This document shows positions 1-64,000 of a DNA stretch of 64,000 nt, in pieces. Below the pieces are notes generated by a model, which did no database searches, was not told the DNA's origin, and saw only the letters and a list, made by a program, of their open reading frames with translations. Every line of letters begins with the position of its first letter. The first letter of the stretch is position 1. Made by a program: the position numbers and the translations under genes. Origin of the DNA: Flavobacterium sp. (lineage in GTDB: Bacteria; Bacteroidota; Bacteroidia; Flavobacteriales; Flavobacteriaceae); the NCBI GenBank assembly GCA_014377455.1, contig JACMPO010000243.1, positions 1 through 64,000 of the forward strand, read 5' to 3'.

Positions 1-110
1 TCGTAGTTGGAACACTCAAAATAGTGTCTGTAACACGAAAATTAACCTCTTTTGAAACTTTAGGTGTTGGTTGCACTTGTATTTCATCGGCAGTACAAGA
101 CACTAAGAGT

Positions 111-404
111 GTAGTTGTGGATACGTTAATAGTACTTGCGGACTCGTTAATAGTACTTGCGGACTCGTTAATAGTACTTGCGGACTCGTTAATAGTACTT
201 GCGGACTTGTTAATAGTACTTGCGGACTTGTTAATAGTACTTGCGGACTCGTTAAAAGTAGTTGCGGACTTGTTAATAGTAGTTGCGGATTTATTAATAG
301 TACTTGCGGATTCATTAATAGTACTTGCGGACTTGTTAATAGTAGTTGCGGACTCTTTAATAGTATTTGCGGATACGTTAAAAGTAGTTGCGGATATGTT
401 AAAA
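111..404. repeat. 21-bp tandem repeat, 14 units
   Basis: Fourteen consecutive 21-bp units follow the consensus GTACTTGCGGACTCGTTAATA. The central units (132-257) are nearly identical and the outer units more diverged. Variation is concentrated at GTAC/GTAG, GACTCG/GACTTG/GATACG and TTAATA/TTAAAA. Because 21 is a multiple of three, a frame stays open through the array on both strands. On the plus strand it reads as a seven-residue repeat (LIVLADS type), open from the left window edge to a stop at 408-410. There is no convincing start, signal peptide or ribosome binding site, and the peptide is almost uniformly hydrophobic. I treat it as a non-coding minisatellite, though the end of a repeat protein starting left of the window cannot be excluded. 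Confidence 0.85.
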
Positions 405-938
405 GTGTAAAAAATGTTAAAATTTAAATTAATTGAAATCGATTTTTAATTTTAAATAAAACAATATTAGTAATTAGTGATATTCACGAAAGTTTGGGAG
501 CTTTTTAATATCATAGTAGCACACACTGATATACATTGAAGCGATATTGTTGATTTTTTGTTTTGTAAATCAGATTGTCAGAAGTTTAAATTTTCTCGGT
601 TATTTTGATGCCAAACAAAACAGAAATATTATGTATAAGATGTTATAATTTCTTTATCGTACCGAGCTTGCGCAAAAGTGTAATTAGTATTATAATTAAA
701 ACATTCAAGGATAGATAATTACTTACAAAACCTTAACAACGGTTCATTAATTATACCAATTGTTGTTTTGCACAAACAAAATTATCATGTTACACTATTT
801 TGCTAGTAAGAAATAAAAAGTAGATTTAAAGTAAAAATGAATTCCTATTGTACTATATTTTAAAAGTATATTTTTTCAAAAATGAAAATTTTACTACATT
901 CTCCCTTTTTGAAAATCAAAAAAAAATCTATAATTAAC
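405..938. other. Gene-free intergenic stretch
   Basis: About 530 bases between the tandem repeat and the terminator of the SDR gene hold no open frame with family character, no tRNA and no strong hairpin. The sequence is very AT-rich. I see nothing in it that can be assigned. Confidence 0.6.
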
Positions 939-974
939 CAAAAAAAACAGCCTCATATTTTATTATGAGACTGC
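939..974 (-). terminator. Intrinsic terminator of the SDR gene
   Basis: An imperfect inverted repeat at 948-973 (CAGCCTCATA / TATGAGACTG arms) is followed on the minus strand by a run of eight T. It lies about 25 bases past the stop of the minus-strand SDR gene. Confidence 0.8.
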
Positions 975-999
975 TTTCGTTGACTGTAAAAAAGAAACA

Positions 1000-1881
1000 T
1001 TATTTGCTTCCCTTGTTTTTTATCATTGCCTCTAATTGATTCCACATTTCTTGCGGAATTTGTTCGAGCATATTAAATTCGCCCGCACCTTGCAACCATT
1101 CGCCACCATCTATGGTTACTACTTCACCATTTATATAACCTGAAAAATCTGACACTAAATACGCTGCTAAATTGGCGAGTTCTTGATGATTTCCAACGCG
1201 TCGCAATGGTACTTTTTTTGTCATATCAAATTTTGATGCTAAATCCCCAGGTAATAATCGTTCCCAAGCACCTTTAGTAGGAAATGGTCCTGGCGCAATT
1301 GCATTCATCCGGATGCCATATTTTGCCCATTCTACTGCTAAACTTCTGGTCATTGCAAGCACACCAGCCTTTGCAGTTGCACTTGGCACCACATATCCTG
1401 AACCTGTCCAAGCATAAGTTGTAACAATATTTAAAACTACAGCCGATTCTTGTTTTTCGTCAATCCAATGTTTTCCAAAAGCAAGAGTACAATTTTTAGA
1501 ACCTTTTAATACAATATCTATAATAGTATCAAATGCATTTGCCGATAAACGTTCGGTAGGTGAAATAAAATTTCCTGCAGCATTATTAAGTAAAACGTCC
1601 ACTTTTCCAAAAGCAGAAATAACGTCATTAAGCATTTTTTCAACTTGGTCGTAGTGTCGAACATCACATTGTAACGCTAAACATTTGCCACTATTTTCCG
1701 AATTCAATTCAGATGCTGTTTTTTGTAGTTTTTCTAAATCTCTTGATGTGATTACTACATTTGCACCAAGTTCTAAAAAATAGCTTGTCATTGCTTTTCC
1801 CAAACCACTACCGCCACCTGTTACCACAATTGTTTTCCCCTTTAAGGCATCGTCACGAAGCATTTTTGCTGAAAAGTCCAT
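1000..1881 (-). CDS. SDR oxidoreductase, 2,4-dienoyl-CoA reductase type
   Basis: This 293-residue short-chain dehydrogenase resembles mitochondrial and peroxisomal NADPH-dependent 2,4-dienoyl-CoA reductases, which remove double bonds at even positions during oxidation of unsaturated fatty acids. The dinucleotide motif TGGGSGLGK lies near residue 21. NNAAGNFISPTERLS follows at about residue 98. The active region YAWTGSGYVVPSATAKAG (about 155-172) matches the dienoyl-CoA reductase pattern rather than the classic SDR YxxxK. The C-terminal NGEVVTIDGGEWL is typical of the superfamily. The ATG start is preceded by an AT-rich stretch. It stands beside a separate oxidoreductase gene on the same strand. 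Substrate is inferred from motif similarity only; another enoyl or ketoacyl substrate is possible. Confidence 0.8.
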   Translation of the reverse strand: MDFSAKMLRDDALKGKTIVVTGGGSGLGKAMTSYFLELGANVVITSRDLEKLQKTASELNSENSGKCLALQCDVRHYDQVEKMLNDVISAFGKVDVLLNNAAGNFISPTERLSANAFDTIIDIVLKGSKNCTLAFGKHWIDEKQESAVVLNIVTTYAWTGSGYVVPSATAKAGVLAMTRSLAVEWAKYGIRMNAIAPGPFPTKGAWERLLPGDLASKFDMTKKVPLRRVGNHQELANLAAYLVSDFSGYINGEVVTIDGGEWLQGAGEFNMLEQIPQEMWNQLEAMIKNKGSK

Positions 1882-1913
1882 ATTTTTTTATTTAATTTTT
1901 TGTAGAATTCTAC

Positions 1914-2882
1914 TTATATCTGATTCATACTTTCAATAATCATATAAGCAACGCGCAATGCTTCCGTCCCATCTTCTAAGGTTACAATTGGAGTGGAATC
2001 ATTATTTATAGCATCAGCAAAACTTTCGAGTTCATCTAAAATAGCATTATTATGGTTTACCTCTGGATTTGCAAAATAAATTTGTTTTCGTTCGCCTTCT
2101 GCATTTTGTAAAATCATGTCAAAATCACCAGGAACTTCTGGCGCTTCTTTCATTTTTACTACTTCACAAACTTTATCTAAATAGTCAACGGAGATGTAGG
2201 CATCCTTTTGAAAAAATCGAGATTTTCTCATATTTTTCATCGAAATTCTACTCGATGTAACATTAGCCACACAACCATTTTCAAATTCAATTCGAGCATT
2301 TGCAATATCGGGAGACTGACTTAAAACCGAAACACCACTTGCATGAACCGCTTTTACTTTGGACTTTACGACACTTAAAATGGCATCTATATCATGTATC
2401 ATCAAATCTAAAACTACAGGAACGTCTGTACCTCGAGGATTAAATTCTGCCAGACGATGGGTTTCAATAAACATAGGGTTTTCAATCATATTTTTAACCG
2501 CTGTGAATGCTGGATTAAACCGCTCTACGTGGCCTACTTGCCCTTTAATATTATATTTTTTCGCTAAATTTATGATTTCTTCTGCTTCGGCAACAGTAGT
2601 CGAAATTGGTTTCTCGATAAAAACATGTTTCCCAGATTTGATTGCTACTTTAGCACATTTGTAATGGGATAATGTTGGCGTTACAATATCGATAACATCT
2701 ACTGCATGAAGTAGTTTGGCAATAGTATCAAATTGTTTATAACCAAATTCAGCTTCAATTTTAGCTCCATTTTCATGATTTTCATCATAAAAACCAACTA
2801 ATTCATATTTTTCAGATTGATTAAGTAATCGTAAATGTATTTTACCAAGATGACCAGCACCTAAAACACCAACTTTTAGCAT
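1914..2882 (-). CDS. Gfo/Idh/MocA family oxidoreductase
   Basis: This 322-residue NAD(P)-dependent oxidoreductase has an N-terminal Rossmann fold opening with KVGVLGAGHLGKIH and the family motif EKPISTT (about residue 89), whose Lys is the usual catalytic residue. The second domain carries DLMIHDIDAI (about residue 158), whose His is conserved for substrate binding in this superfamily. The substrate (a sugar, inositol or similar) cannot be told from sequence. I choose the ATG at 2880-2882 because the longer frame from 2900 would start inside a TAnnTTTG promoter at 2898-2905 and family members begin at the Rossmann strand. It diverges from pcm. Confidence 0.85.
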   Translation of the reverse strand: MLKVGVLGAGHLGKIHLRLLNQSEKYELVGFYDENHENGAKIEAEFGYKQFDTIAKLLHAVDVIDIVTPTLSHYKCAKVAIKSGKHVFIEKPISTTVAEAEEIINLAKKYNIKGQVGHVERFNPAFTAVKNMIENPMFIETHRLAEFNPRGTDVPVVLDLMIHDIDAILSVVKSKVKAVHASGVSVLSQSPDIANARIEFENGCVANVTSSRISMKNMRKSRFFQKDAYISVDYLDKVCEVVKMKEAPEVPGDFDMILQNAEGERKQIYFANPEVNHNNAILDELESFADAINNDSTPIVTLEDGTEALRVAYMIIESMNQI

Positions 2883-2897
2883 AAAATTAAATTTTAT

Positions 2898-2905
2898 CAA
2901 AAGTA
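2898..2905 (-). promoter_or_regulatory. -7 motif for the Gfo/Idh gene
   Basis: TACTTTTG on the minus strand matches the Bacteroidetes -7 consensus TAnnTTTG. It lies 16 bases before the chosen start and helps to decide that start. Confidence 0.5.
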
Positions 2906-2997
2906 CACTTTTTGTTTATAGTTTAAAAATTTTATGAAATTTGAATTTGAATTTTGATAATTTTAATGTTAATTTACTAAATAAATTGCTTACAAAT

Positions 2998-3639
2998 TTG
3001 AAAGATACAAACAAGCATCAAGGATTGCGAAATCAGCTCGCAAAAGTATTGGAGGAAAAGGGAATTTTAGATAAAAATGTATTGGAAGTGATTAAAAAAA
3101 TACCAAGACATTTATTTTTGAATTCAAGTTTTGAAGATTTTGCTTATCAAGATAAAGCGTTCCCAATAGGAGCAGGGCAAACTATTTCACAACCCTACAC
3201 TGTGGCGTTTCAAACCCAATTATTACAAATAAAAAAAGAAGATAAAATACTTGAAATTGGAACTGGAAGTGGTTATCAAACCGCTGTGTTGTACATGCTT
3301 GGAGCAAAAGTTTACTCCATAGAACGACAAAATGAATTATTTAAAGCAACATCGTTATTGTTACCAAAATTAGGCATAAGACCCAAACATTTATCTTTTG
3401 GAGATGGATATAAAGGCTTACCAAATCATGCGCCTTTTGATAGTATAATTGTCACTGCTGGAGCTCCAGTAATACCAAAACCTTTGATGGCTCAACTAAA
3501 AATAGGAGGTAAACTTGTAATTCCGGTGGGAGAAAAAAATCAAATTATGACACTTTTAATTCGCAAAAATGAAACGCAATTTGAAAAACATGAGTTTGGC
3601 GATTTTAAATTTGTACCACTTTTAGAAAATAAAAATTAA
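2998..3639 (+). CDS. pcm: Protein-L-isoaspartate O-methyltransferase
   Basis: This SAM-dependent methyltransferase repairs isoaspartyl damage in aged proteins. The 213-residue form begins LKDTNKHQGLRNQL. Motifs include PIGAGQTISQPYTVA (family signature, about residue 60) and the SAM-binding LEIGTGSGYQTAV (about residue 84), then GDGYKGLPNHAPFDSIIVTA. The frame is open further upstream to a TTG at 2941, but family members start at the MKDT-like position, so I take the TTG at 2998 as start. A TTG start is unusual and suggests weak translation; a start at 2941 remains possible. It diverges from the Gfo/Idh gene and is followed after 28 bases by the cyanophycinase-like gene. Confidence 0.9.
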   Translation: MKDTNKHQGLRNQLAKVLEEKGILDKNVLEVIKKIPRHLFLNSSFEDFAYQDKAFPIGAGQTISQPYTVAFQTQLLQIKKEDKILEIGTGSGYQTAVLYMLGAKVYSIERQNELFKATSLLLPKLGIRPKHLSFGDGYKGLPNHAPFDSIIVTAGAPVIPKPLMAQLKIGGKLVIPVGEKNQIMTLLIRKNETQFEKHEFGDFKFVPLLENKN

Positions 3640-3667
3640 ACAACATTGCAACTGTAAATTATATCTT

Positions 3668-4948
3668 ATGAAAAAAATTATACTCTTAATTTGGTTTCCA
3701 ATAATAGCATTTTCTCAAGGATATACTAGTTATTTTACAGGAAATACAACCAATATTACTACCAATCCAGAATTTGGCGTTTGCATGATGGGTGGTGCAA
3801 CTGAAAATGATAATGCCATGAAATGGTTATTGCAAAAAGCAAATGGTGGTGATGTGGTAGTGCTTCGATCAACAGGAAGTAATGGATATAATGATTATAT
3901 GTATTCCACTCTTGGAATTCCTGTAAATTCTGTCGAAACTATTGTAATTACTTCTGTTGCTGGTGCTACTAATCCTTATGTTTTGAATAAAGTTGCTAAT
4001 GCAGAGATGATATGGTTTGCTGGTGGAAATCAGTACGATTATATATCCTATTTTAAAAACAATGCACTGGAAGATTTAATAAATGCTCATGTAACTACAA
4101 AACATGCACCAATTGGTGGGACAAGTGCTGGAATGGCAATTTTAGGAAATAATTATTTTATGGCTCAAAACGGATCTATAACTTCGGCGCAAGCGCTTGC
4201 AAATCCTTACAATAATTTGGCAACTTTGGGACACAACGATTTTTTGTCAATACCTTTTATGTCAGATGTAATTACAGACACTCATTATGATAATCCCGAT
4301 AGAAAAGGAAGACAAGTTGCGTTCATGGCTCGATTAAAAACTGATTTTGCAATTATCCCCAAAGGAATCGCTTGTAATGAATATGTTGCGGTTTGTATTG
4401 GGAATGACGGATTGGCTCATGTATATGGCGATTATCCAAATTATCAAGAGTTTGCCTATTTTATTCAAACTAACTGTACCAATCTAAATCCAGTAGAAAA
4501 TTGTCAGTCGGGTCAAACTTTGACATGGAATTTTGGTGGCGAAGCACTAAAAGTTTACAAGGTTCCAGGAACTATGAATGGTGCTAATTATTTTGATGTT
4601 ACTAATTGGCAATCGGCAAATGGATCAGGTGGAAGCTGGGAAAACTGGTCGGTCACTAATGGTGTTTTTTCATCGGTTGCTGGCAATGTTCCAAACTGCG
4701 CCTTAGCAAATTCAAAATTCAATCAAGATGCTATTCAGATTTTTCCAAATCCTATCGATGATTTTTTCACAATTACAGGTTTAAATAATGGAAAAGTTAC
4801 TGTTTATGATTCACTGGGAAAAATCGTTTCAATTTCAGAATTTAATTCAAATAATTCTTTTGATTCATCAAATTTAGCTTCCGGAATTTATTTGTTAAAA
4901 ATTGAAAATCAAGATGGAATTGCAACCAAAAAAATCTTAAAAAAATAA
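3668..4948 (+). CDS. Secreted cyanophycinase-like S51 peptidase with T9SS sorting domain
   Basis: This 426-residue protein has an N-terminal signal peptide (MKKIILLIWFPIIAFSQ). Its peptidase S51 / cyanophycinase-type domain covers about residues 30-290. The nucleophile elbow GGTSAGMAILG lies near residue 148, and the strand VCMMGGATENDNAM near residue 38 is also typical. Cyanophycinases split beta-Asp-Arg dipeptide polymer; S51 peptidases split Asp-X bonds. The last 75 residues (from IQIFPNPIDD to a Lys-rich end) form a type A sorting domain of the type IX secretion system, so the protein should be exported to the surface or released, with the tail removed. A linker with Cys pairs separates the domains. 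The real substrate is not shown by sequence. Confidence 0.85.
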   Translation: MKKIILLIWFPIIAFSQGYTSYFTGNTTNITTNPEFGVCMMGGATENDNAMKWLLQKANGGDVVVLRSTGSNGYNDYMYSTLGIPVNSVETIVITSVAGATNPYVLNKVANAEMIWFAGGNQYDYISYFKNNALEDLINAHVTTKHAPIGGTSAGMAILGNNYFMAQNGSITSAQALANPYNNLATLGHNDFLSIPFMSDVITDTHYDNPDRKGRQVAFMARLKTDFAIIPKGIACNEYVAVCIGNDGLAHVYGDYPNYQEFAYFIQTNCTNLNPVENCQSGQTLTWNFGGEALKVYKVPGTMNGANYFDVTNWQSANGSGGSWENWSVTNGVFSSVAGNVPNCALANSKFNQDAIQIFPNPIDDFFTITGLNNGKVTVYDSLGKIVSISEFNSNNSFDSSNLASGIYLLKIENQDGIATKKILKK

Positions 4949-5338
4949 TTATAAGTTTGATAATTTATTTTTGAGAACTTCAATTTCATCAAGAATATTC
5001 GCTAATTTAGTTTCTTTAATAACGTCATTTGTAAGGTTTATGCCTTTTTCAGATAGTATTTCTGAAATAGCTTGAATTAAATGAGTATCAAAATCAAAGT
5101 TTGCATTAAGTAATTCTTTGTAACGTGCAATTTTTAGTTTTGACAGTTCGATTTCTAAAATTGTAGATAAGTTTTCAATTTGAATTTCAGTAGGAATTCG
5201 TTTTCCATTTTCAAATTTATTAATCAGTGCAGGATCAATTCCAGCCATTATTGATAATTCTCTGGTTGTTAAACCTTTGCTTTCTCTGGCGCTTTTAAGA
5301 ATGTTTTTCAAAAAAGTTAATTTGATGAATCCAGCCAT
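4949..5338 (-). CDS. XRE-family helix-turn-helix protein
   Basis: This 129-residue protein has an N-terminal Cro/C1-type HTH. The segment LKSARESKGLTTRELSIMAGI..ALINKFENGKRIPT covers about residues 13-50, including the recognition helix. A C-terminal helical part (about 65-129) may mediate dimerisation. It begins inside the last 22 bases of the esterase gene, so the two are translationally coupled at the 3' end of the BatA operon. Its stop directly abuts that of the convergent cyanophycinase-like gene. Target genes are unknown. Confidence 0.8.
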   Translation of the reverse strand: MAGFIKLTFLKNILKSARESKGLTTRELSIMAGIDPALINKFENGKRIPTEIQIENLSTILEIELSKLKIARYKELLNANFDFDTHLIQAISEILSEKGINLTNDVIKETKLANILDEIEVLKNKLSNL

Positions 5339-5961
5339 TTTTTAAAATCAAAGAAATTTTGAGGTGAAATTCCATGACCCATTGGATATTCTTGGTAAAT
5401 AATTTCTATGCCCAACTTAGATAAAGTAGGTTGTGCTTTTCGTGCCCATTTTACTGGTACAACTTCATCTACAGATCCATGAGAAGCAAAAATTTTAAGA
5501 TTTGAAAAATCATTATTCTGATAATTCTCTGTTGCAATTTTATCATTAAAATAGCCACTCATAGCAACAATACGCTTTACTTTTTCAGGATAGGAAACTC
5601 CCACAGCATAACTTAAAATACAACCTTGGCTAAACCCAATTAGTGTAACATCTTGCTTGTTGATAGGATATTTTACAACTATTTCGTCAATAAAATTAGC
5701 AATCAAATCTCGGGAAGTTTGTGCCTGTGGAATATCGGAAAATTTATTTTCGTCTGCATCAAAATTTATGGAATACCACGCATAGCTTTTATATTGTAAA
5801 TCAAATGGAGCTCGAACAGAAATTACATAATAATTTTCGGGCAACTCAGTAGCAAACGAAAATAAATCGGCTTCATTGCTCCCGTAACCATGCAATAAAA
5901 GTAACAACGGATTTTTATCGAGTTTTACTTTTGGCTCTCGAACTAAATAAAATAGACTCAT
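5317..5961 (-). CDS. Alpha/beta-hydrolase, carboxylesterase/phospholipase type
   Basis: This 214-residue protein belongs to the phospholipase/carboxylesterase branch of alpha/beta-hydrolases. The oxyanion-hole segment LLLLHGYGSNEADLF lies near residue 20. The nucleophile elbow is GFSQGC (Ser near residue 111), the acid is probably Asp in HGSVDEVVP, and the catalytic His is in YPMGHGISPQ near the C terminus. There is no signal peptide, so it is cytoplasmic. It likely cleaves short acyl esters; no substrate can be named. It lies 12 bases from the DUF4870-like gene and overlaps the HTH gene, consistent with one transcript. Confidence 0.85.
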   Translation of the reverse strand: MSLFYLVREPKVKLDKNPLLLLLHGYGSNEADLFSFATELPENYYVISVRAPFDLQYKSYAWYSINFDADENKFSDIPQAQTSRDLIANFIDEIVVKYPINKQDVTLIGFSQGCILSYAVGVSYPEKVKRIVAMSGYFNDKIATENYQNNDFSNLKIFASHGSVDEVVPVKWARKAQPTLSKLGIEIIYQEYPMGHGISPQNFFDFKKWLDSSN

Positions 5962-5973
5962 TTTAATGTTTTT

Positions 5974-6300
5974 TTAAATACTTTTAAACCAGTTTTGATA
6001 TAGTTTTCCAACTAACGGAAGTGGTGTAATTTCGCCTTTAGCAGCAGTAAATATTCCATAAATTGTTAAAACCGAAATAAAAATCCACATCGGTGCGGCA
6101 ATCATGATACTTTCAAAATAACTAATCGAAACCCCTAGTATAATAAATGTTACTGTCAATCCTAATCCTTGACGGATGTGAAAACTAGCAAACGGATTTT
6201 TCTTTTCTGAATTCATTGAAACTGCAATTAATACTCCAACAATTAAGATATAACTCGTAATCGCAATCGATTTTCCTTGATTTATAATTTCCTTATCCAT
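5974..6300 (-). CDS. Small DUF4870/Tic20-like membrane protein
   Basis: This 108-residue protein has about three hydrophobic segments (residues 14-28, 47-63 and 70-86). The motif NPFASFHIRQGLGL near residue 36 is the hallmark of DUF4870/Tic20-like small membrane proteins. The function of the family is not established. Its start overlaps the stop of the dihydroorotase-like gene by one base, which places it firmly in the same operon. Confidence 0.8.
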   Translation of the reverse strand: MDKEIINQGKSIAITSYILIVGVLIAVSMNSEKKNPFASFHIRQGLGLTVTFIILGVSISYFESIMIAAPMWIFISVLTIYGIFTAAKGEITPLPLVGKLYQNWFKSI

Positions 6301-7553
6301 TAATTTAGAATTAATTTTCCATTATTGTAAATTCCAATTGCTTTCCCTTTCATTTTTGCTCCTAAAAAAGCGCTGTTTTTTGATTTTGATACTATGTTTT
6401 CTGATGTGAAATTCCATTCAGAATCTGTTGTAAATAAAGTAATATTGGCTTTTTTACCTATATTTATTTCTGATGATTCTATGTTAAATAATGTTCTGCC
6501 TAAAGTTAGTTTTTCAATAACTATTTCAAGTGGTAAAACTCCAAGTAACGCTCCAAACGCACTTTCAAGACCAATAGTTCCATAATTTGCCAAATCAAAT
6601 TCCATTTTTTTATGTTCAATATCTAGCGGATTGTGATCTGAAGTTATAATATCAATAGTATTGTTTAACACTCCATCTATCAGTGCTTTTCTGTTAAAAT
6701 CATTTTGCAATGGCGGTAAAACTTTGTAGCGTGTGTCAAACTCAGAAAGTTTTTCGTCTGTAAAAACCAAATTATGTACGGCAACACTACAGCTAACATT
6801 CAAACCTTTCGATTTTGCTTCTTTAATTAAATTTAATGATTTAGCTGATGATATAGTAGGAATATGAAGTTTTCCACCAGTATATTCCAGTAAAAATAAA
6901 TTTCGAGCTACAATTAATTCTTCTGCAAGAGTAGGAATTCCTTTTAAACCCATTTGTGTAGAAACAATTCCTTCGTTTGCAACTCCCGATCCTTTAATTT
7001 TTTCATCTTGACAAAAAGCAATTAACAATCCGTTGAAATCTTGTACATATTGCAAACCAATTTTTAATAAGTTGGCATTGGAACAATTTTTTTGATAATC
7101 TCCAAAAGCTATTGCACCAGCATTTTTCATGTCAAATAATTCTGCTAAATCTGTTCCTTCACTGTTTTTAGTAAAAGCACCAATCGGAAATAAATCAGTA
7201 GCTTGATTTTTTGCTTTTTGTTTTACAAAGTGAATTTGCGATTGATTATCAATAATAGGAAAGGAATTGGGTTGCAGTGCAATTCCTGTAAATCCGCTTT
7301 TGGATGCAACTTCCAATCCTTGTAAAATGGTTTCGCGTTCTTCAAATCCGGGTTCACCAAATGAAACACTGGTATCAAACCAACCTTGTGAAATATGTAA
7401 ATTTGGAATTTTTATTTCTTTATATTCGTCAGATAAGGCACAATTTTTTCCTATTTCTTCGATGACGGTTCCATTTATTTTCACATCGCATATTTGATTG
7501 TGAAATGGACTTTTTGCATCTATAATTTTAGCTTCTTTGATTATTATTTTCAT
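6300..7553 (-). CDS. Dihydroorotase-like protein, metal ligands missing
   Basis: This 417-residue amidohydrolase-fold protein aligns along its length with class I dihydroorotases (PyrC, pyrimidine synthesis). Recognisable are FGEPGFEERETI, GAFTKNSEGTDLAELFDMKNAGA, KVLPPLQNDFNRKALI and TSDHNP. The residues that bind the binuclear metal site are largely absent. The DxHxH motif reads DTSVS, the usual HxED His is Phe in FCQDE, the LHIxH strand reads LHIPTIS, and DHAPH reads DHNPL. It is therefore probably a non-catalytic homologue, perhaps structural, like the inactive PyrC forms that assemble with aspartate transcarbamoylase in some bacteria. I choose the ATG at 7551-7553; the extra 13 residues upstream match nothing and overlap batA. 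Confidence 0.8.
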   Translation of the reverse strand: MKIIIKEAKIIDAKSPFHNQICDVKINGTVIEEIGKNCALSDEYKEIKIPNLHISQGWFDTSVSFGEPGFEERETILQGLEVASKSGFTGIALQPNSFPIIDNQSQIHFVKQKAKNQATDLFPIGAFTKNSEGTDLAELFDMKNAGAIAFGDYQKNCSNANLLKIGLQYVQDFNGLLIAFCQDEKIKGSGVANEGIVSTQMGLKGIPTLAEELIVARNLFLLEYTGGKLHIPTISSAKSLNLIKEAKSKGLNVSCSVAVHNLVFTDEKLSEFDTRYKVLPPLQNDFNRKALIDGVLNNTIDIITSDHNPLDIEHKKMEFDLANYGTIGLESAFGALLGVLPLEIVIEKLTLGRTLFNIESSEINIGKKANITLFTTDSEWNFTSENIVSKSKNSAFLGAKMKGKAIGIYNNGKLILN

Positions 7554-7560
7554 GATAAAA

Positions 7561-9489
7561 TTATTTAACGAATTTTTGGATAATAACCTCAAATATTACA
7601 AAAAGTAAGGTAAAAATGACAAACCATTTCCATAATTGATTATCGCTTCGGTTGGCATTTAAAGTGTCAAAAATAGAATCTACAGAATTTAATTCCTTGT
7701 AATCGCCTATAGCATCAGGATTTGCGTTTGATAAATTACTTTCTGATCTATTGTAATTAAAACTGATGTTTTCAACTGATTTATTACTAGTGTAAACTCC
7801 AAAATTTCCAGCTTCTTTGGGATTATCATTAAAGTTAAGTTTTACTTTGTTATTTAAAATTTGTTGCACTGGAATAAAGCTTTCATTGTCATTTTTTACT
7901 GTTACAATTTCATCTTTACTTAATAATGTTTCTACAATAAAGGGTTTAGAATCATCTATAATCATAGCATTGACGCCCGATTTTTGGATATTTTGTGCCA
8001 TATTATAAAAAACGGGAACCACTATTGGCGAATTGATAAAATTGCTGTTTATTTTATTTAATGGTGATGCAAAAACATACACAGATCCAATACTATTTTG
8101 AATTGCTGATAAAAATGGTGTTTGATCGCTAAATCCCATTATTAATGGGACTGTTGATGAAAAAGCGAACGATTTTTTAGTATTTGGATATTGAAAATTA
8201 TCAAATTTTTTCTCAAAGACATTACCAAAAAGTGGATGACTAAAATTGATTTTAGTAATTATTTTTTCAGAATTTTCAAGAGATTTAAACTGAATTCCAC
8301 CATAGTTATTTAAAAATAAATTCAAATTTGATAGTGAACTTTCAGCATTAGGAATTAAAATTACGCTTCCACCTTTTTCTACAAATGATTTGAGAGTAGT
8401 TTGCAGTGCTTGTGGAATATCAATTAATTCGTTTAGAACAATGGCATCTTGTTTTTCTATTGTATTGTAATCTAAACTCTCTAAACTATAGTTTATATAG
8501 TTAAAATCTTTTTCGGTATAAATTCTTGAAAGAAAATTACTTTTTTCTGAATCTCCAATACTTATTACGCTACTTTTTTCTGGTTTTGAAATACTAAAAT
8601 AATATGAATTGTCATATTCTAATCCATTATCTACAATAGAAGCATACCCATGAAAATCTTCTTTAGGAATTGTAAATTTTACTGTTTTGGTTTTTGCTTC
8701 AAAATTGACAATTGTTTTGGCAATCAACTTTTTATTATTGTATAATGCAATGGGAATATCTTTAAAATCTGATCCAAAAGCATCAAGTTTGATACCAATT
8801 TCATAAAAATTATCTAGTGTTTGACTTATAAAAACGCTATCGATAGCAATATTATCTTGTTTTTCAGCTTTGGATAACACGAAATATAGATTTTCAGTTT
8901 CTTTCGTATTTTTTATTTGATTGGGTTGCAATCCAACTGCATCAGTAATTACAACGATATCTTTATTAAAAGCTGTTTTATGCGACTTAATTTTTCCTAA
9001 AAGTTGATCTAACTTAAAAGGAGTTGCACTGTATTTTAAATTTTGAATTTCTTTTTGAATGGACTTGATATCGGTATTCCAAAAATTGTCAGAACAGGTT
9101 ATAAGTGAAAAATTTGCATTTTCTGGTGTGTGTTCCAGCAAGTCTTGAACTGCTCTTTTCAACAATTCACCTTTTTTGCCTTTTGCTTGCATACTAAACG
9201 AATTATCTAAAATTATGTACAATTCGTTAGAAGCATTTTTACTGTCTTTTGCCTTAAAAAAAGGTTGCGCAAATGCAAAAATCAAAAATGTAAGCAGTAA
9301 TAATCGGGTGGCAAGTAATAAGTATTTTTTGAGTTTAGAACTTTTTCGTGTTTGAATAGAAAGTTCTTTTAAAAACTTGACATTGGTAAAATATTCGGTT
9401 TTAAATTTTCGTAATTGAAAAAGATGCACCAATATTGGAATTATCAATAAAAAAAGGAAAAATAGAATTTCAGGATGTTTGAACAGCAT
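7561..9489 (-). CDS. BatA-domain membrane protein with VWA-like region
   Basis: This 642-residue protein opens with the BatA (aerotolerance operon) N-terminal domain: a membrane helix followed by PILVHLFQLRKFKTEYFTNV. A second membrane helix follows at about residues 58-76. A von Willebrand A-like domain starts at ELYIILDNSFSMQ, in which the DxSxS metal site reads DNSFS. A long periplasmic region follows, and a final membrane helix lies at about 622-638. Proteins of this type occur in Bacteroidetes with MoxR/Bat systems, but no moxR or batB is in the window. It heads the minus-strand operon; a promoter motif lies at 9507-9514. Confidence 0.85.
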   Translation of the reverse strand: MLFKHPEILFFLFLLIIPILVHLFQLRKFKTEYFTNVKFLKELSIQTRKSSKLKKYLLLATRLLLLTFLIFAFAQPFFKAKDSKNASNELYIILDNSFSMQAKGKKGELLKRAVQDLLEHTPENANFSLITCSDNFWNTDIKSIQKEIQNLKYSATPFKLDQLLGKIKSHKTAFNKDIVVITDAVGLQPNQIKNTKETENLYFVLSKAEKQDNIAIDSVFISQTLDNFYEIGIKLDAFGSDFKDIPIALYNNKKLIAKTIVNFEAKTKTVKFTIPKEDFHGYASIVDNGLEYDNSYYFSISKPEKSSVISIGDSEKSNFLSRIYTEKDFNYINYSLESLDYNTIEKQDAIVLNELIDIPQALQTTLKSFVEKGGSVILIPNAESSLSNLNLFLNNYGGIQFKSLENSEKIITKINFSHPLFGNVFEKKFDNFQYPNTKKSFAFSSTVPLIMGFSDQTPFLSAIQNSIGSVYVFASPLNKINSNFINSPIVVPVFYNMAQNIQKSGVNAMIIDDSKPFIVETLLSKDEIVTVKNDNESFIPVQQILNNKVKLNFNDNPKEAGNFGVYTSNKSVENISFNYNRSESNLSNANPDAIGDYKELNSVDSIFDTLNANRSDNQLWKWFVIFTLLFVIFEVIIQKFVK

Positions 9490-9506
9490 TTTTTAAAAAC
9501 GTTTGT

Positions 9507-9514
9507 CAAAAGTA
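9507..9514 (-). promoter_or_regulatory. -7 motif for the batA-like operon
   Basis: TACTTTTG on the minus strand matches TAnnTTTG and lies 18 bases upstream of the batA-like ATG. It is the likely promoter for five genes ending with the HTH gene. Confidence 0.5.
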
Positions 9515-9645
9515 GTAAAAACTTTAAAAATTTGAAGTCTAATGACCTTAAAAGTTTCAATTTTTAAATAGCAAATGCCTTAAATTCAACAAAAGTTAAA
9601 CTTTTCACAATCAAAAAAATCATATTTTAATCCTTTCTTTTTTTG

Positions 9646-9653
9646 TATTTTTG
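9646..9653 (+). promoter_or_regulatory. -7 motif for idi
   Basis: TATTTTTG matches the Bacteroidetes -7 consensus 17 bases before the idi ATG. Confidence 0.6.
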
Positions 9654-9670
9654 TGTCGTAAATTTTAAAT

Positions 9671-10198
9671 ATGCAGGAAGAAGAAGTTATTTTAGTGAAT
9701 CCTAATGATGAACAAATTGGGCTAATGCCAAAGCTTGAAGCCCATGAAAAAGCTGTTTTGCACAGAGCATTTTCGGTTTTTATTTTAAACAAAAATAACG
9801 AAATTATGTTGCAACAACGTGCTCATCATAAATACCATTCTCCTTTATTATGGACTAATACATGTTGCAGTCATCAGCGCAATGGTGAAACTAATATTGA
9901 AGCGGGAACACGACGACTGCGTGAGGAAATGGGATTTGAATCGCCATTAAAAGAATTATTTCATTTTATTTATAAAGCACCATTTGATAATGGATTAACG
10001 GAACATGAATTAGATCATGTAATGATTGGATATTACAATGATAATCCCAAAATAAATCCAGACGAAGTGGAACGTTGGAAATGGATGCCAATAGAAGCTG
10101 TGAAAAATGATATGGAAATTAACCCAGATATTTACACAGTTTGGTTTAAAATTATCTTTGACGAATTTTATCATTATCTTGAAGATCATAAATTATAA
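9671..10198 (+). CDS. idi: Isopentenyl-diphosphate delta-isomerase, type I
   Basis: This 175-residue Nudix-fold enzyme interconverts isopentenyl and dimethylallyl diphosphate for isoprenoid synthesis (menaquinone, carotenoids, undecaprenyl carriers). The active-site Cys lies in TNTCCSHQ near residue 67. The Nudix-like box is ETNIEAGTRRLREEMGF. The catalytic Glu and metal ligands lie in ELDHVMIG near residue 115. Length equals that of type I enzymes. It heads a rightward series with queD and bcp, with a promoter motif at 9646-9653. Confidence 0.95.
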   Translation: MQEEEVILVNPNDEQIGLMPKLEAHEKAVLHRAFSVFILNKNNEIMLQQRAHHKYHSPLLWTNTCCSHQRNGETNIEAGTRRLREEMGFESPLKELFHFIYKAPFDNGLTEHELDHVMIGYYNDNPKINPDEVERWKWMPIEAVKNDMEINPDIYTVWFKIIFDEFYHYLEDHKL

Positions 10199-10225
10199 CA
10201 AACTCAACATCATAAATTATAGTAC

Positions 10226-10636
10226 ATGCGTGTAACAATTTCAAGAAAAGCTCATTTCAATTCCGCCCACCGATTGTATAGAAAAGATTGGTCGATGGAG
10301 CAAAACAACGCCATTTTTGGTAAATGCAATAATCCAAATTTTCATGGGCACAATTACGAACTTATTGTTAGTGCAACAGGCGAAATCGATAAGGAAACAG
10401 GTTATGTTATGGATGTAAAATTTCTTTCAGATATTATTAAGGAAGAAGTGGAAGACAAATTTGACCATAAAAATCTGAATCTTGATGTTCCTGAATTTCA
10501 AGATTTGAATCCTACTGCAGAGAATATAGTAGTAATTATTTGGAATAAAATAAGAAAACGAATCAAACCCGAACTAGATTTAGAAGTAGTTTTATACGAA
10601 ACCCCACGCAATTTTGTAACTTATAAAGGCGAATAA
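10226..10636 (+). CDS. queD: 6-carboxytetrahydropterin synthase / PTPS family
   Basis: This 136-residue protein of the 6-pyruvoyl-tetrahydropterin synthase fold has zinc-binding His in FNSAHRL (near residue 15) and in NFHGHNYEL (near residue 40). A Cys sits just before them in GKCNNPNFH, as in QueD, and FDHKNLN and YETPRNF complete the pattern. QueD converts dihydroneopterin triphosphate to 6-carboxytetrahydropterin in the queuosine pathway. A pterin-synthesis role cannot be excluded. Its TAA stop overlaps the ATG of bcp, so the two are co-translated. Confidence 0.85.
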   Translation: MRVTISRKAHFNSAHRLYRKDWSMEQNNAIFGKCNNPNFHGHNYELIVSATGEIDKETGYVMDVKFLSDIIKEEVEDKFDHKNLNLDVPEFQDLNPTAENIVVIIWNKIRKRIKPELDLEVVLYETPRNFVTYKGE

Positions 10637-11091
10637 TGGCACTTAAAAAAGGCGATAAAATCCCAAATTTTAAATTGGTTGATACTTTGGGAAACGAATT
10701 TGACAGCACTACAATCGTTGGGAAAATCCCAGTTGTTATTTATTTTTATCCCAAAGATGACACTGCAGGTTGCACTGCTCAAGCCTGTAGTTTTCGAGAT
10801 CAATACCAAGATTTTAAAGATTTAGGAGCCGAAGTTATCGGTATCAGCAGTGATTCGGTTGTATCACACAGTAAATTTTCTAGTAAAAACAAACTTCCCT
10901 TCATATTATTATCTGACAGCGCTAAAAAAGTGAGTAAACTTTTTGGTGTACCCACAGCACTTTTTGGACTTTTGCCCGGAAGAGTTACCTACATTGCTGA
11001 TAAAAATGGAATCATCCAATTGATTTTTGACAGCATGATGCCTGCTAATCACATTTCAAATGCGTTAAAAGCACTTAAAAAAATGGTTTAA
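10636..11091 (+). CDS. bcp: Thiol peroxidase / peroxiredoxin, Bcp type
   Basis: This 151-residue peroxiredoxin of the AhpC/TSA superfamily reduces hydrogen and organic peroxides. The peroxidatic Cys lies in YPKDDTAGCTAQACSFRD (near residue 49), with a second Cys five residues on, as in BCP proteins with an intrahelical resolving Cys. The C-terminal half (VSKLFGVPTALFGLLPGRVTYI) carries the expected Arg. There is no signal peptide, so it is cytoplasmic. It overlaps queD by one base. Confidence 0.92.
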   Translation: MALKKGDKIPNFKLVDTLGNEFDSTTIVGKIPVVIYFYPKDDTAGCTAQACSFRDQYQDFKDLGAEVIGISSDSVVSHSKFSSKNKLPFILLSDSAKKVSKLFGVPTALFGLLPGRVTYIADKNGIIQLIFDSMMPANHISNALKALKKMV

Positions 11092-11109
11092 TTTTTTTGG
11101 AGCGAAATC

Positions 11110-11191
11110 GCTTGGGCTTTAATAACAAACCATTTTCCTGCTTTCATTTCATCTCGTTCTAAAAAACGAGATTCCATTCAATCAGGGCTAA
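11110..11191. repeat. Dispersed intergenic repeat, copy A
   Basis: This segment begins GCTTGGGCTTTAATAA and ends AATCAGGGCTAA. It holds TTCCTGCTTTC in the middle and a hairpin with arms CTCGTT and AACGAG at 11153-11170. It aligns throughout with 25359-25444. Both copies lie directly downstream of a plus-strand gene. Confidence 0.7.
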
Positions 11192-11285
11192 CGATAATTT
11201 GTATTGAACTTCGATCAAAAAAGCAATCAAAAGTAAAAATTCATTACTAACTTTGCTTAACAACAATTTGTAAAACAAACTAGTT

Positions 11286-12113
11286 TTGACAACCACAGAA
11301 TTAACCCGGCAAATTCTTAAAAAAAAATCGTTTCTCTGCATAGGTCTCGATGTCGATTTAGGCAAAATCCCAAAACATTTGTTGCAACATGACGATTCAA
11401 TATTTGAGTTTAATAAAGCCATTATCGATGCAACACATCATCTTTGTGTTGCTTATAAACCAAATACCGCATTCTACGAAGCTCAAGGAATAAAAGGTTG
11501 GCAAGCACTCCAAAAAACCATATCCTATCTTAATAATAATTATCCTGAACAATTTACAATTGCCGATGCAAAACGTGGCGATATTGGAAACACTTCTGCC
11601 ATGTATGCAAAAGCTTTTTTTGAAGATTTAAGTTTTGATTCGGTTACTGTTGCACCTTATATGGGAAAAGATTCAGTAGAACCATTTTTAGCTTTTGAAA
11701 ACAAAATAACCATACTTTTAGCACTAACTTCTAACGAAGGTTCCACCGATTTCCAAACTAAAAATTCTGATAAAAATCAATTGTATCAAACGGTTATTAA
11801 AACATCTCAAACATGGAAAAATGCGCAGAACTTAATGTATGTGGTTGGTGCTACAAAAGGATCTTACTTTTCAAAAATTAGACAACTTGTTCCCGAAAGT
11901 TTTCTGTTAGTCCCAGGAATTGGTGCTCAAGGTGGCGATTTAAATGAAGTTTGCAAACAGGGTTTAAGTAAAAATATTGGATTATTGATAAATTCTTCTC
12001 GAAGTATTATTTATGCTTCTGACGGAACTGATTTTGCGAATGATGCTCGAAATGAAGCACATAAAATTCAAAGCGAAATGGAACTAATTTTGAAAAAGCA
12101 CCTTTCAAATTGA
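11286..12113 (+). CDS. pyrF: Orotidine-5'-phosphate decarboxylase, type 2
   Basis: This 275-residue enzyme makes the last step to UMP by decarboxylating OMP. The motif [17 protein letters not shown] (near residue 93) holds the catalytic Lys and Asp of the long (type 2) OMP decarboxylase branch. [14 protein letters not shown] lies near the N terminus and [11 protein letters not shown] near residue 217. The start is a TTG at 11286, which fits the family N terminus; no ATG is in a suitable position. The stop overlaps the start of the next gene. Confidence 0.92.
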
Positions 12114-12913
12114 ATCCAAAAACGTTAACAGATCAACTAGGGAAGCAATTTACTTTTCTAAATCCTCCTTCACGAATAATTTCGTTAGTCCCATCTCAAA
12201 CTGAATTATTATACGATTTGGGTTTGGAACAAAGTATTGTAGGAATCACAAAATTTTGTATTCATCCGTTTCATTTAAAAAGTGCAAAAATGATAATCGG
12301 AGGTACAAAAAAAGTAAATTTTGAAAAAATCAAGGCACTTCAACCCGATATTATAATTGCCAATAAAGAAGAAAACACGAAAGAAATTGTGGCTGCATTA
12401 TCCAAAATTTGTGCGGTTTGGGTTACTGATATTGTAACTATTGAAAACAATTTGGAAATGATTGCAAGTTTTGGTCAACTATTCAATAAAAGATTTGAAG
12501 CTCAAAAATGGATTGATAAAATCAACTTTGCACATAATGAATTTCTAAATTTTATAAAACACAAACAGCATTTAAAAGTGGCTTATTTTATTTGGGCGAA
12601 TCCTTTTATGGTTGCCGGGAATAATACCTATATAAATACCATGTTGCAACTTAATAATTTTCAGAATATTTATGATAATAATTCGGAACGATATCCAGAG
12701 ATTATCATTAAAAAAATTAGGATTGAAGGAAATCCTGATGTAATATTATTATCATCAGAACCATTTCCGTTTAAAGATGAACATGCTTTTGAAATTGGAA
12801 GATGTACCCATCATGCCAAAACTATTTTTGTAGATGGCGAAATGTTTTCGTGGTACGGAACTCGCTTATTCAAAGCATTTAGTTACTTTAAACAATTGCA
12901 CCAAAAGATATAA
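12110..12913 (+). CDS. Helical-backbone metal receptor, BtuF-like
   Basis: This 267-residue protein resembles substrate-binding proteins for cobalamin or iron chelates (TroA/BtuF fold). [24 protein letters not shown] lies near the N terminus and [17 protein letters not shown] near residue 70. There is no signal peptide or lipobox, although uptake receptors need export. It may act inside the cell or be a soluble relative with another role. The start is a TTG at 12110 overlapping the pyrF TGA, and a start upstream is excluded by the family alignment. No permease or ATPase gene is adjacent. Confidence 0.75.
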
Positions 12914-12944
12914 AAACAAGGTGTTACAACTGCAAACTTTTTTG

Positions 12945-12952
12945 TATTTTTG
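12945..12952 (+). promoter_or_regulatory. -7 motif for prfA
   Basis: TATTTTTG matches TAnnTTTG, 20 bases before the prfA ATG. Confidence 0.6.
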
Positions 12953-12972
12953 CACTCGAAAAATTATTCAAA

Positions 12973-14046
12973 ATGTTAGAAAGACTTCAATATGTAAAAC
13001 AGCGTTTCGACGAAATTTCGGATTTGATTATTCAACCCGATATTATATCTGATCAAAAGCGTTATGTTCAACTAAATCAGGAATATAAAGGTTTAAAAGG
13101 ATTAATGGAAAAGCGCGAAGAATTGCTTTCCATTACAGGAAACATTACCGAAGCAAACGAAATAATTTCTGATGGAAGTGATGCAGAAATGGTTGAAATG
13201 GCAAAAATGCAACTCGATGAAGCAAAGGAACGATTGCCAATTTTGGAAGATGAAATAAAATTTTTATTGATTCCAAAAGATCCAGAAGATGCTAAGAATG
13301 TAATGGTTGAGGTTCGAGCAGGAACTGGAGGAGATGAAGCGTCAATTTTTGCTGGAGATTTATTTAGAATGTACACCAAATATTGCGAAAATCGTGGTTG
13401 GAAAACTTCGGTTGTCGATATGAATGAAGGAACTTCGGGAGGATTTAAAGAAGTAATTTTTGAAGTTACTGGCGAAGACGTATATGGAACTTTAAAATTT
13501 GAAGCTGGTGTACATCGTGTGCAACGTGTACCACAAACAGAGACACAAGGACGAGTTCATACTTCGGCAGCGACCGTTATGGTTTTGCCAGAAGCAGAAG
13601 AATTTGATGTTCAAATTGATATGAACGAAGTTCGAGTAGATTTTTTCTGTTCGTCTGGTCCAGGAGGTCAATCGGTAAATACTACAAAATCTGCGGTTAG
13701 ATTGACTCACATTCCATCAGGATTGGTGGCGCAATGTCAAGATCAAAAATCACAACATAAAAATAAAGATAAAGCATTAACAGTTTTACGTTCAAGATTA
13801 TATGAACAAGAATTAGCAAAAAAGCAAGCTGAAGATGCAGTAAAAAGAACTTCTCAAGTAAGTTCAGGCGATAGATCAGCAAAAATTAGAACTTATAATT
13901 ATTCTCAAGGTAGAGTTACTGATCATCGAATTGGGCTAGATGTTTTTGATATGGACGGTGTTATGAACGGAAAAATTCAAAAATTTGTAGAAGAACTTCA
14001 GTTGGTAAATAATATGGAGAAGCTCAAAGAAAACGAGGTGTTTTAA
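12973..14046 (+). CDS. prfA: Peptide chain release factor 1
   Basis: This 357-residue release factor reads UAA and UAG and triggers hydrolysis of the finished peptide at the ribosome. The catalytic GGQ lies in [20 protein letters not shown] near residue 228, and the codon-recognition region is upstream ([16 protein letters not shown]). Length and domain order are those of RF1. It has its own promoter motif and is followed by a terminator at 14061-14090. Confidence 0.97.
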
Positions 14047-14060
14047 TCACATAATATTTA

Positions 14061-14090
14061 AAAGGTCAATCTGAAAAGTTTGACTTTTTT
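14061..14090 (+). terminator. Intrinsic terminator of prfA
   Basis: A hairpin with arms AAAGGTCAA and TTGACTTTT (one G-T pair) is followed by a run of T, 15 bases past the prfA stop. Confidence 0.75.
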
Positions 14091-14126
14091 AGTTTAAATC
14101 CAATATTTAATTAATTCTAATTAAAA

Positions 14127-15089
14127 ATGAAATTATATCCTTTGCAATTCAACCCAATTTTAAAAGAACGAATTTGGGGTGGAACTAAACTTAACACAGT
14201 TTTAAATAAACCCATAACGTCTAGTATTACTGGCGAGAGTTGGGAAATATCTACTGTCGAAAATGACATCAGTGTAATTTCAAATGGGGAATTTAAGGGT
14301 AAAAACTTAAACGAAATTATAGATTTATACCCGGAACAAGTTTTAGGAACATTTGTATATCAAAAATTCGGAAAACAATTTCCACTTTTATTTAAATATC
14401 TTGATGCTCGCGAAGACTTATCTATTCAAGTTCATCCAAATGATGAGTTGGCAAAAAAACGTCATAATTCTTTTGGAAAAACCGAGATGTGGTATGTTAT
14501 GCAAGCTGATGTTGATGCAAGATTGATAGTTGGATTTAAAGAAAAATCATCAAAAGAGGAATATTTAAAGAGCTTAAAAAATAAAACTTTATTGAACATT
14601 CTAGATACTAAAAAAGTAAAAAAAGGAGACGTTTTCTTTTTGGCAACAGGAACAGTTCACGCTATTGGAGCTGGAACTTTAATTGCAGAAATTCAGCAAA
14701 CATCTGACATAACATATAGGTTGTATGATTTTGATAGAAAAGATGCACAAGGAAATTTGCGAGAACTTCATGTGGATTTAGCTGTAGATGCTATAAATTA
14801 TGATACTATTGAGACGCAAAAAAAGTATTCAAAATTAGAAAATAGTGCAAATAAAGTGGTCGAATGTGAGTATTTTAGTACTAATGTTATTCCGTTGAAT
14901 GGTACAATTGTTTTACCTGCTAACACTAAAACATTCCGTGTTTATATGTGTGCCGAAGGAAATTTTGATTTAAAACTAAATGATATTGTTTATGAATATC
15001 AAATTGGAGATACCATTTTAATTCCAGCTTTTGTAAAAGAATTTGAAATAGTAGGGAAGGCTACAATTTTAGAAATCTATATTGCATAA
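14127..15089 (+). CDS. manA: Mannose-6-phosphate isomerase, class I
   Basis: This 320-residue cupin-fold, zinc-dependent enzyme interconverts mannose 6-phosphate and fructose 6-phosphate. PLQFNPILKERIWGGTKL at the N terminus and the zinc motif SIQVHPNDELAKK (near residue 101) are visible. KTEMWYVM, HAIGAGTLIAEIQQTSDITYR (near residue 180) and a short C-terminal cupin half also fit. The length of about 320 is that of the short bacterial ManA group. It feeds mannose into glycolysis or supplies mannose-6-P for GDP-sugars. Confidence 0.92.
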   Translation: MKLYPLQFNPILKERIWGGTKLNTVLNKPITSSITGESWEISTVENDISVISNGEFKGKNLNEIIDLYPEQVLGTFVYQKFGKQFPLLFKYLDAREDLSIQVHPNDELAKKRHNSFGKTEMWYVMQADVDARLIVGFKEKSSKEEYLKSLKNKTLLNILDTKKVKKGDVFFLATGTVHAIGAGTLIAEIQQTSDITYRLYDFDRKDAQGNLRELHVDLAVDAINYDTIETQKKYSKLENSANKVVECEYFSTNVIPLNGTIVLPANTKTFRVYMCAEGNFDLKLNDIVYEYQIGDTILIPAFVKEFEIVGKATILEIYIA

Positions 15090-15133
15090 AATAGTTAAAT
15101 AAAATTTATAGTTTATTATCTAAAGATTATATG

Positions 15134-15141
15134 TAATTTTG
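15134..15141 (+). promoter_or_regulatory. -7 motif for the 88-residue protein
   Basis: TAATTTTG matches TAnnTTTG, 24 bases before the ATG at 15166. Confidence 0.55.
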
Positions 15142-15165
15142 CACCGAATTTAAAAAAGTACAAAA

Positions 15166-15432
15166 ATGTCAAGTGTTAAAAATTTAAAAAAAGATATTAA
15201 CTTTGTTTTAGGCGATATTATTGAAGCGGTTTACATTTATGAAATGTCTACAAGTGGAAAGCCATCTGATAAAACAAATGCTATTATAGATGAAGCAATT
15301 GCATCATTTGATAGTCTTATTGTAAAAGTGAATGCAAAAAAAGTGGAAAATAAAAAAGTACATTTTAAACAAATAAATATTGAATTAGAACAAACTGCAA
15401 ATCAATTGATTGATAAGATTAACACCCTGTAG
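15166..15432 (+). CDS. Small conserved helical protein
   Basis: This 88-residue protein has no family I can name. It is Lys-rich, predicted almost entirely helical, and has no signal peptide or membrane segment. The start ATG has a promoter motif just upstream, which supports a real gene. The sequence (MSSVKNLKKDINFVLGDIIE) looks like conserved flavobacterial hypothetical proteins. It lies between manA and tRNA-Thr and is transcribed in the same direction. Confidence 0.75.
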   Translation: MSSVKNLKKDINFVLGDIIEAVYIYEMSTSGKPSDKTNAIIDEAIASFDSLIVKVNAKKVENKKVHFKQINIELEQTANQLIDKINTL

Positions 15433-15464
15433 TAAAAGTTTCTATAAAAAAACTATTAAATATT

Positions 15465-15494
15465 TTGGAGAATTAAATTTCGCACTTATATTTG
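15465..15494 (+). promoter_or_regulatory. Promoter of tRNA-Thr
   Basis: TTG at 15465-15467 and TATATTTG at 15487-15494 are 19 bases apart, a full match to the Bacteroidetes promoter layout. They lie 12 bases before the tRNA. Confidence 0.75.
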
Positions 15495-15506
15495 TAGTTC
15501 AATTTT

Positions 15507-15580
15507 GCCAGCGTAGCTCAGTTGGCTAGAGCAGCTGATTTGTAATCAGCAGGTCGTGGGTTCGAGTCCCTCCGCCGGCT
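15507..15580 (+). tRNA. tRNA-Thr (anticodon TGT)
   Basis: This 74-base cloverleaf has a D arm with GCTC..GAGC, an anticodon stem GCTGA/TCAGC with loop TTTGTAA (anticodon TGT at 15541-15543, reading ACA), and a T loop TTCGAGT. The acceptor stem is GCCAGCG/CGCCGGC, which leaves an A-C mismatch at pair 4. The T stem GTGGG/CCCTC leaves a T-T mismatch. The 3' CCA is not encoded. The gene has its own promoter and terminator. Confidence 0.97.
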
Positions 15581-15587
15581 CCTTTTT

Positions 15588-15619
15588 AAAACCATAAGTT
15601 TATAGCTTATGGTTTTTTT
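15588..15619 (+). terminator. Intrinsic terminator of tRNA-Thr
   Basis: A perfect hairpin AAACCATAAG/CTTATGGTTT is followed by seven T, directly after the tRNA. Confidence 0.85.
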
Positions 15620-15633
15620 ATTCAAAATTTGAA

Positions 15634-15670
15634 ATAAAAAAATCCGTCTAGCTTTTAAATTAGACGGATT
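15634..15670 (-). terminator. Intrinsic terminator of the transketolase operon
   Basis: A perfect hairpin AATCCGTCTA/TAGACGGATT at 15641-15670 is followed on the minus strand by seven T. It lies 20 bases past the stop of the transketolase C-terminal subunit. Confidence 0.85.
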
Positions 15671-15689
15671 TTATATTTTACAAAAAAAA

Positions 15690-16643
15690 TTATTTTCTTT
15701 TAATCACTCTTTCAACAGCAGCAACAATGGCATGATTGTTTAACTTATATTTATCCATTAATTGTTCTGGAGTGCCGCTTTCGCCAAATGAATCTTGTAC
15801 AGCTACAAACTCTTGTGGTGTTGGATTGTTTAATGCTAAAGTTCGTGCAACACTTTCGCCTAATCCTCCCAAAATATTGTGTTCTTCTGCTGTGACAACA
15901 CATTTCGTTTTCAATACCGATTTTAAAATTGCTTCTTCGTCTAACGGTTTTATGGTATGAATATTAATCACTTCTGCTGAAATACCTTTTGTTTCCAAAA
16001 TTTCAGCTGCCAGCAAAGCTTCCCAAACCAAATGACCTGTTGCAATTATAGTAACATCGGTACCTTTATTTAAAATTATTGCTTTTCCAATTTCAAATGG
16101 TTGGTCTGCTGGCATAAAGTTTGGCACCACAGGTCTTCCAAAACGCAAGTAAACTGGTCCGTGATGATCAGCGATTGCAAGAGTTGCCGCTTTCGTTTGA
16201 TTAAAATCACAGGTATTTATTACAGTCATTCCTGGGAGCATTTTCATCAGTCCAATATCTTCTAAAATTTGATGTGTGGCACCGTCTTCTCCTAAAGTTA
16301 AGCCAGCATGAGAAGCACAAATTTTGACATTTTTATCAGAATATGCTACTGATTGCCTAATTTGATCGTAAACTCTACCGGTAGAAAAATTTGCAAAAGT
16401 TCCGGTAAACGGAATTTTACCACCAATAGTTAATCCAGCAGCAATTCCTATCATGTTAGCCTCTGCAATTCCGATTTGAAAAAAGCGATCTGGATGATTT
16501 TTTTTGAAGTCATCAAACTTTAACGAACCAATTAAATCGGCACAAAGTGCAACTACATTTTCATTTTTTTGTCCTAATTCGGTCATTCCGGCACCAAATC
16601 CTGAGCGCGTATCTTTACTTCCTGTGTTTGTATATTTTTTCAT
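15690..16643 (-). CDS. Transketolase, C-terminal subunit
   Basis: This 317-residue protein matches the pyrimidine-binding and C-terminal domains of transketolase. It begins NTGSKDTRSGFGAGMTELG. The motif GIAEANMIGIAAGL (near residue 58) carries the Glu that activates thiamine diphosphate. The C-terminal domain includes TAEEHNILGGLGESVA (near residue 252). Together with the N-terminal subunit at 17348-18193 it makes a split transketolase of the pentose phosphate pathway. The two parts flank an unrelated gene on the same strand. A 1-deoxyxylulose-5-P synthase-like role is less likely. Confidence 0.9.
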   Translation of the reverse strand: MKKYTNTGSKDTRSGFGAGMTELGQKNENVVALCADLIGSLKFDDFKKNHPDRFFQIGIAEANMIGIAAGLTIGGKIPFTGTFANFSTGRVYDQIRQSVAYSDKNVKICASHAGLTLGEDGATHQILEDIGLMKMLPGMTVINTCDFNQTKAATLAIADHHGPVYLRFGRPVVPNFMPADQPFEIGKAIILNKGTDVTIIATGHLVWEALLAAEILETKGISAEVINIHTIKPLDEEAILKSVLKTKCVVTAEEHNILGGLGESVARTLALNNPTPQEFVAVQDSFGESGTPEQLMDKYKLNNHAIVAAVERVIKRK

Positions 16644-16657
16644 TTTAAATTGTTGTG

Positions 16658-17347
16658 TTAATTTAATATCCTTTTTGGAAATAATTCATCTATTTTAAAA
16701 ATAAAGTTGAAATCAATTTTTTTACTCTCTAAATAAACAGTTTCTGAATTAATTTTACCATCAATCACACATACTATCTTTTCTAAATTAAAGTTTTTTA
16801 TTTCAAAAAGGTTATATTTTTTTAGCAAATAATCTTTTACATTGTTTTTATATAAACTTTCTATATTATCTTTATTTGAAAAATAATAGTAATGTTCATT
16901 TATAATTTTTTTCTTTTTAGAGTTTTTAAATTGCGTTAGATGAACTAAAATTTGATTATTAATTGTGTCTTTTTCGTATTCAAAAACTTCTACAAAATTT
17001 TTATATTTTTTTTGATTTTCATAAATTATTACTGTGTATAATTTTGAATTATTTAACTTATTCAAATCCTCAACTTTATTATAATCAAAGTTAACATCGA
17101 AATTAATTACTCTTTTTTTCTTGTGATCATCCAATGTAGCTCCCTTTACATTATCATTCATTTTTATCAATAAAGAATAAGTTGAATCTTTTGTGTTCAT
17201 AAAATAAATCATTTTACCATTGAAATGGGTTGAATAATTTTTATATTTATAAACAACTGAAGAATCAAAATAATAACTCATTTTTTCATTCTGAGAATAA
17301 ACAAATGATTTAAAGAAAAATAACACTATTAAAAGAAAACACTTCAT
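16658..17347 (-). CDS. Exported protein of unknown function between transketolase halves
   Basis: This 229-residue protein begins with a signal peptide (MKCFLLIVLFFFKSFVYSQ). The rest is rich in Lys, Asn, Tyr and Ile, with many beta-strand-like stretches and no domain that I recognise. It lies 14 bases before the C-terminal transketolase gene and directly abuts the stop of the N-terminal one, so it should be transcribed with both. Its base composition is visibly more AT-rich than its neighbours, suggesting a later insertion into the operon. Confidence 0.75.
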   Translation of the reverse strand: MKCFLLIVLFFFKSFVYSQNEKMSYYFDSSVVYKYKNYSTHFNGKMIYFMNTKDSTYSLLIKMNDNVKGATLDDHKKKRVINFDVNFDYNKVEDLNKLNNSKLYTVIIYENQKKYKNFVEVFEYEKDTINNQILVHLTQFKNSKKKKIINEHYYYFSNKDNIESLYKNNVKDYLLKKYNLFEIKNFNLEKIVCVIDGKINSETVYLESKKIDFNFIFKIDELFPKRILN

Positions 17348-18193
17348 TTAATAATCTCCCAAAGTTTCTTTGTTCTGCTCTAATGCGGTCGCAAGTTGTG
17401 CATCATTTGGCGCTTTACCGTGCCATGCATGAGAATACATCATATAATCAACTCCATTTCCCATTTCGGTATGTAACAAAACGCAAACTGGTTTTCCTTT
17501 TCTAGTTCTTGATTTGGCTTCGTTCATTCCATCAATAATTGCTTCGATGTTATTTCCTTCTTTGATTTCTAAAACATCCCAATCAAATGCTTCAAATTTT
17601 GCTTTTATGCTTCCCATACACAAAACTTCGTCAGTAGTTCCATCTATTTGTTTGCCATTTAAGTCAATGGTAGCAATAAGATTATCAACTTTTTTAGCCG
17701 AAGCATACATAATTGCTTCCCAGTTTTGTCCTTCTTGCAATTCACCATCTCCATGAAGTGTGTAAATTAAATGATTGCAATGATTCAGTTTTTTTGCTTG
17801 TGCAGCACCTATTGCTACTGATAATCCTTGACCTAAAGATCCAGATGCAATTCTTACTCCAGGCAAACCTTCATGAGTAGTTGGATGTCCTTGTAACCGT
17901 GTATTGAGTTTTCTAAAAGTTGCTAATTCTGATATAGGAAAATAGCCACTTCTTGCTAAAACACTGTAAAATACTGGAGAGATATGTCCGTTTGATAAAA
18001 AAAACAAATCTTCACCCAATCCATTCATTTCAAATCCAGGTTTACGATCCATAATTTCCTGATATAAAGCTACTAAAAATTCGGTGCAACCTAGTGATCC
18101 TCCCGGATGACCAGAATTTACAGCGTGAACCATTCGCAAAATATCACGTCGAACTTGTGTTGAAAAATCTTGTAGTTGTTGTGTGTTAGACAT
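17348..18193 (-). CDS. Transketolase, N-terminal subunit
   Basis: This 281-residue protein is the thiamine-diphosphate (pyrophosphate-binding) half of transketolase. VNSGHPGGSLGCTEFLVALY near residue 25 and the cofactor/metal motif HGDGELQEGQNWEAIMYA (near residue 145) are clear. HAWHGKAPND near the C terminus is also typical. It heads the operon with the exported protein and the C-terminal subunit; a promoter motif lies at 18219-18226. Confidence 0.92.
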   Translation of the reverse strand: MSNTQQLQDFSTQVRRDILRMVHAVNSGHPGGSLGCTEFLVALYQEIMDRKPGFEMNGLGEDLFFLSNGHISPVFYSVLARSGYFPISELATFRKLNTRLQGHPTTHEGLPGVRIASGSLGQGLSVAIGAAQAKKLNHCNHLIYTLHGDGELQEGQNWEAIMYASAKKVDNLIATIDLNGKQIDGTTDEVLCMGSIKAKFEAFDWDVLEIKEGNNIEAIIDGMNEAKSRTRKGKPVCVLLHTEMGNGVDYMMYSHAWHGKAPNDAQLATALEQNKETLGDY

Positions 18194-18218
18194 TTTTTGT
18201 AGTTAAAATTATTTAGTT

Positions 18219-18226
18219 CAAATATA
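18219..18226 (-). promoter_or_regulatory. -7 motif for the transketolase operon
   Basis: TATATTTG on the minus strand, 26 bases upstream of the N-terminal subunit ATG. Confidence 0.6.
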
Positions 18227-18283
18227 ATGAGATTTATCGATTTTTAGAGCCACCACTTTTTAGAGTTTTGAAAAGTTATCTAC

Positions 18284-18308
18284 AAAAAAAATCACGCAAA
18301 AGCGTGAC
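18284..18308 (-). terminator. Intrinsic terminator of the mini-lipoprotein gene
   Basis: A perfect hairpin TCACGC-AAAA-GCGTGA at 18292-18307 is followed by a T run on the minus strand. Confidence 0.85.
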
Positions 18309-18333
18309 CTTATAAAAAGAATAAAAACTTACA

Positions 18334-18507
18334 TTAGTTTTTGCTAGAAAATCTTTTGATTACCAATATTATAACTGCTACAACAACTACAACTAAGAAA
18401 ATCCCAACTCCTATACCCGCTTTAAAAATTTCACCAATGGCTGAACAACTTGAAAATAAGAAGGAAATAATAAAAAGAAATGCACATTTTTTTAATAGAC
18501 TATTCAT
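18334..18507 (-). CDS. 57-residue lipoprotein with C-terminal membrane helix
   Basis: The short protein MNSLLKKCAFLFIISFLFSS is cut at a lipobox (FSSC, Cys near residue 21). A Gly-rich segment (IFKAGIGVGIF) and a Val/Ile-rich membrane helix follow, and it ends in a basic tail. An in-frame extension to 18540 is possible, but family-like signal peptides start at the ATG at 18505-18507. Relatives in flavobacteria are sometimes labelled phosphatidate cytidylyltransferase, which this length cannot support. Function unknown; probably a small inner-membrane protein. Confidence 0.7.
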   Translation of the reverse strand: MNSLLKKCAFLFIISFLFSSCSAIGEIFKAGIGVGIFLVVVVVAVIILVIKRFSSKN

Positions 18508-18652
18508 GATGTAATATTTGAAAATTAAGTTACGATTCAAAATTAAAACTCAAATCCAATTTTATTATTACATAATTAAACTCAAAAATTTCAATATTAA
18601 GTAGTATTAATTCTAGATAAATTCTCAATTAAGAATTCTTTAAAATAGATTT

Positions 18653-21484
18653 TTATTTCATCTCTTTCTTCAAAAATTGCGCTGTATAACTTTTTTTATT
18701 TTTAATAATTTCTTCTGGTGTACCTTTGCACGTAATTTCGCCACCGCCTTTTCCGCCTTCCATTCCAACGTCAATAATATGATCTGCAAGTTTAATAACA
18801 TCGAGATTATGTTCAATAATTAAAACCGTATTTCCTTTATCTACTAATTTATTTATCACGTCCATCAATACTCTAATATCTTCAAAATGCAAACCTGTAG
18901 TGGGTTCATCCATGATGTAAAACGTATTTCCTGTATCTTTTTTAGACAATTCTGCCGATAATTTTATACGTTGCGCTTCGCCACCTGAAAGTGTGGTGCT
19001 TTGTTGACCAAGAGTAATGTAACCCAAACCAACATCTTGTAAGGTTTTTACTTTTCTATAAATTTTCGGAATATTTTCAAAAAACGGAACCGCTTCGTCA
19101 ACAGTCATGTTTAGTACATCTGAAATGGATTTTCCTTTAAACCGAATTTCCAATGTTTCCCGATTAAAACGTTTGCCTTGGCATGTTTCACATTCTACAT
19201 AAACATCGGGTAAGAAACTCATTTCTATAGTACGAACTCCTGAACCTTCACATGTTTCGCAACGTCCACCTTTCACGTTAAAACTAAATCTACCTGCTTT
19301 ATACCCACGAATTAAAGCTTCGGGTGTCATTGTAAATAAATTTCTAACCTCCGAAAAAACATCGGTGTACGTAGCTGGATTTGATCGTGGCGTTCTGCCA
19401 ATAGGACTTTGATCAATATCAATTACCTTATCAATATGCTCTAATCCTTCAATTCTTTTATAAGGTTGTGGTTTTTTGACTCCGTTAAAAATGTGTGCAT
19501 TTAAAATAGGATACAGCGTTTCGTTAATTAATGTCGACTTCCCACTTCCAGAAACTCCCGTTACACAAATTAGTTTTCCCAGTGGAAATTCAATAGTAAC
19601 ATTTTTTAAATTATTACCTGTTGCGCCAAACAACTTCATAACTTTTCCATTGCCTTCGCGACGTTTTTTAGGAATTTCAATTTTTAATTTTCCGTTTAAA
19701 TATTGCGCTGTAATTGTATTTTCTTGAAGTAATTCTTTTGGTGTTCCTTTACTGATGATATTTCCACCATATTTTCCAGCTTTTGGACCAATGTCAATAA
19801 CATAATCGGCACATTCAATCATGTCTTTATCGTGTTCAACAACCAAAACTGAATTTCCAATATCGCGAAGATTTTTTAAAGAATTAATCAATCTTTCATT
19901 ATCTCTTTGGTGTAATCCGATGCTTGGTTCGTCCAGAATATAAAGCACTCCAACCAATTGTGAACCTATTTGAGTTGCCAGTCGAATGCGTTGTGCTTCG
20001 CCTCCTGAAAGTGATTTTGAACTCCTATTTAATGATAAATAATTCAAACCAACATCGAGTAAAAATTGCAATCTATCGTTGATTTCTTTTAGAATTTCAG
20101 TTGCAATAATTTTTTGTTTTTCAGAAAATACTTTTGGTAAATCTTGAAACCAAGCCGTTAATTCAGAGATATCCATCGAAGATAATTCGGCAATATTTTG
20201 ATTATTGATTTTAAAAAATAGGGATTCTTTTTTCAAACGTGAACCATAACATTCAGGACAATTTACTTCGTCCATAAATTCTTTTGCCCATCTTTTTATA
20301 GATGATGAGTTACTTTCTTCAAACTGATTTTTAATAAATTTTGAAATTCCTTCAAAATCTATTTTATAATCTTTAGTAACGCCAGCAACTTTCGATTTTA
20401 TCGAAAATTTTTCATTGCCACCATTAAGAATCATTTCCATTGCTTCTTTTGAAATTGTATCTATGGCATCAGTTAATTTAAAACCATATTTTTCGCCTAT
20501 AATTTCTAATTGCTTAAACATCCACGAACTTTTATATTCGCCAAGTGGCGCAAAACCTCCTTTATTTATGGATAATTTCCCATTAGGAATTATTTTTTTT
20601 CTATTTATTTCATTTACTATTCCTAATCCTTTACAATGTTCGCATGCACCTTTTGGTGAATTGAACGAAAATAAATTAGGTTCTGGATTTTGATACGAAA
20701 TTCCTGTTGTTGGGCACATTAGTGTTCTACTAAAAAAGCGTACTTCCTCACTTTCATGTTCAATAACCATCATTACATCTTCACCGTGATACATGGCGGT
20801 TTTTATACTTTCTGCTAAACGTTTATCAGTAACTTCATCATTATTTACTTCTAATCTATCGATTACAGTTTCGATATCGTGAGTTTTATAACGGTCGAGT
20901 TTCATTCCTGTTGTGATGTCGGTAATTTTTCCGTTTACACGAACTTTTACGAAACCTTGTTTTGCAATTTGTTGAAACAATTCGGCATAATGACCTTTTC
21001 TAGCTCTAATTATTGGAGCCAAAATATTTATACGTTTTCCTGTAAAATTTTCCTTAATCAAATTTTTAATTTGCTCGTCAGAATACGAAACCATTTTTTC
21101 GCCAGTATTATAACTGTAAGCATCTCCTGCTCGAGCAAAGAGTAATCGCAGAAAATCGTAAATTTCGGTTATAGTCCCCACAGTTGATCGTGGCGATTTA
21201 CTTGTGGTTTTTTGTTCAATAGCTATTACAGGTGAAAGTCCATCAATTTTATCGACATCAGGACGTTCTAATCCACCAAGAAATTGACGTGCGTAAGCAG
21301 AAAATGTTTCAATATATCTTCGTTGACCTTCGGCATAAATGGTATCAAATGCTAAGGATGATTTGCCTGAGCCTGAAAGTCCGGTAATTACAACCAGTTT
21401 TTCTCTCGGAATTTTGATGTCAATATTTTTCAAATTGTGAACTCTCGCTCCAATTACATCAATCGTATTTTCGTTTTCTAGCAT
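18653..21484 (-). CDS. uvrA: Excinuclease ABC subunit UvrA
   Basis: This 943-residue nucleotide-excision repair ATPase detects DNA lesions with UvrB. The two ABC modules are intact. Walker A motifs are GLSGSGKSS and GVSGSGKST, signature motifs LSGGEAQRI occur twice, and Walker B motifs read [12 protein letters not shown] and [12 protein letters not shown]. Zinc fingers are seen as [16 protein letters not shown] and [17 protein letters not shown]. The frame continues 16 codons upstream to 21532, but the promoter motif TATTTTTG at 21501-21508 lies inside that extension and family members start at [10 protein letters not shown], so I take 21484. Confidence 0.96.
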
Positions 21485-21500
21485 ATTTTTTTTCAAAGCA

Positions 21501-21508
21501 CAAAAATA
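21501..21508 (-). promoter_or_regulatory. -7 motif for uvrA
   Basis: TATTTTTG on the minus strand, 17 bases before the chosen uvrA ATG; it decides the start. Confidence 0.6.
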
Positions 21509-21628
21509 CGATTTTGTAGGCAAATTTGTCACTTAAGGTTTAGAAGAATTTCAATTTATAGCGAATTTAATTATTTAAATTTTGGATATAAAATCATGTT
21601 AAAATTTATATATTAATAGTAATACTAT

Positions 21629-21636
21629 TATATTTG
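21629..21636 (+). promoter_or_regulatory. -7 motif for the export operon
   Basis: TATATTTG overlaps the start of the longest open frame (TTG at 21634). Translation therefore more likely begins at the ATG at 21655. Confidence 0.6.
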
Positions 21637-21654
21637 CAAAAAATACTTTTATTT

Positions 21655-22326
21655 ATGAATGTTGTACTGCCGAATATAGTTATTAATATTAGTAAAAAAC
21701 TCTACATTAAAAATCCTGAAACATCATATTTGGGTAAAAAAATTATTGAAAACAGCATTCTCTTGATAGATGAAATTGGTTTTGAGAACTTTACTTTTAA
21801 AAAATTGGGAGAAAAAATCAGTTCCAACGAGAGTTCCATTTATCGCTACTTTGATAGTAAGCACAAATTATTACTGTATTTATCCGCTTGGTATTGGGGT
21901 TGGATGGACTACAAATTAATTTTTGCAACCAACAATATAGCAAATGCAATCGAAAAACTAAAAATTGCAGTACAATTAGTTACCGAAGAAGTAGTTGATG
22001 ATACTGATACGTTGCATGTAAATGAAGCCGTTTTGTACAAAATTATTGTGTCAGAATTTGCTAAAACGTTGCTCACTAAAGATGTTGATCAAGAAAATGA
22101 AATTGGTTATTTTTTAGTTTACAAAAAGGTTATTAATCGATTACAAAGTTTTATTGATGCTGTAAATCCTAAGTATCCATTTGCTAAAACATTAGCCTCA
22201 TCTATTGTTGAAGGTGCTTTACATCAACATTTTTTAAAAAATCATTTTAAAACAATTACAAATTGTAATGAAACCATTTCGCCTACTGATTTTTATATCA
22301 ACTTAATTGACAATACTTTAAAATAA
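21655..22326 (+). CDS. TetR/AcrR family transcriptional regulator
   Basis: This 223-residue protein has an N-terminal TetR-type HTH. The segment IGFENFTFKKLGEKISSNES..IYRYFDSKHKLLLYLS covers about residues 35-75, and a helical ligand-binding domain follows. It is the first gene of the ABC/HlyD/TolC cluster (6 bases before the ABC gene) and probably controls that cluster, including its own promoter at 21629-21636. The ligand is unknown. Start chosen at 21655 because of the promoter position. Confidence 0.88.
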   Translation: MNVVLPNIVINISKKLYIKNPETSYLGKKIIENSILLIDEIGFENFTFKKLGEKISSNESSIYRYFDSKHKLLLYLSAWYWGWMDYKLIFATNNIANAIEKLKIAVQLVTEEVVDDTDTLHVNEAVLYKIIVSEFAKTLLTKDVDQENEIGYFLVYKKVINRLQSFIDAVNPKYPFAKTLASSIVEGALHQHFLKNHFKTITNCNETISPTDFYINLIDNTLK

Positions 22327-22332
22327 ATTCTA

Positions 22333-23997
22333 ATGAATCAATCACCTTTACAACGTTTTTTTAATTTACTAAAGTTAGATAAAAAAGATATTTCACAAAT
22401 TTTTTTCTATGCCATTTTTGCTGGTTTAGTGAGTTTATCTTTACCATTGGGAATTCAAGCTATTATAAACTTAATTCAGTCTGGTCGTGTTAGCACATCT
22501 TGGATTGTACTAGTTATAGTTGTTGTTTTAGGAGTAGCTTTGGTTGGAATTTTGTCTCTAATGCAATTACGAATTACCGAAAATTTGCAACAAAAAATAT
22601 TTGTACGATCGTCTTTTGAATTTAGTTACAGACTACCAAAAATAAAGTTTGAAGAACTTTACAATCAATATCCGCCAGAAGTTGCAAATCGCTTTTTTGA
22701 TACTTTGACCATTCAAAAAGGAACATCAAAATTATTAGTAGATTTTTCGACGGCATTATTACAAATTATTTTTGGAATTTTATTACTTTCTTTATACCAT
22801 CCATTTTTTATTTTCTTTGGAATTTTCTTGTTGATTTTATTGTATAGTATTTTTAAATTCTCCTATAATTCAGGACTTAACACCAGTTTAAAAGAATCTA
22901 AATACAAGTACAAAGTGGTAAGTTGGTTGCAAGAAATTGCACGTAATAATTCAAGTTTTCGTAGGGCTGACAATTTTGAGTTTGCTTTATCTAAAAATAA
23001 TGAACTAGTAAACGGATATTTAGAAAACCGTGAAAAACATTTTGGAGTTATTAAGAGACAATTTATTCAATTAATAATTTTTAAAGTGATTATAACCGTT
23101 AGTTTATTATTAATTGGTGGTTTTTTAGTTTTAAATCAACAAATGAATATTGGCCAATTTGTCGCTGCCGAAATCATTATCTTATTGGTAATCAACTCTG
23201 TTGAAAAAATAATAGTTGGACTAGAAACATTGTATGATGTGTTGACATCTGTTGAAAAAATTGGACAAATAACTGATTTGAAAATAGAAGATTTTAATGG
23301 TTCTGAACCTAATTATTGTTTTACACAGTTAGCCATAGAAACCGAAAACATAAAATTTAAGTTTCCAGATTCCAATGATAATATAATTCAAAATATAAAT
23401 TTAAAAATTGACCAATCCGAAAAAATAGTTTTAGAAGGCAAAAATGGTTCCGGAAAAACAACTTTAATTCGATTATTATCAGGGTTAATCGAACCAACTT
23501 CTGGCTCATTTTTCATCAATGATGACACTTACAGAAAAATTGATTTAAACCAATACCGTTCACACATTGGAACCATTATAACTGGTGAAACTCCTTTTGA
23601 AGGAACAATTCTGGAAAATATTACGTTTAATAATGCCCATATCAAACACGAGGATATAAAATGGGCAATCGAAAGTGTAAAATTAGGAAGTTACATCAAG
23701 TCATTGCCTGACGGACTAGAAACTAAAATTATTACCGATGGAATTCAAATGTCGTCTTCAAATGCACAAAAAATATTGTTAGCACGGAGCATTATTAACA
23801 AACCAAAAATTCTATTTCTAGAAGATCCTTTGGACAAAATGGATGAAAACACGGCTAACGAAATTATCGATTTCATCATGGACGAAAAAAATAAATGGAC
23901 AGTCATAGTTTCTTCCAAAAATGAGTATTGGAAACAAAAAAGTACTCGAATTATAACATTAAACGATGGAACTATTATATCAGATTCTAAAAACTAA
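22333..23997 (+). CDS. ABC exporter half-transporter with degenerate ATPase motifs
   Basis: This 554-residue membrane-ABC fusion has about six membrane helices (residues 20-290) of the type I exporter kind and a nucleotide-binding domain (about 330-554). Walker A is intact (EGKNGSGKTTLI). Other catalytic motifs are not. The Q-loop region reads IGTIITGETPFEGTI with no Gln. The signature LSGGQ is replaced by MSSSNAQ. Walker B reads ILFLEDPLD, with Glu and Asp swapped. The H-loop reads VIVSSKNEYW with no His. It may bind ATP but hydrolyse it poorly, or need a partner subunit. It lies between tetR and hlyD genes. Substrate unknown. Confidence 0.88.
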   Translation: MNQSPLQRFFNLLKLDKKDISQIFFYAIFAGLVSLSLPLGIQAIINLIQSGRVSTSWIVLVIVVVLGVALVGILSLMQLRITENLQQKIFVRSSFEFSYRLPKIKFEELYNQYPPEVANRFFDTLTIQKGTSKLLVDFSTALLQIIFGILLLSLYHPFFIFFGIFLLILLYSIFKFSYNSGLNTSLKESKYKYKVVSWLQEIARNNSSFRRADNFEFALSKNNELVNGYLENREKHFGVIKRQFIQLIIFKVIITVSLLLIGGFLVLNQQMNIGQFVAAEIIILLVINSVEKIIVGLETLYDVLTSVEKIGQITDLKIEDFNGSEPNYCFTQLAIETENIKFKFPDSNDNIIQNINLKIDQSEKIVLEGKNGSGKTTLIRLLSGLIEPTSGSFFINDDTYRKIDLNQYRSHIGTIITGETPFEGTILENITFNNAHIKHEDIKWAIESVKLGSYIKSLPDGLETKIITDGIQMSSSNAQKILLARSIINKPKILFLEDPLDKMDENTANEIIDFIMDEKNKWTVIVSSKNEYWKQKSTRIITLNDGTIISDSKN

Positions 23998-24002
23998 TCG
24001 CT

Positions 24003-25349
24003 ATGCTAAATATTTCTAAAAAAAATCCGATTACAGAAAACATTGACCAGTTTAGTGCTATAAAAAATTTGACCAATCGACCGCATTACAAAATTTTAAA
24101 CAAAATCATTCTAACAGTTTCCATAATTGGAGTAATTATTTTGTTCTTGCCTTGGACGCAAAACATATCTGGAACTGGTGCAGTTACAACTTTAAAACCC
24201 GATCAAAGACCACAAACCATTCATTCGGTAATTGCTGGACGAATCGAAAAATGGTACGTAAAAGAAGGTGATTTTGTAAAAAAAGGCGATACCATATTAT
24301 TCATTTCAGAGGTTAAAGAAGATTACTTAGACCCAAACTTGATGGAAAATACCAAAAATCAAATGGATGCCAAAAAAATGGCGCAAGAATCCTATGGTGG
24401 AAAAGTAACTTCACTTTCAGCGCAAATTGCAGCTATCGAGAACGAAAAAAACTTGAAATTACAACAAGCCAAAAATAAAATCCGTCAAGCGGTTCTGAAA
24501 GTAAAAAGTGATAGCGCAGATTTAATTGCGGTTAGAACTCAAGTAAAAATTGCTATCACACAATTCAATCGTACGATTACTTTGAATAAAGAAGGTTTAA
24601 AACCATTAACCGATGTGGAAGAAAAACGTTTAAAATTGCAAGATGTTGAAGCCAAAATCATTACACAAGAAAATAAATACATTGGTAGTCAAAACGAATT
24701 AATCAACGCCAAAGTAGAAGTCAACAGAATTTCAGCCGAATATGCCGAAAAAGATTCCAAAGCTAAAAGCGACCAATACACAGCTTTAAGTAACCAATAC
24801 GACACCAAAGCTCAGGTAAACAAACTCGAAAATCAGTACACCAATTACAAAATCCGAAATGGAATGTACTACATAAAAGCGCCACAAAGCGGTCATGTAA
24901 ACCGTGCTATTCAGTCTGGACTTGGCGAAACCATCAAAGAAGGAACGCAAATTGTGAGCATCATGCCTTCCGTTTACGATATTGCAGTGGAAACTTATGT
25001 GGCACCCAACGATTTACCGCTGGTGCACAAGGGCGAAAAAGTACGCGTTTGGTTTGACGGTTGGCCTACCATTGTATTTTCAGGTTGGCCCAACATGAGT
25101 TACGGAACTTTTGGCGGAAAAATTGTAGCTATAGAAACATTCATCAGTGATAACGGAAAATTCAGAGTGCTAATTGCACCCGATAAAGACGAACATCCTT
25201 GGCCAAAACAAGTCAGCATGGGTTCTGGTGCGCAAACTTTGGCTTTGCTGAACAACGTTCCGGTTTGGTTTGAAATCTGGCGTACACTCAACGGATTTCC
25301 ACCAAATTATTACCAACCAAAGTCAAAAACAACTAAAGAAAAAAAGTAG
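24003..25349 (+). CDS. HlyD-family periplasmic adaptor
   Basis: This 448-residue membrane-fusion protein has one N-terminal membrane helix (about 34-50). A lipoyl-like half follows (GRIEKWYVKEGDFVKKGDTI, about residues 80-100), then a long coiled coil (about 110-290). The second lipoyl half (YIKAPQSGHVNRAIQSGLGE) and a beta-barrel domain complete it. It should link the ABC protein in the inner membrane to the TolC-like protein. The second half of the gene is clearly richer in GC than the surrounding DNA. It lies 5 bases after the ABC gene. Confidence 0.9.
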   Translation: MLNISKKNPITENIDQFSAIKNLTNRPHYKILNKIILTVSIIGVIILFLPWTQNISGTGAVTTLKPDQRPQTIHSVIAGRIEKWYVKEGDFVKKGDTILFISEVKEDYLDPNLMENTKNQMDAKKMAQESYGGKVTSLSAQIAAIENEKNLKLQQAKNKIRQAVLKVKSDSADLIAVRTQVKIAITQFNRTITLNKEGLKPLTDVEEKRLKLQDVEAKIITQENKYIGSQNELINAKVEVNRISAEYAEKDSKAKSDQYTALSNQYDTKAQVNKLENQYTNYKIRNGMYYIKAPQSGHVNRAIQSGLGETIKEGTQIVSIMPSVYDIAVETYVAPNDLPLVHKGEKVRVWFDGWPTIVFSGWPNMSYGTFGGKIVAIETFISDNGKFRVLIAPDKDEHPWPKQVSMGSGAQTLALLNNVPVWFEIWRTLNGFPPNYYQPKSKTTKEKK

Positions 25350-25358
25350 GAACCAATG

Positions 25359-25444
25359 GCTTGGGCATTTTCAATAATCCATGTTCCTGCTTTCTTTCCA
25401 AAGCTCGCTAAAGAAGCGAGGCTTTTCCCTAAAATCAGGGTTAA
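25359..25444. repeat. Dispersed intergenic repeat, copy B
   Basis: Starts GCTTGGGCATTTTCAATAAT and ends AATCAGGGTTAA, with TTCCTGCTTTC in the middle and a hairpin with arms CTCGCT/AGCGAG at 25404-25420. It is the counterpart of copy A at 11110-11191 and lies between hlyD and the tolC-like gene. Confidence 0.7.
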
Positions 25445-25468
25445 AACTCAAACTAAAGGCACTAAAAA

Positions 25469-26857
25469 ATGAAATCGATACCACTTTTACTTTTACTATT
25501 CACTTACGTCATTACAGCACAAACAAAAGTTGGCAATGAACTAACCTTCAATGAATATTTGGGCTATGTAAAAAAGTACCATCCAATGGTGAAAAGTGCA
25601 AACCTTGAAATTAGTAGTGCACAAGCCAATTTGATGATGGCTCGTGGTGGATTTGACCCCAAAATTGAAGTAGATTTTGACAAAAAACAATTCAAATACA
25701 AAGAATATTATTCACTATTAAACACCAGTTTCAAAATTCCAACTTGGTACGGAATTGAAGTCAAAGCAGGTTTTGACAACAGCGAAGGAATTTATGTAAA
25801 TCCAGAAAATACTTTACCTAATAAAGGATTAACTTCATTAGGAATTACAGTGCCACTAGGCCAAGGATTATTAATAAACCAAAGAATGGCAGACGTTAGA
25901 AAAGCCAAAATTCAAATTAGATTAAGCCAAGCTGAACGAAAATTACAAGCCATTCAAGTTTTGTATGACGCGTCTGTTGCCTATTTCAATTGGAAACGAA
26001 ATTACAGCGAAGTACAACTTTATCAAAACTATTTGAACAACGCCACCATTCGATACAAAGGAATTCAAAGTTTGATTACCAATGGCGATAAACCTGCAAT
26101 TGACTCGGTTGAAGCTGGAATCAATCTTCGCAATCGTGAGTTGAGTTTGGAAGATTCCAAATTAAAATTAATTAAAGCCAAACTAGAGCTTTCTAATTTT
26201 CTTTGGCTAGAAAATAGCATTCCAATGGAATTGCAAGACAACATAATTCCAGAAGAAAAACTAGAATTAACCATTCAAGAAATTTTAAAAACCAACGAAT
26301 TACTGCAGGCAAATCCATCAATAGAAAATCATCCAAAAATCAATTCGTTGCAAAGTAAAATTGATATTCTAAATGTAGAACAAAAGCTAAAAGCCAATTC
26401 GTTATTACCAAAAATCGATGTTGGTTATCATTATTTATCAGAACCTAATTATTGGAATACCACAAACTTCAATAACTACAAAGTCGGAATGAATGTCTAT
26501 TTTCCAATATTTTTAAGAAAAGAACGTGGAAGTTTAAAACTAGCTCAATTTAAAATTCAAGACTCACAATTCGATTTGGATTTGCAGCGATTGCAATTGA
26601 CCAACAAAATCAACTCGCAACAAAACGAAATAAAATCACTAGAACGCCAACGCATTTTGATTTCCAAATTAGTAGACAATTACAATGTGATGTTAACGTC
26701 TGAAGAACGCTTGTTTTCATTCGGAGAAAGTTCCATGTTTTTAATAAACTCACGTGAAAACAATTTGGTAAGTTCGCAACTTTCAAAAATCGCATTAGAA
26801 AATCGTTATTTAAACTCCAATGCCGAACTATTTCGAATTATGGCAAATCCTGATTAA
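25469..26857 (+). CDS. TolC-like outer membrane efflux protein
   Basis: This 462-residue protein has a signal peptide (MKSIPLLLLLFTYVITAQ) and two repeated helical halves of the OEP family. LEISSAQANLMMARGGFDPKIEVDFD lies near residue 44, with long helices at about 145-240 and 370-450. It should form the outer-membrane channel of the export system with the ABC and HlyD proteins. It is 119 bases after hlyD; repeat copy B fills the gap, so an attenuating hairpin lies between the adaptor and the channel. Confidence 0.9.
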   Translation: MKSIPLLLLLFTYVITAQTKVGNELTFNEYLGYVKKYHPMVKSANLEISSAQANLMMARGGFDPKIEVDFDKKQFKYKEYYSLLNTSFKIPTWYGIEVKAGFDNSEGIYVNPENTLPNKGLTSLGITVPLGQGLLINQRMADVRKAKIQIRLSQAERKLQAIQVLYDASVAYFNWKRNYSEVQLYQNYLNNATIRYKGIQSLITNGDKPAIDSVEAGINLRNRELSLEDSKLKLIKAKLELSNFLWLENSIPMELQDNIIPEEKLELTIQEILKTNELLQANPSIENHPKINSLQSKIDILNVEQKLKANSLLPKIDVGYHYLSEPNYWNTTNFNNYKVGMNVYFPIFLRKERGSLKLAQFKIQDSQFDLDLQRLQLTNKINSQQNEIKSLERQRILISKLVDNYNVMLTSEERLFSFGESSMFLINSRENNLVSSQLSKIALENRYLNSNAELFRIMANPD

Positions 26858-26888
26858 AAAAAATTTCTATATATAAAATCAATTTACA

Positions 26889-26896
26889 TAGCTTTG
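26889..26896 (+). promoter_or_regulatory. -7 motif for the LETM1-related gene
   Basis: TAGCTTTG fits TAnnTTTG, 17 bases before the ATG, suggesting a separate transcript start. Confidence 0.5.
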
Positions 26897-26913
26897 TACT
26901 GTAAATCAAAATT

Positions 26914-28113
26914 ATGATAAACCCATCAGCAACAGGCTGGATCGATAAGTATTTTGTAGAACAAAAACCTTTGTTCGACGCTTATACTATTGATATTGAT
27001 AGTTTATCTTTTTACAAACAAATTCGCCAAACTGGATTTATCTACGGACATTTAATTTCGATAAACAGTCAACCCAAACTACCAATTGAAAACTGGAAAT
27101 CAGACGAAATTTCAAAAGTAGCACTGTTGAATACACTTTTTGATGTGTATTGCTTTTCTTCTAAATCGAAAGATATTGTAGATTTTATATCGAAAACTGT
27201 ATCGTTTTACAAAGAAATGACTCCAAAAGGTTTTGGTTTTTTTAATAAAATAATGCCTTCTTCTGCAAGTTCAAAATTGGAAAATATTATTGACGAAAGA
27301 GTGCAAACCAACAAAGATATTATTACTAAAAACTTTTCGCATATTGTTACGAATGCACTTTTATTTGTTGATGTTTTGGCATTTCACAAATATTTAAATC
27401 AAGGTTCGATTCCTGATAAATATTTGAAAAGAATGGAAGAAACCATCATTAGTATTGTTTCGCTTGCACTTCAAATGAAATCTGAAAAATCGGAACATGA
27501 CGATTTATTGATACGTCTTTTTGAAGCATCTGTTCGTTATACCAAATTTTCTAAAGTGAATATTCAAACGCTAGAAGCATTGCCTTTAGATTATTTTACC
27601 GAAGATTTAGAACATTATTATTTGCTAGATTTAGCAGGAATTACGTTGTGGAACGACGGAAAAATTGAAAATGACGAAATCTATTTTCTACATAAATTAG
27701 CAGAAACAATGAATATTTCAGAAGATTTTGTTTCCGAAAGTATTATGTATACCAATAGTTTTATAACTAAGCATAAATCTGAAATTCAATACTTTAATTA
27801 TTCTAATCCAGTTAAGCATTTTTATGATCAAACCACAACTGGCGTTCAAGTTTTGATAAAAAGAAACAAAAAACGTTTGATTAAAGAAATCTCCGAAAGC
27901 AAAGAATTAATGCTGTTGCTGGCGAAATCAACTCATAAAGATTTGGATGCAATCGAAAAGAAAAAAGTTAAAAAGCAATTGTTAGATATTTGTAAAAGTG
28001 TCCCATCTTTAACTATATTTTTACTTCCAGGTGGTAGTTTACTTTTACCAATATTAGTAAAATTTATTCCACATTTATTGCCTTCCGCGTTTAACGAAAA
28101 TTTAGACGATTAA
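26914..28113 (+). CDS. LETM1-related biofilm-associated family protein
   Basis: This 399-residue protein begins NPSATGWIDKYFVEQKP and includes TGFIYGHLIS. The C terminus has a hydrophobic segment (VPSLTIFLLPGGSLLLPIL) followed by VKFIPHLLPSAF. This closely resembles the membrane-segment motif of mitochondrial LETM1 proteins. Flavobacterial homologues carry the name LETM1-related biofilm-associated protein. The molecular function is not established; LETM1 itself works in mitochondrial cation/proton exchange. It has its own promoter motif and its end overlaps by four bases the 3' end of the convergent carbonic anhydrase gene. Confidence 0.78.
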   Translation: MINPSATGWIDKYFVEQKPLFDAYTIDIDSLSFYKQIRQTGFIYGHLISINSQPKLPIENWKSDEISKVALLNTLFDVYCFSSKSKDIVDFISKTVSFYKEMTPKGFGFFNKIMPSSASSKLENIIDERVQTNKDIITKNFSHIVTNALLFVDVLAFHKYLNQGSIPDKYLKRMEETIISIVSLALQMKSEKSEHDDLLIRLFEASVRYTKFSKVNIQTLEALPLDYFTEDLEHYYLLDLAGITLWNDGKIENDEIYFLHKLAETMNISEDFVSESIMYTNSFITKHKSEIQYFNYSNPVKHFYDQTTTGVQVLIKRNKKRLIKEISESKELMLLLAKSTHKDLDAIEKKKVKKQLLDICKSVPSLTIFLLPGGSLLLPILVKFIPHLLPSAFNENLDD

Positions 28114-28745
28114 AATTTAAGTTGATACACTTTATCTAAGTCTACTTTGGAACTTATGTTAACATCCAAATCGGTTACATAACCAGAATTTAGTCCATAA
28201 ACCCAACCGTGAAGCGTTAATTCTTGACCATTTCGCCATGCAGATTGTACAATTGAAGTTTTAGATAAATCAAAAACTTGCTCTTTTACATTGACTTCAA
28301 CAAATTTATTGAAGCGTTCTTCTTCATTTTTAATGGAATTTAAATATTCGTTATGCAATCTGTACACATCTTTAATATGACGAATCCAATTATCAATAAT
28401 TCCAATGGAATCATTTCCCATTGCTGCTTTTACACCACCACAACCATAATGTCCGCAAACTAAAACATGTTTTACTTTGAGCACATTTACGGCGTAATCC
28501 AGAACACTAAGCATATTCATATCACTGTGAACTACCATATTAGCAATATTTCTATGTACAAATACTTCTCCTGCTTTGGCACCAATAATTTCGTTTGCGG
28601 GAACTCTACTGTCGGAACATCCAATCCATAATAAAGGTGGATTTTGACCTTTTGATAAATCTTTAAAATAATCTTTATCTATTGCTAGTTGATTTTCAAC
28701 CCAATGTTTATTATTTTCTATAATTTTTTTGTAAAAATCGCTCAT
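28110..28745 (-). CDS. can: Cytoplasmic beta-carbonic anhydrase
   Basis: This 211-residue beta-class carbonic anhydrase interconverts CO2 and bicarbonate. The zinc ligands are Cys in WIGCSDSRVP (near residue 43) and His and Cys in CGHYGCGG (near residue 100), with the Asp-Arg dyad in the first motif. There is no signal peptide. It lies 53 bases downstream of the LysR gene on the same strand, with its own possible promoter at 28780-28787. Across the divergent region stands the operon with an SbtA-type bicarbonate transporter and a second, lipoprotein carbonic anhydrase. Confidence 0.95.
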   Translation of the reverse strand: MSDFYKKIIENNKHWVENQLAIDKDYFKDLSKGQNPPLLWIGCSDSRVPANEIIGAKAGEVFVHRNIANMVVHSDMNMLSVLDYAVNVLKVKHVLVCGHYGCGGVKAAMGNDSIGIIDNWIRHIKDVYRLHNEYLNSIKNEEERFNKFVEVNVKEQVFDLSKTSIVQSAWRNGQELTLHGWVYGLNSGYVTDLDVNISSKVDLDKVYQLKF

Positions 28746-28779
28746 AAGTATTTTTTGGATATATCAAATCTTTATCCTA

Positions 28780-28787
28780 CAAAATTA
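28780..28787 (-). promoter_or_regulatory. Possible -7 motif for the can gene
   Basis: TAATTTTG on the minus strand between the LysR stop and the can start fits TAnnTTTG, so can may also be transcribed alone. Confidence 0.4.
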
Positions 28788-28798
28788 AGTTTTTTTAT

Positions 28799-29722
28799 TT
28801 AGAAACTAGAAATCCATGAAAAATTAGAATTAATAATTTCGATTTTATTTTGTTTTATAAAATTCAAATAGGATTTTGCAACTGGCGATTGAATTTTATC
28901 TTTCAGCCAAATAAGTCTCCAGTCGGATTTTATTGGAAAACCAGAAACTGGAATTATTTGTAATTGGCTGTCAAGCAATTCATTTTTACAGCCAATAAGA
29001 GGCATTATAGAATAGCCTAAACCTGCAATTACCGCTTGTTTAACTGCTTCATTAGATGTTAATTGCATTTTCATTTTAGTTTTAATATCATTTTTTTCAA
29101 AATATTTTTCCATAATATGACGTGTTCCAGATCCATCTTCACGATAAATTAATGGTATCGACAAGAAGATATTTTTTGAGATTTTCGACTCATCAAAAGC
29201 TTCTTTTTTAATTCCCATTAAAAACAGTTTATTTTCTACTAAAACTTCGGATTCAATTTTTATATTGTTGGGCATTACCGAAATCAATGCAAAGTCAACT
29301 TCGTTTTTTTCCAGACTTTTTATAACTTTTTGTTTATTGGTTACATCCATAGTTAAATCTACTTCGGGATATTTTTTTAGAAAATCAGTTAAAAAATAAG
29401 GCATGACATATTTGCCTGTGGAAACAACAGATATTTTTAGTTTTCCAGCTAAAATGTTTTTGTATTCCAGTGTTTTGTATTGAATTTCTTCGACATCTTC
29501 TAAAATTTTTTTTGCAATTGTGGCTATTTCGGTGCCGAATTCGGTAACAAATAATTGCCGACCAATAACTTCTGTCAGCGGAATATCAAATTGATTTTGA
29601 AAATTACGCAACTGAATAGAAACTGCCGGTTGTGTTAAAAATAAATCCTCTGCCGTTTTAGTAATACTTTTTGTTTCTACAATTTTTATAAAAAGCTTCA
29701 ACTGATGTAAAGTATAATTCAT
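28799..29722 (-). CDS. LysR-type regulator, CbbR/CcmR-like
   Basis: This 307-residue LysR regulator has an N-terminal winged HTH (LHQLKLFIKIVETKSITKTA, then TQPAVSIQLRNF). Its effector domain contains YREDGSGTR (near residue 200) and LTSNEAVKQAVIAGLGYSIM. Both resemble the ligand pockets of CbbR, CmpR and CcmR/NdhR, regulators of carbon-fixation or inorganic-carbon genes. In cyanobacteria CcmR responds to 2-oxoglutarate. It is transcribed away from the isocitrate dehydrogenase operon, with back-to-back promoters. It likely controls that operon and perhaps its own transcript with can. The CbbR/CcmR assignment rests on motif similarity only; CysB-like regulators share some of it. Confidence 0.85.
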   Translation of the reverse strand: MNYTLHQLKLFIKIVETKSITKTAEDLFLTQPAVSIQLRNFQNQFDIPLTEVIGRQLFVTEFGTEIATIAKKILEDVEEIQYKTLEYKNILAGKLKISVVSTGKYVMPYFLTDFLKKYPEVDLTMDVTNKQKVIKSLEKNEVDFALISVMPNNIKIESEVLVENKLFLMGIKKEAFDESKISKNIFLSIPLIYREDGSGTRHIMEKYFEKNDIKTKMKMQLTSNEAVKQAVIAGLGYSIMPLIGCKNELLDSQLQIIPVSGFPIKSDWRLIWLKDKIQSPVAKSYLNFIKQNKIEIINSNFSWISSF

Positions 29723-29746
29723 AAAATTATTTTATATGTTAGATAA

Positions 29747-29754
29747 CAAATATA
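29747..29754 (-). promoter_or_regulatory. -7 motif for the LysR gene
   Basis: TATATTTG on the minus strand, 24 bases before the LysR ATG. It lies 26 bases from the plus-strand -7 motif of icd, so the two promoters must overlap and one bound regulator could act on both. Confidence 0.6.
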
Positions 29755-29780
29755 AATAAAAATATATAATCAAGTGCATT

Positions 29781-29788
29781 TACATTTG
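29781..29788 (+). promoter_or_regulatory. -7 motif for the icd operon
   Basis: TACATTTG fits TAnnTTTG, 23 bases before the icd ATG. No clear TTG element stands at the usual distance upstream, as expected for a promoter needing an activator. Confidence 0.6.
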
Positions 29789-29811
29789 CATCAACTTAAA
29801 ATTTTAAAACT

Positions 29812-31248
29812 ATGCAAAGAATAACAATAGCAAAAGGAGACGGAATTGGTCCAGAAATAATGGACGCAACTTTGGAAATTATTAAAGTAGCAGGCGCAGC
29901 AATCGAAATTGATGAAATAGAAGTAGGCGAGAAGGTGTATCTTTCAGGAAACACCTCAGGTATTGCTAAAGAAAGTTGGGATATTATTACTAAAAACAAA
30001 GTTTTTTTAAAAGCACCAATCACTACGCCTCAAGGTGGTGGTTACAAAAGTTTAAATGTTACTACGAGAAAATTTTTAGGATTATATTCAAATGTGAGAC
30101 CTTGTGTGAGCTTGCATCCTTTTGTAGAAACCAAGCATCCTAAAATGGATATTGTTATTATTAGAGAAAATGAAGAGGATTTATATGCAGGAATTGAGCA
30201 TCAGCAAACAGATGAAGTTGTTCAATGTTTAAAAATTATCAGTCGTCCAGGATGTGAAAAAATTGTACGATACGCTTTTGAATATGCCAAACAATATGGA
30301 CGTAAAAAAGTAACTTGTTTTACTAAAGACAATATTATGAAACAATCTGACGGATTATTTCATAAAGTTTTTGATGAAATAGGTGCCGAATATCCTGCAA
30401 TTGAAAAAGAACATTGGATTATTGATATTGGAGCTGCAAAAATGGCTGATACTCCCGAAGTTTTCGATGTAATTGTAACTCTAAATTTGTACGGTGATGT
30501 GCTTTCAGATATTGCGGCTCAAATTGCAGGTTCTGTAGGTTTAGCTGGCTCAGCAAATATTGGCGAAGAATGTGCAATGTTTGAAGCCATTCACGGTTCT
30601 GCACCACGAAGAGCTGGACAAAATATGGCAAATCCATCTGGATTATTACAAGGTGCAGTAATGATGTTAAATCATATTGGACAAACCGCGGTTGCCAGTA
30701 AAGTACAAAACGCTTGGCTCAAAACTTTGGAAGACGGAATTCATACATATGATATTTATACTGAAGGAAATAGCAAACAAAAAGTAGGTACTAAAGAGTT
30801 TGCACAAGCTATTATTGCAAATTTAGGACAGAAACCTTCGTTGCTTAAAGCAGTGAGTTATGAAAATAATGAAGCCTTAATTTTACCAAAATACGTTAGA
30901 AAACCAAAAGCTAAAAAAGAATTAGTTGGACACGATGTTTTTGTTCACTGGAGTGGCACAAACCCAGATGAATTGGCAGCAATTGTAAAAAATATTACTT
31001 CTGAAAACACAAAACTTAGTATGATTACCAACAGAGGTATTAAAGTTTGGCCAGAAGGGTTTAAAGAAACTTTTTGTACAGATCATTGGCGATGTCGATT
31101 TAAAGCTAACGATGGTACAATCATAAGCAAAACAGAAATAATTGACTTACTAAATAAGTTTGCTGAGAAAGGTTTAGACACTATTAAAACAGAAAATTTA
31201 TATTATTTCGACGGAATTTCAGGTTTTTCACTCGGACAAGGTCAGTAA
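29812..31248 (+). CDS. icd: Isocitrate dehydrogenase, Thermus/Rickettsia type
   Basis: This 478-residue enzyme oxidises isocitrate to 2-oxoglutarate and CO2. Substrate and cofactor motifs of the isocitrate/isopropylmalate dehydrogenase family are clear. TTPQGGGYKSLNVTTRK lies near residue 64, IIRENEEDLYAGIEH near 118, LYGDVLSDIAAQIAGS near 227, and HGSAPRRAGQNMANPSG near 263. Two Arg occur where NAD-dependent forms usually carry Asp and a small residue, which points to NADP. A C-terminal domain of about 130 residues (from HDVFVHWSGTNPDE) matches the extension of the Thermus-type enzyme. It is the first of seven tightly packed genes ending with the lipoprotein carbonic anhydrase. Confidence 0.93.
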   Translation: MQRITIAKGDGIGPEIMDATLEIIKVAGAAIEIDEIEVGEKVYLSGNTSGIAKESWDIITKNKVFLKAPITTPQGGGYKSLNVTTRKFLGLYSNVRPCVSLHPFVETKHPKMDIVIIRENEEDLYAGIEHQQTDEVVQCLKIISRPGCEKIVRYAFEYAKQYGRKKVTCFTKDNIMKQSDGLFHKVFDEIGAEYPAIEKEHWIIDIGAAKMADTPEVFDVIVTLNLYGDVLSDIAAQIAGSVGLAGSANIGEECAMFEAIHGSAPRRAGQNMANPSGLLQGAVMMLNHIGQTAVASKVQNAWLKTLEDGIHTYDIYTEGNSKQKVGTKEFAQAIIANLGQKPSLLKAVSYENNEALILPKYVRKPKAKKELVGHDVFVHWSGTNPDELAAIVKNITSENTKLSMITNRGIKVWPEGFKETFCTDHWRCRFKANDGTIISKTEIIDLLNKFAEKGLDTIKTENLYYFDGISGFSLGQGQ

Positions 31249-31269
31249 TTTTTAAAATAAAAATAAAAA

Positions 31270-31512
31270 ATGGAGATAGGTATTATTAACGGAAAATTCT
31301 CAAAATCAGAAACTTTAGATTTAATTTCTCAAATGATTGCCATAAAAATAAAATTCTTAGAAGGTAAAATGTGTAATTCCAATAACGAAGAGGATATTAA
31401 AAATAAAGAATCTAAAATTATTGCTTTACAAAATAAACTATCAGATTTAAGAAACAATTTAGATTTTGAAACACTTGATCTTGACATTAATTGTGTAATT
31501 AAAATCAATTAA
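31270..31512 (+). CDS. Small coiled-coil protein, paralogue 1
   Basis: This 80-residue protein has no named family. It begins IGIINGKFSKSETLDLISQM and continues as a Lys/Glu-rich helix (about 30-60), probably a coiled coil, then a short beta-like end. It shares layout with the next gene: a [I/L]I.G.FS N-terminal motif, then a helix with I..KI, then an amphipathic helix. It lies 21 bases after icd and 3 before the next gene, in the same transcript. It has no signal peptide or membrane segment. Confidence 0.75.
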   Translation: MEIGIINGKFSKSETLDLISQMIAIKIKFLEGKMCNSNNEEDIKNKESKIIALQNKLSDLRNNLDFETLDLDINCVIKIN

Positions 31513-31515
31513 AAC

Positions 31516-31803
31516 ATGAAAAAAAAAATTAATTACAATTTAATAGAAGGTATATTTAGTCCAACTCAAGCACAAAAAATTTTGTTGGATTTAATCAATG
31601 CCAAAATTAGTTATCACAAGTTAGAAGATTTTAGCAATCACATTCGTTTTAATATAGAGCTTTCAAATTCTGAAAAACGAATTGAACAACTTTCTGAAAC
31701 TAGTAACTCAATAAAAGATTTGATTGAATTGGCTAAAAACAACAATATGGAATTGAAAATAAATAGTAATATATCAATTGAATTAATTCAAAATGTTCAA
31801 TAA
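31516..31803 (+). CDS. Small coiled-coil protein, paralogue 2
   Basis: This 95-residue protein resembles the preceding one (LIEGIFSPTQAQKILLDLIN at the N terminus, then helices with NAKISYHKLEDF and SEKRIEQLSE). Function unknown; helical, cytoplasmic. Its last 11 bases overlap the start of the DUF6671 gene, indicating coupled translation. Confidence 0.75.
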   Translation: MKKKINYNLIEGIFSPTQAQKILLDLINAKISYHKLEDFSNHIRFNIELSNSEKRIEQLSETSNSIKDLIELAKNNNMELKINSNISIELIQNVQ

Positions 31804-32629
31804 TCGAAAGTTATTAATTGCTACAAAGCATCAAAAAGAGCAAGTAATTGCACAATTATTTGAGCAGGAATTTGGAGTAAGTTGTTTTGTTCCAGATGAT
31901 TTTGATACTGATTTGTTTGGAACTTTTTCAGGAGAAATCAATAGAAAAAATGATGCTTTAACAACTATTAAAAATAAATGCTTGAGAGCAATGGAAGAAT
32001 TTAATTGCGATTTAGCAATTGCAAGCGAAGGTTCTTTTGGTCCTCATCCAGATATTTTTTTAGCTCATGCTGACGATGAATTATTAATACTAATAGATAA
32101 AAAAAACGATTTAGAAATAATAGTTCGTGAAATTTCTTTGGACACTAATTTTGATGGAAAGACGATTAATTCTAATGATGAATTAGTAGAATTTGCTAAA
32201 AAATCAGGATTTCCTTCTCATGGATTAATCATCAAAAAATCTGAAAATGAGAAGAATACATTTTATAAAGGAATTCAATCGTGGGCTGAATTGAATGCAA
32301 TTGCTTCTGAACTTTTTGAAAACAATTTTAATTTTTATGTTGAAACAGATATGAGAGCATTTTACAATCCAACAAGGATGAAAGTTATAGAAAAAGCTAC
32401 TCATAAACTAATTGAAAAAGTAAAATCTATTTGTCCCGAATGTAAATCTCCCGGTTTTGGAATTGTTGAAGCGATATCGGGATTACCTTGTGAATGGTGC
32501 AAAAGTCCTACAAAATCTACTTTATCTTATAGGTATAAATGTCAAAAATGCCATTTTGAACTAGAAAAAAAATTTCCCAGTAATAAAGAAACAGAAGATC
32601 CAATGTATTGTGATTACTGTAATCCATAA
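31793..32629 (+). CDS. DUF6671 protein with zinc ribbons
   Basis: This 278-residue protein matches conserved DUF6671 proteins. Its body (1-215) contains LLIATKHQKEQVIAQLF, LAIASEGSFGPHPDIFLAHADDE and FYVETDMRAFYNPTRM. The C terminus carries Cys pairs ICPECKSPG, LPCEWCKS, KCQKCHFE and CDYCNP, consistent with one or two zinc ribbons. The catalytic role is unknown. The pattern of conserved Asp/Glu/His could fit a nucleotide- or metal-dependent enzyme, but this is a guess. It overlaps the previous gene and lies 3 bases before sua5. Confidence 0.85.
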   Translation: MFNNRKLLIATKHQKEQVIAQLFEQEFGVSCFVPDDFDTDLFGTFSGEINRKNDALTTIKNKCLRAMEEFNCDLAIASEGSFGPHPDIFLAHADDELLILIDKKNDLEIIVREISLDTNFDGKTINSNDELVEFAKKSGFPSHGLIIKKSENEKNTFYKGIQSWAELNAIASELFENNFNFYVETDMRAFYNPTRMKVIEKATHKLIEKVKSICPECKSPGFGIVEAISGLPCEWCKSPTKSTLSYRYKCQKCHFELEKKFPSNKETEDPMYCDYCNP

Positions 32630-32632
32630 AAA

Positions 32633-33589
32633 ATGAAAGAAGATTTACATAAAGCAAAAAAATTATTAATATGCGGAAATGTAGTAGCAATTCCTACCGA
32701 AACCGTTTATGGTTTGGCTGCCAATGCTTTCGACGCTGATGCAATTGCTAAAATTTTTGAAATTAAAGGTCGACCGCTTTATAATCCCTTAATTGTTCAT
32801 ATAAAATCCATTGAATATTTAGATATAGTGGCAGAAAATATTCCTGAAATTGCTTATGAATTGGCTCGAAAATTTTGGCCCGGACCATTAACTTTAGTTT
32901 TACCTAAAAAAGAGATTATTCCAAATATTGTAACTTCTGGAAAAAACACTGTTGGAGTGAGAGTTCCAGCACATGAAGTAACTTTAGAATTATTAAATCA
33001 ATTGGATTTTCCGTTAGCAGCGCCAAGCGCAAATCCTTTTGGCTACATAAGTCCAACTACTGTTGCGCATGTGAAAAATCAACTTGGGACTAAAGTTGAA
33101 CTTATATTAGATGGTGGTTCGTGTAAAAAAGGAATTGAATCTACAATTATCGGTTTTGAGAATGGGAAACCAATTTTATATCGAGTTGGGGCAATTTCAC
33201 AAGAAGAAATAGAAAATATTATTGGAAAAATAGAAGTTAAAAATAAGGCTTCTGCATCTCCAGACGCTCCAGGAATGCTAAGCAAACATTATTCTCCAAA
33301 AACAAAATTTATTATTTCTGATGATATCAAAAAAAGTATTTACAACTATAAAAATGCTAAAGTAGGTTTTCTATTGTTTTCAAATTTAGATTCAAATGAT
33401 TTTCCTACACATTATATTCGATTATCAAAAAATGAAAATTTAAATGAAGCTGCACATAACTTATATGCAGCAATGCATCAATTGGATTCTGAAAACTTAG
33501 AATTCATTATTGCAGAACGATTTCCTAGTGTTGGAATTGGTGTAACTCTTAACGACAGATTGCAACGCGCACAAGAAACAAACTTTTAA
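32633..33589 (+). CDS. sua5: L-threonylcarbamoyladenylate synthase, Sua5 type
   Basis: This 318-residue protein has a YrdC domain (about 1-200) and a C-terminal Sua5 domain. The enzyme uses threonine, bicarbonate and ATP to make threonylcarbamoyl-AMP for the t6A modification of tRNAs reading ANN codons. VVAIPTETVYGLAANAFD lies near residue 17, IKGRPLYNPLIVHI near 43, and APSANPFGYISPTTV near 132. The linker motif PGMLSKHYSPKT lies near 212. It is the only bicarbonate-consuming enzyme in the operon that also has an SbtA transporter and a carbonic anhydrase. It may be a second copy beside a short TsaC elsewhere in the genome. Confidence 0.92.
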   Translation: MKEDLHKAKKLLICGNVVAIPTETVYGLAANAFDADAIAKIFEIKGRPLYNPLIVHIKSIEYLDIVAENIPEIAYELARKFWPGPLTLVLPKKEIIPNIVTSGKNTVGVRVPAHEVTLELLNQLDFPLAAPSANPFGYISPTTVAHVKNQLGTKVELILDGGSCKKGIESTIIGFENGKPILYRVGAISQEEIENIIGKIEVKNKASASPDAPGMLSKHYSPKTKFIISDDIKKSIYNYKNAKVGFLLFSNLDSNDFPTHYIRLSKNENLNEAAHNLYAAMHQLDSENLEFIIAERFPSVGIGVTLNDRLQRAQETNF

Positions 33590-33605
33590 CTTAAAATTAA
33601 AAACA

Positions 33606-34565
33606 ATGAATTTCAGCCTTTTATTAGACAACTTAACGAGTCCAGCACTTTTGTTTTTCCTTCTTGGTATCATTGCTGTACAACTCAAAAGCGATTTAGA
33701 AATCCCAGCACAATCGTCTAAATTTATATCACTCTATTTGCTTTTTTCTATTGGATTTAAAGGTGGTCAAGAGCTATCTCATAGTGATTTTAGTTTTCAA
33801 ATATTGTGGTGTATTGTATTTGGAGTTGCCATTGCAATAGCTATTCCAGTTTATACCTTTTTTATTTTAAAGAAAAAATTAGGTGTCGAAAATGCTGGCG
33901 CAATTGCAGCATCTTATGGATCTGTAAGTGCCGTAACTTTTGTAACGGCAGTATCATTTTTAGAATTTCAAAAAGTAGTATTTAGTGGTCACATGGTTGC
34001 AATAATGGCTATGATGGAAGCTCCAGCAATCATAGTTGGTGTGATGCTAATTTCTTGGTTTAACAAAGAAAACACCATTAAATTACCTCAAATCATAAAG
34101 CATTCTTTCACAAACGGTAGTGTATTGTTAATTCTAGGAAGTTTAATTATTGGTTTGGTTGCTAATCAAAGTCAAGCCGAAGGAATTAAACCATTTACTA
34201 CCGATTTATTCAAAGGGTTTTTGGTAATTTTCCTGTTAGATATGGGAATTACAAGTGGAAAAAAATTATCTGATTTTATAAAAAATGGATGGTTCACAAC
34301 CATTTTCGCGTTGGTAATTCCATTAATAAACGGTTGCTTAGTTGCTTTTTTAAGTCAATACATCACTGCAGAAATTGGTGATCGATTTATTTTTGCAGTT
34401 TTAGCAGCTAGTGCATCGTATATTGCTGTTCCCGCAGCTATGAAAATTGCAGTGCCAAAAGCTAATCCAGGATTGTATTTACCTATGGCATTGGCTGTAA
34501 CCTTTCCGTTTAACATCACAATCGGATTACCAGTATATTTTGCAATAATCACTTTAATAAAATAA
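33606..34565 (+). CDS. sbtA: SbtA-type sodium-dependent bicarbonate transporter
   Basis: This 319-residue inner-membrane protein has about ten hydrophobic helices. Conserved SbtA segments are visible: IGFKGGQELSHSDF near residue 50, AIAASYGSVSAVTFVTAVSF near 100, and AASASYIAVPAAMKIAVPKA near 268. SbtA couples sodium to bicarbonate uptake in cyanobacteria; heterotroph homologues may carry bicarbonate or another anion. The usual PII-like partner SbtB is not beside it. It is 16 bases after sua5 and about 20 before the lipoprotein carbonic anhydrase, so the pair may deliver bicarbonate formed outside into the cell. Confidence 0.9.
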   Translation: MNFSLLLDNLTSPALLFFLLGIIAVQLKSDLEIPAQSSKFISLYLLFSIGFKGGQELSHSDFSFQILWCIVFGVAIAIAIPVYTFFILKKKLGVENAGAIAASYGSVSAVTFVTAVSFLEFQKVVFSGHMVAIMAMMEAPAIIVGVMLISWFNKENTIKLPQIIKHSFTNGSVLLILGSLIIGLVANQSQAEGIKPFTTDLFKGFLVIFLLDMGITSGKKLSDFIKNGWFTTIFALVIPLINGCLVAFLSQYITAEIGDRFIFAVLAASASYIAVPAAMKIAVPKANPGLYLPMALAVTFPFNITIGLPVYFAIITLIK

Positions 34566-34584
34566 TAATATAAACTTATTGATA

Positions 34585-35328
34585 ATGAAAAATAAATTTC
34601 GATACTTAACAATACTTTTTTCGACGGTTTTCTTTTTGTCATGTAAACCGTCTGGTCAAATTGTAAAAAATGAAAATAACTTACAATCTAAATTAGTTGT
34701 TAAAGACGTAATGACTAAAGAAGAACAATCAAAACTAACTCCAGATCAAGTTCTTCAACAGTTTATTGAAGGAAATAAACGATTTCAAAGTGGGATTATA
34801 ACTTACAGAGATTTTAGTGAGCAAGCTAAAAAATCAGCACCAGGTCAATTTCCTAAAGCTATGGTTTTAAGCTGTATAGATAGTCGCGTGCCTGTAGAAG
34901 ATGTTTTCGATCAAGGTTTAGGAGATGTTTTTGTAGGAAGAGTAGCAGGAAATATTGTAAATGAAGATCTTTTAGGTAGTATGGAATTTGCTTGTAAAGT
35001 AGCAGGAGCAAAGCTTATTTTGGTTATGGGACATCAGCATTGTGGTGCAATTAAAGGTGCTATTGATGATGTGAAACTTGGAAATCTTACTGAATTGCTC
35101 ACAAAAATTAAACCAGCTGTCATAAAAAGTGCAGACTTTAAAGGAGAAAAAAGTATTAAAAATGATGCCTATGTAAAATATGTGTCTGAAAATAATGTGC
35201 GATTAACCTTAGATAATATAAGACTAAAAAGTCCAATATTAAAAGAAATGGAAGCTAAAGGAGAAATCAAAATTGTTGGTGCATTTTATCGTTTAACAGA
35301 TGGTACATTAGAAATAATTAATTATTAA
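34585..35328 (+). CDS. Lipoprotein beta-carbonic anhydrase
   Basis: This 247-residue protein has a lipoprotein signal (MKNKFRYLTILFSTVFFLSC) with the lipobox Cys at residue 20. A linker and a beta-carbonic anhydrase domain follow. Zinc ligands lie in LSCIDSRVPVED (near residue 94) and MGHQHCGAIKGA (near residue 151). It should be anchored at the periplasmic face of the inner or outer membrane, converting CO2 to bicarbonate outside the cytoplasm. I choose the ATG at 34585 over a TTG six bases upstream. It follows sbtA closely and ends the operon; oxyR downstream has its own promoter. Confidence 0.93.
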   Translation: MKNKFRYLTILFSTVFFLSCKPSGQIVKNENNLQSKLVVKDVMTKEEQSKLTPDQVLQQFIEGNKRFQSGIITYRDFSEQAKKSAPGQFPKAMVLSCIDSRVPVEDVFDQGLGDVFVGRVAGNIVNEDLLGSMEFACKVAGAKLILVMGHQHCGAIKGAIDDVKLGNLTELLTKIKPAVIKSADFKGEKSIKNDAYVKYVSENNVRLTLDNIRLKSPILKEMEAKGEIKIVGAFYRLTDGTLEIINY

Positions 35329-35372
35329 AAAAATAAAAATAAATCGCTACTATAAATTAAACTGATAGTTTT

Positions 35373-35380
35373 TATATTTG
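35373..35380 (+). promoter_or_regulatory. -7 motif for oxyR
   Basis: TATATTTG fits TAnnTTTG, 20 bases before the oxyR ATG. Confidence 0.6.
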
Positions 35381-35400
35381 CATAATTAATTACTATAAAA

Positions 35401-36342
35401 ATGACAATTACACAATTGCAATATGTATTGGCGGTAGCAGAATACAAAAATTTTACTTTGGCTGCAGAAAAATGCTTTGTTACACAGCCTACTTTGAGTA
35501 TGCAAATTCAAAAAATAGAAGATGAGTTGGGTATTCTCATTTTTGATAGAAGTAAAAAGCCAATTCAATTAACAGACATTGGATTAAAAATAGTGAATCA
35601 AGCTAAAAATATCGTAAATGAGGTCGATAGAATTCAAGATATAGTACAACATCAAAAAGGTTTTATAGGAGGCGAATTTAGATTAGGAATTATCCCAACA
35701 GTTATGCCAACACTTTTACCCATGTTTTTGAATAATTTTATAAAAAAATACCCAAAAGTAAAACTCATCATCGAAGAGTTAAATACAGATGAAATTATAA
35801 AACGACTACATAATGGACACATAGATGCGGCAATTGCTGCAACGCCATTAAATGAAGAAAAAATTAAAGAAGTGGTACTTTATTTTGAACCATTTATGGC
35901 CTATGTTCCTGAAAATAATTCCATATTTAAAAAAACTGAAATAGAAGTCAATGATTTAAATTTAGACGAAATTTTATTGCTACAAGATGGACATTGTTTT
36001 AGGGATGGCATATTAAATTTGTGTAAAAACAATGAAAAACAAAACAAATCTAATTTTCAACTTGAAAGTGGCAGTTTCGAAACTTTAATAAAACTTGCTG
36101 ACGAAGGTCTTGGAATTACCTTACTACCTTTTCTTCATACTTTGGATTTGAACGAAAAAAATAAATCGAAATTACGACATTTTAAAGAGCCTAAACCAGC
36201 TCGAGAAGTGAGTTTAATATATCCTAAAACAGAACTTAAAATTCACATTATTGATGCTTTAAGAACTACAATTGCAGGCGTAGTGAAAGGGGCAATAGTT
36301 TTTCAAAATGTTGAAATTATAAGTCCTAAATCTATTAAATAA
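35401..36342 (+). CDS. oxyR: Peroxide-sensing LysR regulator OxyR
   Basis: This 313-residue LysR regulator has an N-terminal HTH (ITQLQYVLAVAEYKNFTLAA, TQPTLSMQIQKIEDELG). Its effector domain has the pair of cysteines used in OxyR: LLQDGHCFRDGILNLC (near residue 194) matches the region of the two redox Cys of E. coli OxyR, spaced nine residues apart. It likely activates catalase, Dps or AhpC genes on peroxide stress. It is transcribed alone and is next to, but not part of, the bicarbonate operon. Confidence 0.9.
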   Translation: MTITQLQYVLAVAEYKNFTLAAEKCFVTQPTLSMQIQKIEDELGILIFDRSKKPIQLTDIGLKIVNQAKNIVNEVDRIQDIVQHQKGFIGGEFRLGIIPTVMPTLLPMFLNNFIKKYPKVKLIIEELNTDEIIKRLHNGHIDAAIAATPLNEEKIKEVVLYFEPFMAYVPENNSIFKKTEIEVNDLNLDEILLLQDGHCFRDGILNLCKNNEKQNKSNFQLESGSFETLIKLADEGLGITLLPFLHTLDLNEKNKSKLRHFKEPKPAREVSLIYPKTELKIHIIDALRTTIAGVVKGAIVFQNVEIISPKSIK

Positions 36343-36385
36343 GCATAAAAAAAAAAGCTTTTTTACTCCTTTTTTTAATAAACTA

Positions 36386-36601
36386 TCAAGCTACACCTTT
36401 ATTTATATCATTCATTTCTGTTAGACAACTTCTTAGTTCTGGTTTATTTGTCGTAAAATATGACAACCAAACATGAAGTTGGTCTATCTCGTAAGGCAAT
36501 AAACTTTTTACAGCTTTTCTTAGCTGTCTTTTAAATCGATCTGGATCAAAGCTCACACTTTCTAATTCAGATTTAGTGTAATCGTACATCATTCTAGACA
36601 T
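36386..36601 (-). CDS. Small conserved protein, paralogue A
   Basis: This 71-residue protein (begins MSRMMYDYTKSELESVSFDP) has no family I can name. It is about half identical to the gene at 36807-37004. Shared are SR[ML][IM]YDY.KS.LE.VSFD, a central helix, LLPYEI..L..WL and KPELR.CL. Both are soluble and basic-acidic mixed, suited to protein or nucleic-acid binding. A promoter motif lies at 36642-36649. It is convergent with oxyR. Confidence 0.8.
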   Translation of the reverse strand: MSRMMYDYTKSELESVSFDPDRFKRQLRKAVKSLLPYEIDQLHVWLSYFTTNKPELRSCLTEMNDINKGVA

Positions 36602-36641
36602 AATTTTAAGATTTAGGGGTTATCTTTAATTTATTTGTACT

Positions 36642-36649
36642 CAAAAATA
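36642..36649 (-). promoter_or_regulatory. -7 motif for small paralogue A
   Basis: TATTTTTG on the minus strand fits TAnnTTTG, about 40 bases before the ATG. Confidence 0.5.
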
Positions 36650-36774
36650 CTAAAGAAAAGAATTCTGACCAAAATATTTTTTAATAAAATACCGATTAAG
36701 TGCATTTTTATACGATAATAAGTAAAAAATTATTTTTTTATTAAAAATTATCTTACGATTATAAAAATTAAAAA

Positions 36775-36802
36775 TAAAAAAGGAACCGTTTAAGTTCCTT
36801 TT
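36775..36802 (-). terminator. Intrinsic terminator of small paralogue B
   Basis: A hairpin AAAAGGAAC/GTTCCTTTT with loop CGTTTAA is followed on the minus strand by a T run, just after the stop of the gene at 36807. It separates the two paralogues into two transcripts. Confidence 0.8.
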
Positions 36803-36806
36803 AGTT

Positions 36807-37004
36807 TTATTTGTTGATGATCAGTAAACATTGCCTTAATTCTGGTTTTTCTTTAGTGAAATTAAGTAACCAAATGGTTAATTCTTCGATTTCGTAAGGT
36901 AAGAGCATTTTAATCGCTTTTTCTAATTCTTTACAGAATAGTTTTGTATCAAAACTTACTCTCTCCAAAACAGATTTTGAGTAATCATAAATTAATCTAG
37001 ACAT
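36807..37004 (-). CDS. Small conserved protein, paralogue B
   Basis: This 65-residue protein (begins MSRLIYDYSKSVLERVSFDT) is a paralogue of the 71-residue protein downstream. No domain assignment. The strict conservation of the N-terminal YDY..S..E.VSFD and of LLPYEIE.L..WL suggests a shared fold and role. It has its own promoter motif (37054-37061) and terminator. Confidence 0.8.
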   Translation of the reverse strand: MSRLIYDYSKSVLERVSFDTKLFCKELEKAIKMLLPYEIEELTIWLLNFTKEKPELRQCLLIINK

Positions 37005-37053
37005 AAATTGGAGCTATTATGGTTGAAAAAAAATTAATTTAACAATTGTTTAT

Positions 37054-37061
37054 CAAATGTA
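37054..37061 (-). promoter_or_regulatory. -7 motif for small paralogue B
   Basis: TACATTTG on the minus strand fits TAnnTTTG, about 50 bases before the ATG. Confidence 0.5.
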
Positions 37062-37116
37062 ATTAAATTATTAATTTGTTGATTTTTTTAATAGTTAAAA
37101 TTACTTTAATAAAATT

Positions 37117-37779
37117 TTATTTTTTTTGCGCCCTTAACATTTCTCGTTTTCCTGGAGCTCCAGGTAATTTTTCTACGGAAAATCCTGACGATAACATTGC
37201 ATTTTTAATAGAAGTTCGGCAAGCATAAGTTACTAAAACTCCATTTTTTTTTAAAGCATTAAACATTTTTTTAAAAATAAATTCACTCCAAAGATTAGGT
37301 TGAGCATTATAACCAAAAGCATCGAAATAAATTAAATCAAATTTTTCAAAATCATTAATATCTTCAAATTTTTTTTCTAACTTTATTAATGAGAAATTTT
37401 GTGTTAGTTGATTTTTTTCTTCCCAATCACACTTATGTATTTTTTTAAAAATGGAATCTAAATTAGGACTATTAATTTGATTAACATAATTCATTCGAAA
37501 TGCTTCTTCTTGTAACACTGGAAAAGCCTCTACTCCAGTATAATCTATATGTTTAGATTTTTTTTCAGCTTCAACAAAAGTTACTAAAGCATTTAATCCA
37601 GTACCAAATCCAATTTCTAAAATTGCAATTCTATCTTGTGTAAATAAATCAAGTCCATTTTTTATGAAAACATGATTTGCCTCTTGAAGTGCACCGTGTT
37701 TAGAATGGTAACTTTCGTTTAAATCAGGCAAATAAATGGTGGTAGATCCGTCAGAAGTAATTTTTATTTCGCGTTGCAT
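37117..37779 (-). CDS. mnmD: tRNA (5-methylaminomethyl-2-thiouridine) methyltransferase, MnmD type
   Basis: This 220-residue SAM-dependent methyltransferase corresponds to the methyltransferase half of MnmC. It methylates 5-aminomethyl-2-thiouridine at the wobble base of tRNAs for Lys, Glu and Gln. AILEIGFGTGLNALVTFVEA (near residue 50) is the SAM site, and FDLIYFDAFGYNAQPNLW (near residue 147) and LVTYACRTSIKNA near the C terminus match the family. The oxidase half of MnmC is absent, as in other stand-alone MnmD proteins. It lies 3 bases after the cytochrome gene, so the two are co-transcribed. Confidence 0.9.
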   Translation of the reverse strand: MQREIKITSDGSTTIYLPDLNESYHSKHGALQEANHVFIKNGLDLFTQDRIAILEIGFGTGLNALVTFVEAEKKSKHIDYTGVEAFPVLQEEAFRMNYVNQINSPNLDSIFKKIHKCDWEEKNQLTQNFSLIKLEKKFEDINDFEKFDLIYFDAFGYNAQPNLWSEFIFKKMFNALKKNGVLVTYACRTSIKNAMLSSGFSVEKLPGAPGKREMLRAQKK

Positions 37780-37782
37780 CTT

Positions 37783-38223
37783 CTATTTTAAAAGCAGTTT
37801 TTTTATTTTTATTAATGGACCACCACATTTCCCTTGGTGGCAAGTAATACAAGCGTTAATCCCATTATTATAATTCTCTTTTACATTTCCAACGTTATAA
37901 TATAATTTTTTTTGAACTTCTATAAAATGAGCGGCGTTAGTTTTAAAAAAAGCATCATTATCTGATGGATCACTTAATTTTGATGTAAATATTTTATTAA
38001 AATATTCAGGAAAATTCTCAACTGCATCTCCTTTAATAATTCTGGCTTTTAGGCGCTTATTTTCAACATACATTTGTTCCATTAACATCGCCATTTCTGA
38101 CATTGCATACATTTTGAATTTTTTTTCAGTTAAATTCTCTACAACATTCATTTTTTTTACTTCGTTTCTTTTACAAGATGTAAGAATGAAACAACAAAAT
38201 GCCATGGTTAAAATGTATTTCAT
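37783..38223 (-). CDS. c-type cytochrome-like lipoprotein
   Basis: This 146-residue protein has a lipoprotein signal (MKYILTMAFCCFILTSCKRN) with a lipobox LTSC. A helical stretch follows, and near the C terminus the heme-attachment motif CITCH (in NACITCHQGKCGGP). It is expected to be a membrane-anchored mono-heme periplasmic protein. A second CGGP follows closely. The redox partner is unknown. It lies 9 bases after the DUF4920 gene and 3 before mnmD. Confidence 0.8.
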   Translation of the reverse strand: MKYILTMAFCCFILTSCKRNEVKKMNVVENLTEKKFKMYAMSEMAMLMEQMYVENKRLKARIIKGDAVENFPEYFNKIFTSKLSDPSDNDAFFKTNAAHFIEVQKKLYYNVGNVKENYNNGINACITCHQGKCGGPLIKIKKLLLK

Positions 38224-38232
38224 ATTTTAAAA

Positions 38233-38745
38233 TTATTTTTTTATGTAAACGCCACTTGCTTTAAAAGCATAAGTAATTTCTGGTTTAGTAATTTTATTTA
38301 TTTCTTCTTTCGATTTTCCAGCATCTTTAGCATAATGTTTAAGTTCATCTACAGTTACTACATCTATAAAAGCAATACCAGATACTATTCCCTGAGAATC
38401 GGCGGCATTTAATGGAACAAAAAAACCGTAATCTTTAAAGCGGACAAACGATTTTGTTTTATCATTCAAATCCATTTGCATCCAACATCCTTTTTTCTTG
38501 CAAACTTCTTTAATTTTAGAGGTAAATTTAACTGCTAAAGAATCTCCTTTTTTAAGACTCTTATACTTTTTTAACATCTGGTCTTTTGTAAGAATATTAT
38601 TTAACGAAAATTTCTCACCAAATAAAGCGTAGTCATAGGCATTTATTGTTGAAGTAGTATTTTTGGTTTTAGATTTTGTTTGAGCAGTTGCAGTAAAACT
38701 CGTTGTAAGTATTACTAAGAATACAAGCAAATTAATTTTTTTCAT
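38233..38745 (-). CDS. Exported DUF4920 protein
   Basis: This 170-residue protein has a signal peptide (MKKINLLVFLVILTTSFTATAQ). Its DUF4920 domain is recognised by KEVCKKKGCWMQMDL (near residue 93), SFVRFKDYGFFVPLNA and the C-terminal ITYAFKASGVYIKK. The Cys of CKKKGCWM are conserved and could be redox-active or bind metal. It is the first gene of the operon with the heme lipoprotein and mnmD; promoter motif at 38769-38776. Confidence 0.88.
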   Translation of the reverse strand: MKKINLLVFLVILTTSFTATAQTKSKTKNTTSTINAYDYALFGEKFSLNNILTKDQMLKKYKSLKKGDSLAVKFTSKIKEVCKKKGCWMQMDLNDKTKSFVRFKDYGFFVPLNAADSQGIVSGIAFIDVVTVDELKHYAKDAGKSKEEINKITKPEITYAFKASGVYIKK

Positions 38746-38768
38746 TTTTCTAGTTTTTTATATTATTA

Positions 38769-38776
38769 CAAAAATA
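38769..38776 (-). promoter_or_regulatory. -7 motif for the DUF4920-mnmD operon
   Basis: TATTTTTG on the minus strand fits TAnnTTTG, 23 bases before the ATG. Confidence 0.6.
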
Positions 38777-38910
38777 ATGAGTTATAAAAAACTAACGAGT
38801 ATAAAATCATTTTTTTTTAAAATTAGATGAAAATTAAACACAATTTTATTGATTTTAATATAAACATGCAAAAAAGAATTATTTAATTGTAAATATCATA
38901 AAATTACATT

Positions 38911-38918
38911 TAATTTTG
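38911..38918 (+). promoter_or_regulatory. Possible -7 motif for ilvE
   Basis: TAATTTTG fits TAnnTTTG but lies 107 bases before the ilvE ATG. It would give an AT-rich leader of about 100 bases without a recognisable riboswitch or leader peptide. Confidence 0.4.
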
Positions 38919-39025
38919 CATTAGTTTAGCAAAACAAGTTTTTTTATTATTAACCTACATAATTTTATGTAATTAATTCATATTGAATATATTACTTTAT
39001 AAATTTATTAATTTACTTGCTCAAT

Positions 39026-40093
39026 ATGAGTTTAAAAAATACAATCGAAATCGATATAGTTCAATCTACATCTTCAAAAATTGATACTGTTGATTTTGAA
39101 AATTTGGCATTTGGAAATGTTTTTACAGATCATATGTTATTATGTGATTTTAAAGAAAATACATGGCAAAAACCTATCATAAAACCTTATGAACCGTTTA
39201 TGATAGACCCATCGGCTAAAGTTTTTCATTATGGACAAGCTATATTTGAGGGAATGAAAGCTTACAAAGATGAGCAGGATGAAGTATGGCTTTTTAGACC
39301 TGAAGAAAATTTTGCACGATTTAATAATTCTGCTAAAAGAATGGCTATGCCAGAAGTTCCTAAAAGTGTTTTTATAGATGGCTTGAAAACTATTTTAGAA
39401 ATAGAGAAAGCATGGGTAAAAAAAGGATTAGGTAAAACACTTTACATCAGACCATTTATGATTGCAATTGGGTCTGGAGTAATCGCGCAACCATCAACTC
39501 AATATCGATTTATGATTATTCTTTCGCCAGCACGTTCTTATTATTCTGGTGAAGTAAAAGTTATAATTGCGGAACATTACAGTCGTGCAGCAAACGGCGG
39601 AATTGGAGCAGCAAAGGCAGCAGGAAACTATTCGGCTCAATTTTATCCCACCAAACTAGCAAATGACAAGGGTTTCCAACAAATTATTTGGACTGACGAT
39701 GCAACACATACAAAATTGGAAGAAGCAGGAACAATGAATGTGTTTTTTAGAATAAATGATACACTTCTTACGGCTCCAACGAGCGAACGTATTTTGGATG
39801 GAGTAACTAGAAAAAGTTTAATTGAAATTGCTAAACGTGAAGGAATAGAAGTGGATGTGCGTTCAGTTTTAGTCGATGAACTTGTAAATGCTGCCAAAGA
39901 TGGTTCTTTAAAAGAAATTTTTGGAGCAGGAACGGCTGCAGTTGTAAATCCTATTGTTGGTTTTTCATATCAAGATGTGTATTACGAATTACCCAAAATT
40001 GACAATTCGTTTGCAAAAAACTTAAAGGAAAAGTTAACTAATATTCAATATAAACTTGCCGATGATAGTTTTGGTTGGACTGTAAAAATTTAA
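39026..40093 (+). CDS. ilvE: Branched-chain amino acid aminotransferase
   Basis: This 355-residue fold-type IV PLP enzyme makes the last step to Val, Leu and Ile and the first step of their breakdown. FHYGQAIFEGMKAYKDE lies near residue 70. The PLP Lys is in GNYSAQFYPTKLANDKGF (near residue 206), with TNVFFRI-like and LDGVTRKSLIEIAKREG motifs after it. EIFGAGTAAVVNPIVGF lies near residue 292. The ATG at 39026 is chosen over a TTG nine bases upstream. A bidirectional terminator follows. Confidence 0.94.
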   Translation: MSLKNTIEIDIVQSTSSKIDTVDFENLAFGNVFTDHMLLCDFKENTWQKPIIKPYEPFMIDPSAKVFHYGQAIFEGMKAYKDEQDEVWLFRPEENFARFNNSAKRMAMPEVPKSVFIDGLKTILEIEKAWVKKGLGKTLYIRPFMIAIGSGVIAQPSTQYRFMIILSPARSYYSGEVKVIIAEHYSRAANGGIGAAKAAGNYSAQFYPTKLANDKGFQQIIWTDDATHTKLEEAGTMNVFFRINDTLLTAPTSERILDGVTRKSLIEIAKREGIEVDVRSVLVDELVNAAKDGSLKEIFGAGTAAVVNPIVGFSYQDVYYELPKIDNSFAKNLKEKLTNIQYKLADDSFGWTVKI

Positions 40094-40103
40094 ATTTTAA
40101 AGT

Positions 40104-40147
40104 GTAAAAAAAAGGCGATTTTCAGAAATGAAAATCGCCTTTTTTTG
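40104..40147. terminator. Bidirectional terminator between ilvE and the TPR gene
   Basis: A long perfect hairpin AAAGGCGATTTTC/GAAAATCGCCTTT with T and A runs on both sides ends both convergent genes. Confidence 0.9.
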
Positions 40148-40163
40148 TATTTTATAATATTAA

Positions 40164-41486
40164 TTACTCATTTTTTAAAGCTTTTACTTTATCTGTAAGT
40201 TCTAGAAAGCTGTATACAGATTTTAAATTTTGTTTAATCGTTTCGTTAGTTTTATCTAACTCATGTGCTTTTTCCAATAAAGGCAAAGCACTATTAAATA
40301 GATTTTGTCGTTCTAATTTAATTACGTTATAACGTTTCAAATCTTTTTCTGAATTGCCTAATTTGTTCATTTCTTCAACAATTTTTGCATCTGGTTTTAG
40401 TTTCAAATCGGCAAGATTTATGTAAGCATTTACATAATCAGGCTTTAATTCAATTACTTTAGCGTAGTATTTTTCGGCATCAGCAAATTGATTTGATGCA
40501 GCACTTACAATACCTAAATTAAAAATTAAATCTGCATCATTTGGATTAATTGCTAATGCTTCACCAATCGATTTTTTGTAACCTTCCATGTCCTTTAATT
40601 TGTACAAAAGGTCAGCTTGTGCAAGTATTATTGCAGTATCTTTAGGATTTTCTTTTTTAGCTTCAATTAATGCAGCTTTTGCCTCTTCATTTTGACCTTT
40701 TTGTACTAAAAGTGCTGCAATATTTTTATAAATTTCACCTTTTACGGATGGATTTTTTTCTTCTTTAGGATTAGAATGCGTTCCTAATAAAACTAGTTTA
40801 TCACGATCTGCTTTATTAGTAAAAGTTTCGTCTTTACCAGTAGCTTTGTTAATTGCAAGATAAGTTGTGCCTTCACCAGTATAATTTATAGATTTTAATT
40901 CTTGATAATATTGCAACGCTTTATCTGGATCTTCTGCATTAAGAGCATAGTTTGCAGCATAATATAATTTATCGGCATCTTTTTTATCTAGTTTGTATAT
41001 TGAGTACAAAATTTCCGAGGACTCTTTATATTTTTTGTCATTCCCCAGTTTTACAGCTATGTTTACTAATTCAGGTTTGTATGAAGTAATGGTTTCTAAA
41101 ATATCATCAGTCTGAATTTTTTTACCAGTTTTTTTCTCGTAGTCTAGTGTTGCATTTAATCCTTTTTCAAAATTTGAAATCGATGTTGGACTTAAGTTTT
41201 TAGCTACAATCATTTGTGCTTGAATTGCTGGTGTATTTTTATCCAAGGCGTTAAGTTCTAATACTGGAAGCATTGCTTTGTAAAAAGTAGCATAAACTTT
41301 ATCGCCTTCTTCTGTAGCTAAAGGTTCTACTTTTGACACCAATGCTTTATATTCAGCTAAATCAGCACCTTTTATTTCATCTTTAGCATAGATTTTTTTT
41401 AGTGCCTTGAGTTCCTCTTTTTGAGCATAAGTAAATCCTGAGATAATTAATGTTCCTGCAATAATTATTTTTTTTGTGTTTATCAT
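40164..41486 (-). CDS. Exported tetratricopeptide-repeat protein
   Basis: This 440-residue protein has a signal peptide (MINTKKIIIAGTLIISGFTYAQ) and several TPR units. Clear ones are seen around residues 190-220 (AANYALNAEDPDKALQYYQE), 260-330 (AALLVQKGQNEEAKAALIEA and IILAQADLLYKLKDMEGYKK) and 325-360 (LIFNLGIVSAASNQFADAEKYYAK). TPR proteins mediate protein contacts, here in the periplasm. It lies downstream of gyrA, a conserved flavobacterial arrangement as far as I recall. A terminator lies between them, so it may have its own promoter. Confidence 0.9.
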   Translation of the reverse strand: MINTKKIIIAGTLIISGFTYAQKEELKALKKIYAKDEIKGADLAEYKALVSKVEPLATEEGDKVYATFYKAMLPVLELNALDKNTPAIQAQMIVAKNLSPTSISNFEKGLNATLDYEKKTGKKIQTDDILETITSYKPELVNIAVKLGNDKKYKESSEILYSIYKLDKKDADKLYYAANYALNAEDPDKALQYYQELKSINYTGEGTTYLAINKATGKDETFTNKADRDKLVLLGTHSNPKEEKNPSVKGEIYKNIAALLVQKGQNEEAKAALIEAKKENPKDTAIILAQADLLYKLKDMEGYKKSIGEALAINPNDADLIFNLGIVSAASNQFADAEKYYAKVIELKPDYVNAYINLADLKLKPDAKIVEEMNKLGNSEKDLKRYNVIKLERQNLFNSALPLLEKAHELDKTNETIKQNLKSVYSFLELTDKVKALKNE

Positions 41487-41520
41487 TATTTCTTAGTTTT
41501 AAAATTTGATTATCTGATAA

Positions 41521-41568
41521 ACAAAAACCATACTAAATTTATTAATAAAATTAAAATATGGTTTTTGT
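41521..41568 (-). terminator. Probable terminator after gyrA
   Basis: Perfect 12-base arms ACAAAAACCATA and TATGGTTTTTGT enclose a 24-base AT-rich loop, directly downstream of gyrA on the minus strand. Confidence 0.55.
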
Positions 41569-41585
41569 GATTAAGTTTTTATTAG

Positions 41586-44213
41586 TTAAGATTCATCATC
41601 TGCACCATCGTCAGATTCTTCTGTATCATCTTCATCATCAATGATTTCATCGTCGTCTTCGTCATCGTCGTCAACTATGCCGTCATCTTCTAAAATTTCT
41701 AAAACTGGTTTTACTCTTTCTATAGTTTCAGCTTCTATAACGTTTCCGTCTTCGTCAACTATAACTTCTGCAACATCATCTTTCATGACTTTAGTTACAG
41801 CGGCAATAGAGTCGTTTCCTTTGATATTTATAAGTTTTACGCCTTGAGTGGCTCTTCCCATAACTCTCAAATCTTCAACGGCCATTCTGATAGTTAATCC
41901 CGATTTATTAATAATCATTAAATCGTCAGCATCAGTAACTGAATTTATAGAAATTAATTTACCTGTTTTTTCAGTAATATTTAATGTTTTTACACCTTTA
42001 CCACCTCTGTTTGTAATTCTATATTCGTCTAATGAAGAGCGTTTTCCGTAACCATTTTCGGCTACGACAAGAATTTCACTGTTCATATCGTTTACAGATA
42101 CCATTCCAATAACTTCATCAGTATCATCTTTTAATACAATTCCCCGAACTCCAGATGCTGTTCTTCCCATTGGTCTGGTCTTAGTTTCTTCAAATCGTAC
42201 TAATTTTCCTGATTTAACAGCTAAAATAATTTGGCTATTTCCATCGGTTAATTCTGCTGCTAATAATTCATCACCTTCTTTAATTGTGATTGCAGCTACA
42301 CCATTTATTCTGGGTTTAGAATATTTTTCTAATGATGTTTTCTTAACTTGACCTTTTTTAGTTACCATAATTAGGTTATGGCTGTTTATATAGTCTTTGT
42401 CTTTTAAATCTTGCGTACAAATGAAGGCTTTAACTTTATCGTCTGGCTCTATATTTATTAAATTTTGTAATGCACGACCTTTTGCTGTTTTGCTTCCTTC
42501 TGGAATTTCATAAACACGCATCCAAAAACATTTTCCCTTTTGCGTAAAAAACATCATATATTGATGATTTGTAGCGACATACATGTGCTCTAGAAAATCT
42601 TGATCACGTGTTCCAGCACTTTTTTGACCTACACCACCACGGTTTTGAGTTTTATATTCGGTCAAATTTGTACGTTTTATATAACCAGCATGTGAAATGG
42701 TAATGACCACATTTTCATCGGCAATTAAATCTTCTATGGAAACATCGCCACCTGAATATTCGATTTGAGAACGTCTTTCATCACCATATTTTTCTCTAAT
42801 TTCTACTAATTCTTCTTTTATAAGTGCCATTCTTAATTCTTTGCTTTCCAGTAAATCTTTCAAACTTTGAATTAATTTCATTATCTCTTCGTATTCTGCA
42901 CGAAGTTTGTCTTGTTCCAATCCAGTCAATTGACGCAAACGCATTTCAACTATGGCTCGAGCTTGAATTTCTGACAATTGGAATCGTTCTATTAATTTTC
43001 CTCGCGCTTCTTCACCATCTTTTGAAGCTCTAATTAATTTTATAACTTCATCTATATTATCAGATGCAATTATAAGTCCTTCAAGTATGTGTGCTCTTTC
43101 TTCAGCTTTTCTTAACTCAAATTGTGCTCTGCGTACCACTACTTCATGACGATGTTCCACAAAGTAGTGAATCATGTCTTTTACGTTTAACATTTGTGGT
43201 CTGCCCTTTACCAAAGCAATATTGTTTACACTAAACGACGATTGTAACTGTGTAAATTTATATAAGGTATTTAATACCACATTAGGAACGGCATCACGTT
43301 TAAGTTCATACACAATACGCATTCCAGTTCGGTCAGATTCATCTCGGATATTGGAAATTCCTTCAATTTTTTTATCATTTATTAAATCTGCAGTTTTTTT
43401 GATCATTTCTGCCTTATTAACTTGATATGGAATTTCTGTAACTACAATCACATCTTTGTTGTTAGCTTCTTCAAATCCAACTTTAGCTCGAATAACAATA
43501 CGTCCACGGCCAGTTTTGAAAGCTTCACTAACACCTTCCATTCCGTAAATAATTCCTCCTGTAGGAAAATCAGGAGCTTTTATGTAATTTATTAATTCGT
43601 CTATTTCGATATCATTGTTGTCAATAAAGGCTAAGGTGCCATTTATAACTTCGGTAATATTATGTGGAGCCATGTTAGTAGCCATTCCAACTGCAATTCC
43701 TGATGCTCCATTAATAAGTAAATTTGGAACACGAGTTGGCATTACGGTTGGTTCATATAAAGTATCGTCAAAATTCAATTTAAAATCAACGGTTTCTTTA
43801 TCAATATCTGCCATTATGTCTTCTGACATTTTTTTCATTCGGGCTTCGGTGTATCGCATTGCTGCAGGACTATCTCCATCTACTGAACCAAAATTTCCTT
43901 GCCCATCAATTAGTAAATAGCGTAAACTCCATTCTTGAGCCATACGAACCATGGCATCATAAACAGAAGTATCTCCGTGCGGGTGATACTTACCTAAAAC
44001 TTCTCCAACAATTCTTGCGGATTTTTTGTGAGCTTTATTTGAAAAAACTCCTAAATCATACATTCCATATAAAACGCGTCTATGCACAGGTTTTAATCCA
44101 TCTCGCACATCTGGCAATGCTCTTGATACAATTACTGACATTGAATAATCAATGTAGGCAGTTTTCATTTCGTCTTCAATGTTAATAGGAATTAACTTTT
44201 CTCCGTCAGACAT
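41586..44213 (-). CDS. gyrA: DNA gyrase subunit A
   Basis: This 875-residue type II topoisomerase subunit breaks and rejoins DNA for negative supercoiling. The active Tyr lies in [12 protein letters not shown] (near residue 120). The quinolone region reads [17 protein letters not shown], with Thr where E. coli has Ser83. The GyrA box appears as [13 protein letters not shown] (variant of QRRGGKG). Six beta-propeller blades follow (for example [20 protein letters not shown]). The C terminus ends in a strongly acidic tail of Asp/Glu, as in other gyrases where the tail tunes supercoiling. It diverges from clpC over a 259-base region. Confidence 0.97.
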
Positions 44214-44472
44214 ATTTTTTAATATTTTAAGTAAATTAATTTTAGATTGTACCGCGCAAGATACACTTTTTTCAATTTTTTAAAACTGTTTTTAACCACT
44301 AATTTGAACGATTTATTAACAAATTTAAAGTATAATATGGTTTATAAAAATTGTGTTAAAATGTATAAATTATCCGCATATTTTTCGTCAATTTACAGAC
44401 AGGTGTTTTCAAGGAATGATATTTGTATATTCTAAGAAAAATCTTTAAATTTACATTAATAAAATATATAAA

Positions 44473-47016
44473 ATGGATGACAATTTTTCACCACGGGTAA
44501 AAGACGTAATCACCTACAGTAAAGAAGAAGCCTTGCGTTTAGGGCACGATTTTATAGGTACGGAACATCTTATGCTTGGAATTTTGAGAGATGGAAATGG
44601 AAAAGCGATATCAATTTTAAATAGCCTTTCTATTGACTTAGATTATTTAAGACGTAAGGTGGAAATTTTAAGTCCGCCAAATCCGGTTGTGGAACTTAAT
44701 ATTGATAAAAAAAACCTACACTTAACCCGACAAGCCGAAAGAGCGCTTAAAACCACGTTTCTTGAAGCTAAAGTTTTTCAAAGTTCGTCTATCAGTACAG
44801 CACATTTGCTTTTGTGCATTCTGCGAAATGAAAACGATCCAACCACCAAACTACTTAATAAACTAAAAATAGATTATGAAGTAGCTAAAGAACATTATTT
44901 AGATATGACACCAAGAGAAGAAGAATTTTTAGAAAATTTACCCAAAAACGAATCCTTTAATGAAGATTCTGGACAAGACGACAGCGTTAAAGGTGATAAT
45001 TTTAATACGCCATCAAACAAGGCAAACAAGAAATCTAAAACACCTGTTTTGGACAATTTTGGTCGTGATTTAACGGAGATGGCTGAGGACGGAAAATTAG
45101 ATCCAGTGGTTGGTCGTGAAAAAGAAATTGAACGTGTTTCCCAAATATTAAGCCGTCGTAAAAAAAATAATCCACTGCTTATAGGTGAGCCAGGAGTTGG
45201 AAAATCAGCTATTGCCGAAGGTTTAGCATTACGAATTATCCAGAAGAAAGTATCTCGAATTTTGTTTAATAAACGAGTGGTTACACTTGATTTAGCCAGC
45301 TTAGTTGCAGGGACAAAATATCGAGGTCAATTTGAAGAGCGAATGAAAGCCGTGATGAACGAACTCGAAAAAAATGATGATATAATTCTTTTTATAGATG
45401 AAATTCATACCATAGTAGGTGCTGGTGGAGCAACTGGATCTTTAGATGCATCAAACATGTTTAAACCCGCTTTGGCCAGAGGTGAAATTCAATGTATTGG
45501 AGCAACTACATTAGATGAATACCGTCAATATATCGAAAAAGATGGCGCACTTGAAAGACGTTTTCAAAAAGTAATTGTTGAGCCAACTTCAGTTGATGAA
45601 ACTATTACAATTCTCCATAATATTAAAGATAAATATGAAAATCATCACAATGTAACCTACACAGATGAAGCGATTGAAGCTTGTGTAAAATTGACAGATC
45701 GCTACATGTCTGAACGATTTTTACCAGATAAAGCTATTGATGCTCTTGACGAAGCTGGTTCGCGCGTTCACATAACAAATATTGATGTACCAAAACAAAT
45801 TTTGGATTTAGAACGACAATTAGAAGAAGTTAGAGAACTCAAAAATGCCGTTGTCAAAAGACAAAAATATGAAGAAGCGGCAAAGTTGCGAGATGATGAA
45901 AAGAAAATAGAAAAAGACTTAGCTATTGCTCAGGAACAGTGGGAAGAAGATTCTAAAAATAACAGAATTGCAGTTACTGAAGATAATGTTGCCGATGTGG
46001 TATCAATGATTACTGGAATCCCGGTAAACAGAATTGCTCAAACTGAAAGTAACAAATTAGCCAATTTACCCGAGTTATTACAACGAAAAGTTGTAGGTCA
46101 AGATGAAGCTGTGTTAAAAATAGCACGGTCAATTCAGCGAAATAGAGCTGGACTTAAAGATCCAAATCGACCAATTGGTTCATTTATCTTTTTGGGTCAG
46201 ACAGGCGTTGGAAAAACACAATTAGCAAAAGTTTTGGCAAAAGAATTATTCGATTCTGAAGGTGCATTAATTCGTATCGACATGAGCGAATACATGGAAA
46301 AATTTGCCATTTCAAGATTAATTGGTGCACCTCCAGGATATGTAGGTTACGAAGAAGGAGGACAATTAACCGAAAAAGTGAGAAGAAAACCATATTGTGT
46401 TGTATTGTTAGATGAAATTGAAAAAGCACATCCAGATGTTTTCAATATGATGCTTCAAGTTTTAGATGACGGGTATTTAACAGATAGCTTGGGTCGTAAA
46501 ATTGATTTCAAAAATACAATTATCATTATGACATCTAATGTTGGCGCGCGTCAGCTTAAAGATTTTGGTCAAGGTGTAGGTTTTGGAACCGCAGCTCGAG
46601 TTGCAAACGCTGATGATAATTCTAAAGGAATAATCGAAAATGCTTTGAAGAAAACATTTGCACCAGAATTTTTAAATCGAATAGATGATGTAATTGTATT
46701 CAATGCCTTAGAAAAACATGACATTGATGTAATTATTGAAATAGAATTAAAAAAATTATATTCAAGAGTTAAAGAGTTGGGTTACAATTTAGATTTATCA
46801 GATAAAGCAAAAGCATTTATTGCCGAGAAAGGTTTTGATAGACAATTTGGTGCGCGACCTTTAAAAAGAGCAATTCAAAAATATGTTGAAGATGCTTTAG
46901 CAGAAGAAATTATTACTTCTAAAATAAGTAGTGGAGACGAAATTTTTATGGATATTGAAGATGGTGCTACCGAATTGACAGTGAAAGTTCACAAGGCAGA
47001 GAAGCCTTTGAATTAG
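44473..47016 (+). CDS. clpC: Clp protease ATPase subunit ClpC
   Basis: This 847-residue AAA+ unfoldase works with ClpP. It has the N-terminal repeat domain (YSKEEALRLGHDFIGTEHLML, two halves to about residue 150). The first ATPase domain has Walker A GEPGVGKSA and FIDEIHTIVGAGG. A UVR-type middle segment (VKRQKYEEAAKLRDDEKK, near residue 465) marks ClpC rather than ClpA. The second ATPase domain has GQTGVGKTQ and LLDEIEKAHPDVFN. It is divergent from gyrA. No ClpP or McsB gene is nearby. Confidence 0.96.
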   Translation: MDDNFSPRVKDVITYSKEEALRLGHDFIGTEHLMLGILRDGNGKAISILNSLSIDLDYLRRKVEILSPPNPVVELNIDKKNLHLTRQAERALKTTFLEAKVFQSSSISTAHLLLCILRNENDPTTKLLNKLKIDYEVAKEHYLDMTPREEEFLENLPKNESFNEDSGQDDSVKGDNFNTPSNKANKKSKTPVLDNFGRDLTEMAEDGKLDPVVGREKEIERVSQILSRRKKNNPLLIGEPGVGKSAIAEGLALRIIQKKVSRILFNKRVVTLDLASLVAGTKYRGQFEERMKAVMNELEKNDDIILFIDEIHTIVGAGGATGSLDASNMFKPALARGEIQCIGATTLDEYRQYIEKDGALERRFQKVIVEPTSVDETITILHNIKDKYENHHNVTYTDEAIEACVKLTDRYMSERFLPDKAIDALDEAGSRVHITNIDVPKQILDLERQLEEVRELKNAVVKRQKYEEAAKLRDDEKKIEKDLAIAQEQWEEDSKNNRIAVTEDNVADVVSMITGIPVNRIAQTESNKLANLPELLQRKVVGQDEAVLKIARSIQRNRAGLKDPNRPIGSFIFLGQTGVGKTQLAKVLAKELFDSEGALIRIDMSEYMEKFAISRLIGAPPGYVGYEEGGQLTEKVRRKPYCVVLLDEIEKAHPDVFNMMLQVLDDGYLTDSLGRKIDFKNTIIIMTSNVGARQLKDFGQGVGFGTAARVANADDNSKGIIENALKKTFAPEFLNRIDDVIVFNALEKHDIDVIIEIELKKLYSRVKELGYNLDLSDKAKAFIAEKGFDRQFGARPLKRAIQKYVEDALAEEIITSKISSGDEIFMDIEDGATELTVKVHKAEKPLN

Positions 47017-47034
47017 AAATAATAATTTAGAAAT

Positions 47035-47109
47035 TTTAAAACCATTAAGAAATTAAAAAGTTAAGTTTGTACTGCTTAACAATTTAATTTTTTAATGGTT
47101 TAATTTTTT
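47035..47109. repeat. Long AT-rich hairpin, possibly terminator of clpC
   Basis: Arms AAACCATTAAGAAATTAAA and TTTAATTTTTTAATGGTTT (imperfect), plus an inner GTTAAG/CTTAAC, form a long hairpin with a short loop. It ends in T-rich DNA, so it can serve as terminator for clpC. A similar hairpin stands at 53360-53429. Confidence 0.55.
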
Positions 47110-47122
47110 ATTTAAAATAGTA

Positions 47123-48493
47123 ATGCAAGACAATAAAATTATTTTAGGTTCAGAAGAATGGTGCTCTTTTCCCGAATTAGGGATTCCAGCCATTAAAGCA
47201 CGAGTGGATTCTGGTGCTAAAACGTCTGCATTACACGCAATTAATATTGCACCATTCCAAAAAGATGGGATAAACTGGGTAAAATTTGATATTAATCCTA
47301 TTCAAAATAATCTGAAAACAGTAATTCATTGCGAGGCACTTTTAGTAGACAAACGAATAGTGAAAAGCTCGAGCGGATTCCGAGAACAACGGTACGTAAT
47401 TCAAACCAATCTTAAAATAGGTAACGAAATTTGGGCAATCGAAATGACGTTAACAAATCGGGATTCCATGGGTTTTAGAATGTTATTAGGAAGGGAAGCT
47501 ATGAGTGGCAGAATCCTGGTAGATCCTGAGAAAAAATATCTTTTAGAACAACCTACTTTAGAAACTTTAAAGCTATTGTATGTTAATGCTAACGAAGCTA
47601 AATCTGGTTTGCGAATTGGACTTTTGGCAAGTAATCCATCACTATACAGCAATAAGCGAATTATTGAAGCAGGCGAAATGAGAGGTCATCAGATGGAATT
47701 TTTAAGTATCAAAGAATGTTATATGAAACTCGATGCTGATACTCCGGAAATTCATTATCGTGGTGGTAGAATTTTAGATAAATTTGATGCAATTATCCCA
47801 AGAATCAGACCAAGTATTACTTTCTATGGTTGTGCATTAACACGACAGTTTGAGGCATTAAAAGTGTATTGTTTAAATTCTGCTGCTGCAATTACGCAAT
47901 CTAGAGATAAATTATATTCGTTGCAATTGCTTCTAAATCATGGTGTTGATATTCCTACAACTGGTTTTGCAAATTCACCATTAGATACTGACGATTTAAT
48001 CAAAATGGTTGGAGGATCTCCTTTAATTGTGAAATTACTTGAAGGAACTCAAGGAAAAGGCGTTGTGCTCGCAGAAACAAAAAAAGCAGCAGAATCTGTT
48101 ATAAATGCTTTTAAAAGTTTAAATGTTAATATTTTAGTACAAGAGTTTATTAAAGAAGCCAATGGAAAAGATTTAAGATTATTTGTAATTGACGGAAAAG
48201 TAGTGGCAACAATTCAGCGGGAAGCACTTCCTGGAGAATTTAGAGCTAACATTCACCTTGGAGGCACTGCAAGTGTAATAAAACCTACTGCAGAAGAAAA
48301 GAAAATTGCCATAAAAGCAGCAAAAGCAATGGATTTAAAAGTTGCTGGTGTTGATATAATTCGGTCTTCAAAAGGACCACTATTATTAGAAGTAAATTCC
48401 TCTCCAGGTCTAGAAGGAATTGAAGGCGCCACCAACAAAGATATCGCTGGTGAAATGATAAAAGCTATTGAGAAAAACTTTAAGTGGAGTTAA
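47123..48493 (+). CDS. RimB-RimK fusion: retropepsin-like domain plus ATP-grasp ligase
   Basis: This 456-residue protein joins two domains. Residues about 1-145 match the retropepsin-like ATP-dependent zinc protease (RimB) family: [19 protein letters not shown] near residue 24, with the Asp of DSGAKTS, and [15 protein letters not shown] near 120. Residues about 160-456 match Rim[51 protein letters not shown] and [16 protein letters not shown]. RimK adds Glu residues to the C terminus of ribosomal protein S6 and makes poly-Glu; RimB trims the tail. The fused form suggests both activities in one chain. Alternatively the ligase may have another peptide substrate. Confidence 0.88.
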
Positions 48494-48534
48494 ATTTATA
48501 AATCAAATTTTTATTTTTAATCAATATTATATAA

Positions 48535-49053
48535 ATGTTAAATCCTTACTTAGAAATAATTTGTCGAAGTGCGGCAGTATATTTATTCATGTTAATTGCG
48601 TTGAGATTATTCGGAAAAAAAGAATTATCACAGCTCAATACTGCCGATGTAATTTTAATTTTACTAATAAGTAATGCGGTTCAAAATGCAATGGTAGGCA
48701 GTAATTCGTCACTTCAAGGCGGATTAGTTGCAGCTTTAGTGTTATTTGTAATCAATTTTATTTTAAAGAAAATCATGTTTAAATATAAAGGTTTCCGAAA
48801 TTTTGTACAGCAAAAACCTGTGGTGTTAGTTCATGATGGGATTATTGATTTTAACGAGTTAGCCAAGTTAGAAATTTCGTCGAGCGAGTTAAATGAGGTA
48901 ATTCGAGAACATGGAGTTGAAAGTTATAAAGAAGTGAAACTTGCCATGATGGAAATTGATGGTAATATTAGTGTTATTTCTGGGGATAAAAGTCTGCATC
49001 GCTCTCATCATAAACGAAAAATCCATAAAACGCTAGGTAGTTTTAATGGTTAA
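48535..49053 (+). CDS. DUF421 (YetF-like) membrane protein
   Basis: This 172-residue protein has three N-terminal hydrophobic segments (about 10-30, 42-58 and 65-82). A soluble DUF421/YcaP-type domain follows, with KPVVLVHDGIIDFNELAKLE near residue 99 and the VESYKEVKLAMMEIDGNISVI strand near 129. Family role is unsettled; homologues in Bacillus (YetF) affect membrane phosphatidylserine handling. A basic tail ends the protein. It lies 41 bases after rimB-rimK. Confidence 0.85.
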   Translation: MLNPYLEIICRSAAVYLFMLIALRLFGKKELSQLNTADVILILLISNAVQNAMVGSNSSLQGGLVAALVLFVINFILKKIMFKYKGFRNFVQQKPVVLVHDGIIDFNELAKLEISSSELNEVIREHGVESYKEVKLAMMEIDGNISVISGDKSLHRSHHKRKIHKTLGSFNG

Positions 49054-49146
49054 TTTTTTTCAAATAATTAGATTTAGAAATTTTTAAAGAAATTTCTCTT
49101 AAATCATTTTTTCATTGCCTAACCAATAGATTTTATTTGTTTATCC

Positions 49147-49154
49147 TATATTTG
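49147..49154 (+). promoter_or_regulatory. -7 motif for sdaA
   Basis: TATATTTG fits TAnnTTTG, 21 bases before the sdaA ATG. Confidence 0.6.
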
Positions 49155-49175
49155 TTCACTAAAACGTTATAGTTT

Positions 49176-50603
49176 ATGGAAGAATGTATTTCGGTATTTG
49201 ATATGCTCAAAATTGGAGTTGGACCTTCAAGTTCTCATACTTTAGGACCATGGCGAGCAGCAGAGCGTTTTTTGTCAGAATTAAAATCTGAAGAAATATT
49301 TTCGAAAGTTATTCGTGTTACGGTCGATTTATACGGTTCACTTTCTTTAACAGGAAAAGGTCATGCGACTGATTTGGCTATTATGTTAGGTTTAAGTGGT
49401 CAAGATCCCGAGACTATTCCAATACAATCGATTTCAGAGATTATTAAAATTATCGAAAATTCAAATGAAATTAAATTAGGAAATGAGTCAATAATTCCAT
49501 TTTATTTTTTGCAAGACATTGTTTTCAATAAAAATTTTCTCCCTTTTCATGCCAACGGTTTAATGTTTACCGGTTTTTTAGAAAATGGGAATCAATATAT
49601 TTCTACTTTTTATTCTATTGGAGGCGGATTTGTTGTAAAAGAAGAGCGAATAAATGCCAAAAAAAAGATGGCTATAAAATGTGCTTTTCCATTTCCAATA
49701 GAAAATGCAGCCGAATTGCTTCAATATACCATTTCAGAAGATAAAATGATTTCTGAAATTGTATATGAAAATGAAAAATCAATGCGTTCAGAAACGGAAG
49801 TAAACTTTGAGTTAATGCGTATCTGGCATACAATGCTGGAATGTATGTACATTGGTTGTCACAGTGAAGGGATTCTTCCAGGTGGATTAAATGTACGTCG
49901 CAGAGCTTTTGATATGCATCAGGGTTTAATTGGTTTAGCAAATTATAATTCTCCGCAATCATGGCTACTAGAAATTAGAAAAACTGAAGTTAAATTCCGA
50001 CAAATTTTAAAATGGGTTTCCTGTTTTGCACTTGCTGTAAATGAAGTTAATGCAGCTTTAGGACGAGTTGTAACGGCACCAACAAATGGAAGTGCTGGAG
50101 TTATTCCCGCGGTTTTAATGTACTATTTAGTAATTGAAAATCACAATGCTGGCGACAAAGAAATTAAACAATTTTTAATGGTTGCAGGCGAAATAGGAAG
50201 TATTTTCAAAAAAGGTGCCACAATTTCAGCTGCAATGGGTGGTTGTCAAGCCGAAATAGGAGTTTCAAGTGCCATGGCTGCGGCTGCGCTTACCGAGGTT
50301 ATGGGTGGAACGCCCGAACAAGTTTTGATGGCAGCAGAAATTGCTATGGAACATCATCTAGGAATGACCTGTGACCCAATTGGTGGATTAGTTCAAATTC
50401 CTTGTATTGAACGTAATACTATGGGTGCAATAAAAGCAATAAATGCCGCAGAATTGGCAATGCAAACCGATGCAAAAAATGCAAAAGTACCATTAGATAA
50501 AGTTATTGCGACAATGTGGAAAACCGCCCAAGATATGAATTCTAAATATAAAGAAACATCCGAAGGCGGTTTAGCAATTGCAGTAAATATGGCAGATTGT
50601 TAA
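49176..50603 (+). CDS. sdaA: L-serine ammonia-lyase, iron-sulfur type
   Basis: This 475-residue single-chain enzyme converts L-serine to pyruvate and ammonia with a [4Fe-4S] cluster. The N-terminal part carries [17 protein letters not shown], the binding loop of the family. The catalytic half has [18 protein letters not shown] (near residue 306). The cluster Cys are in [29 protein letters not shown] (near residue 407) and near the end. The sequence ends NMADC, as in the family where the C-terminal Cys enters the active site. Confidence 0.95.
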
Positions 50604-50612
50604 GTAGTATAA

Positions 50613-51623
50613 CTATAAATTCAACAATTTGATATCGCCAGCAGCCGTAATAATATAGTAGCGATTGTTTCTAATTATGGTGTTTTTCGGAAGTTGATCT
50701 TCACGCAATTTGATTCTAATAGTAATGTCATAAAAAGCTTGAATTGTAGGCTCAGTAATATCAGGATTCATAACAAAATTGTGGTCTTTTACCAACGCTT
50801 GGTTGTAATATTGAGTAGTATTTTTCTTGATTACATTCACTTCACTTTTTGGGTCAAAATTGGCATTGGCTTGCGAATAGGCTTGATAACTTCTATAGCT
50901 TTCCATCGGATAAGTCACGTTGAAACCTTCTTGTAAAATTTTTTCTTTTTTGTTCAAATCGGTATTCATAATTAACGAATAATTCGCCATTTGGTCTTTA
51001 AAAACCTCTAGCGCTTTTCGTTGCATCGTGCTTCTGACTTGGTCAAAATTGGTTGTAACATAATCAACTTTTGCAATGTCGTAAATTTCATTTTTTCCGC
51101 AAATGGAAAGAATTTTATCAAAATCATTATTGTTTCTAAATTTTATTAAAATATTCTTTTTCAATTCAAATCCAGATGGTTTTTCATTATACGTTTTCGG
51201 ATTAAAAATCTTTTTATCAACGGCATAATCATAAGTCGGAACAAACGAAATCATATCGGTTTCCACCACAATTTCTTTATTGAATAGTGTTAATGCACTA
51301 ATGACATTTCCAATGCGTTCATCAATTAAGTTGGTGGCTTCTTCGGCAGTTTTCCCTAATTGAAGCACCGCAAATGTTGCAATTTGAGAAGTGGCTCGTT
51401 CATTAAAAATTCCTTTTATTGTAATAACCATTTCGTCTTGACTACTCGAAGTAGTTTGAATAGTATTCACTCGATTTACCGTGTAGCCACCATTTCCGTA
51501 GCCAGCGTTTCCGTAATCAGCGTTTCCTTTTTTTTGATATTCGGCATTTCCCATGTCTTGAGCGTTTGCAAAATTTAATGCGATTGTAAGAGCGATTGTT
51601 GTTAAGATTTTTGTTTTACTCAT
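50613..51623 (-). CDS. Exported SIMPL-domain protein
   Basis: This 336-residue protein has a signal peptide (MSKTKILTTIALTIALNFANAQ). After a Gly/Asn/Tyr-rich stretch comes a SIMPL domain (about residues 75-330). This is the COG2859-type fold seen in BP26 and IRAK-associated proteins, with VITIKGIFNERATSQIATF and VDKKIFNPKTYNEKPSG. Bacterial members are periplasmic or surface proteins of unknown role, able to form ring-like assemblies in some cases. The start is the ATG at 51621-51623; an extension of 16 residues to 51671 would precede the signal peptide and looks wrong. Confidence 0.8.
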   Translation of the reverse strand: MSKTKILTTIALTIALNFANAQDMGNAEYQKKGNADYGNAGYGNGGYTVNRVNTIQTTSSSQDEMVITIKGIFNERATSQIATFAVLQLGKTAEEATNLIDERIGNVISALTLFNKEIVVETDMISFVPTYDYAVDKKIFNPKTYNEKPSGFELKKNILIKFRNNNDFDKILSICGKNEIYDIAKVDYVTTNFDQVRSTMQRKALEVFKDQMANYSLIMNTDLNKKEKILQEGFNVTYPMESYRSYQAYSQANANFDPKSEVNVIKKNTTQYYNQALVKDHNFVMNPDITEPTIQAFYDITIRIKLREDQLPKNTIIRNNRYYIITAAGDIKLLNL

Positions 51624-51845
51624 GATTTTGTTGTTTTTTTTAGTTAGGAATTCGTGAATCTTCGATTTCATTTTTATATATTTTTAAAATTAATGATGCA
51701 AGAATACGCTAGTTTTTCAAAGTGGGTTTGGTAAAACAACTTTCAACTAACTGTAATCTTTTTTAGTTACATTTACAACACTTTTGCAGTGAGTTTGCCA
51801 TAGTATTTGCGAACTTCTGCTTTACATTTGAATCGAATATTACGA

Positions 51846-52769
51846 ATGACAGAACTTGAAAAATTTGAGGAATTGAAACAAAAGGTGCTTTTGAAATACC
51901 AAGAGCAATATCCTTATTTTCAAGGAAATTTACAACGTTTTTCGTCGCAGGATATTCAGAATTTGATTGGATTAATCGAAACAAATTGTAAACAAACCAT
52001 TAGCGAAAAATGGATTTATACGCATTTAAAACCCGAAACCAACAGCAAGATTCCACGAAAAGATATGCTCAATATTCTATCGGAATTTGTAGGCTTTTCA
52101 GGTTGGGATGAGTTTGTTTTTGAAGATAAAATACCAGAATCTCAAGGAACTGATAAACCAAAAAAATCTAAAAAATGGTTGTTGCTACTTTTAATTTTTT
52201 TGATTCTTTCCATTGTTTTAATCTTTTCAATTTTCAATAAAAAAGAAGTTCCAAAGACAAAAACAATCGAGTTAAACAATGAATTTACAAACGAAAAAGT
52301 AAATTCAGATGAAGTAAAAGTTTATCAAGTTGAAGATTCCGTCAAACAAGAATTAGAAATTAAAGAAGGCAAAGTTCAAGTATCTAATGCGAATGAAAAG
52401 AAAACAAAATTGGTCATTCAAAGTCCGTTTTACGAGCCAAAAACTGTGGTTTTCAATGCAAATAATAATTCAAAAACACCAAAATCAATAGATTTAAAAC
52501 CAGACGATTACGCCATGATGCTCAAAGCGTTTATGTTATCGGATATTAAAGATTGGCAAACTCGAAAAGAGCAATTAAATAAAATATTATCCGATAATTT
52601 GGAGGTAATTGTGATGTTGAAAAACGATTTAGGCGCCGAATATTTCAACAAAAATGAGTTTTCACAAAAGCTCATTATTCCGACAGAAAATGTCAGAAAA
52701 ATGAAGATTATCGAAATTAAAAATGATGCAAACGACAAGATTGAATTCATAAGAATCAAACAAGAATAA
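51846..52769 (+). CDS. Helical N-terminus plus membrane helix protein, conserved hypothetical
   Basis: This 307-residue protein has a cytoplasmic N-terminal domain of about 100 residues (MTELEKFEELKQKVLLKYQE; ends FSGWDEFVFED). This kind of domain is common in Bacteroidetes membrane-anchored regulators. One membrane helix follows at about 121-138. The rest is periplasmic, with a KTKLVIQSPFYEPKTV strand and a helical C terminus. The frame extends 13 codons further upstream, but the ATG at 51846 fits better. The next gene starts directly after its stop, so they are co-transcribed and may act together. Confidence 0.75.
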   Translation: MTELEKFEELKQKVLLKYQEQYPYFQGNLQRFSSQDIQNLIGLIETNCKQTISEKWIYTHLKPETNSKIPRKDMLNILSEFVGFSGWDEFVFEDKIPESQGTDKPKKSKKWLLLLLIFLILSIVLIFSIFNKKEVPKTKTIELNNEFTNEKVNSDEVKVYQVEDSVKQELEIKEGKVQVSNANEKKTKLVIQSPFYEPKTVVFNANNNSKTPKSIDLKPDDYAMMLKAFMLSDIKDWQTRKEQLNKILSDNLEVIVMLKNDLGAEYFNKNEFSQKLIIPTENVRKMKIIEIKNDANDKIEFIRIKQE

Positions 52770-52770
52770 A

Positions 52771-53355
52771 ATGATAAAGAATTTCTTACTTATCGGAATT
52801 TTATTGATTAGCTTTTTAACTAAGGCACAAACTTCTAATAAAGACGTTCAAGATTCCAACAAAGAGGAAAGTATTTCACAAAAAAAACTAGCAGTTCAAA
52901 CTTTAAATCAAAAGTTTGCCGTACCAGTTTTGAACGCTTATCAAGAAAATTCAAAAAGCAAAGTGGAAGATTTATTTTCTTATTTTCAGCTGTTAACCGA
53001 TGCAAGTTTACCCGTTGATTTGAAGAAAGAAGTAGTAAAAAACATCAATTTATTAGTTCAAAATCCGAATACAATTGTCGTTGATTTTACCTCTGAATCT
53101 TTGGATAAAATTACAATACAACAATTGATACAAAAATTATTGATTTCTGATCCGATTATATTTTCAGTTTCAGAAGAAACCAAATTCAATTCGGTTGACT
53201 ACAATAGTTGGAAAACAAGTTATACAGTTTCAAAAACTAAATCAGGACTAGTAACCAAGACTAAAATTATTCAAAAAATATATTTTTATGAAACCTCAAA
53301 ATCTTTTGGAAACGAAACTAAAATTGTTTTTTCTACGATTTTAGGCGAAATGTAA
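52771..53355 (+). CDS. Exported protein paired with the preceding membrane protein
   Basis: This 194-residue protein has a signal peptide (MIKNFLLIGILLISFLTKAQ). No family is recognised. It is rich in helices, with a beta-rich C-terminal third (YTVSKTKSGLVTKTKIIQKI, ending in IVFSTILGEM). It begins 2 bases after the previous gene stop and probably meets its periplasmic part. A hairpin at 53360-53429 may terminate the transcript. Confidence 0.7.
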   Translation: MIKNFLLIGILLISFLTKAQTSNKDVQDSNKEESISQKKLAVQTLNQKFAVPVLNAYQENSKSKVEDLFSYFQLLTDASLPVDLKKEVVKNINLLVQNPNTIVVDFTSESLDKITIQQLIQKLLISDPIIFSVSEETKFNSVDYNSWKTSYTVSKTKSGLVTKTKIIQKIYFYETSKSFGNETKIVFSTILGEM

Positions 53356-53359
53356 AAAT

Positions 53360-53429
53360 AAACATCAAAAGGAGTTAAGATTCATTGAGTTTTTCTAGGT
53401 TTAATAAAATCTTAATTCCTTAATGTTTT
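53360..53429. repeat. Long hairpin after the two-gene unit
   Basis: Arms AAACATCAAAAGGAGTTAAG and CTTAATTCCTTAATGTTT (imperfect) are separated by about 25 bases. It resembles the hairpin at 47035-47109 in having ATTAAG-type arms and lies right after a stop codon on the plus strand. Confidence 0.5.
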
Positions 53430-53463
53430 AACTATTATATGGTTTTTAAATATTTAGTTGATA

Positions 53464-55134
53464 TTAAAATCCAACGGCTTTGTCATCGCCACGTTGGTCT
53501 GCTCCACCTTCGAGTTTTCCGTTTGGTAAAACCATAATAGCATCTACTTTTCCTATAACTGGAGCCGATTTTTCGTTAATATTATATCCTTTTTTAGTTA
53601 AATTTTCTAAAACTGATTTTGAGAATTTATTAGGTTCAAATAATACTTCGTCTGGTAACCATTGATGATGAAAACGTGGCGCATTTACAGCTTCTTGCAT
53701 TCCCATTTTGAATTCGTAAACATTTAGTATAGTTTGCAAAACGGATGTTATAATCGTAGAACCGCCAGGAGTTCCTAAAACCATAAAAAGTTTGCCATTT
53801 TTCTCAACAATTGTTGGTGTCATTGAGCTTAACATTCGCTTTTGAGGCGCAATACTATTAGCTTCCGCACCAACCAATCCATACGAATTTGGTACGCCAG
53901 GTTTTGCCGAAAAATCGTCCATTTGATTGTTGAAAAAGAAACCCAATTCCTCTGAATATAATTTAGAACCATAAGCGCCATTTAGCGTAGTTGTTACAGA
54001 AACTGCATTTCCATCAGCATCTACAATAGAATAATGCGTAGTTTCGTTACTTTCAGAAATTGAAATTTCTCCGTGATTGACATCAGTAGATTTTGTCGCT
54101 TTTTCCCAATTGAATGTTGCCATTCGTTGTTGCAAATATTTTTTATTCAACAGTTTCTTCTTCGGTATTTTAACAAAATCGGGATCGCCCAGAAAATAAT
54201 TTCTGTCTGAATAAGCTCTGCGTTCGGCTTCAGTAAGCAATTGAATGTATTTTTCAGAATTGTGTTGGTATTTTGAAACATCATAGCCAGAGATCATGGT
54301 CATAATTTGTTGTAAAGTCATTCCGCCACTTGATGGTGGTGCCATTGAAATGATTTTCAAGTCTTTATATTTGAAAGTAATTGGTGTACGCCATTTTGCT
54401 TCATAATTTGCCAAATCTTCTATTGAAATTATGCCTCCTTTCGATTTTAGAAATGAAACAATTTTTTCAGCCGTTTTTCCTTTGTAAAATTCGTCTTTGC
54501 CATTTTTCATTATTCTAGTTAAAGTTTCTGCTAAGGCAAAGTATTTTATGGTATCACCAACTTTTAAATTTTTAGAATATACCGTTTCAGATCCACTAAT
54601 TTTGATGATTTCTTGCTTGTTCGTGTTGATTTGTTTCACTTGTTTTTCGGTTATAATCACACCTTTTTTTGCTAATGCAATAACAGGTTTCATAATTTCT
54701 TCCATCAAAAGTTTTCCAAATTTTTTATGAACTTCAAATATTCCAGCAATAGTTCCAGGAACTCCAACTGCCAATGCGCCATTAACAGATAAATTTGGAA
54801 TTACAGTTCCATTTGCATCTAAATACATATTTTTGGAAGCCAATAATGGTGCTTTTTCACGATAATCGAGTGTGCCAATTTCACCGTTATTTTTTCTGTA
54901 AATCATGAATCCCCCACCAGCAATATTTCCAGCATACGGATAGGAAACGGCTAATGCCAATTCGGTTGCAACCATGGCATCAAAGGCATTGCCACCTTTT
55001 TGGAGGATTTCTATTCCGATTTTAGAGGCTTCTTCTCGTGCAGAAACTACCATTGCTTTTTGGGAAATTAATCTTGTTTGAGCAAATGACGTTATTGATA
55101 ATAACAGTAAAATGTATTTTAAGTTTAACCACAT
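53464..55134 (-). CDS. ggt: Gamma-glutamyltranspeptidase
   Basis: This 556-residue Ntn-hydrolase precursor has a signal peptide (MWLNLKYILLLLSITSFAQ). It cleaves glutathione and other gamma-glutamyl compounds in the periplasm or outside the cell. The motif AVSYPYAGNIAGGGFMIYR lies near residue 62. The autocleavage Thr is in SNETTHYSIVDADGNAVSVT (near residue 370), and GTPGGSTIITSVLQTILNV near residue 450 completes the site. The start codon lies inside the left arm of a 25-bp inverted repeat (55124-55148), so the promoter and first codons seem to be provided by the repeat element upstream. Confidence 0.92.
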   Translation of the reverse strand: MWLNLKYILLLLSITSFAQTRLISQKAMVVSAREEASKIGIEILQKGGNAFDAMVATELALAVSYPYAGNIAGGGFMIYRKNNGEIGTLDYREKAPLLASKNMYLDANGTVIPNLSVNGALAVGVPGTIAGIFEVHKKFGKLLMEEIMKPVIALAKKGVIITEKQVKQINTNKQEIIKISGSETVYSKNLKVGDTIKYFALAETLTRIMKNGKDEFYKGKTAEKIVSFLKSKGGIISIEDLANYEAKWRTPITFKYKDLKIISMAPPSSGGMTLQQIMTMISGYDVSKYQHNSEKYIQLLTEAERRAYSDRNYFLGDPDFVKIPKKKLLNKKYLQQRMATFNWEKATKSTDVNHGEISISESNETTHYSIVDADGNAVSVTTTLNGAYGSKLYSEELGFFFNNQMDDFSAKPGVPNSYGLVGAEANSIAPQKRMLSSMTPTIVEKNGKLFMVLGTPGGSTIITSVLQTILNVYEFKMGMQEAVNAPRFHHQWLPDEVLFEPNKFSKSVLENLTKKGYNINEKSAPVIGKVDAIMVLPNGKLEGGADQRGDDKAVGF

Positions 55135-55148
55135 AGAAACATAGATTT
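55124..55148. repeat. Inverted repeat, left arm (25 bp)
   Basis: Begins TTTAACCACATAGAAAC. It is an exact reverse complement of 55731-55755. It covers the first codons of ggt, whose ATG is at 55132-55134. Confidence 0.9.
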
Positions 55149-55257
55149 TATATTTAGAACGCTTCGCTATAATTAGAATAGATGTTCAAGCTAATTACAT
55201 ATAAACATAGATTTTTAATAAAGAAAAGACGCTTCGCTTTAATTAGATTTTTTACGA

Positions 55258-55666
55258 TTACTTTTCAGGAAGTTTTGAGAAAAATTCATTTACAAATGTT
55301 TTTTGTCCGTCTTTAAAAAGATTGTACGAATTAAAATTAATTAGAATTCCTTTAGGTTATTTTAATAATTCATATTATTTAATAATTGCACTTCAAAAAT
55401 AGGATGAATTTCTGAAACAAATTTTAGTTCAACAACAATTAATTCTTCTACAAATAAATCACATCTAAAATTCGATTGTAAAACTTTTCCTTTATAGATA
55501 ATTGGAATTTTAAGTTCGGTTTTATAATTTATTTTTCTGATATTTAAATCTTCTTCTAAACATTGTTGGTAAACACTTTCAAGCAAACCTGTACCTAATA
55601 TCTTATGAACTTTAATCGAGGCGCAATGATTTCGTAAGTTAATTCGTTCAAGTATTTTTTTGTCAT
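55258..55666 (-). pseudogene. Decayed GxxExxY-family gene
   Basis: The minus strand encodes MTKKYLNELTYEII, then shifts frame near 55620-55625, probably by loss of one base of a GG. It continues as ASIKVHKILGTGLLESVYQQ and DLNIRKINYKTELKIPIIYKG..LFVEELIVVELKFVSEI. A second one-base loss near 55368-55371 and a TAA near 55357-55359 follow. The frame then resumes as KGILINFNSYNLFKDGQKTF and ends FFSKLPEK at 55258. The parts together make a complete GxxExxY protein of about 130 residues. That family is related to PD-(D/E)XK nucleases, with the Asp and ELK motifs visible. Exact biological role of the family is not established. Confidence 0.85.
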
Positions 55667-55730
55667 AATTTTAAATAAATGTTTACTATTTAATCTATAT
55701 AAAGCGAAGAATCTTAATTATTTTAATTGC

Positions 55731-55755
55731 AAATCTATGTTTCTATGTGGTTAAA
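55731..55755. repeat. Inverted repeat, right arm (25 bp)
   Basis: Ends TATGTGGTTAAA; exact reverse complement of the left arm at 55124-55148. It lies six bases from the acpH stop codon. Confidence 0.9.
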
Positions 55756-55761
55756 AAAAAG

Positions 55762-56346
55762 CTATAATTCAAGTATTTTCTCTTTACAATGTAGACGTAA
55801 TTCTTCAAAAAACAACCTAAATTCTACTTCAAATTCTGCATAAAATTCTTGCACTTCTACAATCGCTTTTTGCATATTGGCTCTATGTTTGGTTCGGTAA
55901 TCCATTTGAAATAAAATCATTTCCAAACCTTGTAAAGTGGCATAACTTACCAACCAGTTTCTCTCAATCAAATATGGAAGCATTTTTTGTGTTTTTTCAG
56001 TAAGAATTTCATAATTATTTTGAAGTAATTTATAAAACTCATGGGCATAATCTTCTAATTTTTCATCGGAATAATTTGACCAATTTTTAGCCAAAAAATG
56101 ATCATAAACAATATCCATAATCACACCAGAATAATGCCCGTATTTTTCGTGCAAACGGTGTTTACTTTTTCGATAAATCGGATGCGCATCAGTAAAAGTG
56201 TCAATATATCGATGCAATAAAATTCCTTTTTTTACTTCGTTAGGAAAATTCAAATAATCAGTACCACGAATTCCATCGGCCATAAAATTGCCTATTTTCA
56301 TCATATCATTATTGCCCGAAAGATAAATATGTGCTAGAAAATTCAT
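55762..56346 (-). CDS. acpH: Acyl carrier protein phosphodiesterase, AcpH type
   Basis: This 194-residue protein of the DUF479/AcpH family cleaves the 4'-phosphopantetheine arm from holo-ACP. MNFLAHIYLSGNNDMMKIGN at the start, NFMADGIRGTDY and GILLHRYIDTFTDAHPIYRK (near residue 41) supply the conserved His and Asp residues of the HD-like metal site. MDIVYDHFLAKNW near residue 77 is also typical. Its 3' end runs into the inverted-repeat element. Confidence 0.9.
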   Translation of the reverse strand: MNFLAHIYLSGNNDMMKIGNFMADGIRGTDYLNFPNEVKKGILLHRYIDTFTDAHPIYRKSKHRLHEKYGHYSGVIMDIVYDHFLAKNWSNYSDEKLEDYAHEFYKLLQNNYEILTEKTQKMLPYLIERNWLVSYATLQGLEMILFQMDYRTKHRANMQKAIVEVQEFYAEFEVEFRLFFEELRLHCKEKILEL

Positions 56347-56485
56347 TAAGTGGTTTAAGAGCTTTGGGTTTATTAAGTTAAAAGGTTTTGAATTTAGCTT
56401 TACAGCAAATCTATTCCTGCCTAAAATTGTTTTGTAAATATATTAAATCTTTCAATGTTTTATTAAAATCCAAATTATAACCTTT

Positions 56486-56493
56486 TATATTTG
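56486..56493 (+). promoter_or_regulatory. -7 motif for glmM
   Basis: TATATTTG fits TAnnTTTG and would give a leader of about 45 bases before the glmM ATG. Confidence 0.55.
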
Positions 56494-56543
56494 TATTTCA
56501 GATGAGTTAATACTCAAACAAAATATTTAAACTTTTATAAAAA

Positions 56544-57944
56544 ATGACTTTAATAAAATCTATATCAGGAATACGTGGAACAATTGGTGGTAAAGTAGGC
56601 GATAATCTTACACCAGTTGATGCAGTAAAATTTGCATCAGCTTACGGCACTTTTCTTAAAAACGGAATTGGTAAGTTAGAAGATGGAAGAAAAATAAAAG
56701 TAGTCATAGGAAGAGATGCACGAATTTCTGGTTCGATGATACAAAGTTTGGTAATGAATACACTTGTTGGATTAGGAATTGATGTTATCGATTTGGATTT
56801 ATCAACTACACCAACGGTTGAAATTGCTGTTTCAATGGAAAAAGCTGATGGTGGCATTATTTTGACCGCATCACACAATCCGAAACAATGGAATGCCTTG
56901 AAATTATTAAATGCTAAAGGAGAATTTTTGAGTGGCAAAGAAGGCGAACTGATTCTAGAAATTGCTGAAAGTGAAGCTTTTTATTTTGCTGAAGTAGATG
57001 ATTTAGGCGAAATATTCAGCAATGATTCGTATATGGATATTCACATTGACGAAGTGTTAGATTTGCCACTTGTTGATGCTGATTTGGTTAAAACAAAAAA
57101 ATATAAAGTGGTTGTAGATGCTGTAAACTCTACTGGTGGCATAATTATTCCTAATTTATTGAAGGAAATGGGTGTTGAAGTTGTAAAATTATATTGTAAT
57201 CCTAATGGTCAATTTCCGCACAATCCTGAACCTTTAAAAGAACATTTAGGAGAAATTTGTAAATTAGTTGTTGAAGAACAAGCCGATTTCGGAATCGTAG
57301 TCGATCCAGATGTTGATCGATTGGCATTTATTTCCAATGATGGCGAAATGTTTGGCGAAGAATATACCTTGGTTGCCATTGCCGATTATGTTTTGAGTAA
57401 AACTCCAGGAAATACAGTTTCTAACATGAGTTCATCACGCGCTTTGCGCGATATTACCAACAAACATAACGGAAGTTATCAAGCAAGTGCAGTTGGAGAA
57501 GTAAATGTGGTAGAATTAATGAAGAAAACCAATGCCATAATTGGTGGCGAAGGAAATGGTGGCATTATTTATCCTGAAAGTCATTATGGTCGTGATAGCA
57601 TTGTTGGCGTTGCCTTATTTTTGACTTATTTGGCCAATCAAAATAAAACTGTTTCTGAATTGAGAGCAAGTTATCCGCAATATTATATGAGTAAAAATAA
57701 AATTGAATTGACACCACAAATTGATGTTGATGCAATTTTAATTGCGATGACGGAAAAATATAAAGACGAAGATATTACTACAATTGATGGTGTGAAAATT
57801 GACTTTGAGGAAAATTGGGTTCACTTACGAAAATCGAATACTGAACCCATTATAAGAATTTATACCGAAGCTCAAACCCAAAAACTAGCCGACGATTTAG
57901 CGATTAGAATTATAGATGAGATAAAAGCTGTGGCTGGAATTTAA
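56544..57944 (+). CDS. glmM: Phosphoglucosamine mutase-like phosphohexomutase
   Basis: This 466-residue alpha-D-phosphohexomutase has the usual four domains. The phosphoserine is in IILTASHNPKQWNALK (near residue 103). The metal loop is FGIVVDPDVDRLAFIS (near residue 254). The sugar-binding loop is GGEGNGGIIYPESHYGRD (near residue 335), and the phosphate-binding loop lies at RKSNTEPIIRIYTEA near the C terminus. GlmM makes glucosamine-1-P for peptidoglycan; the GEGNGG sugar loop occurs in several members, so phosphomannomutase activity is an alternative. Confidence 0.88.
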   Translation: MTLIKSISGIRGTIGGKVGDNLTPVDAVKFASAYGTFLKNGIGKLEDGRKIKVVIGRDARISGSMIQSLVMNTLVGLGIDVIDLDLSTTPTVEIAVSMEKADGGIILTASHNPKQWNALKLLNAKGEFLSGKEGELILEIAESEAFYFAEVDDLGEIFSNDSYMDIHIDEVLDLPLVDADLVKTKKYKVVVDAVNSTGGIIIPNLLKEMGVEVVKLYCNPNGQFPHNPEPLKEHLGEICKLVVEEQADFGIVVDPDVDRLAFISNDGEMFGEEYTLVAIADYVLSKTPGNTVSNMSSSRALRDITNKHNGSYQASAVGEVNVVELMKKTNAIIGGEGNGGIIYPESHYGRDSIVGVALFLTYLANQNKTVSELRASYPQYYMSKNKIELTPQIDVDAILIAMTEKYKDEDITTIDGVKIDFEENWVHLRKSNTEPIIRIYTEAQTQKLADDLAIRIIDEIKAVAGI

Positions 57945-58008
57945 TTAAATAAGATTTTGATAAATAATGTTCTTCAAATTATAGTTGTACTTCATCCAAG
58001 ATCTTCAA

Positions 58009-59829
58009 ATGCCAAATCGAACTCAAATATCTGTATTATTATTTTTTAAAAAAGTTACGAGACGTTTCGAATCAATCTTGTTTTTAATAAAGCATTTATT
58101 ATCTGAACGAAATTTCATTTATTTGGGTGCTGTTTTGGTTGGTATTAGCAGTTCATTCGCTGTAATTATTTTAAAAAGTTTTGCCCATAATGTTTTTGTA
58201 TTTGCCACTTATATCAATGGATTTTTAAAATTTCCTTTCTTTAATATTATTTTACCAATAATTGGAATTTTACTTACAGTTTTGGTTGTCAATAAATTAT
58301 TGAATGGTCAAATCGAAAAAGGAAGTTCGAAAATTTTATATGCAGTTGCAAAAAAAGGGGGAATTATTCCAAAAAAGCAAATGTATGCCCAAATTATTAC
58401 AAGTTCACTTACAATAGGCTTGGGTGGCTCAGCTGGTTTAGAAAGTCCAATAGTAATAACAGGAGCAGCATTTGGTTCAAATTTTGGTCAAAAATATAAA
58501 TTATCCCAAAAAGACAGAATACTTTTGCTTGCATGTGGTGTTGCAGCAGGAATAGGAGCAGCATTTAATGCCCCAATTGCAGGAGTTCTTTTTGCAGTAG
58601 AAGTGATTTTGACCGATGTAAGTATCTCGGCTTTTATTCCAATTATTATTGCAGGTGCAACAGGAACATTAGTCTCAAAAATTTTGTTAGATCAGGATGT
58701 TATTTTGAGTTTTAAAAGCGTACAAGCTTTTAATTATCATAATACCTTTTATTATGTCTTGCTTGGAATTTTGGCTGGTTTAGTATCAGTTTATCACGCC
58801 AGAAATTTCAGAAAAGTTGAGTTGTATTTTAGTAAAATGAAAACTGGTGTGTATAAAAAAGCACTTTTTGGTGCAAGCTTATTAGCAGTTTTAATATTTA
58901 TTTTTCCATCATTGTATGGCGAAGGTTATGAGAGTATTAAAATGCTTTCTACATTGCATCCAGAGGAATTATTAAATAATACATTTCTAGAAAATTATAA
59001 AAATAATGATTGGTTTCTATTAGTTTTTATTGGAGCTGTAGTGCTTTTAAAATCATTTGCAACTGGATTAACTTTAGGTTCTGGAGGGAATGGAGGAAAC
59101 TTTGCACCATCTTTATTTGTAGGATCATATCTAGGTTTCTTTGTAGCAAAAACTATAAACATGATTGGAATTTCTGGTAATTTACCCATTACAAATTTTA
59201 CAATTGTAGGCATGGCAGGTATTTTATCTGGATTGTTTCATGCGCCTTTGACAGCAATTTTTTTAATTGGTGAAATTACTGGTGGTTACGATTTGATGGT
59301 ACCGTTAATGATTGTAACTTCTATTAGTTATGCGGTTTCAAAACGATTTGAAAAACATTCTATGGATGTAAAAGCTTTAGCTGATAAAGGAGATGTTTTT
59401 ACCAGTGATAAAGACAAAAATATATTGCAAAGTATCGACTTTTTAAATTTAGTGCAAACAGATGTCAAAACTATTGGACTAGAAAACTCCTTGGAAATTT
59501 GTATCGAAAATTTATCAAATTCCAGTCAGCACATTTTTCCTGTTTTAGACGAAAAAAATAGACTTTTAGGAATTATAGATTTTGAGCTTATTCGACCAAT
59601 TATTTTCAATGCTTATCGAGTGAAATTCACAACGGTGTCAGAAGTGCTAGTTCAGTCTCGTGAACTAATTTATCATGATGATGGAATGGAAGTAATTATC
59701 GAAAAATTTGATAGTGCTGAAGCAGAAACTCTTCCAGTTGTAAAAAACGGTAAATTTTTTGGTATTGTTTCAAAAATTTCTATTCTTGAAGCATATCGCA
59801 ATAAGCTGAAAGATATGGTAATAGACTAG
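58009..59829 (+). CDS. ClC-family chloride channel/antiporter with CBS domains
   Basis: This 606-residue membrane protein has about ten to eleven helices of the ClC family. The gating segment reads GGSAGLESPIVITG (near residue 142), where the usual GREGP is GLESP, so the gating Glu is kept. The second anion-binding segment is GSGGNGGNFAPSLFVGSYLG (near residue 360). Two CBS domains follow at about 470-600 (HIFPVLDEKNRLLGIIDF and ETLPVVKNGKFFGIV). Antiport or channel mode cannot be decided. ATG at 58009 chosen over the TTG at 57985 further upstream. Confidence 0.92.
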   Translation: MPNRTQISVLLFFKKVTRRFESILFLIKHLLSERNFIYLGAVLVGISSSFAVIILKSFAHNVFVFATYINGFLKFPFFNIILPIIGILLTVLVVNKLLNGQIEKGSSKILYAVAKKGGIIPKKQMYAQIITSSLTIGLGGSAGLESPIVITGAAFGSNFGQKYKLSQKDRILLLACGVAAGIGAAFNAPIAGVLFAVEVILTDVSISAFIPIIIAGATGTLVSKILLDQDVILSFKSVQAFNYHNTFYYVLLGILAGLVSVYHARNFRKVELYFSKMKTGVYKKALFGASLLAVLIFIFPSLYGEGYESIKMLSTLHPEELLNNTFLENYKNNDWFLLVFIGAVVLLKSFATGLTLGSGGNGGNFAPSLFVGSYLGFFVAKTINMIGISGNLPITNFTIVGMAGILSGLFHAPLTAIFLIGEITGGYDLMVPLMIVTSISYAVSKRFEKHSMDVKALADKGDVFTSDKDKNILQSIDFLNLVQTDVKTIGLENSLEICIENLSNSSQHIFPVLDEKNRLLGIIDFELIRPIIFNAYRVKFTTVSEVLVQSRELIYHDDGMEVIIEKFDSAEAETLPVVKNGKFFGIVSKISILEAYRNKLKDMVID

Positions 59830-59865
59830 ATATTAAAATACATTTGACAAAATAACAAACACAAT

Positions 59866-60387
59866 TTATTTGCTTTTTTCGCCAACAAAATAATCATTGC
59901 TACTTTTAAATAAAACATTAAAAGTGGTCAAGCTTCCATATATTCGAGTTATATATTGTTGCAAATCTACTTTATCAACTTCATCTAGTTTACTGGCATT
60001 AATTTTTTGTTCCATAACGCGAAGTCTGTCGCGTACCATTGTAATTTTATGAAAGAAAGTATCTATCGGAATTACCTTATTAGATGTAGGAGTTCCAGGT
60101 TCTAAAATAAGTTTTCCACCTTTCCATTTATCAGCAATTGGAACAACTTGAGAGACATCTGACCATTTTTGTAGTATGTTTTTTAAAGTTCGTTCTACTT
60201 CGTAAAAACTTACGGTATCAACTTCATCTTCTACAGCTTCAATTATTTCAAACTCGCTTTCAACAGGGATTGTTTCTAAACCATTTTCTATAAATGTAAC
60301 CCAATAATCTTTAGAAGTCACATTTGTAACTACTCCAATTCCAAATTTAGCATGCTTTATTCTAGAACCAATTCCTAAAATGCTCAT
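59866..60387 (-). CDS. Conserved hypothetical with Tudor-like N-terminus
   Basis: This 173-residue cytoplasmic protein starts GIGSRIKHAKFGIGVVTNVT. The GxxVxHxxFGxGxV pattern resembles the Tudor-like end of UvrD/PcrA helicases and of DUF3553 proteins. The remainder is helical and contains KILQKWSDVSQ-type and IYGSLTTFNVLFKSSNDYFV segments. It may bind RNA polymerase or nucleic acid, but this is inference. It is on the minus strand between the ClC gene and sodC. Confidence 0.7.
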   Translation of the reverse strand: MSILGIGSRIKHAKFGIGVVTNVTSKDYWVTFIENGLETIPVESEFEIIEAVEDEVDTVSFYEVERTLKNILQKWSDVSQVVPIADKWKGGKLILEPGTPTSNKVIPIDTFFHKITMVRDRLRVMEQKINASKLDEVDKVDLQQYITRIYGSLTTFNVLFKSSNDYFVGEKSK

Positions 60388-60426
60388 AAAATTATTTTAT
60401 AAAACGTAAAACTTTTATTTTAAAAT

Positions 60427-60951
60427 TTATTTAATAATTGCTGAACAAGCAACTCTTCCTCCAGCATTTCCTGTGGGTTGTGTGGTATAATCATCTGGAT
60501 TTGCATGAACAATAAGTCCTTTTCCAAGAATATCTTTATTGGTATCACCACATCCAATGCACCATTCATTAGTTTTTAAAGTTACGGTAGCATTACCATT
60601 AGCATCAGCTGTAAAATTTCCGATATCGCCTTTGTGATGCTCAGCATCAGTAAATTTACCATGTTTTTGAAAGGTAGGATTCCAATGTCCTCCAGCTGAT
60701 TTTGCATCTGCATCTGAACAATCTGCTTTTTCATGAATATGAATTCCGTGAACGCCTGAAGTTAAGCCTTTTAATTTTGCTTCAAATGATACTTCACCAT
60801 TTTTTTCAGAAAAGGTTGCAACTCCGGAAACGGAGCTACCACTTTTTGGTTCTAAATTTATAGTTAACACATTTGTATTTGATGAATTTCCAGATTTACA
60901 GGCTATAACTATAGCTACAGAAATGATTAGAATCAAGACTAATTTTTTCAT
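60427..60951 (-). CDS. sodC: Copper/zinc superoxide dismutase family lipoprotein
   Basis: This 174-residue protein has a lipoprotein signal (MKKLVLILIISVAIVIACKS, Cys at residue 18). A SodC domain follows with metal His in VHGIHIHEKADC (near residue 68), GGHWNPTFQKHGK and HHKGDIGN, and in IVHANPDDYTT. The active-site Arg is in GNAGGRVACSAI. It should dismute superoxide in the periplasm. The promoter motif TAACTTTG lies at 60968-60975. Confidence 0.93.
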   Translation of the reverse strand: MKKLVLILIISVAIVIACKSGNSSNTNVLTINLEPKSGSSVSGVATFSEKNGEVSFEAKLKGLTSGVHGIHIHEKADCSDADAKSAGGHWNPTFQKHGKFTDAEHHKGDIGNFTADANGNATVTLKTNEWCIGCGDTNKDILGKGLIVHANPDDYTTQPTGNAGGRVACSAIIK

Positions 60952-60967
60952 TTTTTTTAATTTTTAA

Positions 60968-60975
60968 CAAAGTTA
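60968..60975 (-). promoter_or_regulatory. -7 motif for sodC
   Basis: TAACTTTG on the minus strand fits TAnnTTTG, 17 bases before the sodC ATG. Confidence 0.5.
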
Positions 60976-61013
60976 AGAAAATTATACAGGAAAAATTAGA
61001 ATTTACAAAAAAT

Positions 61014-61043
61014 AAAAAAGCCAATCGCAAGATTGACTTTTTT
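61014..61043 (-). terminator. Intrinsic terminator of the acyl-CoA dehydrogenase gene
   Basis: A hairpin AGTCAATC/GATTGGCT (one mismatch) with loop of four bases and T runs lies just past the minus-strand stop. Confidence 0.8.
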
Positions 61044-61064
61044 AAAAATGTTAGAATATAAGTA

Positions 61065-62855
61065 TTAAAAGCAATAATTATTTTCTGTAACTAGTTTGTT
61101 AGTAATGATTTCTCTCAGTGCAACAATGTTTGGCATATTGGTATATTTTGTAAATCGTCGTAAACCCATAAGCATCATTCGTTGTTCATCGCCTTCTGCA
61201 AAAGAAATAATACTTTCTTTTCCTTTTAAATTTACAATGTCAACAGCTTTGTACAAATAAAGTTTTGCCATCGCGATTTGCTCTTTTACTTTATCTTCAC
61301 CTTTACGTTTTACATTTTTTTCTGTTCTCAAAATAGTGCTTTCAGCCATATAAATTTCGATTAGCATGTCGGCTGCCGCCATTAATAATTGTTGGTGAGC
61401 ATCTAAATCGGGTCCAAATTTTTGAACTGCGGCTCCTGCAACCATAAGAAATGCTTTTTTCAGATTGGCAATTATTGCTTTTTCTTCAGCAAATAATTCA
61501 GAATAATCAGGAGTTTCAAATGATGGAATTCCCATTAATTCTTCTTGAACTTTTGATGCTGGTCCAAGTAAATCAACGTGACCTTTCATGGCTTTTTTAA
61601 TTAACATTCCAACCGATAACATTCGGTTAATTTCATTTGTTCCTTCATAAATTCTAGCAATTCTGGCATCGCGCCAAGCACTTTCCATTGGCGTATCTTC
61701 GCTAAATCCCATTCCTCCAAAAATTTGAATTCCTTCGTCAGCACAATTTTGTACATCTTCTGAAACTGCAACTTTTAAGATGGAACATTCTATAGCAAAT
61801 TCTTCAACACCTTTTAGTTCAGCTTCTTGATGCGAATTGCCTTTGGAAACTTGAGCATTTATTCGATCTTCAATTGCTTTTGCAGCTCGGTAAGTTGCGC
61901 TTTCTCCTGCATAACAACTTGTTGCCATTTCTGCTAATTTATAACGGATGGCTCCAAATTGTGCGATAGGAGTGTTAAATTGTACTCTTTCGTTTGCATA
62001 TTGTATTGCTCCAGATGTAACTCTGCGTTGTGCGTCTAAACAAGCAGCCGCTAATTTGATTCGACCAACATTTAGTGAGTTCATGGCAATTTTAAATCCG
62101 TTTCCTCTTTCAGACAGCATGTTTTCAACAGGAACTTTTGTCTCATTAAAGAAAACTTGACGTGTCGAAGAAGCTCGAATTCCTAATTTATGTTCTTCTT
62201 CATTCATTGAAATTCCGTTAGAAGAATCATTTTCTACAATGAAACCAGTAATATTTTTATCATCACCAATTCGGGCAAAAACTATAAATACAGAACAAAA
62301 TCCAGCATTGGAAATCCACATTTTTTGTCCTGTTATGGAATACGTTTTTTCATCATCAGATAAAACAGCTTTTGTTTTTCCTGAATTTGCATCTGATCCT
62401 GCTCCTGGTTCTGTTAAACAATAAGCACCAAACCATTCGCCGGAAGCTAATTTTGGTACATATTTTAATTTTTGCTCTTCATTTCCATATAAGGTAATTG
62501 GCATAGTTCCAATTCCAGTATGTGCACCAAAAGCTGTTGAAAACGAACCTGTTGCACCCGAAATATAATCACAAACCAAACATGTATCTACAAATCCCAT
62601 TCCTAATCCGCCATAAGCTTCTGGAACAGCGATTCCTAAAAATCCCATTTCACCAGCTTTTCTCATGGAAGCTTCTGTGTAAGCGTAATCTTTTTTCTCA
62701 AATTTGTCTTTGTGTGCCCACAATTCTTTATCAGTAAATTCTTTTACCGAATCGCGCATCATCAGTTGTTCTTCAGAGAAATCTTCTGGTGTAAAAACGT
62801 CTTCACATTTTGTTTCTTTAACTAGGAATTGTCCACCTCTTGTTATTTCGCTCAT
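61065..62855 (-). CDS. Acyl-CoA dehydrogenase family protein
   Basis: This 596-residue FAD-dependent enzyme makes the first step of fatty-acid beta-oxidation. AYCLTEPGAGSDANSGKTKA (near residue 143) and GQKMWISNAGFCSVFIVFARI (near residue 177) bind FAD. The GFSEDTPMESAWRDARIARI region (near residue 384) carries the C-terminal FAD motif, with IYEGTNEINRML following. A helical extension of about 150 residues follows the core, as in long-chain or VLCAD-like forms. It lies downstream of the thiolase on the same strand, with a palindromic repeat in the gap. Confidence 0.93.
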   Translation of the reverse strand: MSEITRGGQFLVKETKCEDVFTPEDFSEEQLMMRDSVKEFTDKELWAHKDKFEKKDYAYTEASMRKAGEMGFLGIAVPEAYGGLGMGFVDTCLVCDYISGATGSFSTAFGAHTGIGTMPITLYGNEEQKLKYVPKLASGEWFGAYCLTEPGAGSDANSGKTKAVLSDDEKTYSITGQKMWISNAGFCSVFIVFARIGDDKNITGFIVENDSSNGISMNEEEHKLGIRASSTRQVFFNETKVPVENMLSERGNGFKIAMNSLNVGRIKLAAACLDAQRRVTSGAIQYANERVQFNTPIAQFGAIRYKLAEMATSCYAGESATYRAAKAIEDRINAQVSKGNSHQEAELKGVEEFAIECSILKVAVSEDVQNCADEGIQIFGGMGFSEDTPMESAWRDARIARIYEGTNEINRMLSVGMLIKKAMKGHVDLLGPASKVQEELMGIPSFETPDYSELFAEEKAIIANLKKAFLMVAGAAVQKFGPDLDAHQQLLMAAADMLIEIYMAESTILRTEKNVKRKGEDKVKEQIAMAKLYLYKAVDIVNLKGKESIISFAEGDEQRMMLMGLRRFTKYTNMPNIVALREIITNKLVTENNYCF

Positions 62856-62885
62856 TTTTATTTTTTTTATATTTTATCTACAAAC

Positions 62886-62963
62886 TTGTCATTCCGAGGC
62901 ACGAGGAATCTCATCAAGCTATTCCTCATTTGTTATGAGATTCCTCCTTCGTCGGAATGACAA
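62886..62963. repeat. Imperfect 78-bp palindrome between beta-oxidation genes
   Basis: Starts TTGTCATTCCGAGGCACGAG and ends with the matching CGTCGGAATGACAA; inner arms GGAATCTCA and TGAGATTCC pair too. REP/MITE-like elements with this GTCATTCCGA core are scattered in many bacterial genomes. It should fold in RNA between the thiolase and acyl-CoA dehydrogenase cistrons. Confidence 0.8.
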
Positions 62964-62985
62964 AAGGCAGAGGAACCAATTTTAA

Positions 62986-64000
62986 TTACAGTAGTTCATA
63001 AATTCCAGCACTTCCTTGCCCAGTTCCAACACACATACTTACAATTCCGTATTTCGATTTTGTTAATCGCATTTCGTCAAATAGTTGAACCGATAATTTA
63101 GCACCTGTGCAACCTAATGGATGACCAAGTGCAATTGCACCACCATTTACGTTTACGATGTCTGGATTTAATCCTAATTCTCTAACAACTGCTAAAGATT
63201 GTGATGCAAAAGCTTCGTTTAATTCGATTAAATCAATATCATTCAATGTTAATCCTGCTTGTTTTAATGCTTTCGGAATGGCTTTTACTGGACCAATTCC
63301 CATGATTCTTGGTTCAACTCCTGCTGATGCAAAATTTACTAATCGTGCGATAGGAGTAACGCCTAATTCTTTCACCAATTCTTCACTCATAATTAGTACA
63401 AACGCTGCACCATCACTCATTTGAGAAGAATTTCCTGCGGTAACCGAACCATCTGCAGCAAAAACAGGTTTTAGTTTTCCTAAAGCTGCAATATTAGTAT
63501 CTGCTCTTGGACCTTCGTCTTTGCTTACTATGTAAGATTTAGTTTCTTTTTTACCATTTTCATTAATGAAAGTTTGCTCCACCGTAATGGGAACAATTTG
63601 TTTGTCAAATTTACCTTCGGCTTGGGCTTTCAACGCTTTTTGATGCGAATGAAATGCAAACTCATCTTGATCTTCACGAGAAATATTGAATTGTTTGGCA
63701 ACTGCTTCTGCAGTTAAACCCATTCCCCAATAATAATCTTCGTTTCCTTCTTTTGCGACTGCGTAATCTGGAGTTGGTTTATATCCGCCCATTGGAATAA
63801 AACTCATACTTTCAGCTCCGCCAGCGATGATACAATCAGCCATTCCGCTTTGGATTTTTGCTGTTGCCATTCCAATAGTTTCTAATCCTGAGGCGCAATA
63901 TCTGTTAACGGTTACGCCTGGAACATCGGTAACTTTTAATCCCATTAAGGAGATTAATCGACCCACGTTTAAACCTTGTTCGGCTTCTGGCATAGCGTTT
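62986..64000 (-). CDS. Acetyl-CoA acyltransferase (thiolase), truncated by window edge
   Basis: The reading frame continues past the right edge (NAMPEAEQGLNVGRLISLMG is internal to the family). About 337 of roughly 390 residues are visible. The nucleophile Cys is in VNRYCASGLETIGMA, the catalytic His in ALGHPLGCTGAK, and the second Cys in MCVGTGQGSAGIYE at the C terminus. It cleaves 3-ketoacyl-CoA in beta-oxidation with the acyl-CoA dehydrogenase downstream. The start codon is outside the window. Confidence 0.95.
   Translation of the reverse strand, partial: NAMPEAEQGLNVGRLISLMGLKVTDVPGVTVNRYCASGLETIGMATAKIQSGMADCIIAGGAESMSFIPMGGYKPTPDYAVAKEGNEDYYWGMGLTAEAVAKQFNISREDQDEFAFHSHQKALKAQAEGKFDKQIVPITVEQTFINENGKKETKSYIVSKDEGPRADTNIAALGKLKPVFAADGSVTAGNSSQMSDGAAFVLIMSEELVKELGVTPIARLVNFASAGVEPRIMGIGPVKAIPKALKQAGLTLNDIDLIELNEAFASQSLAVVRELGLNPDIVNVNGGAIALGHPLGCTGAKLSVQLFDEMRLTKSKYGIVSMCVGTGQGSAGIYELL

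Follow-up and report, generated by a model that had tools for sequence, protein, structure and literature searches.

Free-standing homing endonuclease genes are small, patchily distributed nuclease genes that remain faithful to a site within their target, and MITEs are short gene-free elements that share their inverted ends with rarer gene-bearing elements. In REPIN/RAYT systems, as set out in excerpts of two papers (PMC8049555, PMC3733652), the RAYT gene is flanked by inverted repeats that are also dispersed intergenically, RAYT-bearing genomes have more of these repeats, and the RAYT gene itself rarely moves. An excerpt of a third paper (PMC4990558) describes in Coxiella an S23 open reading frame within a 428-nt element, an intervening sequence of 23S rRNA, whose terminal inverted repeats form a 28-bp stem and which is excised by RNase III.

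Here we describe a comparable arrangement for GxxExxY, a common multi-copy protein family named after its motif alone: GxxExxY genes are enclosed by arrays in inverted orientation, in which a short unit, for the most part CRCARAG, recurs with a period of 8-12 nt. As far as those excerpts on REPIN/RAYT go, the likeness extends to a gene lying in inverted repeats, to dispersal of the same repeats, which are commoner in GxxExxY-bearing genomes, and to a gene that rarely moves. The differences are that GxxExxY has a predicted PD-(D/E)XK fold whereas RAYT is an HUH tyrosine transposase, that its repeats are short-period arrays whereas REPs are GTAG-tagged, and that there are several GxxExxY genes per genome as compared to one RAYT. 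With free-standing homing endonuclease genes the family shares a small, site-faithful and patchy nuclease-fold gene inside a candidate target, but its gene-free repeats are dispersed in large number and its cutting is putative. As with MITEs, short elements that lack the gene exist alongside less frequent gene-carrying elements, and both share the same type of inverted end; no transposase gene, however, was present in the GxxExxY elements examined. The 23S rRNA intervening sequence, as excerpted (PMC4990558), likewise combines small size with terminal inverted repeats that enclose a single small gene, but the GxxExxY element lies between protein genes, encodes another protein family and has dispersed repeats. 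We consider, at a probability of about 0.5, that GxxExxY, as a protein of PD-(D/E)XK fold, is in a REPIN/RAYT-like partnership with its repeats, and that the element described next is a decayed copy of this two-part system.

The window (the whole 64,000-nt stretch of Flavobacterium sp. DNA that was analysed) carries this element between protein genes and outside any rRNA gene. The downstream neighbour is ggt-like, presumably a gamma-glutamyltransferase (53464..55134, minus strand), and the upstream neighbour is acpH-like, which we take to be an ACP phosphodiesterase (55762..56346, minus strand); both read in the same direction as the GxxExxY gene. The first-pass annotation had described exact 25-bp inverted arms around a decayed GxxExxY gene, and this is confirmed: the ggt-side outer arm (55124..55148, minus strand), which contains the annotated ggt start codon (55134), is the exact inverse of the acpH-side arm (55731..55755, minus strand), which reads AACCACATAGAAACATAG toward the gene. 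The arms are 25 nt each, 100% complementary and 582 nt apart. Between them the gene (55258..55666, minus strand) is broken, its start, middle and end lying in three different frames with an internal stop; the family match spans 55362-55622, and the open reading frame of the middle part scores 74.3 bits against TIGR04256 (cut-off 35) and 70.6 bits against PF13366 (cut-off 22), the latter being the sole match of this partner gene at E 0.001. The repeated sub-motifs reported inside the ends are real, the ggt-side end being tandemly duplicated (52-nt copies at an offset of 66 nt, identity 71%; shorter 19-nt copies at an offset of 70 nt, identity 95%). The sub-motif ACGCTTCGCT.TAATTAGA occurs there twice (55159-55177 and 55229-55247, spanning 55159..55247, no strand assigned), a related stretch in inverted orientation is found at 55692-55726, and a degenerate inner copy of the ggt-side arm with 3 mismatches (55192..55213, minus strand) has surroundings that align with the sole ggt-side arm of an orthologous element, L031. 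Neither end of the window element outdoes shuffled sequence in folding (z 1.2 and 1.3).

Comparison with other genomes places this element in a wider setting. Among the 29 best other loci from a search of 150 genomes, the ggt-like and acpH-like genes nearly touch, without an insert, in 24, so that the empty sites which the first-pass annotation had asked about in relatives were found and the insertion is polymorphic; the flanks of these empty-site relatives are too diverged for placing the element ends in a check for target site duplication. One further genome (L031) has the same element at the same site with an intact GxxExxY gene, and, L031 included, intact genes of the nearest subfamily lie within the same arm type in two genomes other than the window's, once at the same site and once at another. 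In its own genome the arm core (22 nt, up to 3 mismatches) occurs at three places, all in the window element (the two arms and the inner degenerate copy). The possibility that the arm occurs only here thus holds within its own genome but not in the genus, where the arm type is present in 128 of 249 genomes (123 of the 205 with GxxExxY vs 5 of the 44 without). The exact arm is nevertheless rejected as a defining feature, because a second GxxExxY gene in the window's genome has different arms (91% complementary over 32 nt) and the variant changes from locus to locus; the window arms are one dialect of the wider short-period array pattern.

That GxxExxY genes are repeat-bounded holds in the genus and far beyond it. 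In a test for inverted repeats with 500-nt flanks, none of 100 dinucleotide shuffles equalled the window locus, and the same holds for 24 of the 32 GxxExxY loci tested; when the flanks were 200 nt and the shuffle was cruder, the test was positive in 57 of 71 GxxExxY loci vs 2 of 48 control window ORFs. Orientation is biased: arrays upstream forward, upstream reverse, downstream forward and downstream reverse numbered 26, 2, 1 and 26 at 32 genus loci, 17, 2, 2 and 21 at 39 further genus loci, and 52, 14, 18 and 58 at 81 wider loci, among which opposite-orientation arrays thus also occur (14 upstream, 18 downstream). Of the 81 database loci, from several phyla, 68 had one or more arrays oriented as expected vs 0 of 139 control windows, and CRCARAG arrays were absent at 30 S23 loci and 49 window ORFs. 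CRCARAG arrays are missing from the expected place in 15 of the 39 further genus loci, most of which carry other arrays, and two loci (L175 and L187) have both orientations upstream only. Thirty genus loci (L036-L065) came from best-scoring matches, and loci L327-L366 (40) and L397-L456 (60) were hand-picked among the matches listed, which favours well-scoring copies; L327, at the same place as L062, was removed before the 39 loci were counted, and at least four contigs are common to the genus set and the 81-locus set (L127/L038, L131/L065, L136/L355, L141/L346).

The two arms of a locus co-vary (rho 0.87 and 0.84 over 64 loci), and the repeat unit differs between loci and between GxxExxY protein subfamilies, some of which associate with another dialect, at unrelated sites too. 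Across sites the dialect follows the subfamily in 65% vs 7% in shuffles, a comparison based on about 8 GATT sites in which the highest shuffle (67%) matched the observed mean, and from which 29 of 241 loci were left out as no single dialect was assignable. As repeat dialect is tied to protein subfamily, comparison alone allows one to search for a recognition code.

A further correction to the first-pass annotation is that arrays far outnumber GxxExxY genes and mostly lack one. Across the 249 genus genomes there are 4634 strict arrays vs 61 of the reversed pattern, and 824 GxxExxY matches in 205 genomes; the genes' own arms would explain about 267 of the 4634, so that we reject, for the genus, the explanation that the arrays are merely those arms. 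Starting from arrays (n=30), a GxxExxY gene lay within 800 nt at 1 locus, the detector classing 7 as palindromes, 22 as single arrays and 1 as gene-bearing; two gene-free palindromes fold better than shuffles (z -4.3 and -2.8). The annotation had also raised the prospect of arms everywhere without GxxExxY genes: gene-free arms do occur, but array number depends on the gene across genomes. The median is 6 strict arrays per genus genome with GxxExxY (205) vs 0 without (44), and the rank correlation is 0.58 with genome size partialled out. In the rest of the phylum, to which the count outside the genus is confined, the median is 3 with the gene (146 genomes) vs 0 without (176), and the mean 9.0 vs 0.8, part of the 9.0 being own arms, given 0.74 strict hits per sampled gene locus. 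Relatedness was handled in these counts via genome size and, outside the genus, via family only; arrays were higher with GxxExxY in 17 of 21 families and ran the opposite way in 4, and in one family (f1) the means did not differ (1.1 vs 1.1). There are exceptions in the genus, with zero strict arrays in 23 of the 205 genomes with a GxxExxY match and some arrays, to a maximum of 21, in 18 of the 44 without. GxxExxY-bearing genomes are thus strewn with gene-free arrays, suggesting a role of the protein in spreading or maintaining the repeats.

GxxExxY is predicted to be a small single-domain protein of PD-(D/E)XK nuclease fold. R60, D62, E72 and K74 are invariant across 63 sequences, and the predicted model (pLDDT 95.9) aligns best in VIA-align with 4ic1 (SSO0001; Z 10.3, 98 residues, rmsd 3.5) and also with the archaeal Hjc 1gef (Z 7.7, 84 residues, rmsd 2.9); many nucleases lie at Z 6-8, a common range according to the tool's note, and only 4ic1 stands clear. 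The fold is thus like that of PD-(D/E)XK nucleases of known structure, although a shared fold is no proof of function, and a PDB sequence search found no related chain at E up to 1. In our proposed reading the protein most likely recognises its own repeat as a palindrome or hairpin and would then nick or cut it, with repair or replication of the cut repeat making copies at other intergenic places and keeping both arms of the locus alike, much as RAYT proteins act on REPINs. One part of the system would be the GxxExxY gene between inverted arrays of the short-period repeat and the other the dispersed gene-free copies of that repeat; the gene moves rarely, and repeats drop to near-chance numbers where it is absent.

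GxxExxY genes mostly stay at old sites, where they are often lost or broken. Where a site cluster comprised three or more loci (109 loci in all), the nearest protein relative lay at the same site for 95 (identical proteins excluded; 235 of 241 loci kept, L378 having been removed at a contig edge before the 241-locus set). No two gene-bearing loci at different sites, among the 241, exceeded 83% DNA identity over 300 nt, these loci and site clusters gave no sign of recent gene copying, and no case of array insertion was captured to the exact base. Of the proposal that GxxExxY genes travel as compact cassettes, the repeat boundaries stand, but active travel lacks support and travel of the gene is rare, and a simple transposon cassette is weakened by this site fidelity and by the lack of near-identical gene copies elsewhere. 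Fidelity together with patchy presence would suit a homing-type element, in which the array surrounding the gene is the recognition sequence of its product, and the nuclease cuts gene-free alleles in other cells so that repair copies the filled form, with gene-free palindromes as targets or remnants. The window site, empty in 24 of 29 relatives and filled in one more genome, would fit, as would the hemW-cyclase site (site A), where filled, palindrome-only and empty alleles coexist: of 90 loci 21 hold the gene, 16 have an array but no intact gene, and 53 lack both; 10 are palindromic without an intact GxxExxY gene. The sample was 90 of the 98 best-scoring genomes listed (222 have a match), eight being left out (G116, G065, G137, G014, G135, G125, G131, G047), at least two of which (G065, G125) have a GxxExxY match beside the site. 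A quick site A tree gives at least 18 changes of gene presence, a figure that may be overstated as it comes from a quick search with a fragment of about 130 residues. We regard homing as unlikely to be the explanation, however, since alone it leaves unexplained why a genome has gene-free arrays by the dozen or the hundred, in numbers that track gene presence, and site fidelity is equally explained by vertical descent with frequent loss; moreover, most gene-free site A alleles are without a strict array, and so the array is not always the empty form.

Alternatively, the arrays might be hairpins multiplied and homogenised by host replication and repair, with GxxExxY genes just tolerated inside them. 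Template switching would homogenise arms, the gene is missing at 29 of 30 array-first loci, and S23 and GIY-YIG genes also lie in inverted repeats. We find such hitchhiking improbable: among 101 genus genomes with S23 counts, array number correlates at 0.56 with GxxExxY vs 0.21 with S23, repeat type is tied to gene family and subfamily, and the motif is retained beside the gene across phyla; this S23 control, the locus tests and the dialect match all weaken it in its pure form. A role at the RNA level, modelled on the rRNA intervening sequence with its S23 gene, would make the palindrome a processed hairpin in operon transcripts, the protein acting on RNA or the hairpin protecting the host operon. 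The gene is co-directional with its host genes at all 21 filled site A loci and in the window, and the excerpted Coxiella element, with its terminal inverted repeats, is excised by RNase III (PMC4990558). Against this, an Rfam search at the gathering threshold gave no match in 12 loci, including L005, which holds the window element, the unit's sequence is conserved over phyla beyond a stem's needs, and both the predicted fold and the D/ExK residues match the DNA-nuclease type, so that we judge this very improbable.

The association of GxxExxY with repeats found no description in open PMC full text (subscription papers and preprints being outside this scope). Open PMC papers naming GxxExxY, as far as their retrieved portions go, do not treat repeats; open PMC text on PF13366/PDDEXK_3 is unrelated, as are the vertebrate papers in which array strings occur, and none combines at least three of GxxExxY, four helix bundle protein, GIY-YIG nuclease family and repeat. 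Through the association the family gains a candidate substrate and a mechanism open to testing; its copy number may find a reason here, and a class of unnamed intergenic repeats would be accounted for. More tentatively, and on balance doubtfully, GxxExxY, S23 four-helix-bundle and GIY-YIG proteins, though unrelated, may each directly read and copy their own repeat dialect in many phyla with no transposase of a known class, palindrome-owner proteins then being general and GxxExxY being a nuclease-fold owner of one such dispersed repeat population. Should S23 and GIY-YIG genes, which are likewise located in inverted repeats, behave alike, gene-repeat partnerships beyond RAYT transposases would be common.

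We note that the flanks of 32 GxxExxY loci of the genus carry inverted arrays of the 7-mer CRCARAG (CGCAAAG, CACAGAG, CACAAAG and others), with spacers mostly of 2-4 nt between units. With a detector that accepts two units 9-12 nt apart, with at most one mismatch altogether, in 300-nt flanks, upstream forward, upstream reverse, downstream forward and downstream reverse arrays were found at 26, 2, 1 and 26 of these loci and at 17, 2, 2 and 21 of 39 further genus loci. The same detector found no CRCARAG array at 30 S23 loci, at 49 window ORFs or in the whole 64-kb window, whose arm has degenerated too far for it to pick up. In a wider set of 81 loci (80 from named genomes and one viral contig) the four classes numbered 52, 14, 18 and 58; at least one array in the expected orientation, upstream forward or downstream reverse, was present at 68 loci and both at 42, as compared to 0 of 139 control windows 1.5 kb away, and for the 62 records not labelled "Flavo" the corresponding numbers were 52 and 32. 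By title the records include Tolypothrix, Anabaena, Nostoc, Planctomycetota, Acidobacteria, Spartobacteria, Treponema and Methylobacter, several of them being MAGs in which binning errors are possible; the Acidobacteria and Spartobacteria records have both array orientations upstream and none downstream. Among 64 loci with at least two exact units per side, the share of G correlates from arm to arm at unit positions 2 (rho 0.87) and 5 (rho 0.84), a likeness that could come from recognition by the protein, copying between the arms or common origin.

The number of arrays goes with the gene. Across 249 genus genomes the strict pattern, CRCARAGNNCRCARAG with zero mismatch, has 4634 copies and its reversed control 61; the genes' own arms would make up about 267 of the 4634 (0.32 strict matches per locus). 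The 205 genomes with a GxxExxY match have a median of 6, a mean of 22.3 and a maximum of 256 strict arrays (23 have none), as compared to 0, 1.5 and 21 in the 44 without a match (26 have none). Among genomes of 2.0-4.3 Mb the means are 6.7 (n=141) and 1.5 (n=42), and the partial rank correlation between GxxExxY and array number, with genome size controlled, is 0.58; where S23 was also counted (101 genomes), this correlation reaches 0.56 for GxxExxY as compared to 0.21 for S23. Outside the genus 322 genomes were compared, of which 146 score above the GxxExxY cut-off and 176 do not: the mean is 9.0 with the gene and 0.8 without, the median 3 and 0, and the control pattern mean 0.35 and 0.47. Of 21 families holding both kinds, 17 have the higher mean in genomes that carry the gene (sign test p 0.007, p values for arrays and gene being inexact since the genomes are related), no difference being seen for the window's family in this sample. 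The window's genome, with two GxxExxY genes that are both broken, has zero strict arrays. Separately, G135 and G095 of the genus and G562, G291 and G381 of the phylum lack a GxxExxY match but have 11-21 strict arrays; a lost gene, an incomplete assembly (completeness is 85% for G135) or some other driver may be the cause.

Of the 39 further loci of the genus, 15 show no CRCARAG signal of the expected orientation. At most of these, inspection by eye and local alignment reveal different inverted arrays, which accompany particular protein subfamilies: a CACAGATTAAAA-type array with subfamily ETYKIIGICMEVHRNLG, a CGCAGATTT-type array with subfamily IRGAIFKVY, and a CGCAAAG variant of 8-nt period with a DVSYKIH-like subfamily, array signals being weak or one-sided at L338 and L364. 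In a test set of 241 loci (127 site clusters; 12 of the proteins contain a stop), the label CRCARAG could be given to 193 loci and GATT, a second dialect, to 19. When each site was reduced to a single representative, a GATT locus had another GATT locus as its nearest protein neighbour from a different site in 65% of cases (50% in the lowest draw) as compared to 7% in shuffles (top of 10,000 values 67%), a test carried by about 8 independent GATT sites.

As for the protein, R60, D62, E72 and K74 are invariant in 63 intact sequences, as are G19, E22 and their neighbours in the name-giving motif, whose Y is nearly so; among 80 named-genome loci 73 copies are stop-free, and a loose RxD...ExK-like motif occurs in all 73. 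For an AlphaFold2 model (mean pLDDT 95.9), Foldseek returned no PDB match at E 0.001 or better, the top entry being 4ic1 (SSO0001). VIA-align gave Z 10.3 over 98 residues (rmsd 3.5) for 4ic1, followed at Z of about 8 or lower by many nuclease-fold chains, including Hjc (1gef, 7.7), in a list that also holds some unrelated-looking chains.

The window's element fits the description in the first-pass annotation: its arms at 55124-55148 and 55731-55755 are exact and inverted 25-bp repeats, the gene between them is confirmed as GxxExxY and is decayed, its coding signal being split over three frames with a stop, and the repeated sub-motifs inside the ends include a tandem duplicate at the ggt side. 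The inner ggt-side copy is degenerate and aligns with the ggt-side arm of the orthologous element L031, so the outer copy, a perfect match to the opposite arm, is probably the younger addition. The GxxExxY gene and its neighbours, which we take to be acpH-like and ggt-like, share the minus strand. The listed ggt ORF begins, at 55134, within the outer arm, which thus supplies its start codon, and for this reason the insertion may have replaced the original beginning of ggt; ggt starts in other genomes differ from the window's. The window's genome has a second GxxExxY gene (L004, G000:C246, 1172-1712), which is also broken and whose arms are related to those of the window but not the same (TTAACCACAAAAGGCACAAAA, 32 nt, 91% complementary). 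L004 also has, at 84-314 near the contig end, a 21-nt tandem repeat in degenerate form, with 8 copies in register.

A ggt search of 150 genomes of the genus found a match in 76, and the best 30 loci, the window's own included, were examined. In 24 of the other 29 acpH lies directly upstream of ggt at an estimated -9 to +48 nt, the gap in the window being 628 nt, and a GxxExxY match at this place is absent from all 29; empty sites, which the first pass had proposed to look for, are therefore present in relatives. Outside this sample, G200 has an intact GxxExxY between acpH-like and ggt-like genes, with the window's arm type (L031), so the insertion probably predates the window's species and, while intact elsewhere, is decaying here. 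G055 carries an intact gene of the same subfamily and arm type at a different site (L025), adjoining a presumably alaS-like gene. The proteins of L031 and L025 share 58% and 61% identity with that of the window over 84 residues, and no other protein compared exceeds 52%.

Searched as a 22-nt core with at most 2 mismatches, the window's arm occurs in 128 of the 249 genus genomes, with up to 90 copies per genome and 3 matches in total for the reversed control; genomes that match GxxExxY have it in 123 of 205 cases, the others in 5 of 44 (Fisher p 2.6e-9). Across the genus it is thus not confined to this element, and it does occur apart from GxxExxY genes, though mostly in genomes that have a match; arms confined to this place, or present everywhere without the gene, had been set against the original proposal. 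That arm pairs flank GxxExxY genes holds for 2 of 30 arm loci fetched (L006-L035), namely L025 and L031, and fails for 19, which are gene-free palindromic elements with an inverted partner 53-154 nt away; at 9 the scan used detected no partner. By eye, an internal sequence near TTGATAGTCCAATTCTTGG lies beside the gene in L031 and its complement in some gene-free elements. Among 30 loci found by their array, one per genome, GxxExxY lies within 800 nt in 1; the detector gave 7 palindromes and 22 single arrays, a degenerate partner being visible by eye in some of the latter.

At the site between what we take to be hemW and a cyclase gene, 90 loci were examined from 222 genomes with a match. GxxExxY is present at 21 (arrays on both sides at 15, on one at 4, on none at 2), an array without an intact gene at 16 (10 palindromic, of which L089 has an apparent gene remnant, and 6 one-sided), and neither at 53. 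All 21 genes are co-directional with the host genes, and a quick tree of the neighbouring gene requires at least 18 changes of gene presence. Within site clusters of at least three loci the nearest protein relative is at the same site for 95 of 109 loci (shuffle mean 4), and copies at different sites reach 83% DNA identity at best; the gene therefore moves between sites rarely, and the repeats look more mobile. Of the earlier proposal that GxxExxY travels as a repeat-bounded cassette, the bounding is supported (68 of 81 loci), while travel of the gene is rare, given these same-site relatives.

Architecture, orientation bias, depth and dependence together speak for a GxxExxY protein acting on its own repeat. 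The strongest rival is a homing-type cycle for the element, and such a cycle and repeat dispersal could act together. In its apparent working (dispersal, dependence, low gene mobility) the system resembles REPIN/RAYT; an excerpt of PMC8049555 describes RAYTs as vertically inherited, single-copy genes and REPINs as more numerous where the gene is present. The GxxExxY partner is, however, not an HUH transposase, which places the system outside REPIN/RAYT membership. A gene with its own dispersed repeats is already known; the protein class is what is new here, and no account of the GxxExxY-repeat association turned up in searches of the open PMC full-text library. By analogy with the S23-bearing intervening sequence of Coxiella, an RNA-level case in an excerpt of PMC4990558, an RNA-level role may explain the toleration of operon insertions.

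The four-helix-bundle S23 (TIGR02436) genes are also enclosed by inverted arrays of short period, but of different kinds (CTAAG/CTGAG, CAAAGG, CTTAGA and others; L096-L125). An inverted-repeat test was better than all shuffles at 22 of 30 S23 genus loci, and CTRAG triple arrays occur upstream at 9 and inverted downstream at 9 of the 30, as compared to 0 and 2 of 71 GxxExxY loci. Three of the first 30 hemW-cyclase loci have a GIY-YIG-like gene, identified by Pfam (PF01541) in L076 and by eye in L088 and L092. Inverted TGCTGAAC...GTTTCAGCATC repeats surround this gene, and the palindrome they form occupies the site where other genomes have GxxExxY or a palindrome.
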